A DNA stretch of 64,000 nt from Panorpa germanica. Taxonomy: Eukaryota > Arthropoda > Insecta > Mecoptera > Panorpidae. Positions 1-64,000 of the stretch are shown here, one piece after another. Where the stretch lies: positions 10,240,152 to 10,304,151 of the forward strand of contig OY783218.1 in assembly GCA_963678705.1 (NCBI GenBank), given 5' to 3'. The notes below the pieces were generated by a model. The model saw only the letters and a program-made list of their open reading frames with translations. It was not told the DNA's origin and made no database searches. Made by a program: the position numbers and the translations under genes. Each line of letters begins with the position of its first letter. Within the stretch, counting starts at the first letter, position 1.

Positions 1-539
1 CTGCAATGGAGATATCGGGGAAGTCTGTTGTGTATCATTTCCTGATAATAAATCCATTTGCCATGTAGAATTTGGGCGGGATTTAAAACATCTTCTTAGT
101 TCTTCAAAGGACCATTTTTAGAGGAGCGTCTAATACCTGGTCAATGATTGCAGAATTTTTGACCATAAATTCGCGTACATTGAATGATATTTTGCGACAA
201 GATACTAAATGAGTTACTTTTGTGCCAAACTTAATTGTTCATCAAAAAACATTCTCACAATTTTGATTATCAATAATTTTACATCTGTAGATTATTAACA
301 ATTACTACATCTGGTAACACTATTGTTTAGTTAATGGTCGTAGAATTTGAGTCTTGGAGACAATTCTGAGTGCACAATATCATAATAATTAAACAAGACA
401 AATTCCCGCTACTTTCTAGATGAAATATATGACCAAGCCACAAAGGAACAAGTTAACATGTCCTAGAATTGAGTAATTCCTTTTAATGTTTCTTCCAAAA
501 TATACAATTCTATCGTTTTTGGTTGATTTTCTTCCTCAG
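1..539. other. Intronic or upstream sequence, no feature seen
   Basis: No coding region, repeat or RNA gene was recognised here. A pyrimidine-rich stretch ending in CAG at 537-539 is the splice acceptor of the first visible coding exon, so this stretch is probably the end of an intron of the gene at 540-12147. Confidence 0.5.
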
Positions 540-3500
540 GTTCAGGTATGTTAGGAGGATGGTGGTTTGGAGCATCTCCATCATCACCAGATAGTAATTT
601 TCTTCGTGTGGCAACAAATGCATTTCCAAATAGAAGACTTTCTGATAATACTTTAATGACACCAAAAATAAGAATAGCCCCTTCGTGCGCATCTTCTCCA
701 GGAGGAACACCTGGAGGAGGTCTTCCTATACGAAGACACTCCAGCATCGGGCCACAGGAACGAAGGGGCTCTACTATGAATCTATCTCCTCCAACTGTAA
801 GTGTTATTACCTTCTTATATTTTATTCGCTGTTGTTTAAATTAGTAAGTGTTGTGTAACTTAAAACATAATGTGAGTTTCGCAGATCCTTTTGTAACAAA
901 TTTGACGCTGCTACTGCTCTGTATACTGCAGGTGTATATTCTGTTCTAATATTAACACTGCGTCCATTTTGTGATATGAACTATGTACTTACACAAACTC
1001 TAATCACTGAATCAAATGAATAATCATGATCAAATATTAATCTGTATGTAACGCAGATTCATTTATGTCATGCTTGCGCAAGCAGCCTGAAGGCACATAA
1101 TTACATTATTAGATTCAGTCTGAACCTGTATGTATTCAACGTATACATAATCTCCAAAAACAAAAGGGTATTATTTTAATTTGTCTATAATAATACTAAT
1201 AATTAAATATAGAAATTCGTTAGATTCTAGCGCTTGAAGGAGTAAGTCAATGTTCACTAACATTTCATACGGTGGTGGATTTAACGATTAACTTAACATG
1301 TTCTTTTAATGACACCAAGTTTAATTTAGTGCAGTTTTAATTATGCAGAAGTTTACAGCAAGAAGAATAATGTGCACTTTCTGTGCACTCGCCTTCTGCT
1401 GCATTCGGTATCTAATTCTAAGGTACTATTTGATTTTCTTGGGCTCTTGCGTATATATTACGTCCATTTGAAGATATATTGAAGATGGATATGTAAGATT
1501 TACACGTATTTGTGTGAAATCTAGTCTAGCTGGAGTATTAATCCGCAGCCTAACTAATGCATAAATCATTATATTCTAATCTCTTTCATATATATTTCTT
1601 TTGCAAATTTTTCCGTCTTAAAAGTTTTAATAAGTGAAGGTTTTATAGATTTAAAACTATAAACTATTTTTAATCTGGTCTGCAGTTTTAGACAACACAT
1701 ATAAAATGTGCATTAGATAAGATATGCTACAACAAAAGAAAATACTTCAACAAAAGAAAAAATAATTGTTGTTATTAAAGCAAAGAACTGGTGCTATAGA
1801 ATAAAATTTTGCAATGAATCAAAGCAACAAGCAAGTCTTTACAATCGATACGAACAATTCTCTTTTAACCAATCTAAATCTGCCACCTCTTTCGTGGATA
1901 TCTAGCTTTATGTTAATGTATATAAACCTACGATAATTATTTAAATTAGCTGCACTATTTGTTTTGAAAATTGTAAAAAAAACTATTTCATTTTTATATT
2001 TTTTTTGGCAGTTATTGTATACTAAAAATATGTACAAATTACTATTTGTACTTAGAAATAGACAATATTAAGAGTTAAAGTTGAAATTTCAAATTTGAGG
2101 TTAGAAATAATAATAATAATGTTTTCATATTTCACATTTATTGGTCACTTTAACCATTAATATTGTCTAATTTCATAATAAATAGTAGTTTAGTAGATTT
2201 GTACATGTTTTGACGAAAATGCAGTAGTTTTTTATCTAAATATTTACCAAACCTAGTAAATATTCTTCTCGCTACGCAACAATTATGTCTTAATCACTGG
2301 CGTAGCTAGGTATGGGCGAGTCGGTGCAATGCACCGGGGCCCCCAAGCTCAGGGGGCCCTCGGACTTTTATAACTTATATTTATATTTTAACGGTTTCAC
2401 AGTGAAGTATAACTAAGAGTATTAGTAAATGGTTATTCCCGACAATGCTTACAAAACTTTTATAACAAAAACATAAACAATAACAAAAATTCTAAATAGG
2501 AATGATTTTTTTTTATTGAGAGTGTATTTCATAGTCACTTCTGTATAAATTTATCGCTGAACATGAGGAAGGGGGGAAGCATGGACCAGGCAAGGGTCTA
2601 AGTCTATTACGTAATTCTCTCAGGCAGAGGTACGCATTCTAGAGTTGTTTATGTTGAGATTAAGCTGAAACAAAAGTAGCTGCAGGATTGTACTTAGAGT
2701 CTTAGAGCGCAATACACATACATGTAGTAAGTAGTTTTGCTGTGCCATGCAGTGCACGATAAAGAGCTGATAATAAACTAATAGCTTTGTACCTTTAAAG
2801 TATTTATATTTAGTTAGGGGCCCAGATTTTATTTTTTTGCACCGGGGCCCTTGGTTACCTAGCTACGCCACTGGTCTTAATATTATGTAATTATATTTAT
2901 TACACATCATAATGATAATGAATGTGATTTCGCTTCGCTCAGCCATATAACAACATCAAATGTACATTACAAAATTAATTCGAAGGAAACAGACAAACAG
3001 ACAGACAAGTGCTTATAAATACAGACGCAGTAGCAAGCAGAAACGGAAATAGTCGTTCTCGTGGAAACTCTCTAATTAATACATATTCATATTACTCAAA
3101 TATATACGAGTGTTATACATCTTCCAGAGAAACAGAAGTAATATAATATGTTTGACTTTATAATGGTACTTCTGATGACTGCCGAACTCACTTCTTGTTA
3201 CTTTACTCGTAGCGTCTCAAGAAAACCGTCTCTGTAGATGTTGAGAAGTAAATATTATATAAAACAACACTTCGTTATCTAATTAGAGTCTTTAGAAAAG
3301 TATGAATTGATAATTAACTAGGTTATATTCATATTTGCAGTGAATATTTATTACATAAGTTGAATACAACTAAATCTTTTATAAGGTTTCTTTTATTTTT
3401 ATTAAGACAGAAAAAATGTATTACGGGTATATTTTTTCTGCAAAGGAAAGGACAAATAACTTTCAATAAAACTTCTTTCATTGCTGTGACGACACAGTGG

Positions 3501-6500
3501 CGAGAGCATTGATACGTGATGCTGACTGCTGTGTCTTCGGGTTTGAACTTCGGACCATAGTTATATTTCTAGCTTTGGTTGTTATTAAGTTAAATTGATT
3601 ATAAATAGGCTGACGTAAAAATAAACTTTAAACAATTACCGCCTTACAAATAAACCTGGTATAAATTTTATAACAGGTTGATTTGTAAAGCGGTTATAAA
3701 CTTTCTATATAACATAACGGAAAAATACGATAAGCTTAGCTCATAAAACAACAATTTTAGAACCAGTGGTTTCCATAATTAATAACACAAATGATGTGTT
3801 ATTTGTAAAATAAATAATTAAATTTAAATCCGTATTTAACCTACTTGTTAAATTAATATTATATAAATTTACATATTTTTCATTTGAATTATTTTAATTA
3901 TCCTGGGTTAATAATAACAAACGTAACATTAAAATTAATCTGTGGATTCATATATAATTAATGTTTTCGCAGTTTAGCACATGTAAAAGGTTTAATCCTT
4001 GTAACACCTACGATCCCTGTCACCCCCATAAACCAAAGGATAAAGTTGTATTCAATTTATGTAGCGAACGAACACATGTTCAAGCGAAATAATAATAAAA
4101 GAACTTAATGGTTCATTAATTGTACCCGGTAAACATATTAAGTTATGTAGAATTGTGTGTGTGTGTGTGTGTGTGTGTGTAACAGATTACCATATTTAAA
4201 ACGGTACAGAAATCAAATTCGGTTTGAAAAACGGTTTCAAATATGGCGTCTGTAAATTTATGATAAATTGTGATTTTTTTTATAAAATAATGTTGTTGAT
4301 AAACCGCGTTTTGGTTTTTTGGTTTTGTTTCTGATTTATTTTTGATGTAGGGTCACCAGTACAGCGCCCGAGGGGGCTCGGGTTCGAGCCTCTCTGTTCC
4401 GTCGACATCAGCCTACGTTGTAAGTTCCGTTGACCAGAAAAGAAAACGCAACCGAATAATACTATATCCGCAACCACAAATGCCCGTTGTCGAATGTTCT
4501 GCCCGCTCATTTCGAATACTTAATTGTGTTACTTGTTTGTTTTAGAAAATTTCATCAGAGGCAAAGTTCATTTTTTTTACTAGAATTTTTACTAGACATT
4601 TTTTATTATTTAGTTTAGTTGACTAAAGCGCTAAAAATTTGCCCTTTTCGAACTTAGGTCTCATGTCAAAATAATTTCGGAAAAATTGGATTTTCAGTCG
4701 CAATCTTTTAAATAAAGGTGTAATCAGTTTTATTTGTTTATCTTAAAAAATATAACTTTCACAGAAAATTTGTTAATAGCTTTTTTGTAGATAATAATAC
4801 TATCTACAACTTTTGTTTATAACTTTTTCTTGCAACTTTTGTAATAGAAAAGTTGTAAACAGAAATATATTTTAAATTAGGTGGTGTAATAAAAGTAACT
4901 ACTAATATAGATAGGACAGGGGATATATATTTTTCATAACAACTATTATTAAATTTCTCTGTTTGACCTAATGCATCGAAATTGATATTAATCTTAATAA
5001 ATCAAACCCGATATTGTTCACTGGACCGTCGCCTATACTTTAAAGTGAACATTTGGACGACAAAAGCTTTAGAACGTTTCTACGAATTAAAATTATCCCA
5101 CAATGAATAACTAATTTTTTTAAATATATTTTGCATATATATTTTTACCGTATTTTTGAAAGTAGTTTTTGGTGATTTTTTTTTAATACTTTGCCTCTAA
5201 AATATTTTCTAAACAAACTAGAAAGACAATCTAAGTATCTGCGTGTTAAAGTTTCGTCCAGTGGCGTCCATTTTGTAATTGCTATTGGTTGTATCAATTT
5301 GTAAATCATGTAAAATCATTACGTTTATAACCCTTAAGTTAATATATATATTTATTTATTTATTTATTATACTTTAATAAACATATTATTAGTTTTGTTT
5401 TATTTTACTTGGTATTTTTTTAAACAAAAAATCCCTCTGCATTTTTTTAATTAACAATTTCTTCTTTTAAAAACAATATTAATTTAAAAACAAATATATT
5501 CTTTTTAAAATTAATTTAAAAATAAATATATCATATTACACATACCTATATAATCCCAAGGGAGTCGGAAAACTCCGCTGACACGAACACTTACGAATGC
5601 AACAGCCAATGAAAAAACGCTACGCCCGCGGCAAGCACAAACTTGTTGCATATTAGAAAAAGTTAGGTTATATTTTCACCAAAAAAAAAAACTACTTAAT
5701 TATAAAAAAAATGCACACAATCACCACTAAAATTATTCAAATTGATTACCGTAATTATCGAAACATGTTGAAATACTTTTTACACGATTTAGTTTAATTA
5801 TATATTAATAAAAAAACGGATTTTTTTAATCAATTATTTTAACGACACCTGCCCTTAGAACAGTAAACTAACTGAAGTTATTTGCTATTAATTATAATAG
5901 ATTGAAATGTGGTAACCCTTTCCGGGATAGAAAGAGACAGGAACAATATTAAATTAACAAGTAGATGTCACGTATTCATGTTTTGATTATGACAAGATAG
6001 AACATGTTTTTCAAAGCAACGGTTTATTTAAAAATAATAAACAATATTTAAATTTTGTATTATAGTATGTTCATTTAATAAAATGCATATCAACACACTA
6101 TATTCTATTACTATATAATATTAAAGTAAATAAAAGTGTGTTGTTTTTTAAATAAGGTTTTATTCATTAATGAACTAAAAAGAGAAAAATAATTTATCTT
6201 ATAGTATAATAATAAAAGTGTGGGGCGAATAAAATATCATTATTAATTTTGTATATTATTACATTTTTTTCTCACATAATTTTACGAATTGCAGAGGGAT
6301 TTGATGGCAAAATATTTAAATTTGTTTTTGTTATTTTAAATTGTTTTTCTTAATGTTTACCTCAATCTATAACTAATGAATAACACAGATATTTTGAATA
6401 GTATTTTAAAAGAGTCATTTTTAAATTTAATTTACATTATGACTGGCATCTGACAATGGTGGCACCTTTCTCGATCGCCAGTGGGCCACTGTGGTGAAGT

Positions 6501-9500
6501 GAGCTCACAATAGTGACATATTTGATTGAAAATACATAACTCAGAAACTTTGGTGCATAAAAAAGTCATTACAATTAAAAATGTCCTCTTTTTATGTATT
6601 CATTATACAAATTTAATGAGTTACAGGTGTATCCTGGACTTGGTAACCATTATTTTTGCATCCAGGCTGCACTTAAAACATTTAACAATGATTCATTTTA
6701 AACGTTATTCAAAATATAATGTTAAATACATGTTCTGATGTCAATTTATCAATTTATAAAGTGAAATCCTTATAGCTGACAACAATATTGTTAAATTAAC
6801 GTTAACATTTGTTGTTAAGGAGGTATAGGACGTTAACGTAAATGATGAAAACGTTGTGAAATTTGGAGGGTCGATACAAATAGTTAAAATACATGCTGTC
6901 TCAAAATTTTAGAGATCTAGGATTCCTAGTTTTCTTTTTATACATGATTAAAAATAGTCATTTTCCATACAAATCATAATTTTTAGCTCAATTTCACCAC
7001 ATAATATAACTTTTAACTATAAAAAAATGGTGACACGGCTTTCAACAGCTAGGTGTATATAAAATAATCTCTTCTGTAACTATTGCAAAAAGAAAATTAT
7101 CAAAAGCATACCTATTTACGAAAATATTTAAATAAAAAGAAACAGTAAATGTAAGTTATAAGCCGGCAACGTTGCAAATCCCAATTTGAGCAGGAAATTC
7201 AAAATCGGAATAAATGTTATATAAAATATAACAATTTATTTGTCAAAACACCAAATCACGCATGCGTCAACACACGTTAATTTACAGCGTTGCCAAATTA
7301 ATTATTCCTTTTTCAAAATATTTAATTTGAATTTAAATTGAATTAATATAAATTTGATTTAATTACAGGTAATTTCTCATTTATTTAACAATATGCATAA
7401 AAAAATCATTTTAACAAGCAAAAAGCAGTTTAATAGGGAATTGAAAAATTCCTTTTCAAAGGTACAGTCCCAATACTTGCTCGTCCCTCATGTACTTCGT
7501 ATTTTGCATTTCGTATTACCGAGAGATAAACTTTTAGTATTGACGGTACGTCCTGTACCTCCTTAAAGCAGATGAGATACTGAGTTTGCAGTATATTTAC
7601 AACGCAATCTGTCTAAAATGTACATAACTGAGTTTAGCTGACTGTTATTCACAAATTATAGATAAAAGGTTTTTCTTATGATTTAATTAAACCATCCACA
7701 AATCAAAGCACGGCTATAAAATCACTCCAAACGTCTGCCTCAAAGGAACACACGATTCTTATCGTCATTGTATCGTTTCAACTGCATTTGTAAATTTGTT
7801 CGCCATATTGTATATCGTAATTTTGTTTGATGATTATGTTTAATGTATCTAATGTATATTGTATTTTGATGAATAACTCGTTTAAACCAGGTTTTCTCGA
7901 TCCGTGGAATGGAATGATATGCATCAGCAACAGAATTTGAATATATTTATTTGATAATTTGATAATGTATACATATTTATATAGGTTATGTTATCAATTA
8001 TTAAATAATAACCATTAATAATTTCTATTTCATCTGTGAACGTCCAATTTCTGACATCAAAACGTCATAAGCTTCTATTTGGTGCTTTACATATGTGATA
8101 TAACCTCAAAATGATTTTATAAAGTGTCAAATATGTATTACATTAACCTCAAAATGTACGCAGTCGGGATGGATAACGATGGTAAATTATCAAACATATG
8201 TAAAGCACTATAACATTGTAATGTATTTGTTTGAAATTGTTCATTACCAATCGTATTAAGCGTATTCTTTACCATTCAAATCTACATCATTTCTTTTATC
8301 ATACCCATTGTAAGAGAGAATATTATGTATCATTAATTCTAGCACAGCAGCAGCAATATTATATGTACCAGCATCTTCAATCCTCCACATCTTCATTAAG
8401 CAATTTTTAAAATAATGCGTTTTTATTAAAAAGGCTCAGCCCCTTAGACATTTGCCTTTTATACTTATTCTTCGTAACCTGATATGTATAAACAATCTCG
8501 CTATTGTCACCATTATTTTAAGTTTAGGGTTAATAACTAAATAGGCGGTGTACAGAAATTTGGTTCGAGACACACACGATAGCCTTCCATTTAACGAAAA
8601 ATACACACTATTAGTAGATGACCCGCTAAACATATTTTCTTCGTTTATTATTTTATAGATTTTGTAAACCACTTATTCCTTAAAATGGTGTTCTTAATAT
8701 TATATAACCTTAAAAGAAAAACGAATATTATATAACCAAAAAGTTGAGAAAAAGGTCACACAAAGTTACCGTAAGGTAACTATTGTTATGTTAGATAAAC
8801 TTTAAATACAAATAGTTAACTTGGATGCTCCACAGATCCAAAACTGGTGGTAATTATGAGTAGAGAAAGTTTGGAGTCAATCAAGACTAGGTTAAGTAGG
8901 TTTGGCGGAAGATTTAAAGAAAATACGAATATAAGACCCTTAGATAGAATTGATTTTGCGAGAGAGTTGGATATATATTGGTACGTGGCTTTATATTCCA
9001 AAAGTATAGACATATATTGCATCAGCATCGGTATAACTCAGCTATCATTTCAAATTTCGCGCCATTTTTTGACAACTGCCAACATACAACCGTCATTGTG
9101 GTACCATTTGGCAGTTATCGTGTTCCATTACTAACTTCAGAGTTTGTACTTTGGATTTATATAATAATATCAACACTTTTCATAAAAATATAATGTTTTT
9201 CTGTTGATTTAAAACGACACTTCATAATTGAAAGACAGTTGTTATTAAGGAGGCGTAAATATCATAAGAATTACCAAATTTAGAATAAAATTGTCACTTG
9301 ACAAGAATTGTCACTTGGAAAGAATTACGTTTTTAAACGAATCTTTTGAAGAATTGCTTATTAAACTAAATTTCTGTAAACGCAAAACTATTGCTGCTAG
9401 AATTAATGATATACAACTCAAAATAGTTCTATTTGTAGTCCTTTCTCTGTCTCATGTGTTATAAATGTTCCCGTTCTGTACTTTTTGTTCGCAGCTTGCA

Positions 9501-12147
9501 CGGAGCATGATAGTGAGTACTTACCTATAAAAGTTACCGTTACAAATAAATCATTTTATACTTATTATCATTATTATATTATTTGATCTATTTTACAATA
9601 ATAATAAATTGCATGCATATATTTATATTTAAATTATTTATTCTATAATAACTATGGTATGGTATATTCCATATAGATACCGTATATGGAAACGAAGCGA
9701 CGGATCTAGTACGAAAATCCAATTAAAACGGATATAAATATTTATAATTAATAAAATAACAGTAATCTAGAATGCAGGAGTGTTCAACAAACTAAACAAT
9801 TACAAAGTTTTGTATTTCCTCGTTTAATTTTCATGTCCACTTGACTGAATCTAACAGAATGAAGATTATAGAATAAAATACGTAGCCACACCCACAATTA
9901 TTTCATATTTTAAAATAATATTAATAAACGTAAGTAATATAGCGCCTGAAATGACTGCAAAACTTTTAACTTATATCTACAAAATGATTTTATTCTAAAA
10001 AGAGTGTTATTAGATCACAAGATTTAGTGAAGTATTTACTCTTCACGTTTCCATTTGAATTAAAAATTTATTAAAGCTTTAAAATTACCATAACTACCTA
10101 ATTAAAATTGTAAATTAATTTTGTTTGAAATTGACATCAAAGTTTACAAAATTTAAATTAAAGCTGATTGGTGTCTGATACTAGATCCGACGTTTGTGTA
10201 CTTTAAAATTCAATAATTACTTAATATAAAAACCACAATACATTTTATTTATATATATTTTCATTTCTATTTTTTTATAATTGACCCGTTTCATTCCTAT
10301 ACATAAATATATCAACGCAAAAGAATTTTTTGCAAAAAATGAATTTTTATATATTTTTCTCTTTTCCGCACAAATATATGTTATTATGTTTGTCTCAACT
10401 GCACATTAGAGACGGGTCTACTGCTTCAATAAATGTTCATTCTTCAGTTTCTTTTCGTTTAATTTCTACTTTAATTTCATTTCATGGCGCTTATCTTAGT
10501 TAATAAATAATAGTTAACAACGAGATATGTTTTTACCTGATTTTGTGATTTTCCTGCAAAACTTCTTAGTTGAAAATAAGCATCACTGATTTGCTGAAAC
10601 AGATAAAGGATAAAAATGTTTGTGCGCCTTGGAAGCTATTTAAAGGAAACCTAATAGAAAATTATTTTGCAGTACGATGCAAATTTGCTCTTGCTAATTT
10701 ACGAGAAGCTAATTTCAAGGTTCATTTTGTATTTGTCATAGCGAAAATGTCTTGCAGTGCAAGGTTCGCACTTATTAGCTTATCACAACCTAATTCCAAG
10801 GTTCTTTTTCTATTTGGGAATATAAATTTCACGAGTCTATTAGATCTAGTAGCAAAGGTAAGATTTCCAATTATTTGTTATTAAGAATGTACCCTTCCCC
10901 AATAAACATTTTAGATTCACTTTGCCATCACATTGAAGATGCGCATGACTTTTTTGTCATGAAAGAGTTCATTTATAGTTCAGTTTCTCACAGTAGTTCA
11001 TATAAAATGTCTATTTTATCGGCTACAAATAGCGAATCCACTCCATTTGACGGAATACAAATGAAGATAAAGTTGATGCGAACTATAATTCAAGTGCAAT
11101 AGTTTTAGAAACGTCACAAAACAGGACACTTTACCAAATTGTTTACTGATTCTTATCTACCTCCTCGAAGATGCTCTTGCGCTTTATTTCAAGAAAATTT
11201 GCCGTGTATACTAGATTATGGAATATGTGTTACAAGTAGATTAATAAAGAAAGCAACATTTCATGACGTAATAGCAGACGACACGATGGCAGAGAGAGCA
11301 TTGATGCTTTATGCCAGATGGGTTCAATCACTGGACCAGAGTCATATTTTTAATTTGGTTGTTATCAAATTAAAGTGATTATGCACGTACATAATCAAAA
11401 ACTTATTAAACAACGACACCATAAATACTTCCAAGATAAGTTAAGAAATAATTTTAAATTTGTAATTTGTAAAATGTTTTTTGAGCGAGGAGTAAAAAGA
11501 TGATCAGTCAATGTATTAAAATCATTGCAGGAAAATTAAAAAATCAGGTTTCTCGTACTAGCTCCAACATAGAGTAGCAAAGTTAGCATAGTGTCGTACT
11601 ATCATCATCATTTCTAAATTTAGATTCTTCATAGAAATTGTCATTTCTTCATGGAGTGTTCTTCACTCCTCATTGAAAACTGTAACATTAAAAATGTAAA
11701 AATTTAGAAAAAAGTCATTAGATCCATTTGATATTAAATTACAGTTGTTTTCTTTTTGTTTTTGGATTGTTAACAGTTTAGCGCTCAGGTAATTATACTT
11801 CATTTTCCTGAGTCATTATTTAAAAAGAAAAGTGTAACGAATTTTCCCTAAATTTCCCGATCGTTGTGTGATTCCAGGGTGGGTCTATGCCAAACACGTC
11901 AAGCAGCGTCCCGTTCCTTCTAAGTTCGTCGATGCAGTCTATAAGATCTCGTCGTCCATCAGCTTGTTTATCTTCCAGTAGCCAACAGGGATCAACAGGA
12001 CTTCTTCAGCAACTCGGATCGGGAATGGTAAGACAACTAGCACTTGGATCCGGCCAGTTAAGTCATTTTGGTCATTTCAATGGACGGAATTCTGTCGCGG
12101 TCAAGAAATGTCCTTCTTTAAACATCACCTTAACAGATTATAAATAA
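540..12147 (+). CDS. 3' part of an unidentified gene: serine-rich C-terminal tail with four RRxS motifs
   Basis: Two coding exons are supported. Exon 540-796 is preceded by CTTCCTCAG and followed by GTAAGT. Exon 11878-12147 is preceded by a CCAG acceptor and ends with a TAA stop. The first exon ends on a complete codon and the second begins on one, so they join in frame (...NLSPPT then GGSMPN...). Together they give about 174 residues, rich in Ser, Gly, Pro and Arg, with no predicted membrane segment. Four basic R-R-x-S motifs are present (RRLS, RRHS, RRGS, RRPS), which match the PKA phosphorylation consensus. This suggests the regulated cytoplasmic tail of a larger signalling or channel protein, but I do not recognise the family. 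Poly(A)-type AATAAA motifs lie just past the stop. The 5' part of the gene lies outside the window. Two possible microexons lie in the 11 kb intron. The exon pairing is inferred from phase and strand. Confidence 0.6.
2295..2873. mobile_element. hAT-type MITE with perfect 8-bp target duplication
   Basis: The ends are CACTGGCGTAGCTAGGTA and its inverse (TACCTAGCTACGCCACTG). Further inside, both ends also carry an inverted GCACCGGGGCCC segment. The element is flanked on both sides by the direct repeat GTCTTAAT (2287-2294 and 2874-2881), an 8-bp duplication typical of hAT transposons. No transposase is present in the 579 bp, so it is non-autonomous. It sits in the long intron of the host gene. 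Confidence 0.88.
3480..3660 (+). repeat. tRNA-derived SINE-like copy
   Basis: GACGACACAGTGGCGAGAGC resembles a Pol III A-box region. It is followed about 45 bases later by a B-box-like GGTTTGAAC. The tail contains TTGGTTGTTATTAAGTTAAA. The same order of motifs recurs at 11270-11400 with moderate divergence, which supports a dispersed SINE family. Confidence 0.45.
4155..4180. repeat. (GT)13 microsatellite
   Basis: An uninterrupted GT dinucleotide run, located in the long intron of the 0.5-12.1 kb gene. Confidence 0.95.
4345..4410 (+). repeat. Possible tRNA-like (B-box) relic
   Basis: A GC-rich island in AT-rich intron sequence contains GGTTCGAGCC, which fits the Pol III B-box consensus. It lies about 30 bases after GTCACCAGTACAGCG. 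No complete cloverleaf could be folded by eye, so this is at most a tRNA-derived repeat fragment. Confidence 0.25.
4740..4870. repeat. Dispersed repeat with palindromic core
   Basis: The core reads TTGTAGATAATAATACTA followed by TCTACAA and is nearly self-complementary. A similar core with related T-rich flanks, in inverse orientation, is found near 34850-34990. This indicates a dispersed repeat of unknown class. Confidence 0.45.
6819..7562 (+). mobile_element. TTAA-flanked MITE, copy 1
   Basis: The element is bounded by TTAA at 6815-6818 and 7563-7566. The terminal inverted repeats begin GGAGGTATAGGACGT and end ACGTCCTGTACCTCC. A second copy, inverted, lies at 12894-13635 with high similarity along its length. 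There is no ORF of note. The TTAA target is typical of piggyBac-type transposons, so it is probably mobilised by such a transposase (inference). Confidence 0.8.
9495..9512 (+). other. Candidate 18-nt microexon
   Basis: A long pyrimidine-rich tract ends in TTCGCAG at 9488-9494. Eighteen bases later there is a strong GTGAGT donor at 9513. The insert is six codons (LARSMI), has no stop, and fits phase 0 between the two coding exons of the host gene. The call rests on splice-site quality and frame only; transcript evidence is absent. Confidence 0.4.
10898..11149 (-). mobile_element. Member of the CAGTAAACA MITE family
   Basis: It ends with AATAAACATTTTAGA on the left and ACCAAATTGTTTACTG on the right. 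Internal blocks (GAAACGTCACAAAACAGGAC, TTATCGGCTACAAAT) recur inverted at 23724-23937 and 38194-38361. It is a diverged non-autonomous element lying in the host gene's long intron. Confidence 0.6.
11270..11400 (+). repeat. tRNA-derived SINE-like copy
   Basis: GACGACACGATGGCAGAGAG has an A-box-like TGGCAGAGAG. GGGTTCAATCAC about 35 bases later resembles a B box. The tail TTTGGTTGTTATCAAATTAA matches the tail of the copy at 3480-3660. Confidence 0.45.
11777..11788 (+). other. Candidate 12-nt microexon
   Basis: A T-rich tract ending in TTAACAG at 11770-11776 precedes twelve bases encoding FSAQ, followed by a GTAATT donor at 11789. The length is a multiple of three and the phase is 0, matching the host gene junction. 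The donor is weaker than that of the 18-nt candidate, and such a short match can arise by chance. Confidence 0.25.
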
Positions 12148-12893
12148 AAATAAACCAAAACAGTTTTATAAAAAAAACTATGTTATATGAAAATTTATAA
12201 TAAAAAATAAAAAAAAAAACTCATCAACACAGATGCTTATGTGATATTACCAGAAAATTAAGAACTGAAAACACAGCAAAATGTAATTATCAAAAATAAT
12301 TTCAGTTTTATTCAATTTTTACTTTTTTTTTTTGGTTTTGGATTTTAAGTTGATAATTTTTTGTTTTGCATTTTTGAAAAACGTGCAATTTTTTTTTAGA
12401 TATTAGTGCGCTATTTGCTAAAACATGCACTTCATTCAGTCTAAATTTCATCAAGTTTACTTATTATTTCGAACCTGTATTTCTGAATGGGGTAATATAA
12501 TACTACATTAATATATAGCATGGCATTGAAAGAATACAAATTAATAGTAAATTTCTTTTCCAAAATACTCAATTAGATATGTTTCAAGAGATAGCAAAAT
12601 TAATGTTCAAGAAATTTGAAATATTCACTTAGTTCGGAGAGGACATTTAAAGGACGTACCAAAACGCTTATTAGTCGTTCTACATCTTTATTTTATAATA
12701 CATCTGCAGCAAAGAACCTCATTTTACACAACAAGATAATTTTGCCATCTTATATTTTCAAGTTACTATGACTTCTCCCGAAATCTTAAATTTAGATTTA
12801 TTATTCATAACAGTGAATTCACAAACCAGCCAATAGTTTTGTAAAAAGAAATTATAAACTTTTATACAAATTGTCACAAAAGTATTAATATAA

Positions 12894-13635
12894 GTACAGG
12901 ACGTACCGTCAATGCAAAATGTTTATCTCTCGGTAATACGAAATGCAAAATACGAAGTACATGAGGGACGAGCAAATATTGGGACTGTACCTTTGAAAAT
13001 GAATTTTTCAATTCCCTATTAAACTGCTTTTTGCTTGTTAAAATTATTTCTTATGCATATAATAGTTTAATAAATTAAAAATTACCTATAATTAATATCA
13101 AATAGATATTAATTCAATTTAAATACAAATTAAATATTTTGAAAAAGGAATAATAAATTTTGCAACGCTGCAAATTTACGTGTGTTGACGCATGCGTGAT
13201 TTGGTTCTTTGACCAATAAATTGTTATATTTTATATAACATTTATTCCGATTTTGAATTTCCCGCTCAAATTGGCATTTGCAACGTTGCCAGCTTATAAC
13301 CTACATTTACTGTTTCTTAAAGGTTTTATTTAAATATTTTCGTAAATAGGTATCCTTTTGATAATTTTCTTTTTGCAATAGTTACAGAAAAGATTATTTT
13401 ATATACACCTAGTTTTTGAAAGCCGTGTCACAATTTATTATAGTTAAAAGTTATATTATGTGGTGAAATTGAGCTAAAAATTATGATTTGTATGAAAAAT
13501 GACTATTTTTAATCATGGATAAAAAAAAAACTATGAACCCTCTAAAATTTTGAGACAGCATGTATTTTAACTATTTGTATCGACCCTCCAAATTTCACAA
13601 CGTTTTCATCATTTACGTTAACGTCCTGTACCTCC
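12894..13635 (-). mobile_element. TTAA-flanked MITE, copy 2 (inverted)
   Basis: This is an inverted copy of the element at 6819-7562. The right end ACGTCCTGTACCTCC is followed by TTAA at 13636-13639. The left end has lost the outermost bases (TACAGGACGTACCG remains). Length and internal order match copy 1. Confidence 0.78.
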
Positions 13636-14910
13636 TTAAGTCGTTATAGAAAATAAAGAAGTAGTCTGTTCAAAAATATTTAGTGATTGTCGAAATACAG
13701 ACTTAAATATTATGCCATACATATATGAAGCCCACATCAAAAATAGATCAACGTTAAAAAAAACAACAAATTTCGGATAAGAACTTCCGATCGATATAAA
13801 GTTTTAAAGTTTAATAAATTAATGTTCTATTTGCATTAGGCAGTGGTGTAGTTTACATATATGAGACCTCAACACCATAATTGATAAGAGTCAGTATCAA
13901 AAACATGCCGACGTTAATTAAAAATAAATAACGTATTATTACAAGATAACTATTTTGAAATACAGGTGTTATAATTTTTCTTTGCATTTTCAATCAGGCT
14001 TTTTGAAAATTTACTTTGCAACTTTTGTTTTTTCTTTTATTAACAAATTTAAAAGGTTATGTGAATTGTCGCTCTATTAAAAATAATTTTTAAAAACAAT
14101 TATTAAAATAAATATTTACTGCAAGAGTTATATTTTTTGGCTAGTCGTATCATTGATTCATCTTGATAATTAAAAAAAAAAAATTCGTCGTCATTTTCTT
14201 TTACATACATAAATAATTATCTTCTAAAATGGATACTATCGCTATTTCTGTCTTCATGAGTGAAATATCATTTATTATTATTAAAGTTATGTTCACAATT
14301 GCATTTATAACATGTTTGTATTTACAGCTTATATTTTTAAGTATTCATTTATTTTTGTTGCTGTAATTTGTTGTCTTAAGCATTGTGAACTCAACTTTCT
14401 TCACATCTTGCGCGGGGGCTGTCTGAACGTAGTGCCTAGCTAAAAATATGTTTAAACTCCGTATTACAATTGGGTGGTGTTTTCTTAAAAAAAAAGAAAA
14501 TTACTAATTTTTAAAAACTAAATTTTACTGTCAAGAACAAAAATTATACTAAATTTGTTAATTTCTACTTGAATTTTACAAACAATGAGTTTCGATTTAT
14601 TTATAAACAAAATAAATATCTTAAACGTGTAGTCGAGTTTCGATGAATACATCGCGAACACTTTGTTAGTTGTGTGCATATGACGTCACAGAAGAAATAA
14701 GACATCGAAATCATTATAACCAGACGCTCTTAAATGTCCAATTATTTTTTAATAACTCCTTATATTGTAAAATATATTAACAACTAAAAAGGTCATTTTT
14801 TCAATTTAATTATTAAAAGGATTTAACGTGATAGAAAATTTCAATAAATGTTACGTCACATGTAGCAAATATACCATCTCTATTAAATAATCTCTATTAC
14901 TTATTACTAA

Positions 14911-15576
14911 TGGGCTTGTGTCCTATGTCTTAATTTCTATAAAAGTGTACTATATATTGATAAAGTGGGTTACTAGAACCTCAAATGATCAATTATTTTT
15001 TAATAACTCCTTATATGTTAAGAGATATTACCAATTAAAAAAGTCATTTTGTCTCTTTAATTATTAAAGGGATTCAACGTTGTACACATTCCAAGTGCAT
15101 GTGACATCACAATCCTTGTGTAAAGTTACCAACCGATCATAAATCATAAGATCATACATACATACATACAGATCATAAATCTCTGCTATATGTATTTATA
15201 TATCAAAATATCAAATATTATTTACAGCTATTTCAAGGAACAATCAAATTTCAATATTATGTCTGCCTTAGCCGGGTTAAATAAAATAAAAACTTATTAT
15301 TCTTTGACTTGACTTGATTATTTGACTACGAACAGCTAAAAAAAATTACCAAAGCACTGACCTACTCAACAAATAACTGACGTTAAAATGCATTTCACGT
15401 CATACAAATATGGCCGACCATTTCTAGCGCTAAAACTACAATTCAAACTTTTAATTGCTATATCTCCGTCAATATTTAGATATTTAATAAAATAGACACG
15501 CCAATACACATTTATTAACATCAATTTCAATCAACAATTGAAAAATCGACCACTAAAAAATGAGGACACAAGCCCA
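14911..15576 (+). mobile_element. TGGGCTTGTG-family MITE, full-length
   Basis: Terminal inverted repeats are TGGGCTTGTGTCCT and AGGACACAAGCCCA. Internal sequence is shared with 41652-42210 (same orientation), 50866-51505 and 59824-60395 (inverse), and a fragment at 36241-36415. There is no coding capacity. The copies are similar enough to suggest a fairly recent burst. A short internal array of CATA repeats is unique to this copy. Confidence 0.82.
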
Positions 15577-16460
15577 TTTCAGCGCTGCCCTAGAGCACGT
15601 TAAATATACACAAGAGATCGTGAAAACGTATAGAAAAAATTGACCGTTTCCGTGATTTCGTTACGTTTTTAAATGTATTTGTAATCACCCAATCGTAAGA
15701 CGCAGAGTGTTCTGCTAAATTGAGCCTGAAACATATTAGATGTATTAATTAGAGTAGAAGTAGTAGCATCAAAATAATTAAAAAGAAACAAATAGAAAAC
15801 ATTCTAACATTCTAAGATAAAAAAAGAAAGTAATATTTTCTATTTAAATTTTTTTTAATAAACAATCGTGCGCCTGTTCTTTTAAATTCATTTTTACAGT
15901 TATATAAAATTCTATGTTAAAAATACATATCGCTATTAAATATAATATGTTTCATAAAATCATAATGCCCTATTAAAGACGAATTGGTAGCTATAAAAAT
16001 CTGACTTTTGCTGTTTTTGAAAAAAATAATCATCATTTTAATTTTATAATTCGTGAGAATAGCTAAGTTGAATTATTACTATAAAAATAAGAATCATGTA
16101 ACATGTACCTTAAAAACAATATTTACGTAGTTGATACGTTACATTGGGTAAAAATGGAACATATCTCTATGTAAAAGTTACATAAAGAATATTTTAAACG
16201 TATCTTTAAAAATTGAGAACAGGCACTCGATAATCCAAAGAAACCTTTTTTTTAATTGTGTATAACATATTTGTAATATTTTTCCAGTATCAACTATTCT
16301 CCGGAAGGTCTTAAAAAAACGGATCTATTAAAAAAAGAAATCGGGAAAATTGACAGAACTTCCACAGGAACATTGTTAGTAATTTTAATTTTTCAGTGTT
16401 TAAAAAAAAAAATAGTCGAAAATTTGAAAAGAAATATGATATGTATACTAATCGTGACAG

Positions 16461-16560
16461 GTACTCCCCGTCCAAAAAAGAAAATCAACGTTCCCCTCTT
16501 TGGAAAGCCCTTAACCTTAACGCCCCCGCCCCCGCCCGTCACCCTTCTCCCAACTGAAAG
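16461..16560 (+). other. GC-rich island, possible alternative terminal exon
   Basis: This stretch is far richer in C than its surroundings and follows a CGTGACAG acceptor-like site. All three frames are readable for a while. Phase 0, which matches the exon ending at 796, gives 17 codons before a TAA at 16512-16514. A different frame stays open to 16843 but becomes low-complexity AT-derived sequence. It may be an alternative 3' exon of the upstream gene or conserved noncoding DNA. Confidence 0.25.
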
Positions 16561-19123
16561 CACATCTGCATATTTTATTTTCTACATACTTATTTTTCAT
16601 ATAGATTTATTTTGTGATGATATTTATTTTTTTATTTTGGAATGTTTTGTTATGGTTTTGGTATTGTTTGTATGCAATGATGCAGATGTTTGTTTTTATT
16701 TTATTTACATTCATTATTCGGTTTTTAACAAAAAATATTCGAGAAATCAAATCAATATGCATAATATGAAAAACTATTTAAAAACACTTGAAAAATATTT
16801 AACCATAAAAATAAAGCCCATATGTCTTCAAACTTATCACTAGCCGTTTTCTAATAGAATTTGGAATAGTTAAAGCTACTGAATGTTCATTTTACATTTG
16901 ATCCCACTTCTGATGTGGTAAAATTGTGATTTATTTCCGTTATTTCATAAAACGCATGAAGTAAGTTACTTATTGTTTATAATATATAAATAATAATAAT
17001 AATACTGCTACAAAATTATTATTAATTTCTTTTTTTTGCATCCTTGAGAATTACAGCCCGTTCGGCAGCTATTTAGAAAATAAGGAACTAACAACCACAA
17101 AAGATTTGTTATTTTTGTCTGTAGATAATAATATTGTATATTACAAATAACGGATAGGAGCCGTATAAATATACGATATGATGGTGAATTTCATCTTGTT
17201 TGTTCCTATACAGGGTATCCAGTCTCCGATTACCGTTAATTTTAAATTTTGGCGCCATTTTAAATTATTTTTTTTATTAAAATGAACATGCAGACTTTTT
17301 ATAGCTATTTCTTTTAAAAATATATTATTTCTCGAATATTTTAAATTACAAGTCTAGGCTGGGCCTGGGCCTTTAAATTTTAAATAAAAATGGTTTAAAC
17401 AAAATAAAAATGGCTGGCCATTAAAAAAATAATTAAACCATTCGATTCAAATATATAACTATAGTTTTAAAATAAATATACGACTAATTAATTACAAAAA
17501 CATTTTCATAAAAATATTAATATTTCGAAATAACCCAAAAAAAAAAAAAAGTAATGTAATTATATTATAAATGTAATTTTTGGATAATTTTATCTTGTAA
17601 TTTCTAATGCGGTGTCATGTAGAATTAATTCAAATAGAATTATTTGTATTTTAAATATGGTAATGTTTTAACATCAAATTAATAAATGATCCAACAGCTC
17701 CATCTACTAAGCAATCGTCCTAGTAAATAAGTGAAGATTTAAACCATTTTACTCAGGATTTTTAAAATCACCATAACTCCGCAAACACATGTTCTTGTTG
17801 CTATTATTTGATTAATGCTTTCGTTACACAAAAAGGTCACTTAGACATACTCTGAAACTGTACAACGATCGCTAAATGCCATTGATGACAGTTTCAAGCA
17901 AGAAAGTTTCTTGGAAGTTACAGCATAGAAATAAGGTTTGAATCACGGGCACACACAGTGGCATGATTCTCTAACTTTATAGGCACCTATGTTACACTGT
18001 TGAGCACCAAACAATCACTCAATAATTGGAGCAACTTATTTCTAAAACAACTACTTTACAATAAACCATAATATGAAATGTATAGCACAATAATGTTACT
18101 TTATTGAATTCATTCACTCAACACAAGCAATAACATGAGATAATACAGTTTTTTTAGTTATTTCAAGCCGAACTCCCTGACGTTTTTTGAAAACGAATTG
18201 TTTTAACGCAACATTTTGTTAGAATAAGCAAAGCCTGAGCGATTACTTGACACCTATCGTACATAATTATAACTATAAATACTTATTTGATGTAGAAATA
18301 ATTCTAAAACTGCAAATAGCAATTTCGAGCGATAATATTTAAAATACAAATAATGAATCATATACTTACATTCAATTTTCAACTTACATATATAAGTGTT
18401 TCTTATTAAGTAAATGTCAATTGTAGATCTTTTATAAGAAACTCTTCGCCTTGTACTTAAAAATTAAAAAAAAATACCCTTGACAATCGTCTCTCTCTAA
18501 AAAAAAAAATATCATAAATATTTTAAAAAAATATTCCTTATGAAAGCAAAATACGGCTCTATTAATAAATTTATAGAAACCTATAATACTAAAAATTATA
18601 GCCCACTTACAAAGTATTTCTAAAATACACTTATTTCATATCATAATATATTTTTTATGTAAAATAAACAAATTTATATATGTACCTATATATTTAGCAA
18701 GTAATTTTTTATATATTGCAACATGCATATATTTTTTGGTATAAAATTTAGTTTTAAATTATATATTACATCAAATTTTGGAAATTTATCTAGAACTCGC
18801 TTAAAATAGTTAGCAAATGTACTTTAGATTACGTTATCATATTTTTCAGCTTAAGGCGCTGCAAAAACCTTATTTGTACTGCAATAGGTGTATAATTTTA
18901 AACGAGTTCTATATATTTTACCTCGTTCCAAATTAGCTGTCACATTAGATGTCAAGAAAGAATTCTACACTAAATGATCATAACCTACAAACAGTTTTTC
19001 GTATCGTGGTAATGTCGAATCGGTTAATTACAATTTGAGTAAGATTTTTCGACGCACGTTATAAGCCATTGGTAGAAAATATATTTTGTACGTTCAGGAA
19101 AACAAATTTCGTATCCTTAGGCC

Positions 19124-19817
19124 TGTCTCAGTATGGGACCGTATTTAAGCGACGGCGTATTCGGACGTAAATCGGCGGGTTGGATGAGCTACAAAGCAAA
19201 CCGCCTATGTGTGTCACAGATGTCTGTAGTCAGTCGTCAGATAACTAACTTGTGTACTGTAGGGGATGTATTGGAGTTCTTTAGCACTAATATAATTTAT
19301 TATGAGAGCAAACTTTAACTTTAATTTTTATCGATACACTACTGGTATTAAAGGGACTTTAGCATTTATTATATATCTGAGTTCTGGTTGTCGTGAATTT
19401 AAATTTAGTTCTATCGTATTGGTATCGGTATCGGTGTCCATGATTCACTGAAATACAAACATAAACTGCACGCAGAACATACTCGTCACAAGCGATGTCG
19501 CCGATAGATCTCATTTGAAACGTTTTGCAGCGTAACAACAAGCGATCTTAGGTATCCCCTCCAGTCTGAGGCGGCTGTTTGCATTTACAAAGGTTCGGAT
19601 AGGATATCGTTGTAGTAGTGGTAACGCTTGGATAAAATTCGCCTTTATACGGTTCTAATGTGCGAGGTAGTGCCACCCGTATTCGGACGGCTTTGTAGCG
19701 TGCAGTCTGAGAGGTCCAGAGAGATCTCATTACATTTACATGGTTCGCATAGGTAAAGCGTAGTAGCCCGTATACGTCCGGCAGAAATTCGCTTAAATAC
19801 GGTGCCATACTGAGACA
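19124..19817. mobile_element. DNA transposon-like element with TGTCTCAGTATGG ends
   Basis: The left end TGTCTCAGTATGGGACC and the right end, inverted, TGTCTCAGTATGGCACC both continue into CGTATTTAAGCGA, giving about 29 bp of inverted repeat. The interior is more GC-rich than its surroundings, and its short ORFs give no recognisable transposase. I could not identify a clear target duplication. Confidence 0.7.
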
Positions 19818-20535
19818 TTCCTAAAGCTTAAGTTTATGCGACGGGGTAATGAATTTTTGCTTCAGTAACTTTCGACTCCGAAGTCACTTTATATCGCCCA
19901 AATGTCGATTCCTATTCTAGGTCGAGTTCTAGAATATCGCATTCGAATCCAAATTATTTGAAGGGTAGCATCTTTAGCAATCATCAAAAATAAAAAGAAA
20001 TGATATATTCTTTTGAACAAGTATCTTATAGCATAGGGAACAAGTTTAAATTTGTTTCTTTTTTGTAGAAATGACAATTGTTTGATCATCTGCCTTGTTT
20101 TGTTCAAGTTTTAGGTTAAAAAATTAAATAAAAAAGGAACCAGGTATCCAATCGTAAAAATCTTTTGCTGCTCGATAGATAATTCTATAAGGAAGATATG
20201 GTGAAATTTTTATTAAAATCGAATAAGACGTTTTTGAGATATCGTGGCGACAAGTTTTAAAGAAAGTAGTTTCGAGATAAACCCAAAAAAAAATATTATC
20301 CTGTAAGTATATATACTGCTGCGCTGACTTTAAATTGATATAATTCAAGTAATATTTAGAATATTAGCGCGGGTAAACTTTTAAAATATTTTTAAAGTAT
20401 AGTTATTAAATATAATCAAAAAAAAATCGTTTTTAAATTAAATTTTCAGTTCTTTGTTTAGTTCTTTTTAATCATTTTTGTAGTTGTTAGCTAGCTAGTG
20501 TCTTAACTAAATAGTTGAAGAAATAAACCGCTTAA

Positions 20536-20812
20536 GGTAAAACATTACTTCATGGTTATATAGTTAGATATAGATGGTGACAGTGTACTAAAATGACAAT
20601 CGGTTTACAAATTTGTACTAGCACTCCATGTTTTCAAATATAAAAACGTTAATAACTTTGCACACGATTGAGCTATTTAAATCATATAAACTTTAAAAGT
20701 CAGATAAATGTTCAAGCTTTGTTTATAAATAGATCATTAATTGGTATATCAATTATTTAGAAACATATAGCGTGTTGAAAATCAAATTTCTATTTCCTGT
20801 TAATATTTTAGG
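20536..20812 (+). mobile_element. TTAA-family MITE (GGTGAAAC type), left part
   Basis: It starts just after TTAA at 20532-20535 with GGTAAAACATTACTTCATGG and closely matches the left ~280 bases of the full copy at 57047-57674. It then diverges, so it is a 3'-truncated copy. Confidence 0.72.
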
Positions 20813-21373
20813 GAAAATACAAATGTGGCAACTAATTTGAAACAAGTATCATTTTAAAAAACAGTCATTAGAGTTTATTATATCACATATATAAAAAAAA
20901 CATTTTCTTTAATGTTTTAGGAGTTGAATAATTTTACTTCAATTTATCTTAAATTCTTTAATCCCTCTAAATAAAACGTTGAAACAATTCTAACCTAAAA
21001 TTTTAACCTAATATGGAATGACACGATTCACGAGAAATTTTCACAATATGATGGCGGTCACATACTACAGACACGACTGTCTTAAAACAATATATGTAGT
21101 ACGAAATCCGGCTGCGTGATTCTACGTGTTTTTTAATCAAAATACAATTTTGTGGTGCGCTGCCTCTCTATCGGTTCTTAACCTAAAACAAAAAGATTCA
21201 ACAAACAGAGATAACGCCACTAATCTTATCTGGAGGCAGACTACTTTAAGTAAGCGCAATTCTATATATCGTATCTCCATCAGTCTTAAGACAGTTTTGT
21301 CTTCATTGTGCAACCGCTGTAGCATTCAATCAAGTTCCTTTTTGTTTAACACTTATAGCTTTTAACATCTGTT

Positions 21374-21748
21374 CCCAGTAAACATTTTGGAGTAAATTCT
21401 ACTTAATTTCTATTACATATCATGAATTTTTTGTCTGGAACGTGTTCGTTTTCTATTCAGTCGTTCATAGGAAAGGTCCTTTTTATGAGCTACAGACATT
21501 GCAACGACGGTTCACTGCTGAATTAAAAGCGGAGTAGGTTTATGATTTATGACCGGATAATAAAAATATACCCATGTGGGAAAGAAACAGAAATACTTAA
21601 TGAATGATGTTGGAAAAAGAAAGAATATTATTATGAATAACTAACACAAAATCTGTGACAGGTGGAGAACTTGTAAAGCGTTAGAATAGAATTGTACGAG
21701 TGACTCGAACTTCACCAAATAGGACACTTCACCAAATTGTTTACTGGG
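21374..21748 (+). mobile_element. CAGTAAACA MITE, full-length
   Basis: The ends are CCCAGTAAACATTTTGG and CCAAATTGTTTACTGGG in inverse orientation. The interior matches 37818-38193 in reverse complement, for instance around GACTCGAACTTCACC and GGAACGTGTTCGTTTTC. No ORF beyond chance. Confidence 0.75.
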
Positions 21749-23723
21749 TTACTAACACGTCTACTATGATTTCGATTGATTTATCCAAGGATTAAAATAC
21801 CCAGCACACATGAAACGTAACTGCTACATAAATACTATTTTCAATTTTATTATTTCAAGTTATAATAAAAACTGAAATAAGTAATATAATTTATGTAAAA
21901 GTTACTTTGTATTTATTGTGTTATTTCTTCTACAGTAAACCCTCAAAAGAAATCATAATAGAAATAATATAAATATTTTATTAAACATAAATATATTATT
22001 CTTTTAAAGTTTATGAAATATATATTATATATAAAAAATATCATTGTTGCCCAATGACAATCCAAAAATGTAGATTCTCAAAAAACTCATTTCTTGACAA
22101 TACAAAATAATCAAAAAACCTACATGTATTCATCATATATTGTCAAATACCTAAATAATGATGTTTTAAAGCTGTCTCTACCTGAATTTAATTATACTTA
22201 ATATTTAATAATTTTTAATACAACAGTTTTAAAAATGGTACTGCTTAATAGAAGTACTAAGTTTCGATATATAGATGGCAGTTGCTCTGATTTATCGAAT
22301 ATCTAAACTAAAATCGGTATAACCTGGAAATTAACAACACATTTTTAAAATTGTTGTTTCAATACTTTTAAATGAATATCATCAGTCATTAAAATAAAAT
22401 CGCACAAATACTGATGTCATATTAAAATGAAATACTCTTATAATTTATACAAAAAAACAACTGTCTTACAAAATAACTCTTGATAATCAATCTATGCACT
22501 TTTACTCTTAGAAAAAAATAATAAAATTATATTATTATAAAATTTTTGATAAGTATTCGTAATTATTAATGAAATAAATATTTTTGACTGATTCTGTAAT
22601 TATAAAATCTATGTAAATATGTATACCATATCTGAATGTTTCCAGCGAAGAAACACACTTCCAAAATCTTGCGTGTTCTCACGAAGTGGGTTGAAAGGTT
22701 CAATAATAACTTATTCAAGAAAAGTTGAATAATATATTGAAACAGATTTAAAAACAACAATTACATGTGTACACAAAAACAGATTCAACTTTTGTTGAAA
22801 TCAACTCGCTTCGTGAAAACGCGAATAAATTTCGATATTTTTGGAAATGTGTTTCTAGAAAATTGGATTTAATGTTTTGTTTTGACTAAAATATTTTAAC
22901 ATAAATAAATGTATAGAAGAATATTATAAAGTAAGTACTTTTCTAATACCATTAAATATATTAGAACTATGTCATAAGTCAAAAGAAACAAATTTGATTG
23001 ATGTAATGATTCTCATCAGGTCACGAAAATAACTTGTATGAAATAAATGGGAATCAACTGGAAAGAAACGAAAGGAATTAATTCGATTTTTGAAAACACG
23101 TTTTCTATTAAAAATCATTTTCTTTTCTTATCGTAAAGCAGATGCCTTTGTGTTTCACTAAAAAAAAGTAAACACCGCAAATAACGTTCTAAAGTTTAGA
23201 TCATTTTATGAGGGTTACTAAAACGTTATATATTGGGTAACATTTTTTTATGTTAAATGTAAAAATATTATGAGAAACAAATCTTAAATATAAGTAAAAG
23301 TATGTTTTGCGGGAACATTATTAAACATACCTGCTAAATACAGTTACATATATTTGAGTTGTATTTAACATAAAAAAAACTTTACCAGTTATATAACATT
23401 TTTAATTATATATAATGTAACACTACATAAGAAATTATATCTTAGATATAGTTTTGCGTTTTCTGACGCAAATTAAACTATTTATGAAAGATTATAATGT
23501 TACATATTAAACTAATAAATCTATATAAGATTTTTAATGTTTTTGCATTTATTTATTGACAATGAAACAAAGTAAAACTTCGGTAAATAATTAAATGTAA
23601 ACACGCTTACATAAAATTATACATTCATGTAAAGTAATATTCATGCTTTGTCTATGTATTGTCATGCGGGTCTATTGTAATTATTTTTGTGGCAAATTAA
23701 ATATAAACATATATTGTACAACT

Positions 23724-23937
23724 CAATAAACAATTTGGTGAAGTGTCCTATTTTGTGACGTTTCTTTCACTAATGCACTTCAATCATAGTTCGCATCAAC
23801 TCCATTTGTATTCCCACAAGTAAAGTGGTTTCTCCATTTGTAGCCGATAAAAGACATTGCGTATGAACGACTGTGAGAAACTGTACTGTAAATGATCATC
23901 TTCAATATGATGTCAAAGTGACTCCAAAATGTTTATC
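23724..23937 (+). mobile_element. CAGTAAACA MITE, short variant
   Basis: It starts CAATAAACAATTTGGTGAAG and ends GTGACTCCAAAATGTTTA, with a GTGACGTTTC block and a TGTAGCCGATAAAAGACA block shared with the copies near 11 kb and 38.2 kb. Confidence 0.65.
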
Positions 23938-24748
23938 TATAGACATAACAAAATATTTATCATAAAAATAACTGCGATAATTAAAAAATAAGAAATCGTA
24001 TTAAAATAAGTACTTACTTAATAAAATTCTTTTAATTTAATGTTATGTATTGAATGTGTAATGAAAAAATATACCTAAAATATTTGCTGTAAAAAAAAAA
24101 CAAGATTTTTAAACCAATCAAGTCTTAATTGTCTTTGTGTAAAATAAAAAAATGATTCAAATCAAAAAAACTAATAATTGTAATACAAAATCATATCAAT
24201 ATCTGAATGTACATGAATATACATTACTCGTACTAATTAGAGATATATTATCATAAGTTCGTTATTATAAAAATGAATATTTGAATGTCATTATATATAA
24301 ATATATATACATATATGTGTATATGCATATATATAATTTGAAATAAAAAGAAGGGTACAAATGTATTAAATAAAAATTATATATGTCGAAAAAGCGTTAA
24401 ATATATTACATATCTATAATATTTTAAACTATTGTTTTATTTTAGTGTCTCTTAGTAACCCTTCTTTATTTATTTCTACATAATATATTACATATTATTC
24501 TAAGAGAGCCTGATTTAAAAAGATTCAGCTCTACAAAAATAAACTTCTTCACGAAAAATATTAATGAAATATGTAATATTTATCGCCATCTCTATATGAA
24601 ATCCGGAATGATTAAAAGACTCTCATAAATACCACATGTAAAAAATAAGAAACACCAAACTAGGAAATATTATTTATTATTTTAATAAAGCTTCACTTTC
24701 TATCAATATTTGAAAGTAAGCTAAAAACAATTCATAAACCATCTTCGC

Positions 24749-26121
24749 TTAATTTTTCTTCGATTCTTTGGTGATTGATTTGAAAGGGCTTGAATCGAAA
24801 GCCTGGAGAAGTTCCAGAAAAGCCATCTGTTGATCAGCACCACTTTTCGATTTCAATTTCTTTTCATATTTTTTTGATCCACCATATAATAAATCAAATT
24901 CTTTCTTTTTTTCTATTACTGGCTTCGATTTAAATTCTTGCGCAATTTGCTGAAAGAAAAATTATTTTATTTTACTTATTTCACTTTAACTTTACCAAGC
25001 AAAATTCTCAGTTAGTTATCCCCCGGTCTTTGACAAAACTATGATTGAAAACCCCATTTTTATTGTTAAAAATCAATGATACCATAAATGAAGTTTAACT
25101 GAGAATTGAAAAACAATTCTTATCTATAAAAAATAAAATATAATTCATTTCAAAGAGGGATATGTAATGATATATAATTGTACACTTATTAGGCAGCAAT
25201 GTTGTTCATATATATGAGACCATGACACCATAAATACTGGTAACATAGTAGGTAATAGAACTCAACATTAGAAACAGACAGACGTTAAATATATTAAATA
25301 AAAAATGAAGAAATTACTCTATATAATATATATACAAATATCAATGCATGTAAAATTAATCAAATTATTGGCGGTAATTATAATAAAGGGTGGCATTATT
25401 ATTAAAAAATGCGGCAATTTTAAGTTTTTGTCCCAACTCAATAAATACTAAATTTAGAAATTTAATTTTGGGGCACTCTAAACCAAATCAAAATGGATCA
25501 GACTCTTAGAACCCCGGTCTACGGATCCTAAAAGTGGTCCTGGATACAGCGTTACTAATACTTACTTGAGTGGCATGATAAACCAAATCAGCGGCTTCTT
25601 TATTTAGCACTGGTGGTTTTTGTCCTTCAGTTATAGCCTGCAGAAACCTATACATCGAAGCAAAATCGATGCCATCTTCAACAGGTATTTGGCTTCCTAT
25701 CAATTTAAGTACAAAAGACATCGTGTTGAATTCGTCATTCTCATCATTGGCAGATTTGTTTTCTATATAAGTAGACCACGCATTAAACTGGTCTTCATTC
25801 TTCTTCTGTTGGCCTTTAAGAAACATTTTGAAATTGCTTTGACCGTTCACTTCTTCAACCTCTGATAATTGTGATATAGCAGAATTTATAAATGCTGAAA
25901 GATTAAGAATATATCATATTTATATTTGTAAACAAGAATACTTATTTTTATATATATTTCATCTACAACATACCTTCTACTTGTTGTTCAGATTTATTTG
26001 GTAATTTTTCAGTAATTTTTTTAATATCTTTATGTCCATACTGCTTCATAGCTGTCAATAATGTTTTCTTCTCTATCTTGGTAAACTCGCATTCCTTTTC
26101 CTTATTTTCTTCGGCACTCAT
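24749..26121 (-). CDS. SNAPC2: snRNA-activating protein complex subunit 2-like (SNAPC2) protein
   Basis: Three exons (26121-25974, 25894-25566, 24949-24749) with GT-AG borders join in frame to give 225 residues, ATG to TAA. Residues ~12-55 form a Myb/SANT-like segment (EFTKIEKKTLLTAMKQYG, LPNKSEQQVEAF). Residues ~125-157 contain the second block, IDFASMYRFLQAI followed by PPVLNKEAADLV, that I associate with SNAPC2. The C terminus is lysine-rich. SNAPC2 is a subunit of the SNAPc/PTF complex, which binds the proximal sequence element of snRNA genes and acts in Pol II and Pol III transcription in the nucleus. The protein is shorter than the vertebrate form, lacking its proline-rich middle. The assignment comes from recalled similarity of both blocks; a profile search for the SNAPC2 family would settle it. 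Confidence 0.72.
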
Positions 26122-27347
26122 TCTATTTTAAATTATTATTTAGTAATTATTAACTCAAATAGTAATCTTCCCATAACAAAATGTCAACATGAAAAATGAC
26201 AGTGCATATATATTTAAAACAGGAAATGAAAGAGCGAGGGTAGTTTTTCACTTCCGTTGTGCAAAAGAGATGCATAACCCACAGAAATATGTTTCCCGCT
26301 ATATTTTAACTATCTTCTAACGTCAATCGACTAGCATTAAAGTCTGTAGACTAATAAAAAATCAATTTTATTTATCTTTGTTCACCACGGAAATAACAAT
26401 AAAATTATATATGTTGCACGAACTCTTTTTCAATCTCACGTATAAAAAAGATTATTTAAAAAAAAGGAAGAGGGTACGATTCAAACATGATGTTGGCCAA
26501 CGTCTCATTTTTTATAACGATTGACCTATTGAGTTGTTAAGCAGTTTTAATTTTTACAAACTTTTTATGCATATGTTGAGAACCTCAAATGTTCAATTTT
26601 CTTTATTGGCAATATTATAGAATTTACGCGTATTAACGATTAAAATAGTTATTTTCGTCAAAACGTTGTAAATCGTCGTGATATTAACTGAAAAATAAAA
26701 GATTACTTCTAGAGTTATTGACGTTATTAACTACTAGGATAAAAACAAGAATATTATGCAGTAAACCAAATTCAAACTAAAAAGATATCCAAACATAAAA
26801 AGATTTATTATCCAACATAATAAAAAAAATTACTTTACAAGATTAGATTCAATAATACATAAATTATGTCTCTACTAAAAAATGTGATTACTCATAAAAT
26901 TCCTCTAACTATAGCTTTGCAATAATTTGTCATAGATGCAGAATAACATATCTATTAGAAAATGCTTGCAATAATGCATAATCTTAATCACCATTAAGAA
27001 AGCTTAACTGATTTGTATAAACAGTACTTTGTCCACCACTTGTGTAGTAAAATGTTTCTATTTGTTGTACAACATCTAATTAGAAATATAAGTTTGTCTC
27101 AGACAACTTCTTTTTGATTTCTATAATGAAAGAAGATTAATTTCATAAAGAAATTTACATTTTTTAAATTCATTATCATAATTAATGTTCAGCTATACTT
27201 TGTCTCCATCTGCTTCTAAATAGCTTTACTAATAACTCAAGTTACACACTACAAACCCAACCCTCATAATAAATATAAAACTAATGATAAATAAACAACA
27301 AATTTAACTTACAAAATATATTTATTCTTCTATTTTTTATACACAAT
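26122..27347. other. Intergenic: SNAPC2 upstream region and SLX9 3' region
   Basis: This holds the upstream region of the SNAPC2-like gene and the 3' flank of SLX9 (a minus-strand AATAAA at about 27317-27322). No other gene was recognised. Confidence 0.5.
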
Positions 27348-27947
27348 TTACAAAATATTTTTATCCCTATCCACCATAGCTTGAATATGTTCAGCAATAA
27401 TTGTTTTGGGATCTTTTTTAAACTCGGGATGTTTTAATACCCTTTTATATAACATCACCTCCTTCCGTAGTTTCGCATGTCTGACTTTCGTTTTATCAAA
27501 AGCTTTCTTCGGTTTTCTTGTTTCAATATTCTTAGGTGCTGTCAAAGGAGAATCAATTGGTTTTAATAGAGACTTAAGAGCTTCAGTCATGGGTTGAAGA
27601 TCTCCTATTATTGCAGTGTTCTTTCGCTTCTTTTTTTGTTTTAATGCTTTGGCTTCTTCTTTAATTACATCAATTTTGTTTTTTAACATATCTTTTCGCA
27701 ATTTTAATTTATCCTTTTTAGTTATTTGTTTATCTATTCCCAAACGAGATTTAATAGACTTAAATGAACGTAAACTTTGTAGATCATCTGGTTGTAGCTT
27801 ATTTTTCAATGCAGAGAAATTAATTCCAGAAAACACGTTATTCTCTACATCAGGTGGAGGAATTGATGTGGAATCGTCTACTGAAACTTCTGCAGATTGC
27901 TTCACAGAAGCTTTATATTTCTGTCGTGCACGTTTAACTTTTCCCAT
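27348..27947 (-). CDS. SLX9: Ribosome biogenesis protein SLX9 homolog (FAM207A)
   Basis: A single uninterrupted reading frame of 199 residues, ATG to stop. It starts MGKVKRARQKYKASVK, the typical basic N terminus of the SLX9/FAM207 family. A central SIKSRLGIDKQITKKDKLKL segment follows, then a lysine-rich coiled stretch. The C terminus carries the conserved HAKLRKEVMLYKRVLKHPEF and PKTIIAEHIQAMV segments. In yeast Slx9 binds pre-40S particles and takes part in ITS1 processing and 40S export, so a nucleolar role is expected. The protein is very basic, and length and motif order fit a complete gene. It is divergent from the proteasome gene, with start codons about 420 bp apart. Confidence 0.85.
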   Translation of the reverse strand: MGKVKRARQKYKASVKQSAEVSVDDSTSIPPPDVENNVFSGINFSALKNKLQPDDLQSLRSFKSIKSRLGIDKQITKKDKLKLRKDMLKNKIDVIKEEAKALKQKKKRKNTAIIGDLQPMTEALKSLLKPIDSPLTAPKNIETRKPKKAFDKTKVRHAKLRKEVMLYKRVLKHPEFKKDPKTIIAEHIQAMVDRDKNIL

Positions 27948-28364
27948 TTTATAACCTAAAAATTATAAAATATTACAATCTATAAAATTTACAGGAATTA
28001 AAATTTGTTTTTACCAATAAAATAGTATATCACAATGAATAACAAAGTACATACCAAAAAATATGACTTATACTGTACAAACAATGTATTATTATAAGAA
28101 AAGAAAACAATAATCAACAATAATAATAATTTATTTTCTATCACTGACAAGTATCACTCGAAACACATGCAGTTTACTGATTAGTTGATTTGATTTGTGA
28201 TAGATGTCGACGCTATACATTTTTCTACTTCTTCTTTTTACCTAGGCCAGCTAGCTTCACAACATTATATTGTCAAACATTTATTATTTCAAAAAGAACA
28301 GTCATTACGAGTAGCTTTTATAACCTCATTAATTTTTTTGCACAAATATAAAAAGTGTCTAAAG
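27948..28364. promoter_or_regulatory. Shared upstream region of SLX9 and PSMB1
   Basis: The two genes face away from each other with 417 bp between start codons. This is short enough for a bidirectional housekeeping promoter. I see no TATA box in a convincing position, so promoter function is inferred from layout alone. Confidence 0.5.
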
Positions 28365-29128
28365 ATGATGTCTGCCCAACACGGAATACCTGATTACAGT
28401 TCTGCTCCAACACAGCATCACTTTAATCCATATTCTAACAATGGAGGGTAATTATAAATGTTACCATAAAGCAACCCTTAATTTTCTGAAAATGCTAACT
28501 TGCCCTTTTCTACAGGAGCGTTGTCGCTATAGCCGGAGATAATTTTGTAGTGATAGCTGCAGACACCCGTTTAACTCATGGCTTTTCTATTTACACCCGG
28601 GAACAAAGAAAATTATTCCAACTTGCTGATACCACAGTACTTGGTTCCAGTGGCTGCTGGTGTGACACTCAAACTTTGACGGCTTTGGTGACAGCTCGTA
28701 TGCAAATGTATCAGCATGATCATAACAAACAAATGACTACTCCTGCAGTAGCACAAATGTTATCTACAATGATGTACTATAAGAGATTTTTCCCATACTA
28801 CGTGTCTAACGTTCTTGCCGGTCTAGATAATGAAGGCAAAGGTTGCGTTTATAGTTATGATCCAATTGGACATTGTGAAAGGTCACTATACAGAGCTGGA
28901 GGATCTTCTGGTGCACTACTCCAACCGTTACTGGATAATCAGTTGGGATTGAAGAATATGCAGAACCGCACTGTGGAGCCAATCTCTAAGGAGAAGGCGC
29001 TAATGATTGTGAAAGATGTTTTTATCTCTGCAGCTGAAAGAGATATCCACACCGGTGATGGAATTATTATTAATATAATTACTAAGGACGGAACTGTTGA
29101 AGAAAAGTTCAACCTTCGAAAAGATTAG
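28365..29128 (+). CDS. PSMB1: 20S proteasome subunit beta type-1 (beta6)
   Basis: Exon 28365-28447 (donor GTAATT) and exon 28516-29128 (acceptor TTCTACAG) join within a glycine codon to give 231 residues. Family landmarks are plain: AIAGDNFVVIAADTRLTHGF, LSTMMYYKRFFPYYV, GLDNEGKGCVYSYDPIG, LLQPLLDNQLGLKNMQN, KDVFISAAERDIHTGDG, and a final LRKD. This is one of the non-catalytic beta subunits. The residue after the glycine at the usual processing point is serine and no N-terminal catalytic Thr is seen, as expected for beta6. It forms part of the beta ring of the core particle in cytosol and nucleus. Two adjacent ATGs start the frame; the first is used here. AATAAA lies 12 bases past the stop. 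Confidence 0.97.
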
Positions 29129-29719
29129 ACTTATTTAACAATAAATTTGTTTCTTTGTAATTGTCAACAGAATTTAAGGAATAATTAATAAAATATCCAC
29201 ATTTATAAATGTATCTTTTAATTTAGTTCATTAAATTAACCATTTAACATTATTACTACTACTTATTAATCCTTACTAATAAGAGTAAATGTAATTGTTA
29301 AAATAAATAAAAAACGAGAGTACATGTTGCACCACAATATCAAACTAAGTATATTTTTAATCACAAAATATTGCTCAAAAATTTAAAGCACAATGTATAA
29401 ATCGAAATAAAGAGTACAAATATTTTTTTAACTAAAATATATTTTAGAAAAGTGTCAGATCTTTTGATTAAATGAAAACTAAGTCTTATAAATAACTCTT
29501 TTATTTGTCATTAACTTATAGTTTACATACATCTTAAGGCTAGAGCCTCTACCGTTAATGAATTTAGCAGGTGTGTTTACTAAAATTTATTTATTAACAA
29601 AATTTAAAGAAATTTCGAAGCAAAATAACATAATACAAAAGAATACACTTGAGCTCTATTACAATGTTTATATCTTTTTCGAACAGAAGTGCTTTAATAT
29701 CAATGAATTGCCTCCTGGC
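29129..29719. other. 3' flanks of convergent PSMB1 and MBF1 genes
   Basis: AATAAA at 29140-29145 serves the plus-strand gene. A minus-strand AATAAA cluster near 29585-29595 serves the MBF1 gene. No further gene was found. Confidence 0.6.
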
Positions 29720-30401
29720 TTACTTCTTCGCACCAGGAGGCAGTAGGGCTTGGCCGCGATCCTTTCCACGCAATTTTAATCCAATTGCTTTTTCAATTTT
29801 CCCAATAACTAGGTTATTAGGAATACCACGACCGGCTTCATAATCATTTACAATTTGTGGCTTCTCGCAAATTTTTGTAGCCAAATCTTTCTGACTCATT
29901 CCTTTTGCTTGACGGCCTTGCATGATCAATTTTCCCAGATCCAAAGGTACTTTATCGTGTTTCAATTCATCAGTTTCTCTGTCAAGCTTAGCTGTATTCT
30001 TTGTAGTAACATGTTGTTTGTTGGAACCTCCACCATCTGCAAGAAAATATTCATAAAAAAAATTACACTAACATATTGACCATATGCAAATTATGTATGC
30101 ATTTCCGTATAACTTTTGCAATCTAAACGCTGATGCAATAATAAAAGAAAAATATGGTTTTACATCAAATAAAATGTATAAACATCAGTAAGAATATTTT
30201 ATAATATTGCGCAATAGCTATGAACAAGTATAATACGCACTAAAGCTTGCGGCTTTTCTAGAATTTAATACACCTACATTTTTGTTGCGTATCAACAGCA
30301 ACTCCTTGTCTTCGAGCCGCGTTTACAGCTGCCTCAGTCTTCATTGCAGACGCCTTTGGGGCCTTTTTCCGTAAAATTGTTACTTGATCCCAGTCAGACA
30401 T
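29720..30401 (-). CDS. mbf1: Multiprotein bridging factor 1 (EDF1 homolog)
   Basis: Exon 30401-30278 (donor GTAGGT) and exon 30036-29720 (acceptor CTTGCAG) join within a Tyr codon to give 146 residues. The N terminus ([15 protein letters not shown]) and [20 protein letters not shown] form the MBF1 domain. Residues ~75-127 form the Cro/C1-type helix-turn-helix ([40 protein letters not shown]), ending in [12 protein letters not shown]1 bridges bZIP and nuclear-receptor activators to TBP and also associates with stalled ribosomes. It is highly conserved and the length is standard. It is convergent with PSMB1 and divergent from the LITAF gene. Confidence 0.96.
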
Positions 30402-30819
30402 TATTACTTATTTTATTTTTTTGATTGATTATAATTTAAACACTTAAAAACGTTCTTTATGTTTACTGCCTCACTAAAAATAATCAGATTTTGTTAACGT
30501 TATTGCTATGAAGTTTGCAATTAAAATGAGATGGAGCAAGCAAAACATGCTATGCCAGTGATGTTATTATTTTTTTTTTATTGTGGAACACAGTGAAGTC
30601 AGCTCTGTAAGCCTGTATGAATCATTTGGTAGAGGGAATGTGAGGGAATGTATTAGCGAAAGAAAACGAAACGAATTAGCTGGATAATCATTGATAATAA
30701 TAGTAAATGATATACAATACAGAGGCATAGAAGTGTATATAAGTTAATTAAACTGATTATTGCTTTAAGTAATTGATACTTCTACGTGTATTTTCCAAGT
30801 TTGTGAAGAAAGAAGTCAT
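30402..30819. promoter_or_regulatory. Upstream region between MBF1 and LITAF-like gene, with probable 5' UTR exon
   Basis: The two genes are divergent. A strong donor (CAT then GTAAGT) at 30819/30820 on the plus strand, paired with the acceptor at 31421-31423 one base before the LITAF start codon, indicates a non-coding first exon ending at 30819. The transcription start is not visible. Confidence 0.5.
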
Positions 30820-31424
30820 GTAAGTACAAATAAATACTGCACCAAAGAACAGACTTGTTGTGTTTTAATGTAGGCCATGCTAAATTTAGACGGGCGCACC
30901 TTTAGAGTTGTCAATTTCCTTTGCACAATTATTTTAAATATAAAATAACGATTACATCATTTCTTGGGCTACAAGGTTATAACAATATGGACCTCTAATA
31001 TTTAAAGTAGGAGGTGAATCAAATATATACAAAATATGTTTGCAATGTTTGACATATCGATTTTTTATTGCGTATCATTAGAAACTAAATATAATTACCT
31101 TTGCCTGAGAATGTGTTAATAATATTTACCATTAATATAGTAATAATATAAACTTTGTCAACAACATGTAAGCAGAATGTTCAATTAAAACGTTTGTTTA
31201 CTTAATGAAATATCTTTGTCAATGTTTTTCTTTTTATACTTGATTCAAGAGTATTGCATTTATTATTGTAATTTTTATCTAATGACTCATACTTTGTTGT
31301 CATAGTTCAAGATGTTATCTGATCATTACTTATTCTGATGTAACTTTGTAAAAAGTAAATATTAGTATTTCTAATTATAATATAGTTACTGCAGTTATAT
31401 TCTTTAATATTAAATATTTACAGA

Positions 31425-31968
<544 letters not shown>

Positions 31969-33080
31969 ACAAATATCGCTATGCTTTAAACATTAATACA
32001 AATTTATTTTTTGATCTGATTTACAAATATTTAATATTTATTCGCATTGGATATTGCGATTTGTTGTTATTATTGCTTTTAAACAATGTTAATTGGTATT
32101 TTCATTGTTTTCTATCGACTAATAAATTTCAATATCATTGTTTCACAAGATTGTTTTAACAATTGTGTTTTGAATTCACGAAATTTTTGTTAATGACTTG
32201 GAACAGTTTTGTAGATCAAATTGCAAGAATTTGGATTGTCATTAACATATTTTAAACAGGTGTAATGAATAGTTTGATGTAATATTAAATTATATCTAAT
32301 ACATTTTATTCATTAAAAATGTTACATAAATGAATAAGTAAAGTAACTGCAGCTATGCCATTCCAAATAATATTTAACTGAATTTATTATAAAATAGAAA
32401 GCAACGAGACCAAAACAACATTAAATTAAACTGTTGAATTTTACAGTACATCACTTTACTTCCATCACAATAAGAATCTAACTTTTAATCACCTTTAAAA
32501 AAATTAGAGATATAGTACATCACTTATATATATTATCTTACAATATCTGTTGTCTTCTTAAAATAGCTCAAAACAAATTCAAAAAATTTGTAAATTATTG
32601 TTAATATAAATTTAAGTTTAGACTTTAGTGCTGAATTAAACGCACAAAGAAATTGCCTATAATTAAGCTTTAATTTGGAATATGTCAATTGACAGCTTAC
32701 ATTTTTATTAATTTTTATAATTATATTGTTATGTAAACACTGGAGGCAATGCATATCAATTGTACTTAGGCCTTTGATTTCGTCTTAAAGTTGTCTTGCA
32801 CTTTCGTTACTAATTTGATATTAAATGAATATTGTATATGGTGTAATGTAATGAATAATGTATTAATTCCAATATTTTAACATGTGTTTTAATATAAAAC
32901 AAGTGGTATACATTGGTTTTTTTAATTAATAATATGTTGTACTTTAATCTTATATCTAATTTATTAAATTCTTATTAAAAATATATATATATAATGCTAT
33001 TTTAATAACAAAACATGTTTCATTTTTTAATAAACACCATAAATTAATTACAGTAGAAATTTAAGTTAGAGATACGTTTT
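31969..33080. other. Intergenic: 3' UTR of the LITAF gene and 3' flank of the MADF gene
   Basis: The sequence is AT-rich with several AATAAA motifs on the plus strand (for example near 32120). No other coding region is supported. Confidence 0.55.
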
Positions 33081-34458
33081 TTACCAGGTCTCTAGCTTGT
33101 AACTCTTATTTGTAGTCGCAGTATCGTGAACAATCGGTGTATCTGTTACTATTCTAGAGGATATGTTCAGAGATTGCAATTCTGCTAAGAATAAGGCGTC
33201 GTTTATTAGTTTCTGACAAAAAGGTACCATCGCTAACGGCAGTGTTCGCAGTTTCTCTGCAACATGTTCTCCATATGCGTCGTGTAGTTGTTTAGAGTTT
33301 TCAACAGAGGTGGGCACGCAGACGATAGGCTGTTCTATTTGTTGGTCAATCTCGTCTAAAACTTGATCTTCATTTAATTCAAGTTTCAAAGCACCTGATT
33401 CAAAAACAACCGTTGACGACTTGGAGGAGGAGGAATGCTGGCTGCTCTGACTCGCTTGATTTTCAAAAGGATCACTGCTCTGAAATGAATGAATAAAATC
33501 TTATTGTACATATGATGTGTAAGGCGCACAGATAAATAAATACATTTTGTTAATTTTTTGTAGATTCCTAATTCGAATTTTGTTAAAAAGACGTGTCTTA
33601 CATATATTGTGGAAGAAATGGAAACAGAAATAAGAAGTCTTCAGTCGAGAATTTGTCATGCTCTCTGAAAACTAGCACATCACAAATTCATGTATTTCAG
33701 TAAAGATTGTTCGTGGAATATTAAAAGAATATTTCGTTGGTAGAGGTCACGTTTCTTGGCAAGATTTAAGAAAATATACATGTATCTATTGTGAAAAAAG
33801 AAGGTCATTACCTCTTCCTTCTCAATTGGCATTTCATCCCACATGCATGGGGGATGTTCATCTATGGATGAAGTCGTCCATATTGTATCGGGGTTTGTTT
33901 TTAGGGGTTCTTTACCTTCTAGAAACATTAGGTGGTTGAAGTACCATAGTTTTGGTACATGTACATTCTCCGGTCCTAATGCTTCTGAAACTTTCACCTA
34001 GAAATAATATGATTGGAGTTAATTGAGATCCTTATGAAGATAAACAATTATTAAGGTGGCGCATATTGTGATAACATTTTAGCGGCAAAGGTAAATACAA
34101 TATTTTAGGACATGTGTAATAAATACCTTTCAATAGATCTTCTATATATGAATATTGTTATTATGCTAAAAACAAACACAAAATTTGAGATATCAGAGTA
34201 GTCTTATGTTAATAAATAATGTCCATTATTTACCTTATTAACTTCTTTTCGGAAGGAACCTCGCATCGAGTTTATTTTCTTTAATACCAATTCTTTTGTT
34301 GCTTTTGGATCCTTGGTCTTAAAGAGTTGAAGAATCTTATTGTATGCTCTATTTTTAAAAGTTTTGTTGTGGTAGTTCGGGTCTGTGACCTTCCACAGAC
34401 ACGGGTGATCTTTATACATTTCAATAAATTGCAGAAACAACTTACGGTTGTAAGTCAT
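33081..34458 (-). CDS. MADF domain / BESS-like transcription factor
   Basis: Exons 34458-34234, 33997-33812 and 33479-33081, all in phase 0, give 269 residues. Residues ~6-98 are a MADF (Myb/SANT-like, Adf-1 type) domain: FLQFIEMYKDHPCLWKVTDP, then NKILQLF, KKINSMRGSFRKE and LWYFNHLMFLEG. A serine-rich linker (QSSQHSSSSKSS, ~145-156) follows. Residues ~204-238 (YGEHVAEKLRTLP, KLINDALFLAEL) look like the C-terminal BESS-type segment found in this class. Such proteins bind DNA and regulate transcription in the nucleus; the target is unknown. The ATG at 34458 is preferred because the MADF domain starts directly after it. The family is large in insects, so orthology is not assigned. Confidence 0.87.
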
Positions 34459-34849
34459 TGCAGATAACAATTTAAGTAATCTTCAGAAGTAGATCATGTC
34501 TATTAGTGGAAGGTATAACATCTACTGACATTTACTAGGCCATTTACACATGTGCGCCATCGTTCCATTTGTCTCGAACTACCGAATGGATTTTCTCACC
34601 CACAGTGACGCGGAGCGATGGCGTGGAACGTGGAGCGAACGGTGGAATTTCAACTTGTTTGTTACCCATAGTGGTAACACTCACATGTTGAAATGTAATG
34701 TATAACTTAATATTTAAATACTACTATTTACTTAAAGGTGAAAGAAATTGATTGAGGATTGATGTAGAAGATCAGAGGAATGCTATTGTGCACACAACTC
34801 AATTAAAGCTACAACAGTTTTTTTAATAGTATATTTCTTTACACCAGAT

Positions 34850-34990
34850 ATATTTTTGCTTATATCTTTTTTATTATAAAAGATACAACAAAAAGTTATA
34901 TACAAAAGTTGTAGATAATAATATTATCTACAAAATAGTTTTATGCAAAGTTTTTGTGGGAGCTATAGTTTTCAAGATAAGTAGAACAAA
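34850..34990. repeat. Dispersed repeat with palindromic core, second copy
   Basis: The core reads TTGTAGATAATAATATTA followed by TCTACAA. The flanks resemble 4740-4870 in inverse orientation. Confidence 0.45.
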
Positions 34991-36240
34991 ATAAATTCTA
35001 GCCTTATTTTCATGGAGCAGACCGAATTTTAATTAAATTCCAATTTAAATTCGGGAGGTTTATAAATATAAATACTATTAAAAAATTGTGTGTTTTAAAG
35101 ATTCAGATACTAGCACATAAGTATTAAAGGAAGCAGAGAATAATGTAATTATTAATGATGAATACAATAATTATTCTTAAACGGTATACCGATTAGTAAC
35201 TATCTCTCATTGGAATTATATTTTTATGAAAGAAATATTTATATTGAATTGTTTAATTTCTGAGATAAAGTTGCGTTGATAATTATACACATACAAATTA
35301 AGATTATGTTTTAATTTCCTTTCTCATAGCGCCTGTCCGTTATGCAACACCTATAACAGACTAAGACTATATATAAATTTATTTATCTATTTCCTCATTC
35401 ACTAATTATTTTATTTCTCCTAATGATCCAGTCCAGCTTAACCGTGAAACTCTCAAGTGAATGCATGTTGGTCAGTTGGTGAACCAAGCTCTGTTATTTC
35501 CATTTTATTTTTAGATCAAGAGCACGAAAGAACGTAAAACATTAAAGCATTGATTTTAAAACATTTCGCGATTGGACCGTCCGGATTTATTATTTTATTA
35601 ATTACTTTAGTACTTGCTGCTGGCTTGTATATTTCCAAAGAGCCTTTCTACTTAGAATCTTAAGGTTTACTTCCTATAAAAAAGTGTGATTTTTACATAA
35701 AATTGTTTAGGTTAATCTAATGTCAATTTACATAAAGAAAATGCTTTAACATCTATGTGTTTACGAAACGAGATTATTAATACGTCAATTTGTTGATACG
35801 TCACACTTTGCGAAGATTCTATCACTCTTGCACTTCAATTGTAGTTTGTATAAACATTTCGCCGCTTGGATTCTGACAGTTGAAGTAGTTTCGCTATTTC
35901 TAGCATGTGAAACAGAACTGTAGCAAACTCTTGCATGACAAAAATCCATATATTTTATTAAATATTTCAAATAGTTGACTAATGCATTAGTAATTGATTT
36001 TTTAATTGGGTGGGATACCATATTCTTTGGGAGAATCGTTACTACTTTGTATATTCATTTGAGCAATCATTTTTTCTTTGGAAAGCACTGCTCATTTCTA
36101 AATATTTACGCTAAATCGCTTCTAACGAATATAGTAACCTCTCTTTAATCTGGTTCTACATATTCTCTAATCGGCATTGATTGAACCGCTTTTTAAATTA
36201 AAAAATGTTGCCATAAGGTATAAGATGAACGGGTTTGTAA

Positions 36241-36415
36241 ACTCATTTTTAAGAGCTCGATTTTTAAATTGTTGATTGAAATTGATGTTAATAAATGTGT
36301 ATTGGCGTTTTTATTTTATTAAATATCTAAATGTTGACGAAGATATAGCAATTAGAAATTTGAATTGTACTATCAGCGTTTAAGATGTCGGCCATATTTA
36401 TGACGTAACATGTCG
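36241..36415 (-). mobile_element. TGGGCTTGTG-family MITE fragment
   Basis: The region from CTCATTTTTAAGAGC through GGCCATATTTATGACGT matches one end of the full copy at 14911-15576 in reverse complement, with more divergence than the other copies. Termini are absent. Confidence 0.65.
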
Positions 36416-36884
36416 CACTATTAAGGAATAGGTCTATTATTTGTTATATGTATAAGAGTTCTGTGTTAAGTATCTCTTTTACGCACTGTTGTATAAAAAT
36501 GATGGCAACATACCGGATATGATATTACATTATTGGAGTTTATAAAAAAAATTAATTTGCATTTTATTTTCGTCTAAATAATTCGGATTAAAGAGATGTT
36601 ACTCTAATAAGTTTAGATGTACGATATTCGTTGTATTTAAGTTAACTTTGCTGTGGGTGAATATTTAGTTTGTTATTTTCGTTATCCCATGTTGTGGCAT
36701 ATGTGATTTGTCAGTAACAGGTAAATTTGAATTTCTTTAATTTCTATTCTTCTCTATCATAAATGTGTAATTAATTTACTTTTTCGAAACTCTGCTGTGT
36801 ACTGAGAACAATCTATCAAAAGCAACTAATCTATTATGAGTATATTAAATATTAATTCAATGTATATGAAATTTTCTTTTTAGA

Positions 36885-38516
36885 ATGTCATCTTCGCCTG
36901 GTGATGCGGTAGTTAAGCCTAAACCTCGCGTGTATCGGCCGAAAGGTAACCGCTGAAATGATAATAATGTAATATTTAACTGGAGATCATATTTTGCATG
37001 GCGGGCCATTCTGGTTGTTGAATTATATCTATACTTAAAATTACAAGAGTTCAGCTGTGATTCACGATTAAAAGTGGTTATTAGAGCTGTAAAAATCAAA
37101 GATACGATGGTGACTTGTATCTTATTCGTTCCTATATACATTATAGAAAAGTAAATGAGACTGGTTTTTGATTGTATCGCAGATTGATCCGGCACAACAT
37201 GTTTTAAATATGTGTCACCGTCGAACTCGCGCATTTTGAACTATATATGAATCTACTAGTGAATAGATTTGTTCCAAGTTCAACAAATCGAGTACACTCA
37301 TGTCTAAAAACGTTACCGTCATAAATGAAAATATATGAATGTTGGGTGTCGCATGTTGGAGTCGCACTGGTGTGGCCAACGTGTAAGGTAACATTCATAT
37401 TTAAATACTAAACTTTACTTTTTTTTTTGTTTAAACTAGGCTTGTACATATCCGATAGTCAAAGAATACAATAATTACATTTTGCTTCTTTTTAAATAAT
37501 GTAATGTTTTGGATCTTAGATTCAAACCTTAGCCATTGTAAGCAGTCACACTAACCACAACGCTACCTAAGCATACTATGACTCTAATATAATTAAATTT
37601 TCTTTCGTAGATAACGATTTTCCCTATAACGACATGGGGGAAGATCCTGTGCGTATGATATGTCCAGAATGTTCGCATTGCATCACCACGGAGACATCAA
37701 CTCTGCCGAACATTCCTTGCATTCTTTGTTTTCTTTTAGTGTAAGTATTCATTTGTTCTATTAAAAACTGCGCTCTTTTGTGAATTTTTAAGGTCATTTG
37801 AAGATTTGTAGGTCTTACCCAGTAAACAATTTGGTGAAGTGTCCTGTTTGGTGAAGTTCGAGTCACTCGTACAATTCTATTCTAACGCTTTACAAGTTCT
37901 CTACCTGTCACAGATTTTGTGTTAGTTTTTCATAATAATATTCTTTCTTTTTCCAACATCATTCATTAAGTATTTCTGTTTCTTTCCCACATGGGTATAT
38001 TTTTATTATCCGGTCATAAATCATAAACCTACTCCGCTTTTAATTCAGCAGTGAACCGTCGTTGAAATGTCTGTAGCTCATAAAAAGGACCTTTCCTTTG
38101 AACGACTGAATAGAAAACGAACACGTTCCAGACAAAAAATTCATGATATGTAATAGAAATTAAGTCGAATTTACTCCAAAATGTTTACTGGGTGTTTTGT
38201 GACGTTTCGAACTTTATCTTCATTTGTATTCCGACAGGTGGAGTGATTTCGCCAGTTGTAGCCGATAAAATAGACATTTCATATGAACCAATGTGAGAAA
38301 GTGAACTGTAAATGCACTCTATCATGACAATGTGCAAAGTGACTCCAAAATGTTTACTGGGTTCTTAATTTTTAAATTAAATAATCGGAAAATGTAATTT
38401 CTTGTTGCAGATGTTTGCTCGGCGTTGGCTGCGTTTCCGGACAATGCTGTCTTACCGAGCACCGCTGTCCAAATCCAGAATGTCGCGTTCTAATTGGAGA
38501 AAATGACTGTTGCTAG
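36885..38516 (+). CDS. Second LITAF-domain protein, divergent paralogue
   Basis: Exons 36885-36945, 37611-37740 and 38411-38516 give 98 residues. The N terminus is short and basic (MSSSPGDAVVKPKPRVYRPK), without PPxY motifs. The first zinc knuckle is CPEC (38-41). A hydrophobic cysteine-rich stretch (IPCILCFLLVCLLGVGCVSG, ~55-74) follows. The second knuckle is HRCPNPEC, where the cysteines are four residues apart instead of the usual two, and the protein ends in CC. Intron phases (1 then 2) and the last exon length (106 bp) equal those of the LITAF gene at 31.4 kb, so the two are paralogues. Intron 2 carries CAGTAAACA MITEs. A membrane-associated endosomal role is expected from the family. 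Confidence 0.85.
37818..38361. mobile_element. Compound CAGTAAACA MITE insertion in LITAF intron 2
   Basis: CCCAGTAAACAATTTGGTG opens a 376-bp copy closing with CCAAAATGTTTACTGGG near 38192 (inverse of 21374-21748). Immediately after lies a second partial unit ending with the same CCAAAATGTTTACTGGG at 38361. The second part matches 23724-23937. Two ends are therefore in tandem, suggesting nested insertion or unequal exchange. Confidence 0.7.
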
Positions 38517-38692
38517 AAAAACTACATGTCCACTGTTTAGCATGGAAAACAGTCTACGCATTGGATTGGCAACGTTTTGTGTAAAACTAGCAGTATCAGT
38601 ATGTTAATTCGTATAAATGTGTTGCTGCCAGTATCGCCAGCATTTCTACGTTACTTGCTACAGAAATCAACTAGTTATCATCTCTCTAAAAT

Positions 38693-38695
<3 letters not shown>

Positions 38696-38788
<93 letters not shown>
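38696..38788. repeat. (AT)n microsatellite, ~46 units
   Basis: A pure AT dinucleotide tract of about 93 bases lies ~180 bp past the second LITAF stop codon and before a possible poly(A) signal (AATAAA near 38855). It may lie within that gene's 3' UTR. Confidence 0.95.
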
Positions 38789-38789
<1 letters not shown>

Positions 38790-40557
38790 GAGTATACCAG
38801 AGTTTACCCTCGTCGCAAAGCGACGTCTTTTTGGCGTGTATGATTTGAATCCAATAAAATAATTCGTAATTACTTTTCATATTTAATTCTATTTTTAAAT
38901 TGAAATAATAAACTCGCAGAATATTAAATAATTTTTCAATTTATCAAAATAAAAAATATATTCAATTTATGCGTTATTTGACCAACTTTTTTTCAAAATT
39001 TGGGTTTTTTTTTCGATTCGTAATTAAGTAACCAAGGTTAGCCTATATATAAAATTTCAACTTTCTAGCACAATTTTTACTCTCGGCAAATACTGCCCCC
39101 GTGCCCCCAAATAAAATTTTGGAATTTTGAATTTTCTTTTATTAATAATATACTTAATTATTCTAGAATCCAGAATATGAATTTTCTCCAAAGTTCCCTA
39201 CGGGGCCTCTGAATTTTTCAACTTCCCCTTTTTCAATTTTTGAATTTCTAATTTTTGAGATATGTCAGCATTGAATACCTTAATACACACGCAAAATTTC
39301 AACTTTCTATGTTTTACGAATTAAAAGAAATACAGCAAAAATTGGCTCACTTTTTTCCAGTTTTTCCAAAATTACGGGTTTCCAGGAAATTCAGGGAAAA
39401 ATCTGGGGACGCCAAAAGTCTTTTTTTCTCTACGAAATAGGCAATTTTCAAAAACATTGACGGAGCCGTTTTCGAGCTACCATACGAAATTTAGTGCCAA
39501 ACATATAAGAATAGAAACATACAGTTGGAACATTATAATATAGGATATATATATATATATACGAGTATATATATATATTTAGGTATAAATGAATAAATAA
39601 AAAACGAATTCAGTCTAAAACAATGAGTAATTGTCATTTAATCAATGTTTCTTCTTGGAAGCCGCTACAAATGTGGATTTAATTTTACAAACATATTACT
39701 AGTATCTTTTTAATTAATTAATTTTTTATATATGTTTTTTTTTAGGTTAGATATCCAATACAAAAAAATTTAAATTATTTAATATATTACTTTTCTTTTT
39801 TTAATAACATGTTAATATTTTATTTTATTTTTTGACTTATCACAAAACTGTACGTACAAAACTAGCTCGCTAATGTACAAAAATGAGATTCCATTGTGAG
39901 CATAATTAACAATCATAATTAAATATTGTAAGAATTTTATATATTTTGAATAATTTGATTGGTGTTTTTGAATTACACTAGTTTTAAGATTAGTTCCAAT
40001 ATTTATAGTAATTAATAAGTGAATATCGTCAGGTAGAAAATGTAACATGTACATTAACAATGCAAGACAATCTTCTACCTAGGTCTTTCTAAACAAGAAC
40101 TGGAATTGTTATTGAAATCATTGTGAATTTAAGTATGTTCTTTGATTTCGTTACCACCTCCATACGAACTCCAGTTCGTTTTCTATTTAATTAAAGTAAT
40201 TGTGAGTTCTATTAGAAATAAAATGATATAGTGTACCATTTATGCAGCAGAAGTAAAATTTATTAGGTATTTGTGGAATATAAGTATATTTTGTTAGTGA
40301 ACTACATAAATTAATAATATTTATTAAAGTAATGTTCTTTTATTTTTATGTAGTGAAAAGTTTTACAATTTAGAAATAGTAAAAAATGAATTCCGTAATA
40401 ATTGATGGAAATAAATAATTTTTCTTTTATTTAATTTATGCTACCCTTACTATGTTAAGAATTTTCACATCTTCATATATGTGGACTGTTTAACATTTAG
40501 AATCTCGCATTAAAGTCATCAGGTAAAAAGGAGAGGACCAAAAGTCATAGAACGTTC

Positions 40558-40680
40558 CTAATCCCAAAAATATCCGGCTAAATCTCTCTCTAGATCGAAA
40601 CACTTTTCCCGACGATGTTCAATAGCTTCCACACCTTTCTTTAAGTAGGATTTGCCAAACTCTTCAAAATAACGATCTCT
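40558..40680 (-). pseudogene. Mariner-type transposase C-terminal remnant
   Basis: On the minus strand a 40-codon open stretch reads RDRYFEEFGKSYLKKGVEAI and then EHRREKCFDLERD, ending in a stop. This resembles the C-terminal end of mariner/Tc1 transposases, where an aromatic-rich Y/F-F-x-x-G-I-x-x-L-x-x-R-x-x-K-C pattern precedes the end. Upstream the frame is broken by stops and no inverted repeats are visible. It is a dead fragment if the assignment is right. Confidence 0.4.
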
Positions 40681-41651
40681 CTGTCTTCACCTTTATTGCA
40701 GCTCCTTTTAAGCAAACACAGGGCCGCCCCCCAAAGTTACCTATTACCTAATGATGGCCAAATCATACTTTTTGGAGGCATACATAATCTAGAACACCAA
40801 TGAAATATATGAACAGAGCTAAAAAGAAAATATGTTGAAAATTAAATAATTTTTTTTCCAGTTTTAAATGTAATTTGGACTGACGATCCAAATCCATTTC
40901 TTTCAATATTATTTAGTGTTTTAAAGACGATGGTTATCTTCTTATTCCGCATATCGTAATCTTTATTGAATTTTATTTAATAGTTACATACAAAGAGTCC
41001 GCGGAGCGGTTAAAAAAACACAATTATATTTTTAGAACTCCGCGTAATTTTACATTGAAATATTTGTATTAGCAGGGATTACTTTTAATATTGATGTCGA
41101 TAATACAGATACCTGTTAGATATATTAATTATTTAAAAATTATATTTATTTACTAATTAATATTTATTTTAAATGTAATAACTTTTCACTACATATTCAA
41201 ATCACACAATACGCTAAAATAAAATATTGAAAGGTTTTTAAAACTAGTGTTTTTTTTTTAATTTCTTACAAATTATTATATCTTGATTCACAACCTACGT
41301 AACCATTTTATAAAATACAAATTTTTTTGATTACAAGTTTATTCTTAATAATGATTATTTTAATATTTAAATATTGCTGCACATTCGTTAATATTTGTGT
41401 TAGAATTATATTTCATTTTTAATCCAGTTTACCATTTTCTAATTTTTGAAATTTTGTCATTTTCAATTGTCCGTATAAATATACTTTTTTAATTAAAAGT
41501 AGCGACAGTATTTTTTTCGTATAGTTTTCAAAAGTCTGCTTGAAATTGCTTGAAAATCGGATAAGCGGTTGAGTAGATACAAATTTTTATTAAAAAAATG
41601 AAGCTTTTGCTGATTTCTTTGTTTTCCAGTCGATAAATTTATTTTCACTAA

Positions 41652-42210
41652 TAGGCTTGTGTCTTATGTCTTAATTTCTATAAAAGTGTACTATATATTG
41701 ATAAAGTGGGTTACTAGAACCTCAAATGTTCAATTATTTTTTAATAACTCCTTATATGTTAAGAGATATTAACAATTAAAAAAGTCATTTTGTCTCTTTA
41801 ATTATTACAGGGATTCAACGTTGTACACATTCCAAGTGCATGTGACATCACAATCCTTGTGTAAGGTTACCAACCTTACAGATCATAAATCTCTGCTATA
41901 TGTATTTATATATCAAAATATCAAATATTATTTACAGCTATTTCAAGGAACAATAAAATTTCAATATTATGTCTGCCTTAGCAGGGTTAAATAAAATAAA
42001 AACTTATTATTCTTTGACTTGACTTGAAATTTCGACTACCAACAGTTACAAAACATTACCACAGCACTGACCTACTCAACAAATAACTGACGTTAAAATG
42101 CATTTCACGTCATACAAATATGGCCGACCATTTCTAGCGCTAAAACTACAATTCAAACTTTTAATTGCTATATCTCCGTCAATATTTAGATATTTAGTAA
42201 AATAGACACA
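41652..42210 (+). mobile_element. TGGGCTTGTG-family MITE, right end missing
   Basis: It begins TAGGCTTGTGTCTTATGTC and follows the 14911-15576 copy closely up to TTTAGTAAAATAGACAC. The terminal ~85 bases of the full element are replaced by unrelated sequence. Confidence 0.8.
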
Positions 42211-42676
42211 ACCCCATTGTAAAATAATACATTTTAATTTCTAAAAAATGATCAATATAAAAATTGAAGCAACAACAATATTGAATTATTAAAATAATCA
42301 TTTAACATTAGTGGATACAAAATTGAAGAAATATCTATAATAATACTGTAAAGGTTTATAATAAAGAGGATTGTGGTTTTACATAAAACCGATTATTAGT
42401 TTATAAAAGATTGAATGAAGTTAAAAATATTACAGTGTTAGTAATTTGGAAATTATGAAAATTATAGTTTCTAGTAAATACAAAAATAATATTTACGTAA
42501 TATATACGTTCGTATTTACTGGATCCATATTCATTAAATATATATATGTACATGATGTGTTCAAAAATAATTAGAGTTTTTTCCGCCATTGATTTAGCAG
42601 TTTTCTTTTTTTCTCATGTTGGTCTGTCCTGCTGTCATTTATGTACATTCGAGTTTTTTTAAATATTGATCAAGTA

Positions 42677-42840
42677 TCCAGTAAACAACTTGGCGAAATG
42701 TCACAACTGTAGTTTGCACCAACATTTTCGTCGCTACGATTCGGACAGGTTAACTAATTTCGCTATTTGTAGGCTATCATAACATGACAAATTCATATGT
42801 ACATAACAGACAGCAGTATTTCCAGTAATTTTTGATCACA
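42677..42840 (+). mobile_element. Diverged CAGTAAACA-family MITE
   Basis: It starts CAGTAAACAACTTGGCGAAA and shares the order of internal motifs (TAGTTTGCACC, TTTCGCTATTTGTAG) with the family, but its right end is decayed. Confidence 0.45.
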
Positions 42841-43179
42841 TCGAAATTAAGTTCGAAGAAAAATTTCACAAATTTAGATACTTATTATTATTAATTATAT
42901 TGAATATATAAAAAGCGCTATTTATTTAATTAATTGATTGATTTTCATTACTTATTAATTTTTTAAACGTGGCACCTATAGTTTATCAATTATTACGAGA
43001 GAAAGAGACAAACACAGTTCGGTTTCTTCTACACATTTAGGTACGATTAAAGATCCAAAAATTTAGATCGAAAAACATTTTATAATATTAGTTTCTTTTA
43101 AAATTGTTTCTTAAAATATTTATTATTTTTTGTGTCTGTAATTCATAAATTGAATTTATGGTTATTTTTGAGTTTACAC

Positions 43180-43404
43180 CAGGGCCCGGTTTGCGTCCGA
43201 TAGAAACCGAAAAAAGACGAAGCAATGTATTTCTACAAGTGACGTCACGGGGGAAATAAGTTCTCCAGAAGATTTTCCCGTTTTCGCAACTTTACTAATA
43301 TAATACTTCATGCCATACACACCTCTACTACAAAACACGTAGATTTTATGAACAACGTAACTTCGAAAACGACGTAAATCGAATCGATGCTAACCGGGGC
43401 CGTG
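43180..43404. mobile_element. Short TIR element (CAGGGCCCGGTT type)
   Basis: The left end CAGGGCCCGGTTTGCGTCCG and the right end, inverted, CACGGCCCCGGTTAGCATCG are imperfect inverted repeats bounding 225 bp. It contains a TGACGTCA palindrome. No matching target duplication was found. Confidence 0.5.
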
Positions 43405-43795
43405 ATGTATATGAATTTTATCATCTATCTAATAAGAAAAGTGTTTTTCTTATTATTATTATTTCTATCTCATCATTATAGAAAATAAAAACCATTGTGG
43501 AAAAGCTAAATAAGAAAATATATTCTGAAACAATTTTAATAAAAACCTAACCTTACTTTGCATTCATTTTTTTTATACATTGCTTAAACATTTTTCTAAC
43601 TCCTATAGTATAAACATTCAAATTATTTAAACATATATTTCAGAAGCTATTAAAAGAAGTATTTAAAGTTATAAAAAAATTACTTTATATTTAAGATATC
43701 TTAATTATATCTTGTGTCACTGAAGGCGGTGAATTTTATTGTAAAGCTATTGTTTAATGATTAACAAATAAATAGTTAAAAAATATCTGTCACTG

Positions 43796-44602
43796 TTTTG
43801 CAGTGTTCTTTAACAAATTATAAAGGGTGTCCCAAAATTCAACGATAAGCTCATGATTACACAAGAAAAAAAGAAAAAAAAATTTTATCTCATTTTGTTT
43901 AGGAATTAGAAAAAAAATAATTTTTTTTTCGAAAATTGAAACACCTTAAGATGTTTTTAACTACCATGACCACAATTTTTCAAATATTTCTGAATTTTTT
44001 TTTGTATCGGCAACCTAAATAACACTGCTATCCGCCAAAACCATTAAAAATCCCAAAATACTAGTAGTTTTTACACAAAATTTAATCGAAATTATTTTTT
44101 TCCCTAAATTTTTTAAAGATTTTTACTTTCAGTCAATTTTAACTCATCGTGGTGTAAAGAAAAAGTATGAAGACTACTATGGCAAGTTTTTTTAAAAATT
44201 GGCGCAACTCTTCACGATTCCAAAATGGTATAATACTCCAGGAAAACTAGCAATAAAAAAAAATTATGCATACTATTTCTAAACAAGAACCAAATTTCAT
44301 AAATTGTTGTTGCAAAAACTACTAGCATTCTGGGAGTTTTAATGGTTGTGGTGGATAGCAGTGCTATTTAGGTTGCCGATACAAAAAAAAAATTAGAAAT
44401 ATTTGAAAAATTGTGGTCATGGTAGTTAAAAACATCTTAAGGTGTTTCGATTTTCGAAAAAAAAATTTCCTTTTTAAAAAATGAGATAAAAACTTTCTTT
44501 CTTGTGTAGTCATGAGCAGGACCACCTTCTGGTGCCGGCTTATCCTTGAATTTTGGGACACCCTGTATAAACAAGTGTTTTTTTGCAGTGTTCTTTAACA
44601 AA
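43796..44602. repeat. Foldback repeat (AGGGTGTCCC ends) flanked by a 22-bp direct repeat
   Basis: From 43824 to 44564 the sequence is a near-complete hairpin. The ends AGGGTGTCCCAAAATTCAA are inverted copies, and internal blocks (CGGCAACCTAAATA, GGATAGCAGTG) are mirrored with the centre near 44195. The right arm has a ~20-base GC-rich insertion near 44520-44540. The unit is bracketed by a direct repeat containing GCAGTGTTCTTTAACAAA (43796-43817 and 44581-44602). Confidence 0.75.
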
Positions 44603-46069
44603 AGAATATAATATCCTTCTCTGCAAGTGAATATTATTTTCAAATCTGATGAAATAGAATAGTTAAGAAAACAACTCTTTATCGAAGTTAAAGTTAAATT
44701 GAATGCTTTTTCTTAGTTCTGACATCTATGTTTAAATATTTGAAATAATTCCCTTACTAAAACTGATATATAGATTTGAACAAATCATTCTATAGATTAA
44801 TTTTTATTATAACAATTGAGATTAATTTTCGACATCATAAATGATTTATCTTTGATTGAAATTTTGTTGTTATCTTAAACAAAATTAGAGCTGATTAAAT
44901 AAAAATAAAAAGTTATTCGATTTTTCAACAAAGATTGTTTTTTTCTCGAATAACCTTTTGAACTTTGCTCTAATTGTTTAAATTCGATAGCATTTCAGAG
45001 CTGATTATTTATATACTTTAAAAATATTTTAATATTTTCTCAGTTTTCTTTTAGAGATTTATTTTTTTATTTGTTGATTTTGTATAGGCCATATGGAAAC
45101 ATTTTAAAGGGAAAATTAATTTTCTACATTTTTATAAAAATAATAATTTCATAATTAATTTGATTATCATTTTGATATAAGATTACATTATATTTTATTT
45201 TATAAATTATAACATTTAATAAAGAAATATATCACAGTGAACACAGTTACATAAATATTACGTTCACTTATATAACAAAGTAATTTACTTAAAAATATTA
45301 CATTAAGAAAAATTGAACTTTACATACTATGTTTAGCAGAAATGTCAAAAGTAAAATTTGATCCAAATATTATGTTAATTTTACATAGTTTAGTTATATA
45401 ATAATTACGTATTGTGTTCATTGCGAATTTACGAATTGTAACGTAAAGAAACTTAAATAATTATTTACGTTTTGTGGCAATTTATTAATAAAATTAAAAT
45501 AAATCAACAATAGCTTCAAGAAAATTAAATAAATTCACATTTCTAAGACTTTTTTAAGGAAGATAAATTAGTATTAATTATTTGTTAGATTAAATTGCAG
45601 TTGTGAGGACGAACCGATGTACTTTCTAATACGCTTATTGTAAATGATCTTGAAGAAAATTGTGGAACTCTGCTTATCCAACATGCCATTAAAAATCTGT
45701 AATGATTAAGTCACCTTTAACTCTTCTGCTATAATGTCAAAACAGCTTCTTGCGGTCACAATAATATTATTTTGTAGTTCATATTGCTGTAAACATTTAT
45801 TTTTTTATTTTATTAGAGAAATAATATTCTTGAGCATTTTAAAAAAATATTGCTGTGTTCAACAAATCTATCACCATTTAAATTTTCAATTTCTAAATAG
45901 AAAATATTTAGTTGTCATATATTTTTAGGTATTTCAGTTTAATTGACATTTTTCGGTTGAATGTAATCTACAAAATAAATGACTTTATTTCTTGTCAATA
46001 TTTGATGACTAATTTAAAAATAATTAGAGATTTGGTAGCTAACTTTATCAATATATAGTTATTTTTTAT

Positions 46070-46218
46070 AGACCCTTATTTTATAATTATGGGACTTATT
46101 CTGCTCCTTATTTAAGGTCGGCTCATTTCTTTGGGTAATTTTACGTCGATTAATTTAGAAAATTTATATCTTTGCGAAATCGTCAGAAATTTCAAAAACA
46201 TTTTCAAAATAAGGGTCT
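46070..46218. repeat. Small inverted repeat, 13-bp arms
   Basis: AGACCCTTATTTT at 46070-46082 and its exact inverse at 46206-46218. This could be a tiny MITE or a chance palindrome. Confidence 0.35.
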
Positions 46219-49200
46219 GACCTTTCTCTAAAAATAGTGAATTTTAATAAACTTGGTATCACATAGATATTCTATTTTGAATCAATTTTCTGGTTTCATT
46301 AGAAAAATAAATACAAACCTGTTATCTACACCAAAAAAAATATAGTTTCAAATTTTCCATTAAGGCAATTACCTATAAAGCTTACGGTGAGACTAGTTCA
46401 CATTGTAACTACCTTAAATCTACTTATAAATGTGAATTTAATTAACCATTCACTAATTAAGCTATTAGTTAATCAAACAATTATATATCTAATAGATTTA
46501 TTTTGATCTTTATAGCTTCGTTGCATAATATTGCCTTTTTTTAAAATTCAAAGTAATTTTTTATTAATTATTATTTTGTTGGTAAGACTGAAATGAACTA
46601 TCATTTATTTATTTTCTTTAAGTTTAATTAATGAACAAATATTTATAGATTTTCATTTAATTAGTCGATGTTACATCATATTTACGTTATATTTAAAATG
46701 TTTGAACTTTTCATTTAACAATTTATTTGACATTTAGGAAATATAATATTTATTTTAAAGGCTAAATTTTTTTTAAATATTTTTTTCTTAAGATAATTGT
46801 TTTTCTTTTTTTTTTTAATAACATGAATTTATTTCAAAAATTTGACAAAAACTTGGCTCGTTAAAGCGCGCGAATTAGAAATCACGTCTACGTTTATCAA
46901 TTATTGATTTAGAATTTATCATGAGAAGTTTAATAAGATTTGAGAAAAAATTTATTTCATATTTTTGATTGCAGCATAGACACGAAAGTAACATTTACAT
47001 CACAATTATAGTAGCGAATTTGTGATAAAGAGATACCAGCATAGACAAAAGAAAAGGACAACAGAGGCAGGAGTTGCTAGAATGTAAAGCCTAACTTAAA
47101 CGGTATTTCTTTTCATTAAAAAACAACACTTTATCAACACAAGAAATTCAGATTTTTTCATTGTCTTGAATAAAACAAAAGTAGCGTTGCTAAAGTCACT
47201 ATAACTTTCAAACTAATGGTTGGAATATCATGAAACTTTGTCATCTAAAAGTAATATGGATTTGTCAATAGTGGTGCCATCTATATATCGTCTTGCGAAC
47301 TTTTTTAATTTTGACGTACACTGAACTAATAAATACGAATAAGTTTTGATGTAAATATATATCACAAGAGATTCCAGTAACCATATATGTTACGTAGATT
47401 TTACTTTCGTGTTTATTGAGCCGTTGTAATCATATATTTAAGTACGTAGTTTCGTTAATCCGAGCTGAACCAAACAGCTGTGGTCGGATTAAAAGAAACT
47501 AACGAATAAATGAACTAATCATTCTAATCAACTAATAATACTATATTTATAAATTGAAAACAACGTGTATTTTTTCATAATATCAAACAACTATATTTAA
47601 AAAATATTTACGGCCTAAAACGCGAAATCGTGAGCGTTTTATTCTAATTATTATATTAATATTATTGAAAAAATTCTAATTCTAAATTTCATTTATTTAA
47701 TATTTCATTATTATTGCATTGAGCGAATATAATATGATTTAATATTATATATAGTTATAATAATTCCTATATTTTGATTTTTTTCAATTTTCACTTTATA
47801 ATAAATTTTTAACTTTTTTAAGGCGGGCGAATCTATTTTTTTTTATACTGTGCTAATTTTTTAAAGAATTAATATCATTTTTTTTTTCTAAATACTTTTT
47901 TATTTTTAATAAAATTAAATCTATTTCAATAAATGAACAAACAACAAGTTCTTTACTTCTATCCTCTGATTCTATATCCTGATGATATTTGAACAATATG
48001 TGACCAACATTAAATTTAACCAATCGTAGCTTTTGATATATTCACTAAGTTAGCCATAGCTGAGTATTCGCTGAACAAGCTAAGCATGTTTTTAATCTAC
48101 TGCTGCATATATTGATTAGCTTAAGATGTAGCTAAAGCTTAAATAGAATGTTTTTCACTAATTGTTGCTCTTTACGTTTATTACATAAAATATAGAAAGC
48201 AGAGGCCAAAAGTACATAGAACATATATTTATAAGGCTCGAACAAATCTACGACAAAACTAACACTATTTAATAGTGTAAAATTCATTCTTTTTTCCAAA
48301 ATTTCGCCAAACCGCAGGCGAATATATACATAAAGTAATATTCAGAATCACTCCTCCAAAAAGAAGCACACTTAAACATTTTTCATCTACGCTTTAGCCA
48401 TCTTTGATGACGTCAGGAATCCGATTTTTATGAATCGTTAAAAAATCACTACAATATTTTGTATCTCTTTCAGTTGGTTATATTTTATAATGTAAGTGAA
48501 AGAGACACAAAATAATTAGAAGCAACTTTACATATACAATATATAACTGAGATATTTCATCGTTTTCTGTTCTTTTGTAGTCACATGTATATATTTAACA
48601 CTATTTAATAAAATTGGAATTGTTTTCGCAAATTTCTTATATATAATATAGATTCTTAAAATCTCCGAATTCTCTTTAATTGATTGTCGATCTAAAAAGA
48701 CTGAAATCTACTGTAAGAATTGGAGCATAATTATTATTAGACTTAAGTACTCTAAAAGTACATTCTATTTCCATAAATTCAATTAACCAATGTGACTAAA
48801 AAAAGGAAACAATCAAATATCTCGGTAATTGATTTAAATTAAAAAGAACAATTTTTCGCATTCTTCAGAAAATTGTTGCTTTTTTAATTCTGCAGCCGTC
48901 TTATCAACTACGTCCTTCTGTTAGTGACTGGAGCATCACTAAATATTCGTTCTCACGTAATTGTCACGTTGACACAAGGTCCAAGTTCCGATTGATCTAA
49001 ACTAAACGCATGAGTTTATCGCATTTATTCCACAAACATTCACATTAACAACGAACCTCACACTACGAATGTTCGGATAATCACATATTTAGAGTCCATA
49101 TTGAACAGTTTTTTTAACAACACTGAAACAAACCACGGAACTCTGGGAGCAACGTTTTCCAGGCTCAATCAACTTAGTAATGAAGTTGGCTACACTCCGG

Positions 49201-49258
49201 TTGATCGCAAAGCACGGTTAGTAGAGATGTAAGTATCCACGTGAGCACGAGCCCGTTC

Positions 49259-50419
49259 TCAGTCGTCCGGATCCATCCCAATCAACTCGGCCTGCATCCT
49301 ACCCTTAGTCCTGCAGCAAATCGTCAGGCAGAAGATTCTCAGCGCTAGTCTAAATTGCGGGCTTAAAGTGATAAGTATCAGAATCTTCCAAAATGAATTT
49401 AACACTCCCATCCAAACAATCGCAAAATGTAACATTGGAATTTGAAGTTTGTGACCGAGGAAATATTCGTAAATCTTAACGCCAGTGTACGGGGTCCAGG
49501 ATAACCAAAATGACATCACCAAAACGAAACTCATGATGTGACTGGGGTTAGATAAATTCTCTGATAGAGCAGTGGCGTACTCCTTATCGTGTATGGGCGC
49601 CCCAGATTTAAGTTTCCTCATCATCGAGAAGATGAACCCGTAGTTGTAGACAATACTGATTAGACTAGGTCCTAAAACTAGAATGGCTAATGTAGCTGAG
49701 TAAGCAGCCATGTTTCCCCAATCTAACATGCAGACGTAACTGTCTTTGTCAAATAGGGGTTTGTTGAAGCCAAGGAGTGGGGGGCAGCACAACATGGCGG
49801 CTGAGATCCATGTGAAAGCCATCCAGCATTGGCATCGTGTCTTAGTTTGCACAGTTTCGTATCTCAGAGGTTTCCGGATGGCTAGATATCGATCTACGGA
49901 TATCCACATGAACGTGTACACCGTTACAGACCATAAAGTGACCTCCAAGTAGCCAACACATCTGCAGATAATGTCACCGTACATCCATTCCTGCATCAAT
50001 GCTGGATAAACGGACAAAGGTACGATGAAGAGTCCGCACAGGAGGTCCGCAACGGCCAGTGATAGCAGATAGTAGTTTATTACCTCCGTTGGACCTGCAA
50101 AATACAATTATGACATAATTTTTTAGGTTATGTGAATTGAGGAGAAGTTAGTAACAGATTCTCTACCTCGATAATTTAGAAATGTTGCTATAATGATGAC
50201 ATTCGACACGATTATCGCCGCCCCCATTATGAAGATGATGGCTGCTTGCGTTATGACCTCCAGGGTGACCTCCGAATTTCCACCTGCACCTTGCAGTGCA
50301 CCTCCCGGGTCACCCCGCAATCCACTGTCTGCGTCGGCCAGGTGAGAGCCGGTATCACCTCCTGCAGATGCGCTGCTAGCACTCAAGACAAGCAGAGACA
50401 CATCCCTGGACAGGAACAT
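49259..50419 (-). CDS. Rhodopsin-class (class A) G protein-coupled receptor, orphan, GPR52-like
   Basis: Exons 50419-50167 (donor GTAGAG) and 50094-49259 (acceptor TTTTGCAG) join within a glycine codon to give 362 residues. Landmarks: TM1 ~55-80 with SNVIII; TM2 with LAVADLL (~97-103); cysteines at the start of TM3 (128/130) and in ECL2 (~206) for the disulfide; DRYLAI at 152-157; TM6 FWLSWTPY (~280-287); TM7 NSFWKILILITLSP in place of NPxxY. The N terminus is short and Gly/Ala-rich with no clear signal peptide. Pattern and length fit aminergic-like orphan receptors annotated in insects as GPR52-like, but the ligand is unknown. The start is supported by an in-frame TGA just upstream in the spliced 5' UTR. 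Confidence 0.9.
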
Positions 50420-50497
50420 TGTCCCTGAAAATCATCAGCATATCATCTACAGCTCATTATAGAAACAATAACCCAATAATATGGAAACGACACTTAC

Positions 50498-50721
50498 CCC
50501 AGTCTTTTCAGAGTATTGGGCATTTGTGACATGCCGTTATAAACTTAGCATTAATTTTGAAGGACGTCCAATAATGTCCTAGTTCTTCTGCAGCAGATCA
50601 TAACGATCCTTGAGGCTGGTTGGAAATCTGACGACGTCGTAGAATTATATCTCAGGCTCAAAGATTTCATTAGAGTTTTTCTTTGTCAATTTTTCATAGC
50701 TTTGCTGATATATTTTTGCCC
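50498..50721 (-). other. 5' UTR exon of the GPCR gene with upstream ORFs
   Basis: On the minus strand a strong acceptor (TTTCTTTACAG) opens an exon at 50721, and a GTAAGT donor closes it at 50498. It joins the acceptor TTTTCAG at 50427-50425, five bases before the receptor ATG. Three upstream ATGs are present: a 16-codon uORF (50601-50551), a four-codon uORF overlapping its stop as TAATG, and one from 50532 that runs out of frame across the receptor start to 50376. Further upstream non-coding exons must exist because the exon starts with an acceptor. Confidence 0.6.
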
Positions 50722-50865
50722 CTGTAAAGAAAGCGACAAATGTTATTATTGATCTAAGATAAAAGATTAGATAAAATGGAAGGGTGTACGGGAGACTACT
50801 TTTACAAAGAGAACATTTTTTCTTTTTAAATAAGAACTTAACTTTAAATTTTATTTTCACTATAA

Positions 50866-51505
50866 TGGGCTAGTGTCCTCATTTTTTAGTGGTCGATTTT
50901 TAAATTGTTGATTGAAATTGATGTTAATAAATGTGTATTGGCGTGTCTATTTTAACATATTTAATATCTAAATATTGACGGAGATATAACAATTAAAAGT
51001 TTGAATTGTAGTTTTAGCGCTAGAAATGGTCGGCCATTTGTAAGACGTGAACTGCATTTATACGTCAGTTATTTGTTGAGTAAGTCAGTGTTGTGGTAAT
51101 GTTTTGCAGCTGTTGGTAGTCGAAATAATCAAGTCAAGTCAATGACTAATAAGCTTTTATTTTATTTAACACTGCTACGGCAGACATAATATTGAAATTT
51201 TATTGTTCCTCAAAATAGCTGTAAATAATATTTGATATTTTGATATATAAATACATATAACAGAGATTTATGAGCTGTAAGGTTGGTAATCTTACACAAC
51301 GATTGTGATGTCACGTGTATTTGGAATGTTGTACAACGTTGAATCCCTTTAATAATTAAAGAGACAAAATGACTTTTTTAATTGTTAATATCTCTTAACA
51401 TATAAGGAGTTATTAAAAAATAATAGAACATTTGAGGTTCTAGTAACCAACTTTATCAATATATAGTACACCTTTATAGAAATTAAGACATAGGACACAA
51501 GCCCA
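50866..51505 (-). mobile_element. TGGGCTTGTG-family MITE, full-length
   Basis: The ends TGGGCTAGTGTCCT and AGGACACAAGCCCA enclose an inverse copy of 14911-15576. It lies within ~150 bp of the GPCR 5' UTR exon, probably in the 5' intron. Confidence 0.82.
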
Positions 51506-52631
51506 TTTGATTTGCCAACATTAACAAACAAATGAATATCACACTAGTAAATTTACAAAATCAATGTATTAAGTTAAGTTTATTTTAAATTACGAGTATA
51601 TTAGAATAAGATTGCATGAACTATAAGAAGTGAACAAAAGTAGAGTAATATATTATTTTAAAGAGCTTTAAAGCACAGCTTTCTAAGTTCTAAGTTCTAA
51701 ATTCTTTAAAGTTTATTGAGCTAAATGTAGTTACGTTATAAAGATTAGCAAATCGTTCAAATATAAACAAATCATTTTAGTTACATAACGTTGTCCTTTT
51801 CTTTCTTACAGTAATACATATGTTTATCCTTGTCATGTGATTGCAGATAAACATCGTGTGTAACATGCGATACTTGCGCTCTTTCCCGTGCCAGGGCCAG
51901 GGCCCATACCCTCGTTGAGTAACAAGAGACACGCAATGCAAACTCACGTGGAAAGCAAATGGAAAACAAAATCAAGTTTAAAAAACATCAAAGTGTGAAG
52001 TGTTTCCGCAAAATGACGGAAATATATAAAGATAAATGACTTTAAACAAACCGAAAGGCTACTTATAAGCCACAATAAGGTAGTATTCATTGTGATAAAG
52101 AGAATACATGGAACAATAATACGGAAACGTGGAAATTCGAGAAAAATGGTGAAAATACAAGTCGTAAAGATAAAAACACGTCGCGGGGTCATTAATGGAG
52201 GTTAGTGAATGACCTGTACACTGAATTGCGGTGTTTGTTGGAGAAAGAAAGGGTTAAATATCATTCGAGTTTAATGGCAGATACCCCGTCCTTATTTAGT
52301 AACTAAAACATAAATATTACATTTAACATAGGTAACCTTTTATTTAAACCAAACTTTGTGTAAACAATTACCTCAGACTACACAGCCTGTACTACTACAC
52401 TATTCGGATTTACGCACAGATGTAGGAGGGTGCTTTTAGTAGCTATGAAATATGGTTCTATATGGTGTTGTTTATGTATAAGATGTATTGTAAAATAATT
52501 TGCTAATTGGTGAATAAAAAACATATAAGAATGTAATATTTCTTCCGCCTTCAATTAATAATTGTTACATTTAGTCTGTAAATATTGTTAGAAAATAATA
52601 GCAAAATATATGATTTTCATGCATTGTAAAT

Positions 52632-55335
52632 TTTGCTCGTAAGTAATGTTGCCGCACTGTCAGGCGCAAGGATGTGTAAGTTTTAATAAATTCATGGACA
52701 TTTTTTCCTAATTTTTTTTATAATTCTTTGAAATATTTTGATGCAGTTATGTTCCTTATGCTCTAAAATAAAAAAAACTGTTTCATTACATTTTTTAAAC
52801 CTTTTTTAAACCATGGACTTTTTTTTCTTATATTTTTTTTGGATTTCTTGAAATTTTTTGATGCAGTTATGTTCGTTGGGCTTTAAATTAAAGAACTCTT
52901 CCATTACATTTTAAATATCTTCATGATTCTGACTTTTATGCGACTTTTTTTAAATTCATGGACGTTTCTTTCTTAATTTTCTTTTTGGATTTCTTGAAAT
53001 TTTTTGATGCAGTTATGTTTGTTAGGCGTTAAATTAAAGAACTGCTTCATTACTTTTTAAATAACTTCGCGATTCTGACTTTTATGCGACCTTTTTTTAA
53101 TTCATGGACGTTTTTTTCTTAAATTTTTTTTTTGAATTTTTTGAAATTCTTTGATGCAGTTATGTTCGCTAGGCTTTAAATTAAAGAAGTGCTTCATTAC
53201 ATTTTAAATATCTACGCGATTCTGGCTTTTATGCGACCTTTTTTAAATTCATGGACTTTTTTTTCTAAAATGTTTTTTTGGATTTCTTGTTATTTTTTGA
53301 TGCAGCTATGTTCTTTAGGCTTTAAATTAAAGAACTGCTTTATTACATTTTAAATATCTACGCGATTCTGGCTTTTATGCGACCTTTTTTAAATTCATGG
53401 ACTTTTTTTTCTCAATTTTTTTTTTGATTTCTTGAAATTTTTTGATGCAGTTATGTTCTTTAGGCTTTAAATTAAAGAACTGCTTCATTACATTTTAAAT
53501 ATCTACGCGATTCTGGCTTTTATGAGATCTTTTTTAAATTCATGGACTTTTTTTTCTCAATTTTTTTTTTGATTTCTTGAAATTTTTTGATGCAGTTATG
53601 TTCTTTAGGCTTTAAATTAAAGAACTGCTTCATTACATTTTAAATATCTACGCGATTCTGGCTTTTATGAGATCTTTTTTAAATTCATGGACTTTTTTTT
53701 CTAAATTTTTTTTTTGGATTTCTTGTTATTTTTTGATGCAGTTATGTTCTTTAGGCTTTAAATTAAAGAACTGCTTCATTACATTTTAAATATCTACGCG
53801 ATTCTGGCTTTTATGCGACCTTTTTTAAATTCATGGACTTTTTTTTTCTAAAAATTATTTTTGGATTTCTTGATATTTTTTGATGCAGTTATGTTCGTTA
53901 GGCTTTAAAATAAAGAACTGCATCATTAGATTTTAAATATCTACGCAGATACTCAAAAAATTGCATTGCTCTTAAAATCATAAAAGTGAACCTTTTCATC
54001 ATTTTTAACAAGATTATAGTCTTCTTTCATTTAGATTTAATATATTGATATATCATAAACTAAAATGCTTATTTAAAAATGAATTATAAATTTGAAATCA
54101 GCATTCAAAATTAAGTTAAAATCCGTAATAAAATGACATATATATTTTCTTCAATTTTTATGAAAAGTAACAAGAGTATAACCTTCTTACTTTTCATAAA
54201 AATTCAAGAAAAATGTATGTCATTTTATAACGGATTTTAACTTAATTTTGAATGCTGATTTCATATTTATAATTCATTTTTAAAGAAGTATTTCAGTTTA
54301 TGATATATCAATATATTAAATCTCTTTATCAGAGTATGCAATGAAAGAAGACTATAATCTTGTTAAAAATGATGAAAAGGTTCAATTTTATGATTTTAAG
54401 AACAATGCAATTTTTTGAGTTTCTGCGTAGATATTTAAAATCTAATGAAGCAGTTCTTTAATTTAAAGCCTAACGAACATAACTGCATTAAAAAAATTCA
54501 AGAAATCCAAAAAAAAATTTTAGAAAAAAAAAGTCCATGAATTTAAAAAAGGTCGCATAAAAGTCAGAATCGCGAAGATATTGAAAATGTAATGAAGCAG
54601 TTCTTTAATTTAAAGCCTAACGAACATAACTGCATCAAAAAATTTCAAGAAATCCAAAAAAAATTCTTAGAAAAAAAAGTTCATGAATTTAAAAAAGGTT
54701 GCATAAAAGCCAGAATCGTGTGGGTATTTAAAATCTAATGATGCAGTTTTTTTATTTTAGAGCCTAACGAACATAACTGCATTAAAGAAATTCAAGAAAT
54801 CCAAAAAAAAGAATTAGAAAAAAAAAGTCCATGAATTTAAAAAAGGTCGCATAAAAGTCAGAATCGCGAAGATATTGAAAATGTAATGAAGCAGTTCTTT
54901 AATTTAAAGCCTAACGAACAAAACTGCATCAAAAGATTTCAAGAAATCAAAAAAAAAATTTAAGAAAAAAAAGTCCATGAATTTAAAAAAGGTCGCATAA
55001 AAGACAGAATCGCGAAGATATTGAAAATGTAATGAAGCAGTTCTTTAATTTAAAGCATAACGAACATAACTGCATCAAAAAATTTCAAGAAATCCAAAAA
55101 AAATTCTTAGAAAAAAAAGTCCATGAATTTAAAAAAGGTCGCATAAAAGCCAGAATCGTGTGGGTATTTAAAATCTAATGATGCAGTTTTTTATTTTAGA
55201 GCATAAGGAACATAACTGTATCAAAATATTTCAAAGAATGAGAAAAAAGAATTAGAAAAAAATGTCCATGAATTTAATAAAACTTAGACATCATTGCGCC
55301 TGATAGAGCGGCAACTATACTTACGAGAAAAATGT
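52632..55335. mobile_element. 2.7-kb foldback transposon with tandem-repeat arms
   Basis: The outer ends are inverted copies: CTCGTAAGTAATGTTGCCGC on the left and, inverted, CTCGTAAGTATAGTTGCCGC on the right, continuing into CAGGCGCAA. Each arm is an array of a ~146-bp unit containing TTTAAATTCATGGAC, TTTTTTGATGCAGTTATGTT, AAATTAAAGAACTGCTTCAT and CTACGCGATTCTGGCTTTTA. About nine units lie on the left (ATGGAC at ~52693 to 53833) and six on the right in inverse orientation (~54531 to 55263). The inner parts (53940-54160 and 54185-54420) are unique inverted arms meeting at a short loop near 54175. No coding capacity. Long, internally repetitive inverted arms are the hallmark of Foldback/Galileo-type elements; superfamily not determined. 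Confidence 0.85.
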
Positions 55336-56618
55336 CTATCGCATCAGCCAGTTTTTATAAATGTTTAAGCAGAATTTTGATTCGAATTCTAGGTTATGTT
55401 AGACAAATATTTAAATCCATTTTGAAGTATGAAAAAATACGGAACGCACCTTGCAAATTTAATAAAGCAATTTATAACTGTAAAGGGTTAAATAATCAAC
55501 TTCTTGGAAGTCTTAACTTTCTAATAAACCTGTCAAAAACATTCGAAAGGATCGGTGAACGCCGGTTAATCCTTCTTATGTGTAAATATGTAAATCAACG
55601 TTTTCTTAAAACTCCTCCGCAATAAGACGTCTACATATTTTATCAGCACTGCATCATAGCCTTTAAAACGTTTTGAAGTTTTTCAAGTATTTTCATAAAT
55701 TACTGTCAGGATATTTTAGTCGATTTTTCTTACTCATCTAACTGACAAACACAACGTAGGACGATAAAATAAATCCACCCTAACTGTTTTTAACGTATAA
55801 ATAGACGTTTACATCGAGCAACTACAGACATGGAGGGATACAGCGGAAGTAGTACTGAAAGTAATAGCAGTTAGATACATTATAACGTTATCATCAAATA
55901 AATTATTTAAAAACTTAACCTAAAAAAAAACAAAAAATTTGACATATTATTTTATCAGAGATAGTTTTAGTTATTGATTTGACCGCAGTACGTCGCTAAA
56001 TACTTTGTGATAGTATCTTGATGGTGTATTACATATAAAGCTAATATTTAGGTAATATCAACAACAGAAACAAAAATAAATAAATCAATAGTACTATATA
56101 TGTAGATATAAAGGAAGGTAAAGTAAATAAATGCTTTAAAAACAAAGTCACAGTTGAATTGGGCTGTTCAAATATGTGCGGAACTGGAATGTATAATATT
56201 ACCTTTGTTGCGTTAAATTTTGGACCATAATCAGTTAAAAACGAAATAGTAACAGTGCTATAACCAAATATCTTGATAGTTTTCTCTCTCATTCCGGACA
56301 TTTGCATAATGGTGACCTCAATTACAAAAATTGGCCTGCCTCATTAACACAATAACATATATTTTCACAAATATACCAACCGCTGACACGTAAAAATAAT
56401 GCTAGAAATTCGAAAAAGTCTTTGAAAACTAATATATAAATAATATTTTTAAATTTATTTACAATCTGATAAAATGTAATCTTTGGTCTTGAAATTAATT
56501 TATTCATTCGTGACACATGCCACGTTGGTTAAACGTAGGTCTACATTATGCTTAGCGTAGCTCATTCTGTATCTCTACGTCAAACTTAACGTAGCACCGC
56601 ATATTTTAAGCTCTCGAT

Positions 56619-56715
56619 GCACCCAGTACCGTGTGAACTTACCGCACCGATAACATCCGAAGTTAACCGAAGTTTAGTGAAGTATCCGGGGATTCCACCA
56701 CCAGTGTGCAAGCCA
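56619..56715 (+). repeat. 5S rRNA-like relic or 5S-derived SINE fragment
   Basis: TACCGTGTGAACTTACCGCA followed by CCGATAACATCCGAAGTTAA resembles the first half and internal promoter region of 5S rRNA in the same order, and GAAGTATCCGGGG may match the following part. It is too diverged to be a functional 5S gene. Confidence 0.35.
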
Positions 56716-57046
56716 TACAAAATCATACGCAGCGGTGCTCTGTTTCAAACGAACTAATAATTTGTTATTTATGATGTAGAGTGCCCATATGTTGTCAAGG
56801 ACGTTGCCACGTGTTTTTTTGATTGATCATTAGAATTAAAGACAAGGCACTGCATACGTCATGAGGGAAAAGATTGAATCCAAGTAGATACATATAGGTC
56901 GATTGTTTAGTGATGCATTTAAATTGCTCTCTACTTTATTGTAGAATGAACTGATTCCCAGTTATTGAAAATCAATTGTATCCTGTCACAATTTGACAGA
57001 AATTACTCCCACGCGTAATTTAGCCATCTGAAGTTAACTTTGTTAA

Positions 57047-57674
57047 GGTGAAACATTACTTCATGGTTATATAGCTAGATATAGATGCCGACAGTGTACT
57101 AAAATGACAATCGATTTACAAATTTGTACTAGCACTTCATGTTTTCAAATATAAAAACGTTAATAACTTTGCACATGATTGAGCTATTTAAATTATATAA
57201 ACTTTATGAGTTAGATAAATGCTCAAGCTTTGTTTATAAATAGATCATTAATTAGTATATACATTATTTAGAAACATATAGTGTGTTGAAAATCAAATTT
57301 CTATTTTCTGTTAATATTTCTATACCTGAATTCAAGGATATTCGTTTCATATTTTTAAGTCTGAGAACCATAATAAAGGTTATAAAATTTATGACAAACC
57401 CTTAGAAATGTTACCAGAAAATATAGCAATATTCATTTTCAAAAAACTTATTTTTGCGGTTCCAACTCATTAAAAGTCAGTTGAAGAAAGCTTAAAATGT
57501 AGATACGTTATTCATCTAACTAATTACAGCTTTAGATTTTGATTCGCGTTTATAGTTACTTACATAAAACGATTTAAACATAAAAAAAACATGCTTTTTT
57601 TATAATATTTAACCTGCTGTATAGTATCGTCATCTATATTTCGCGAATCAAAAATGGCAAAGTATCGTTTCACC
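57047..57674 (+). mobile_element. TTAA-family MITE (GGTGAAAC type), full-length
   Basis: Bounded by TTAA at 57043-57046 and 57675-57678. It begins GGTGAAACATTACTTCATGG and ends AAAGTATCGTTTCACC. It matches 20536-20812 (left part) and 63562-63852 (right part). Non-coding. Confidence 0.8.
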
Positions 57675-58914
57675 TTAAGTGATAGCGGTGCTTTAGAATA
57701 GCTAATTAAACAATACCAAAAATAATTGCCCGCTAAACATAATTACATATATATAAAGTTTATCTAACATAACTAAACTTACCTGTTACGTAAACGATGT
57801 TATCTAAAATGCAACATTTTGTACTATATTTTACTACTATTTAAAAAGTAAATAAACCTTTTTTGCACATTAATATAAACGCATAAAACTTTCTTTAGAA
57901 GAACTTTTCATTTTAAAACCATAAGCAGTCCTTTTTAGACTTAATATATGACATTTAGAACAACTATAAAATAATAAACTAGGTAACTGGATAAAGTGGT
58001 AAAAAAACATGATTTTTGAAAACGTAAAGTCTTTTTGGAAGGTGCTAATTACAAAACGAATGTGATTAATTTCTGTTTATATTATTCATAAGACAATTAA
58101 TTATTTTTATTATTATTGCAACCTATTGGTTTGTGTAGCCAATGTAATACCTATCAAGGAGATAATAGATAATAAGGATTACATTAATCGCAAATCGTTA
58201 ACCTGTTGGTTTGATTGTCACCCGCCAGGCGGTTAGAGAGGCTGTATGATCTGAAGTATGCACTAGTTCAAGTGAGTATTACAACACCAACGTGTGCCAA
58301 CATTATAATTATAAACTAATAAGTAGCATCACTATTAATTACACAGCTTCTGTTATAGAGATTTTATCGTTGATAATTAAAGGTTAATTAACTGTCTGAG
58401 GTTTTGTAATTAAACGCATTATCTTCGTCAACCAGGTATGGCAACGACGGAACGATCTTGATGAAAAATGACTGTCAAAAATAACTGAAACATTGAAAAG
58501 TGCACATAGAAAATAAAGTTTAAATAAAAGTACTTGGCATTTTTAAAAAAATATTTTTTCACTGTATTATTTATGTATATTTAGGCGAAATGAACACTGA
58601 ATCAGAGAATGCACTTCACCTTACTCCTTATCATAACAAAACTGTATATAGTATACTCGTATATATAGTAATAGTATAATATATAACTGTATATACTAGT
58701 TTTACAATATTACTTATTGGTGTAACAAAAATTCAGCTCTAGAATCCCTTAGGCTCTTGCTTTTAAAGATATTGCTCTAAAAATAGAACAAAGAATATTT
58801 TTAAAATTAATATTTATATTTTTAGAGTGAAATTTATCTTAAAGATTATCCAGTTTTTGAAGTAATAGCAAAAGTTTCATAAAAATAAACTCCTCTGTGA
58901 ACTCACCTTGTTAA

Positions 58915-59115
58915 TAATAAAATAGGATGGAAAACGAATAAACTCTCTCCTCTCTCTCTTTTTCTCAGACCCTTGCCTTTTTCTATAAGCTCTCATTCCC
59001 GTGTTCGTGACACCCAAGAAATGGGAGAGAGGGAGACGTCGGTGGCATCGCGCTTTTCAGTGAAATGACGCAGTAGGGTAGTTCTATTGGGTGGTTTTCA
59101 ACGGCCAGGCCCGGG
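58915..59115. promoter_or_regulatory. GC-richer stretch with CT/GA tracts
   Basis: Runs of CTCTCTCC and GGGAGAGAGGGAG stand out from AT-rich surroundings and resemble GAGA-factor sites. It may be a promoter or first exon of the GPCR gene; no ORF or splice structure proves it. Confidence 0.25.
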
Positions 59116-59750
59116 GATATAAATTTACTAAATAAGTTAGAATATCTAAAAACATTATCTTACATTCAATCAATTTTTGAACGTTAATAATTATGATGTG
59201 AATTTAGATTAGGTTTGGCTTGATTTCAGGAAGGAAGAATATTTTGGAATCACCAGAAATGTTACAGAATCGATAAATTGTCATTTTTATATCATCAAGA
59301 ATTTTTCTTTTATGAACAGCGAATTGTTTTTGAACCAAACCGTCTTCCCGCTAAACACAGTTGCTCAGCTACCCTTGCTGTGGCTCAGTCTGATATGAAA
59401 TGAATGGGAATGTAAATAAAAGGCACAAAAACACAGACGACGATAAACTGGAAGAATGCAACGTTGTGTCAGAATTTCAAGACAATCGACCGACTACTTA
59501 ATTGCGAGCACAAACATACGCAGGCTGAATTTATATATGTAAAGAAGAAGATCATATAAGTTACGGATTACACAAACGACTTTACCTAATATACAACGTT
59601 TTGTTACCTATTTTACTTCTGTTTCAAAAATAAATCTATCCGTTGTGTATTAGAATACTCATAACTTCTTAAGAAGACTGTTATAAGGATAATAAAATTT
59701 TAAAGAGCTATAAAATAGGACCGCTTTAGATTAAATATTACTAGGTAAGG

Positions 59751-59820
59751 TAAAATAAATAAAGTAAATACTTAGAACAATGGAAGCCCATTGTTCTAAG
59801 TATTTACTTTATTTATTTTA
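59751..59820. repeat. Perfect hairpin, 33-bp arms, 4-base loop
   Basis: The arm 59751-59783 (from TAAAATAAATAAAG to AGAACAATGG) is followed by AAGC and then by its exact inverse at 59788-59820. The hairpin replaces the left terminus of the adjoining MITE copy. Confidence 0.95.
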
Positions 59821-59823
59821 TTA

Positions 59824-60395
59824 TCCTCATTTTTTAGTGGTCGATTTTTCAATTTTTGATAGAAATTGATGTAAATAAATAAATATCTAAATATTGACGG
59901 AGATATAGCAATTAAAAGTTTAAGTTGTAGTTTCTAGAAATGGTCGGCCATATTTGTATGACGTGAAATGCATTTTAACGTCAGTTATTTGTTGAGTAGG
60001 TCAGTGCTGTGGTAATGTTCTGTAGGTGTTGGTAGTCAAATAATCAAGTCAAGTCAAAGAATAATAAGTTTTTATTTTATTTAACCCTGCTAAGGCAGAC
60101 ATAATATTTAAATTTGATTGTTCTTTGAAATAGCTGTAAATAATATATAATATTTTGATATATAAATACATATAGCAGAGATTTATGAGCTGTAAGGTTG
60201 GCAGCTCGTGTACAGCATGTGTTCAACGTTGAATCCCTTTAATAATTAAAGAGACAAAATGACTTTTTTAATTGTTAATATCTCTTAACATATAAGGAGT
60301 TATTAAAAAATAATTGAACATTTGAGGTTCTAGTAACCCACTTTATCAATATATAGTTCACTTTTGTAGAAATTAAAACATAGGACACAAGCCCA
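59824..60395 (-). mobile_element. TGGGCTTGTG-family MITE, left terminus replaced
   Basis: It begins at TCCTCATTTTTTAGTGG, ten bases inside the normal end, and runs to AGGACACAAGCCCA. It has small internal deletions relative to 50866-51505, for example around TTTCTAGAAATGGTCGG and near 60210. Confidence 0.8.
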
Positions 60396-61055
60396 TTGCG
60401 GTTCTTATTCGTTTGGCACAATTCAGTATTCATTTTTATTTGTTTCAAAGAAGGTGAAAGTTTTAAGGTTAATTATTTATTTATACTATTAATGTAGAGA
60501 ATCCGGGCCTGGTGTGTTTCAGGTATCATTAATAATGCGGCAGCAAAAGGACTCCAATATTTTATAACATAAGCCATCTCCGTAAGCGTTCCACGAATAC
60601 ATAAAATATGGAAGCACCTGTGCTCTGCAGATATTGCGGTAACTCTGTGACCTAGAGAACCCATGGAGGTCAGAGTTCATTCATAAAATAATGGAACGGG
60701 GCACTGTTACCTCAGTTACGTTTTATCAATATATTTATTAATATTAGTGCTTTTTGCGAACAATATGATGCACAGCATCTGATTAGGTATTACTTTTTAT
60801 TTCATTCATTATTAATCATATTTCAGGTTTGAAATGTTTTTCTAAACAACTGAAAGATTCCAAAAAATATTATTGATAATGTGTCATTGAAAACTTATGT
60901 AATTCGCTAATGAAGTGTATGTTAATTTATTTAAAATTTAGATTGTCTTGTAATTGAGTTTCTCAAAGAGAAAAAAAATAAGATTTTTAAAATTTGGATC
61001 GGAGACATAGAGCGGTTTTTGGTTAGGATAAAAACTAAAAAAGAGAAAGCCAAAA

Positions 61056-61545
61056 TTAAAAATACAACAAATTTATCAATTTTAACAAGAGTATAACCTT
61101 CTCTCGTCTCAGGAAATGCAGAAAATCTTATTTTTCTTAAATTAAAAATACAACAAATTAATCAATTTGAACAAGAGTATAACCTTCTCTCGTCTCAAGA
61201 AATGCAGAAAATCGTGTTTTTGCTAAAATTAAAAATACGGCAGTTTTATCAATTTTAACAAGAGTATATAATATAACCTTCTTTCTTTTCAAGAAATGCA
61301 AAAAATCTAATTTTTGCTAAATTTAAAAACACAACAAATTTTCAATTTTAACAAGAGTATAAAATTCTTTCATCTCCAGAAAAGCAGAAAATCTTATTTT
61401 TCTTAAATTAAAAATACAAGCAATTAATCATTTTTAACAAGAGTATAACCTTCTTTCGTCTGAAGAAATGCAGAAACTGTAAATTTCGCTAAAATTAAAA
61501 GCACATTTTTATCAATTTAAACTAAAGAATTTCTTTCATCACTGA
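61056..61545. repeat. ~88-bp tandem repeat, about six units
   Basis: Units share AACAAGAGTATAACCTTCT, TCGTCTCAAGAAATGCAGAA and TAAAATTAAAAATACAACAA, with unit starts about 85-97 bases apart and increasing divergence to the right. The phrase AACAAGAGTATAACCTTCT also occurs in the loop of the foldback element at ~54168. Confidence 0.8.
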
Positions 61546-61796
61546 TTTTATTATGCACCATTGTTGAAGTTCACGTTTTGGAGAATTTTTTTTAACAAAT
61601 GTTTTATTAAATATATTATTTAATGTAATATTTTTTATCTAAATTTACAATTTCGATATATTATTTAAAACTTATAATTTATTATAATCTTGCTAAGAAA
61701 TTTTATTCATGTTAGAAAACGTATATATTTATCAAAGAATAAAAATGTTATAATTACTTGAATGTTAAACAAACCTTAAATACATCTCAACAACAG

Positions 61797-62269
61797 TGAC
61801 GTCATCCATATTCGCTGACGTCACTATACCCTACGATATTATTATACATATTATCAATTCTCTTGTCACCGTATAATACAACAGATCTGCATTTTGTTCT
61901 AAATTCCAGGTCCCGAGTAGTATAGCTTTCTGATGAGAGCTTAGGGGTTGTTGTTAGTGTAGGGATGGAGGACGGGAGAAGAACGTAGGTAGTTGTTTTA
62001 TACAGCAGCTACACCTCCCCCCACAACCCGTTCACCCCCCGCAACCTAGTTCTCCATAAAGTTTTTCCGCTGGGTCTTTGTATGGTCCCTGGCAGAGCAA
62101 TGCGCGCTGGTCGGACCTCAGAGGTTTGTAGGTCAGGGACGTTCAATTGAGCTGCGAGGGGTGAAACAAGGGGGTGTGGGGAGAGGAAAAGGGAAAGAGA
62201 GTGTCACTGGGTGAATTCTAGAGTTCAAAATGTGGAATGATTAGCGTAGAACTAGAATGTGTGACGTCA
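61797..62269. promoter_or_regulatory. GC-rich candidate promoter with three CRE palindromes
   Basis: Full TGACGTCA sites lie at 61797-61804, 61816-61823 and 62262-62269. The first two are arranged as an inverted pair (AGTGACGTCA ... TGACGTCACT). Between them and the third lies a C- and G-rich block (61960-62200) unlike the rest of the region. TGACGTCA is the CREB/ATF consensus. Promoter function is inferred; it could serve the GPCR's distal first exon. Confidence 0.35.
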
Positions 62270-62274
62270 GAAGC

Positions 62275-62788
62275 CTTAGAGCGTATATATATATATACGG
62301 AGAGTGAATGCTGGGCCTAAAAGTGTGTCCAAAATGTGTGCGAGAGAGAAAGGTATATGTTCCTATTTGTTCTCTATGCGCATGCGTTTAAAGTGACAGT
62401 TTTCAAGTCAGAGTTGTCTAGATATAATACGTGACAGTTGTTAAATATGACATTATATTGATGTAGAATAATGTAATAAATATAACTAAAAACGTGAGTT
62501 CTGTTCACTCCAAATATCAACTGTTATCCCTACAGCGCCATCTATGGCGTTCATGAGTATATGTTTTGACTGAAAGGTCATTGTTTTACCGACAGAAGAG
62601 CTTTGTACCAACTAAAGAAATATAATTTTTTTACATAAATTTTATTTTTTATATCTTAATAGAATATTAATATTTATTATATCTAGACAGCTGTAACTTT
62701 CGACGCATGCGCATAGAGAACAAATAGGAACATATAGTTTTTCTCTCTCGCACACACATGTATATAATGTACATATATATGCTCTAAG
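62275..62788. mobile_element. MITE with long inverted arms (CTTAGAGC ends)
   Basis: The left end CTTAGAGCGTATATATATAT and the right end, inverted, CTTAGAGCATATATATGTAC are followed by well-conserved inverted arms. These include GTGTGCGAGAGAGAAA, TATGTTCCTATTTGTTCTC, TATGCGCATGCG and TTGTCTAGATATAATA. Arms are about 110-160 bp and the centre is unique. No ORF. Confidence 0.78.
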
Positions 62789-63561
62789 ATAAAAGCAAAA
62801 AAATTCTCTTTCAATTAGAAGGCGAAATGTCGTTGTAAAGATATATATATTGGGGTAAACACCTATAAACCGACCCCTGTTCTATGTATTTTGTAAATAA
62901 ATAATTTCATATAAAACATACCAGTTATTTTTAAATAAAATATAAATATTCTGTTTTAAAATCAGAAAGTTTTTTTAGTTTGTAGGCTATTTTTAAATTT
63001 AATAATTTATTTTATAAAAAGTTAAATTTAGCTGGTTATGAGCTCCTACAATTTGTGATACACTGTGTCTGTGAATAAGAGTTCTCCAGATATAGCTGCG
63101 CCCGCGCCGTGCCGTGCTCGAACTGATGACCCCCTCGTGATCATCATGACCATGACCAAGTCATTGAGAATTCCGTGATTTAGCAACATTATTTTGTCTT
63201 TTTTATGGATTTGTTAGAAATCATAAATAAACATTAGACTTTATAAGATTTATGAAACTTCAAAATGTAGTAACTAGTTCAATGTCAACGCCAGTGACGT
63301 ACCAAGTCTTGACTTCTTGATGAAAAACGTTTAAATTTGGATTCGTAGAAAACTGTTTCTAAATTAAAAATTACTGTTAATAAACTATACTCGTATATCA
63401 AATTAAAACAAATTTTTATATCTACAAGATGGAATACAATTGCTTATGTAAAAGTGCCTGCAAAAGGGGTTGCTTAACTGTTAAAAATACATAAGAGGGA
63501 GAAAGAGTTACCGCACCACACTGTCCATCAGACAAGGACGGAGTGTGCCAGCTATTAGTTT

Positions 63562-63852
63562 GAGAACCATAATGAAGGTTATAAAATTTATAACAAACCT
63601 TTAGAAATGTTACCAGTCATATAAAAATTGGAGTTTAACTAGAAAATATAGCAATATTCATTTTCAAAACTTATTTTTGCGGTTATTCATCTAAATATTT
63701 CCAGCTTTAGATTTCGATTCGCGTTTATAGTTACTTACATGAAACAATTTAAACATAAAAAAAACATGTTTTTTTTTTGATAATATTTAACCTGCTGTAT
63801 AGTATCGCCATCTAAATTTCGTGAATCAAAAATGGCCAAGTATCGTTTCACC
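63562..63852 (+). mobile_element. TTAA-family MITE (GGTGAAAC type), right part
   Basis: From TGAGAACCATAATGAAGG to AGTATCGTTTCACC, followed by TTAA at 63853-63856. It matches the right half of the copy at 57047-57674. The left half is missing. Confidence 0.72.
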
Positions 63853-64000
63853 TTAAGTAGGATTAAGGGCAGGTTCAATCACATTATACAAATAGTGTTA
63901 CGGGTCTCAGCGTGTAGTACATCACACGCCATTTTTCGTCGATACCTGGTGGCAGAAATTTTAAATATGTTTAATATTTCGTGAAAGATAGCCGTGTGGT

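What the first reader, a model, noticed from the sequence alone, without database searches (positions are those of the whole stretch)
52632..55335. Large foldback element built from inverted arrays of a ~146-bp satellite-like unit
The whole 2.7 kb is one palindrome. The arms are unequal tandem arrays (about nine and six units) around a unique inverted core with a very short loop. This is Foldback/Galileo-like architecture and could extrude a very long hairpin. It can promote rearrangement, and the unit could seed satellite DNA. The family appears undescribed to me, but I could not search.
Basis: partly seen in the sequence, partly recalled or inferred. Interest (0 to 1): 0.78.

Follow-up and report, generated by a model that had tools for sequence, protein, structure and literature searches.

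The report
Helitron transposon carrying a giant palindrome
The 2.7-kb palindrome is real, but it is most likely a decayed member of a family of rolling-circle jumping genes (Helitrons) whose interior has become one huge hairpin of inverted satellite-like repeats, rather than a classical foldback transposon.

Summary
Window 52632-55331 is a palindrome: nine 146-bp units, an inverted core, then six units inverted. It belongs to a genome-wide family, with 306 matches to the 38-bp palindrome centre and none to the reversed control.

The interpretation does not hold. In 20 of 24 relatives' flanks homology continues outward, and it ends asymmetrically, with 5'-TC on one side and a small hairpin plus CTAG|T on the other. 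Six complete copies, 1.3-3.1 kb, have both ends; no target-site duplication is evident. These are Helitron ends. A canonical small Helitron in the same window shares the 5' region (86%) and the 3' hairpin.

So this is a non-autonomous Helitron whose interior is a giant palindrome; in one complete copy it fills 2.8 of 3.1 kb. The window copy lacks about 247 bp of the 5' end and the whole 3' end. Core-arm variants occur in all six pairings, so arms appear to exchange sequence.

No autonomous partner with the same ends was found, and no empty site was shown. My paper searches found no Helitron of this build.

The parts
52491..52632 (+). remnant of the Helitron 5'-subterminal region (LTS positions 248-386 of relative L015)
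   Evidence: 84% identity to L015 LTS 248-386; LTS positions 1-247, including the 5'-TC end, are not found in this copy
   Evidence: 84-94% identical in the 20 relatives fetched, which were chosen by a query that includes it; in most flanks homology continues outward past it
52687..53946 (+). left array, nine 146-bp units (first and last partial)
53947..54170 (+). left core arm, short allele S (15 alignment columns absent)
54168..54188 (.). palindrome centre; 21 of 21 bases identical to a stretch of the 86-bp repeat array at 61052-61505
   Evidence: the 38-bp centre pattern gives 306 genome matches at up to 3 mismatches, reversed control 0
54187..54424 (-). right core arm, long allele L
   Evidence: 94.2% identical to the left arm, gaps set aside
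54425..55277 (-). right array, six 146-bp units, inverted
55263..55331 (-). inverted copy of the junction module; homology to the family stops here, and the Helitron 3' end is not found
   Evidence: 88% to 52632-52700; no flank homology outward (WINm row)
38797..39545 (-). separate small canonical Helitron of the same clan (TC...CGTCGC-ttt-GCGACG...CTGG, inserted A|T); the yardstick for the family's ends
   Evidence: its positions 8-227 are 86% identical to L015 8-229, and its 3' hairpin aligns with 10 family 3' ends

Best explanation
It is a decayed copy of a non-autonomous Helitron (rolling-circle transposon) whose interior has become one giant palindrome. Build of a complete copy (shown): a 5' end starting TC with about 200-390 bp of subterminal sequence, then an array of 146-bp units, an inverted core, the same array inverted, and a 3' end made of a short stem-loop and CTAG, followed by T in the host. 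Mechanism (inferred from Helitron biology): a RepHel protein made elsewhere in the genome nicks at the 5' TC, peels off one strand through the palindrome, stops at the small 3' hairpin and CTAG, and inserts the copy without a target-site duplication. Origin (inferred): the 146-bp unit came from the 3'-subterminal region, was amplified in tandem, and a template switch of the single strand onto itself made the inverted arm. Arms then exchanged sequence by conversion or inversion, and arrays grew and shrank. The window copy lacks about 247 bp of the 5' end and the whole 3' end, so it should no longer be mobile.
For: Ten 3' ends were found by motif (up to 6 mismatches), CTAG in 7 of 10, and T, not part of the motif, follows in 10 of 10. 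Six copies have both ends, plus a seventh with a decayed 5' end; L011 and L013 align from exactly their 5' ends. The 3' end aligns with those of three small Helitrons without the palindrome; 96.7% of 60 stem cells pair against 23-72% when the stem is slid. The 5' region is shared with the small Helitron at 38797-39545, which has A|T flanks. The 21-bp 5' end has 2180 exact genome matches and a 3'-end pattern 2415, reversed controls 0 and 0. 150 Helitron_like_N matches scored, open frames up to 1489 aa, 0 of 14 control genomes. The unit resembles the 3'-subterminal sequence at roughly 68-85% over 35-150 nt.
Against: No autonomous Helitron with the same two ends was found. In 13 fetched Helitron_like_N loci, 9 of them upstream sequence only, the clan's ends appear only as separate elements beside the autonomous one or not at all in the stretch held; two autonomous families have other ends. 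The 5' flanking base is A in only 8 of 12 ends, three of which share flanks and one of which is the small window Helitron; TC itself reads in 9 of 12. The 3' stem is only 5-7 bp and on its own folds no better than shuffles in 4 of 4 family ends tested; pair counts do not beat shuffles of the 3' letters (179 of 500 reach the observed percentage). In pairwise alignments the 3' boundary is blurred by up to 14 bases. No empty site was found for seven joined flanks in 0.3 Mb of local sequence. The window copy itself has neither end.
Confidence: 0.83

Rival explanations
1. The palindrome is an independent foldback element (TIR-type or otherwise) that once inserted into a Helitron and has since been carried as a passenger, perhaps still able to move alone.
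For: In some copies both arms end in the junction module with part of the 5'-subterminal region beyond it (L020, L023, L035). Outward homology stops at different positions in different copies, and within about 55 bases in 4 of 24 flanks.
Against: The stopping points are ragged and not one shared end. The 146-bp unit grades into the Helitron 3'-subterminal sequence, so the array looks home-grown. Among the 27 copies mapped I saw none with clean flanks starting at the junction module on both sides.
Confidence: 0.1
2. A classical Foldback/Galileo-like TIR transposon.
For: Long inverted arms of variable tandem arrays around a middle domain, as described for Tetris (PMC4079207, passages); Galileo known to me here only from a search listing (PMC4168063).
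Against: The proposed ends are internal. Complete copies have non-inverted TC/CTAG ends and no target-site duplication is evident in their flanks.
Confidence: 0.03
3. A Helentron/HINE-type element (DINE-1-like) with a central satellite array, rather than a canonical Helitron.
For: HINEs often carry satellite-like arrays between two end modules (PMC7492417, passages). Flanks are T|T in 3 of 7 bounded copies.
Against: HINEs are described with insertion into TT and subterminal inverted repeats (PMC4067079, passages). Here the end is CTAG (7 of 10), about 10 nt after a stem-loop, followed by T, with A in front of the 5' end in 8 of 12. I did not search systematically for subterminal inverted repeats.
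Confidence: 0.05

Closest known systems
Helitrons (canonical, TC...hairpin-CTRR, A|T), e.g. Hel1 of insects (PMC6544945, abstract and sections 5 and 8) and Helraiser (PMC4778049, passages)
   Same: 5'-TC, 3' stem-loop about 10 nt before CTAG, T after the 3' end, no duplication evident, RepHel-type genes in the genome
   Different: the interior is a palindrome of up to about 2.8 kb made of inverted tandem arrays; the palindromes described in the passages I saw are 16-20-bp hairpins near the 3' end
HINE / Helentron elements with satellite arrays (Cg_HINE, PMC7492417; DINE-1, PMC4067079; passages seen)
   Same: non-autonomous rolling-circle element carrying a satellite-like array between two end modules
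   Different: two inverted arrays around a palindromic core, which the passages I saw do not mention for HINEs; ends and target differ
Tetris foldback of Drosophila virilis (PMC4079207, passages) and Galileo (PMC4168063, search listing only)
   Same: inverted arms with internal tandem repeats of variable number; possible satellite seed
   Different: TIR ends with 8-10-bp duplications (Tetris) or membership of the P superfamily (Galileo); here asymmetric Helitron ends and no duplication evident

Membership tests
Helitron (canonical) | 5' end begins TC | tested here: met
   TC at 9 of 12 distinct 5' ends found by a motif that starts after it, the small window Helitron included; L015 reads TT, L018 TA, and L034 reads AT with TC one base further in; L017's 5' end is too decayed to be found by the motif. 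Not present in the window copy (truncated)
Helitron (canonical) | 3' end CTRR | tested here: met
   7 of 10 read CTAG; the others read CCAG, TTAG and ATAG (the search motif contained CTAG, up to 6 mismatches allowed)
Helitron (canonical) | stem-loop about 11 nt before the 3' end | tested here: met
   5-7-bp stem ending 10 nt before CTAG, conserved in position in 13 aligned ends, 12 distinct; shorter than the usual 16-20-nt palindrome and not better than shuffles by energy
Helitron (canonical) | insertion between A and T, no target-site duplication | tested here: inconclusive
   T after the 3' end in 10 of 10; A before the 5' end in 8 of 12; 3 of 6 complete copies are A|T; no empty site recovered
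Helitron (canonical) | autonomous RepHel partner with the same ends | tested here: inconclusive
   150 Helitron_like_N matches scored of 893 candidates; in 13 fetched loci none was seen to carry these ends as its own
Foldback / Galileo (TIR transposons) | terminal inverted repeats at the element's ends | tested here: not met
   the ends of complete copies are not inverted copies of each other; the inverted arms are internal
Foldback / Galileo (TIR transposons) | target-site duplication of constant length | tested here: not met
   20-base flanks of seven bounded copies, read by eye, show no constant duplication
Foldback / Galileo (TIR transposons) | P- or Mutator-type transposase in a full-length relative | not tested
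   no search for such transposases was run
Helentron / HINE | TT insertion and subterminal inverted repeats | tested here: inconclusive
   T|T in 3 of 7 bounded copies, A|T in 3 of 7, C|T in 1 of 7; ends align with canonical small Helitrons; subterminal inverted repeats not searched for

The most novel reading that the evidence does not exclude
The palindrome is not dead cargo. The element passes through a self-folded single strand, and copying or repair of that hairpin (snap-back or rolling-hairpin-like replication inside Helitron transposition) regenerates and homogenises the arms. This would explain why core-arm variants occur in all six pairings (S/S, M/M, L/L, S/L, S/M, L/M) and why arms of one copy can be up to 98.7% identical.
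Probability: 0.13. Interest if true: 0.85.

Novelty: new variant of a known kind. Interest (0 to 1): 0.6.

Why it matters
Helitron transposition is thought to go through displaced single-stranded DNA and to stop at a small 3' hairpin. An element whose displaced strand could fold into a stem of a kilobase or more, yet whose palindrome centre occurs about 300 times in one genome, is a natural test of how RepHel and host replication cope with structure, and of why an internal hairpin does not end transposition early. It also adds rolling-circle elements to the possible sources of inverted satellite arrays, which can cause rearrangements, and shows that foldback architecture alone does not identify a TIR transposon.

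Tried and rejected
Rejected: the Foldback/Galileo reading (ends internal, no duplication evident); assembly artefact (arms differ, many loci); 52632/55331 as mobile ends. The flanks of seven bounded elements (six family copies and the small window Helitron; L011 with only 59 bases on one side), joined and compared with 304,666 bases of local sequence, gave no independent empty site; the spanning hits were self-matches, a duplicate locus or microsatellite. A 5,281-bp periodic cluster of 5' ends on C1 looked like an autonomous element but is a tandem array of small Helitrons without a long frame (L053). Two short exact patterns, the 5' end and a piece of the unit, found nothing in viral contigs. 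No Rfam family reaches its gathering score in the window. A family that I recall as moth-specific rang neither here nor in the 14 control genomes, so it does not place the organism. Organism not identified; 'insect-like' in my notes is a guess.

Papers: searches showed me no Helitron with a long internal palindrome or inverted arrays. That covers only the held open library, and of it only the listings and abstract starts shown, plus passages of PMC7492417, PMC4067079, PMC4079207, PMC4778049, PMC3789558, PMC4016481 and PMC4038834, and the abstract and sections 5 and 8 of PMC6544945. The Lep1 paper PMC3276263 is not held. Repeat databases could not be searched.

Full report
1. What is there. The window lies at G000:C15:10240152-10304151 of a 464-Mb assembly in 249 contigs, 29% G+C in the window. 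Window 52632-55331 is a true palindrome. Tandem Repeats Finder gives two arrays of period 146, at 52799-53946 and 54425-55282. The inverted-repeat finder pairs them; the longest pair is 53614-54031 with 54340-54757, 418 nt at 93%, and the 25 pairs shown of 70 run from 79 to 93%. Mapping one unit gives nine units on the left and six inverted on the right, with an inverted core of 224 and 238 nt between them. The single strand 53760-54610 folds as one hairpin at -387 kcal/mol, against -77.6 +/- 5.2 for 20 shuffles.

2. It is a family. A search with 52632-52900 gave 94 matches from 40 scored of 1558 candidates. The core gave 96 matches from 40 scored of 1007, many places matching on both strands, as a palindrome must. 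The 38-bp palindrome centre, with up to 3 mismatches, has 306 matches and the reversed control 0. Some of the 100 places listed lie within a few hundred bases of each other, so the number of loci is somewhat lower. I mapped 27 distinct copies, all but the window itself fetched because they resemble it: the window, L010/L040, L011-L013, L015, L016, L017-L036. L014 was dropped as the same place as L032. Both core arms are present in 22 of 27 (my tally). L018 has lost its core, L026 keeps fragments, and L029, L031 and L034 show only one arm in the stretch fetched.

3. I compared 24 flanks outward from the 52632-type junction (L036 and the right end of L023 were left out of that comparison, and each flank included 20 bases inside the junction). 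In 20 of 24 the longest stretch shared with another flank is 97 bases or more, up to several hundred between close relatives. In L026p, L030m and L035p it stops within about 55 bases, and the window's right side shares nothing. Where homology runs furthest across the family it ends at one sequence whose reverse complement begins TCCTATATTATAATGTTCC. The other side of the same kind of copy ends quite differently, in ...CTCGTTGTCTTGCGACGGGCCGAACAGCTAG followed by T. In the window copy the left flank 52491-52632 corresponds to positions 248-386 of the 5' part of L015 (84%). The first 247 bp and the entire 3' end are not found, and on the right homology stops at 55331.

4. Complete copies. Six copies have both ends: L011 3076 bp, L012 2690, L013 2248, L015 2773, L018 1341, L027 2651; L017 (2209) has a decayed 5' end. 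Flanks are A|T in 3 of these 7, T|T in 3 and C|T in 1. Over all ends found by motif, T follows the 3' end in 10 of 10 (L022 and L030 share their 3' flank). A precedes the 5' end in 8 of 12 distinct ends and TC is read in 9 of 12; L014 was dropped as a duplicate of L032, L029, L031 and L034 share flanks, and one of the 12 is the small window Helitron. In L011 the stretch 238-3039 of 3076 aligns with its own reverse complement at 89.8%. L011 and L013 align with each other starting exactly at their 5' ends; L012 and L013 start two bases further out; at the 3' end the alignments run 1 to 14 bases past CTAG.

5. These are Helitron ends. Canonical Helitrons have 5'-TC, 3'-CTRR and a short palindrome about 11 bp from the 3' end, insert between A and T and make no duplication (PMC4067079, passages). 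A small element of exactly that kind sits in the same window at 38797-39545, minus strand. Its positions 8-227 match L015 at 86% and its 3' hairpin matches the family's. An alignment of ten family 3' ends with this element and two other small Helitrons (L043, L046) keeps the stem; 96.7% of 60 cells pair, against 23-72% when one side is slid. Against this: the stem is short, four single family ends fold no better than shuffles, and pair counts do not exceed shuffles of the 3' letters (179 of 500 reach the observed percentage). Genome-wide the 21-bp 5' end occurs exactly 2180 times and a 3'-end pattern 2415 times, reversed controls 0 and 0. Most of the 100 3' matches listed, all on C1, read GGGGGTAAAAGCTAG, the small-Helitron version, so these totals count the clan and not the palindromic family.

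6. Helper. The genome has at least 150 Helitron_like_N matches, from 150 scored of 893 candidates, with open frames up to 1489 aa; none of 14 control genomes rang. One autonomous family begins A|TCTACTATATAAAA (L046, L049) and, in another copy, ends GGCGAA-ACGGAG-TTCGCC-GGGTTTG-CTAG|T (L051); another family begins A|TCTTAATATATAAAAG (L043, L050, similar in L044). These ends differ from ours. In the 13 fetched Helitron_like_N loci (L037-L039, L041-L050; 9 hold only upstream sequence) the clan's ends appear clearly only as separate elements beside the autonomous one (L043, L046), apart from short weak matches. For several of these loci I did not locate the 5' end. The specific partner is unknown.

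7. Origin and behaviour of the palindrome (inference). The 3'-subterminal sequence of the Helitron resembles a diverged 146-bp unit, roughly 68-85% over 35-150 nt. The right array therefore looks like a tandem expansion of the element's own 3'-subterminal region, and the left array an inverted copy of it. The centre of the palindrome shares 21 of 21 bases with the 86-bp repeat array at 61052-61505. Within copies the core arms are 89.7-98.7% identical in 15 copies with both arms long enough to compare. At one site the arms carry three variants: S (15 columns absent), M (12 absent) and L. The 36 arms divide 15 S, 7 M, 14 L, and the 15 copies with both arms are S/L 7, S/M 3, L/M 1, S/S 2, M/M 1, L/L 1 (tally). 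S/L occurs in both orders relative to the 5' end (window against L011-L013 and L015). The simplest reading is exchange between arms by conversion or inversion; recombination between copies could also contribute, and no test separated the two.

8. Likely life cycle. By analogy with Helraiser, where a 3' hairpin acts as terminator and circles are intermediates (PMC4778049, passages), a RepHel protein supplied in trans nicks at TC, displaces a strand that includes the whole palindrome, ends at the small 3' hairpin and CTAG, and inserts in front of a T. Shown: the anatomy, the ends and the abundance. Inferred: the helper, the single-stranded intermediate, and the template switch that made the inverted arm.

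9. What is known and what is new. Satellite arrays inside rolling-circle elements are known for HINEs (PMC7492417, passages), as are inverted arms with tandem repeats in TIR foldbacks such as Tetris (PMC4079207, passages). I saw no Helitron with a long internal palindrome or inverted arrays in searches of the held library; subscription papers and repeat databases were not searchable. I file this as a new variant of a known kind.

Noticed in passing
window 61052-61505: Five-copy array of an 86-bp unit whose AACAAGAGTATAACCTTCT motif is also the centre of the palindrome (21/21 at 54168-54188); by eye, similar repeats lie just outside the 3' ends of L022 and L030 and in the right flank of L036.
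   Followed up: partly
window 38797-39545: Canonical small non-autonomous Helitron inserted A|T between AT microsatellites; same 5' clan as the palindromic family.
   Followed up: yes
L053 (G000:C1:4079400-4085200): Head-to-tail array of small Helitrons of the same clan with a 5,281-bp higher-order period and no long frame; clusters of 5' and 3' ends on C1 suggest more such arrays.
   Followed up: partly
G000, contigs C1, C2 and C5: Among the 150 scored Helitron_like_N matches, C2 and C5 (and to a lesser degree C1) hold many, a number with long open frames and identical scores, suggesting recent autonomous Helitron activity.
   Followed up: no
window 14909-15578, 41650-42209, 50864-51507, 59824-60397: Interspersed repeat of about 0.6 kb in four copies, 82-93% identical.
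   Followed up: no
window 59751-59820 and 43818-44570: A 70-bp near-perfect palindrome (94%), and a separate inverted pair of about 280 bp at 80%.
   Followed up: no
L019 (G000:C16:5956500-5962500): Family copy with a right arm of 29 units whose spacing alternates regularly, as in a two-unit higher-order repeat: a possible satellite in the making. Its left arm runs off the stretch fetched.
   Followed up: no
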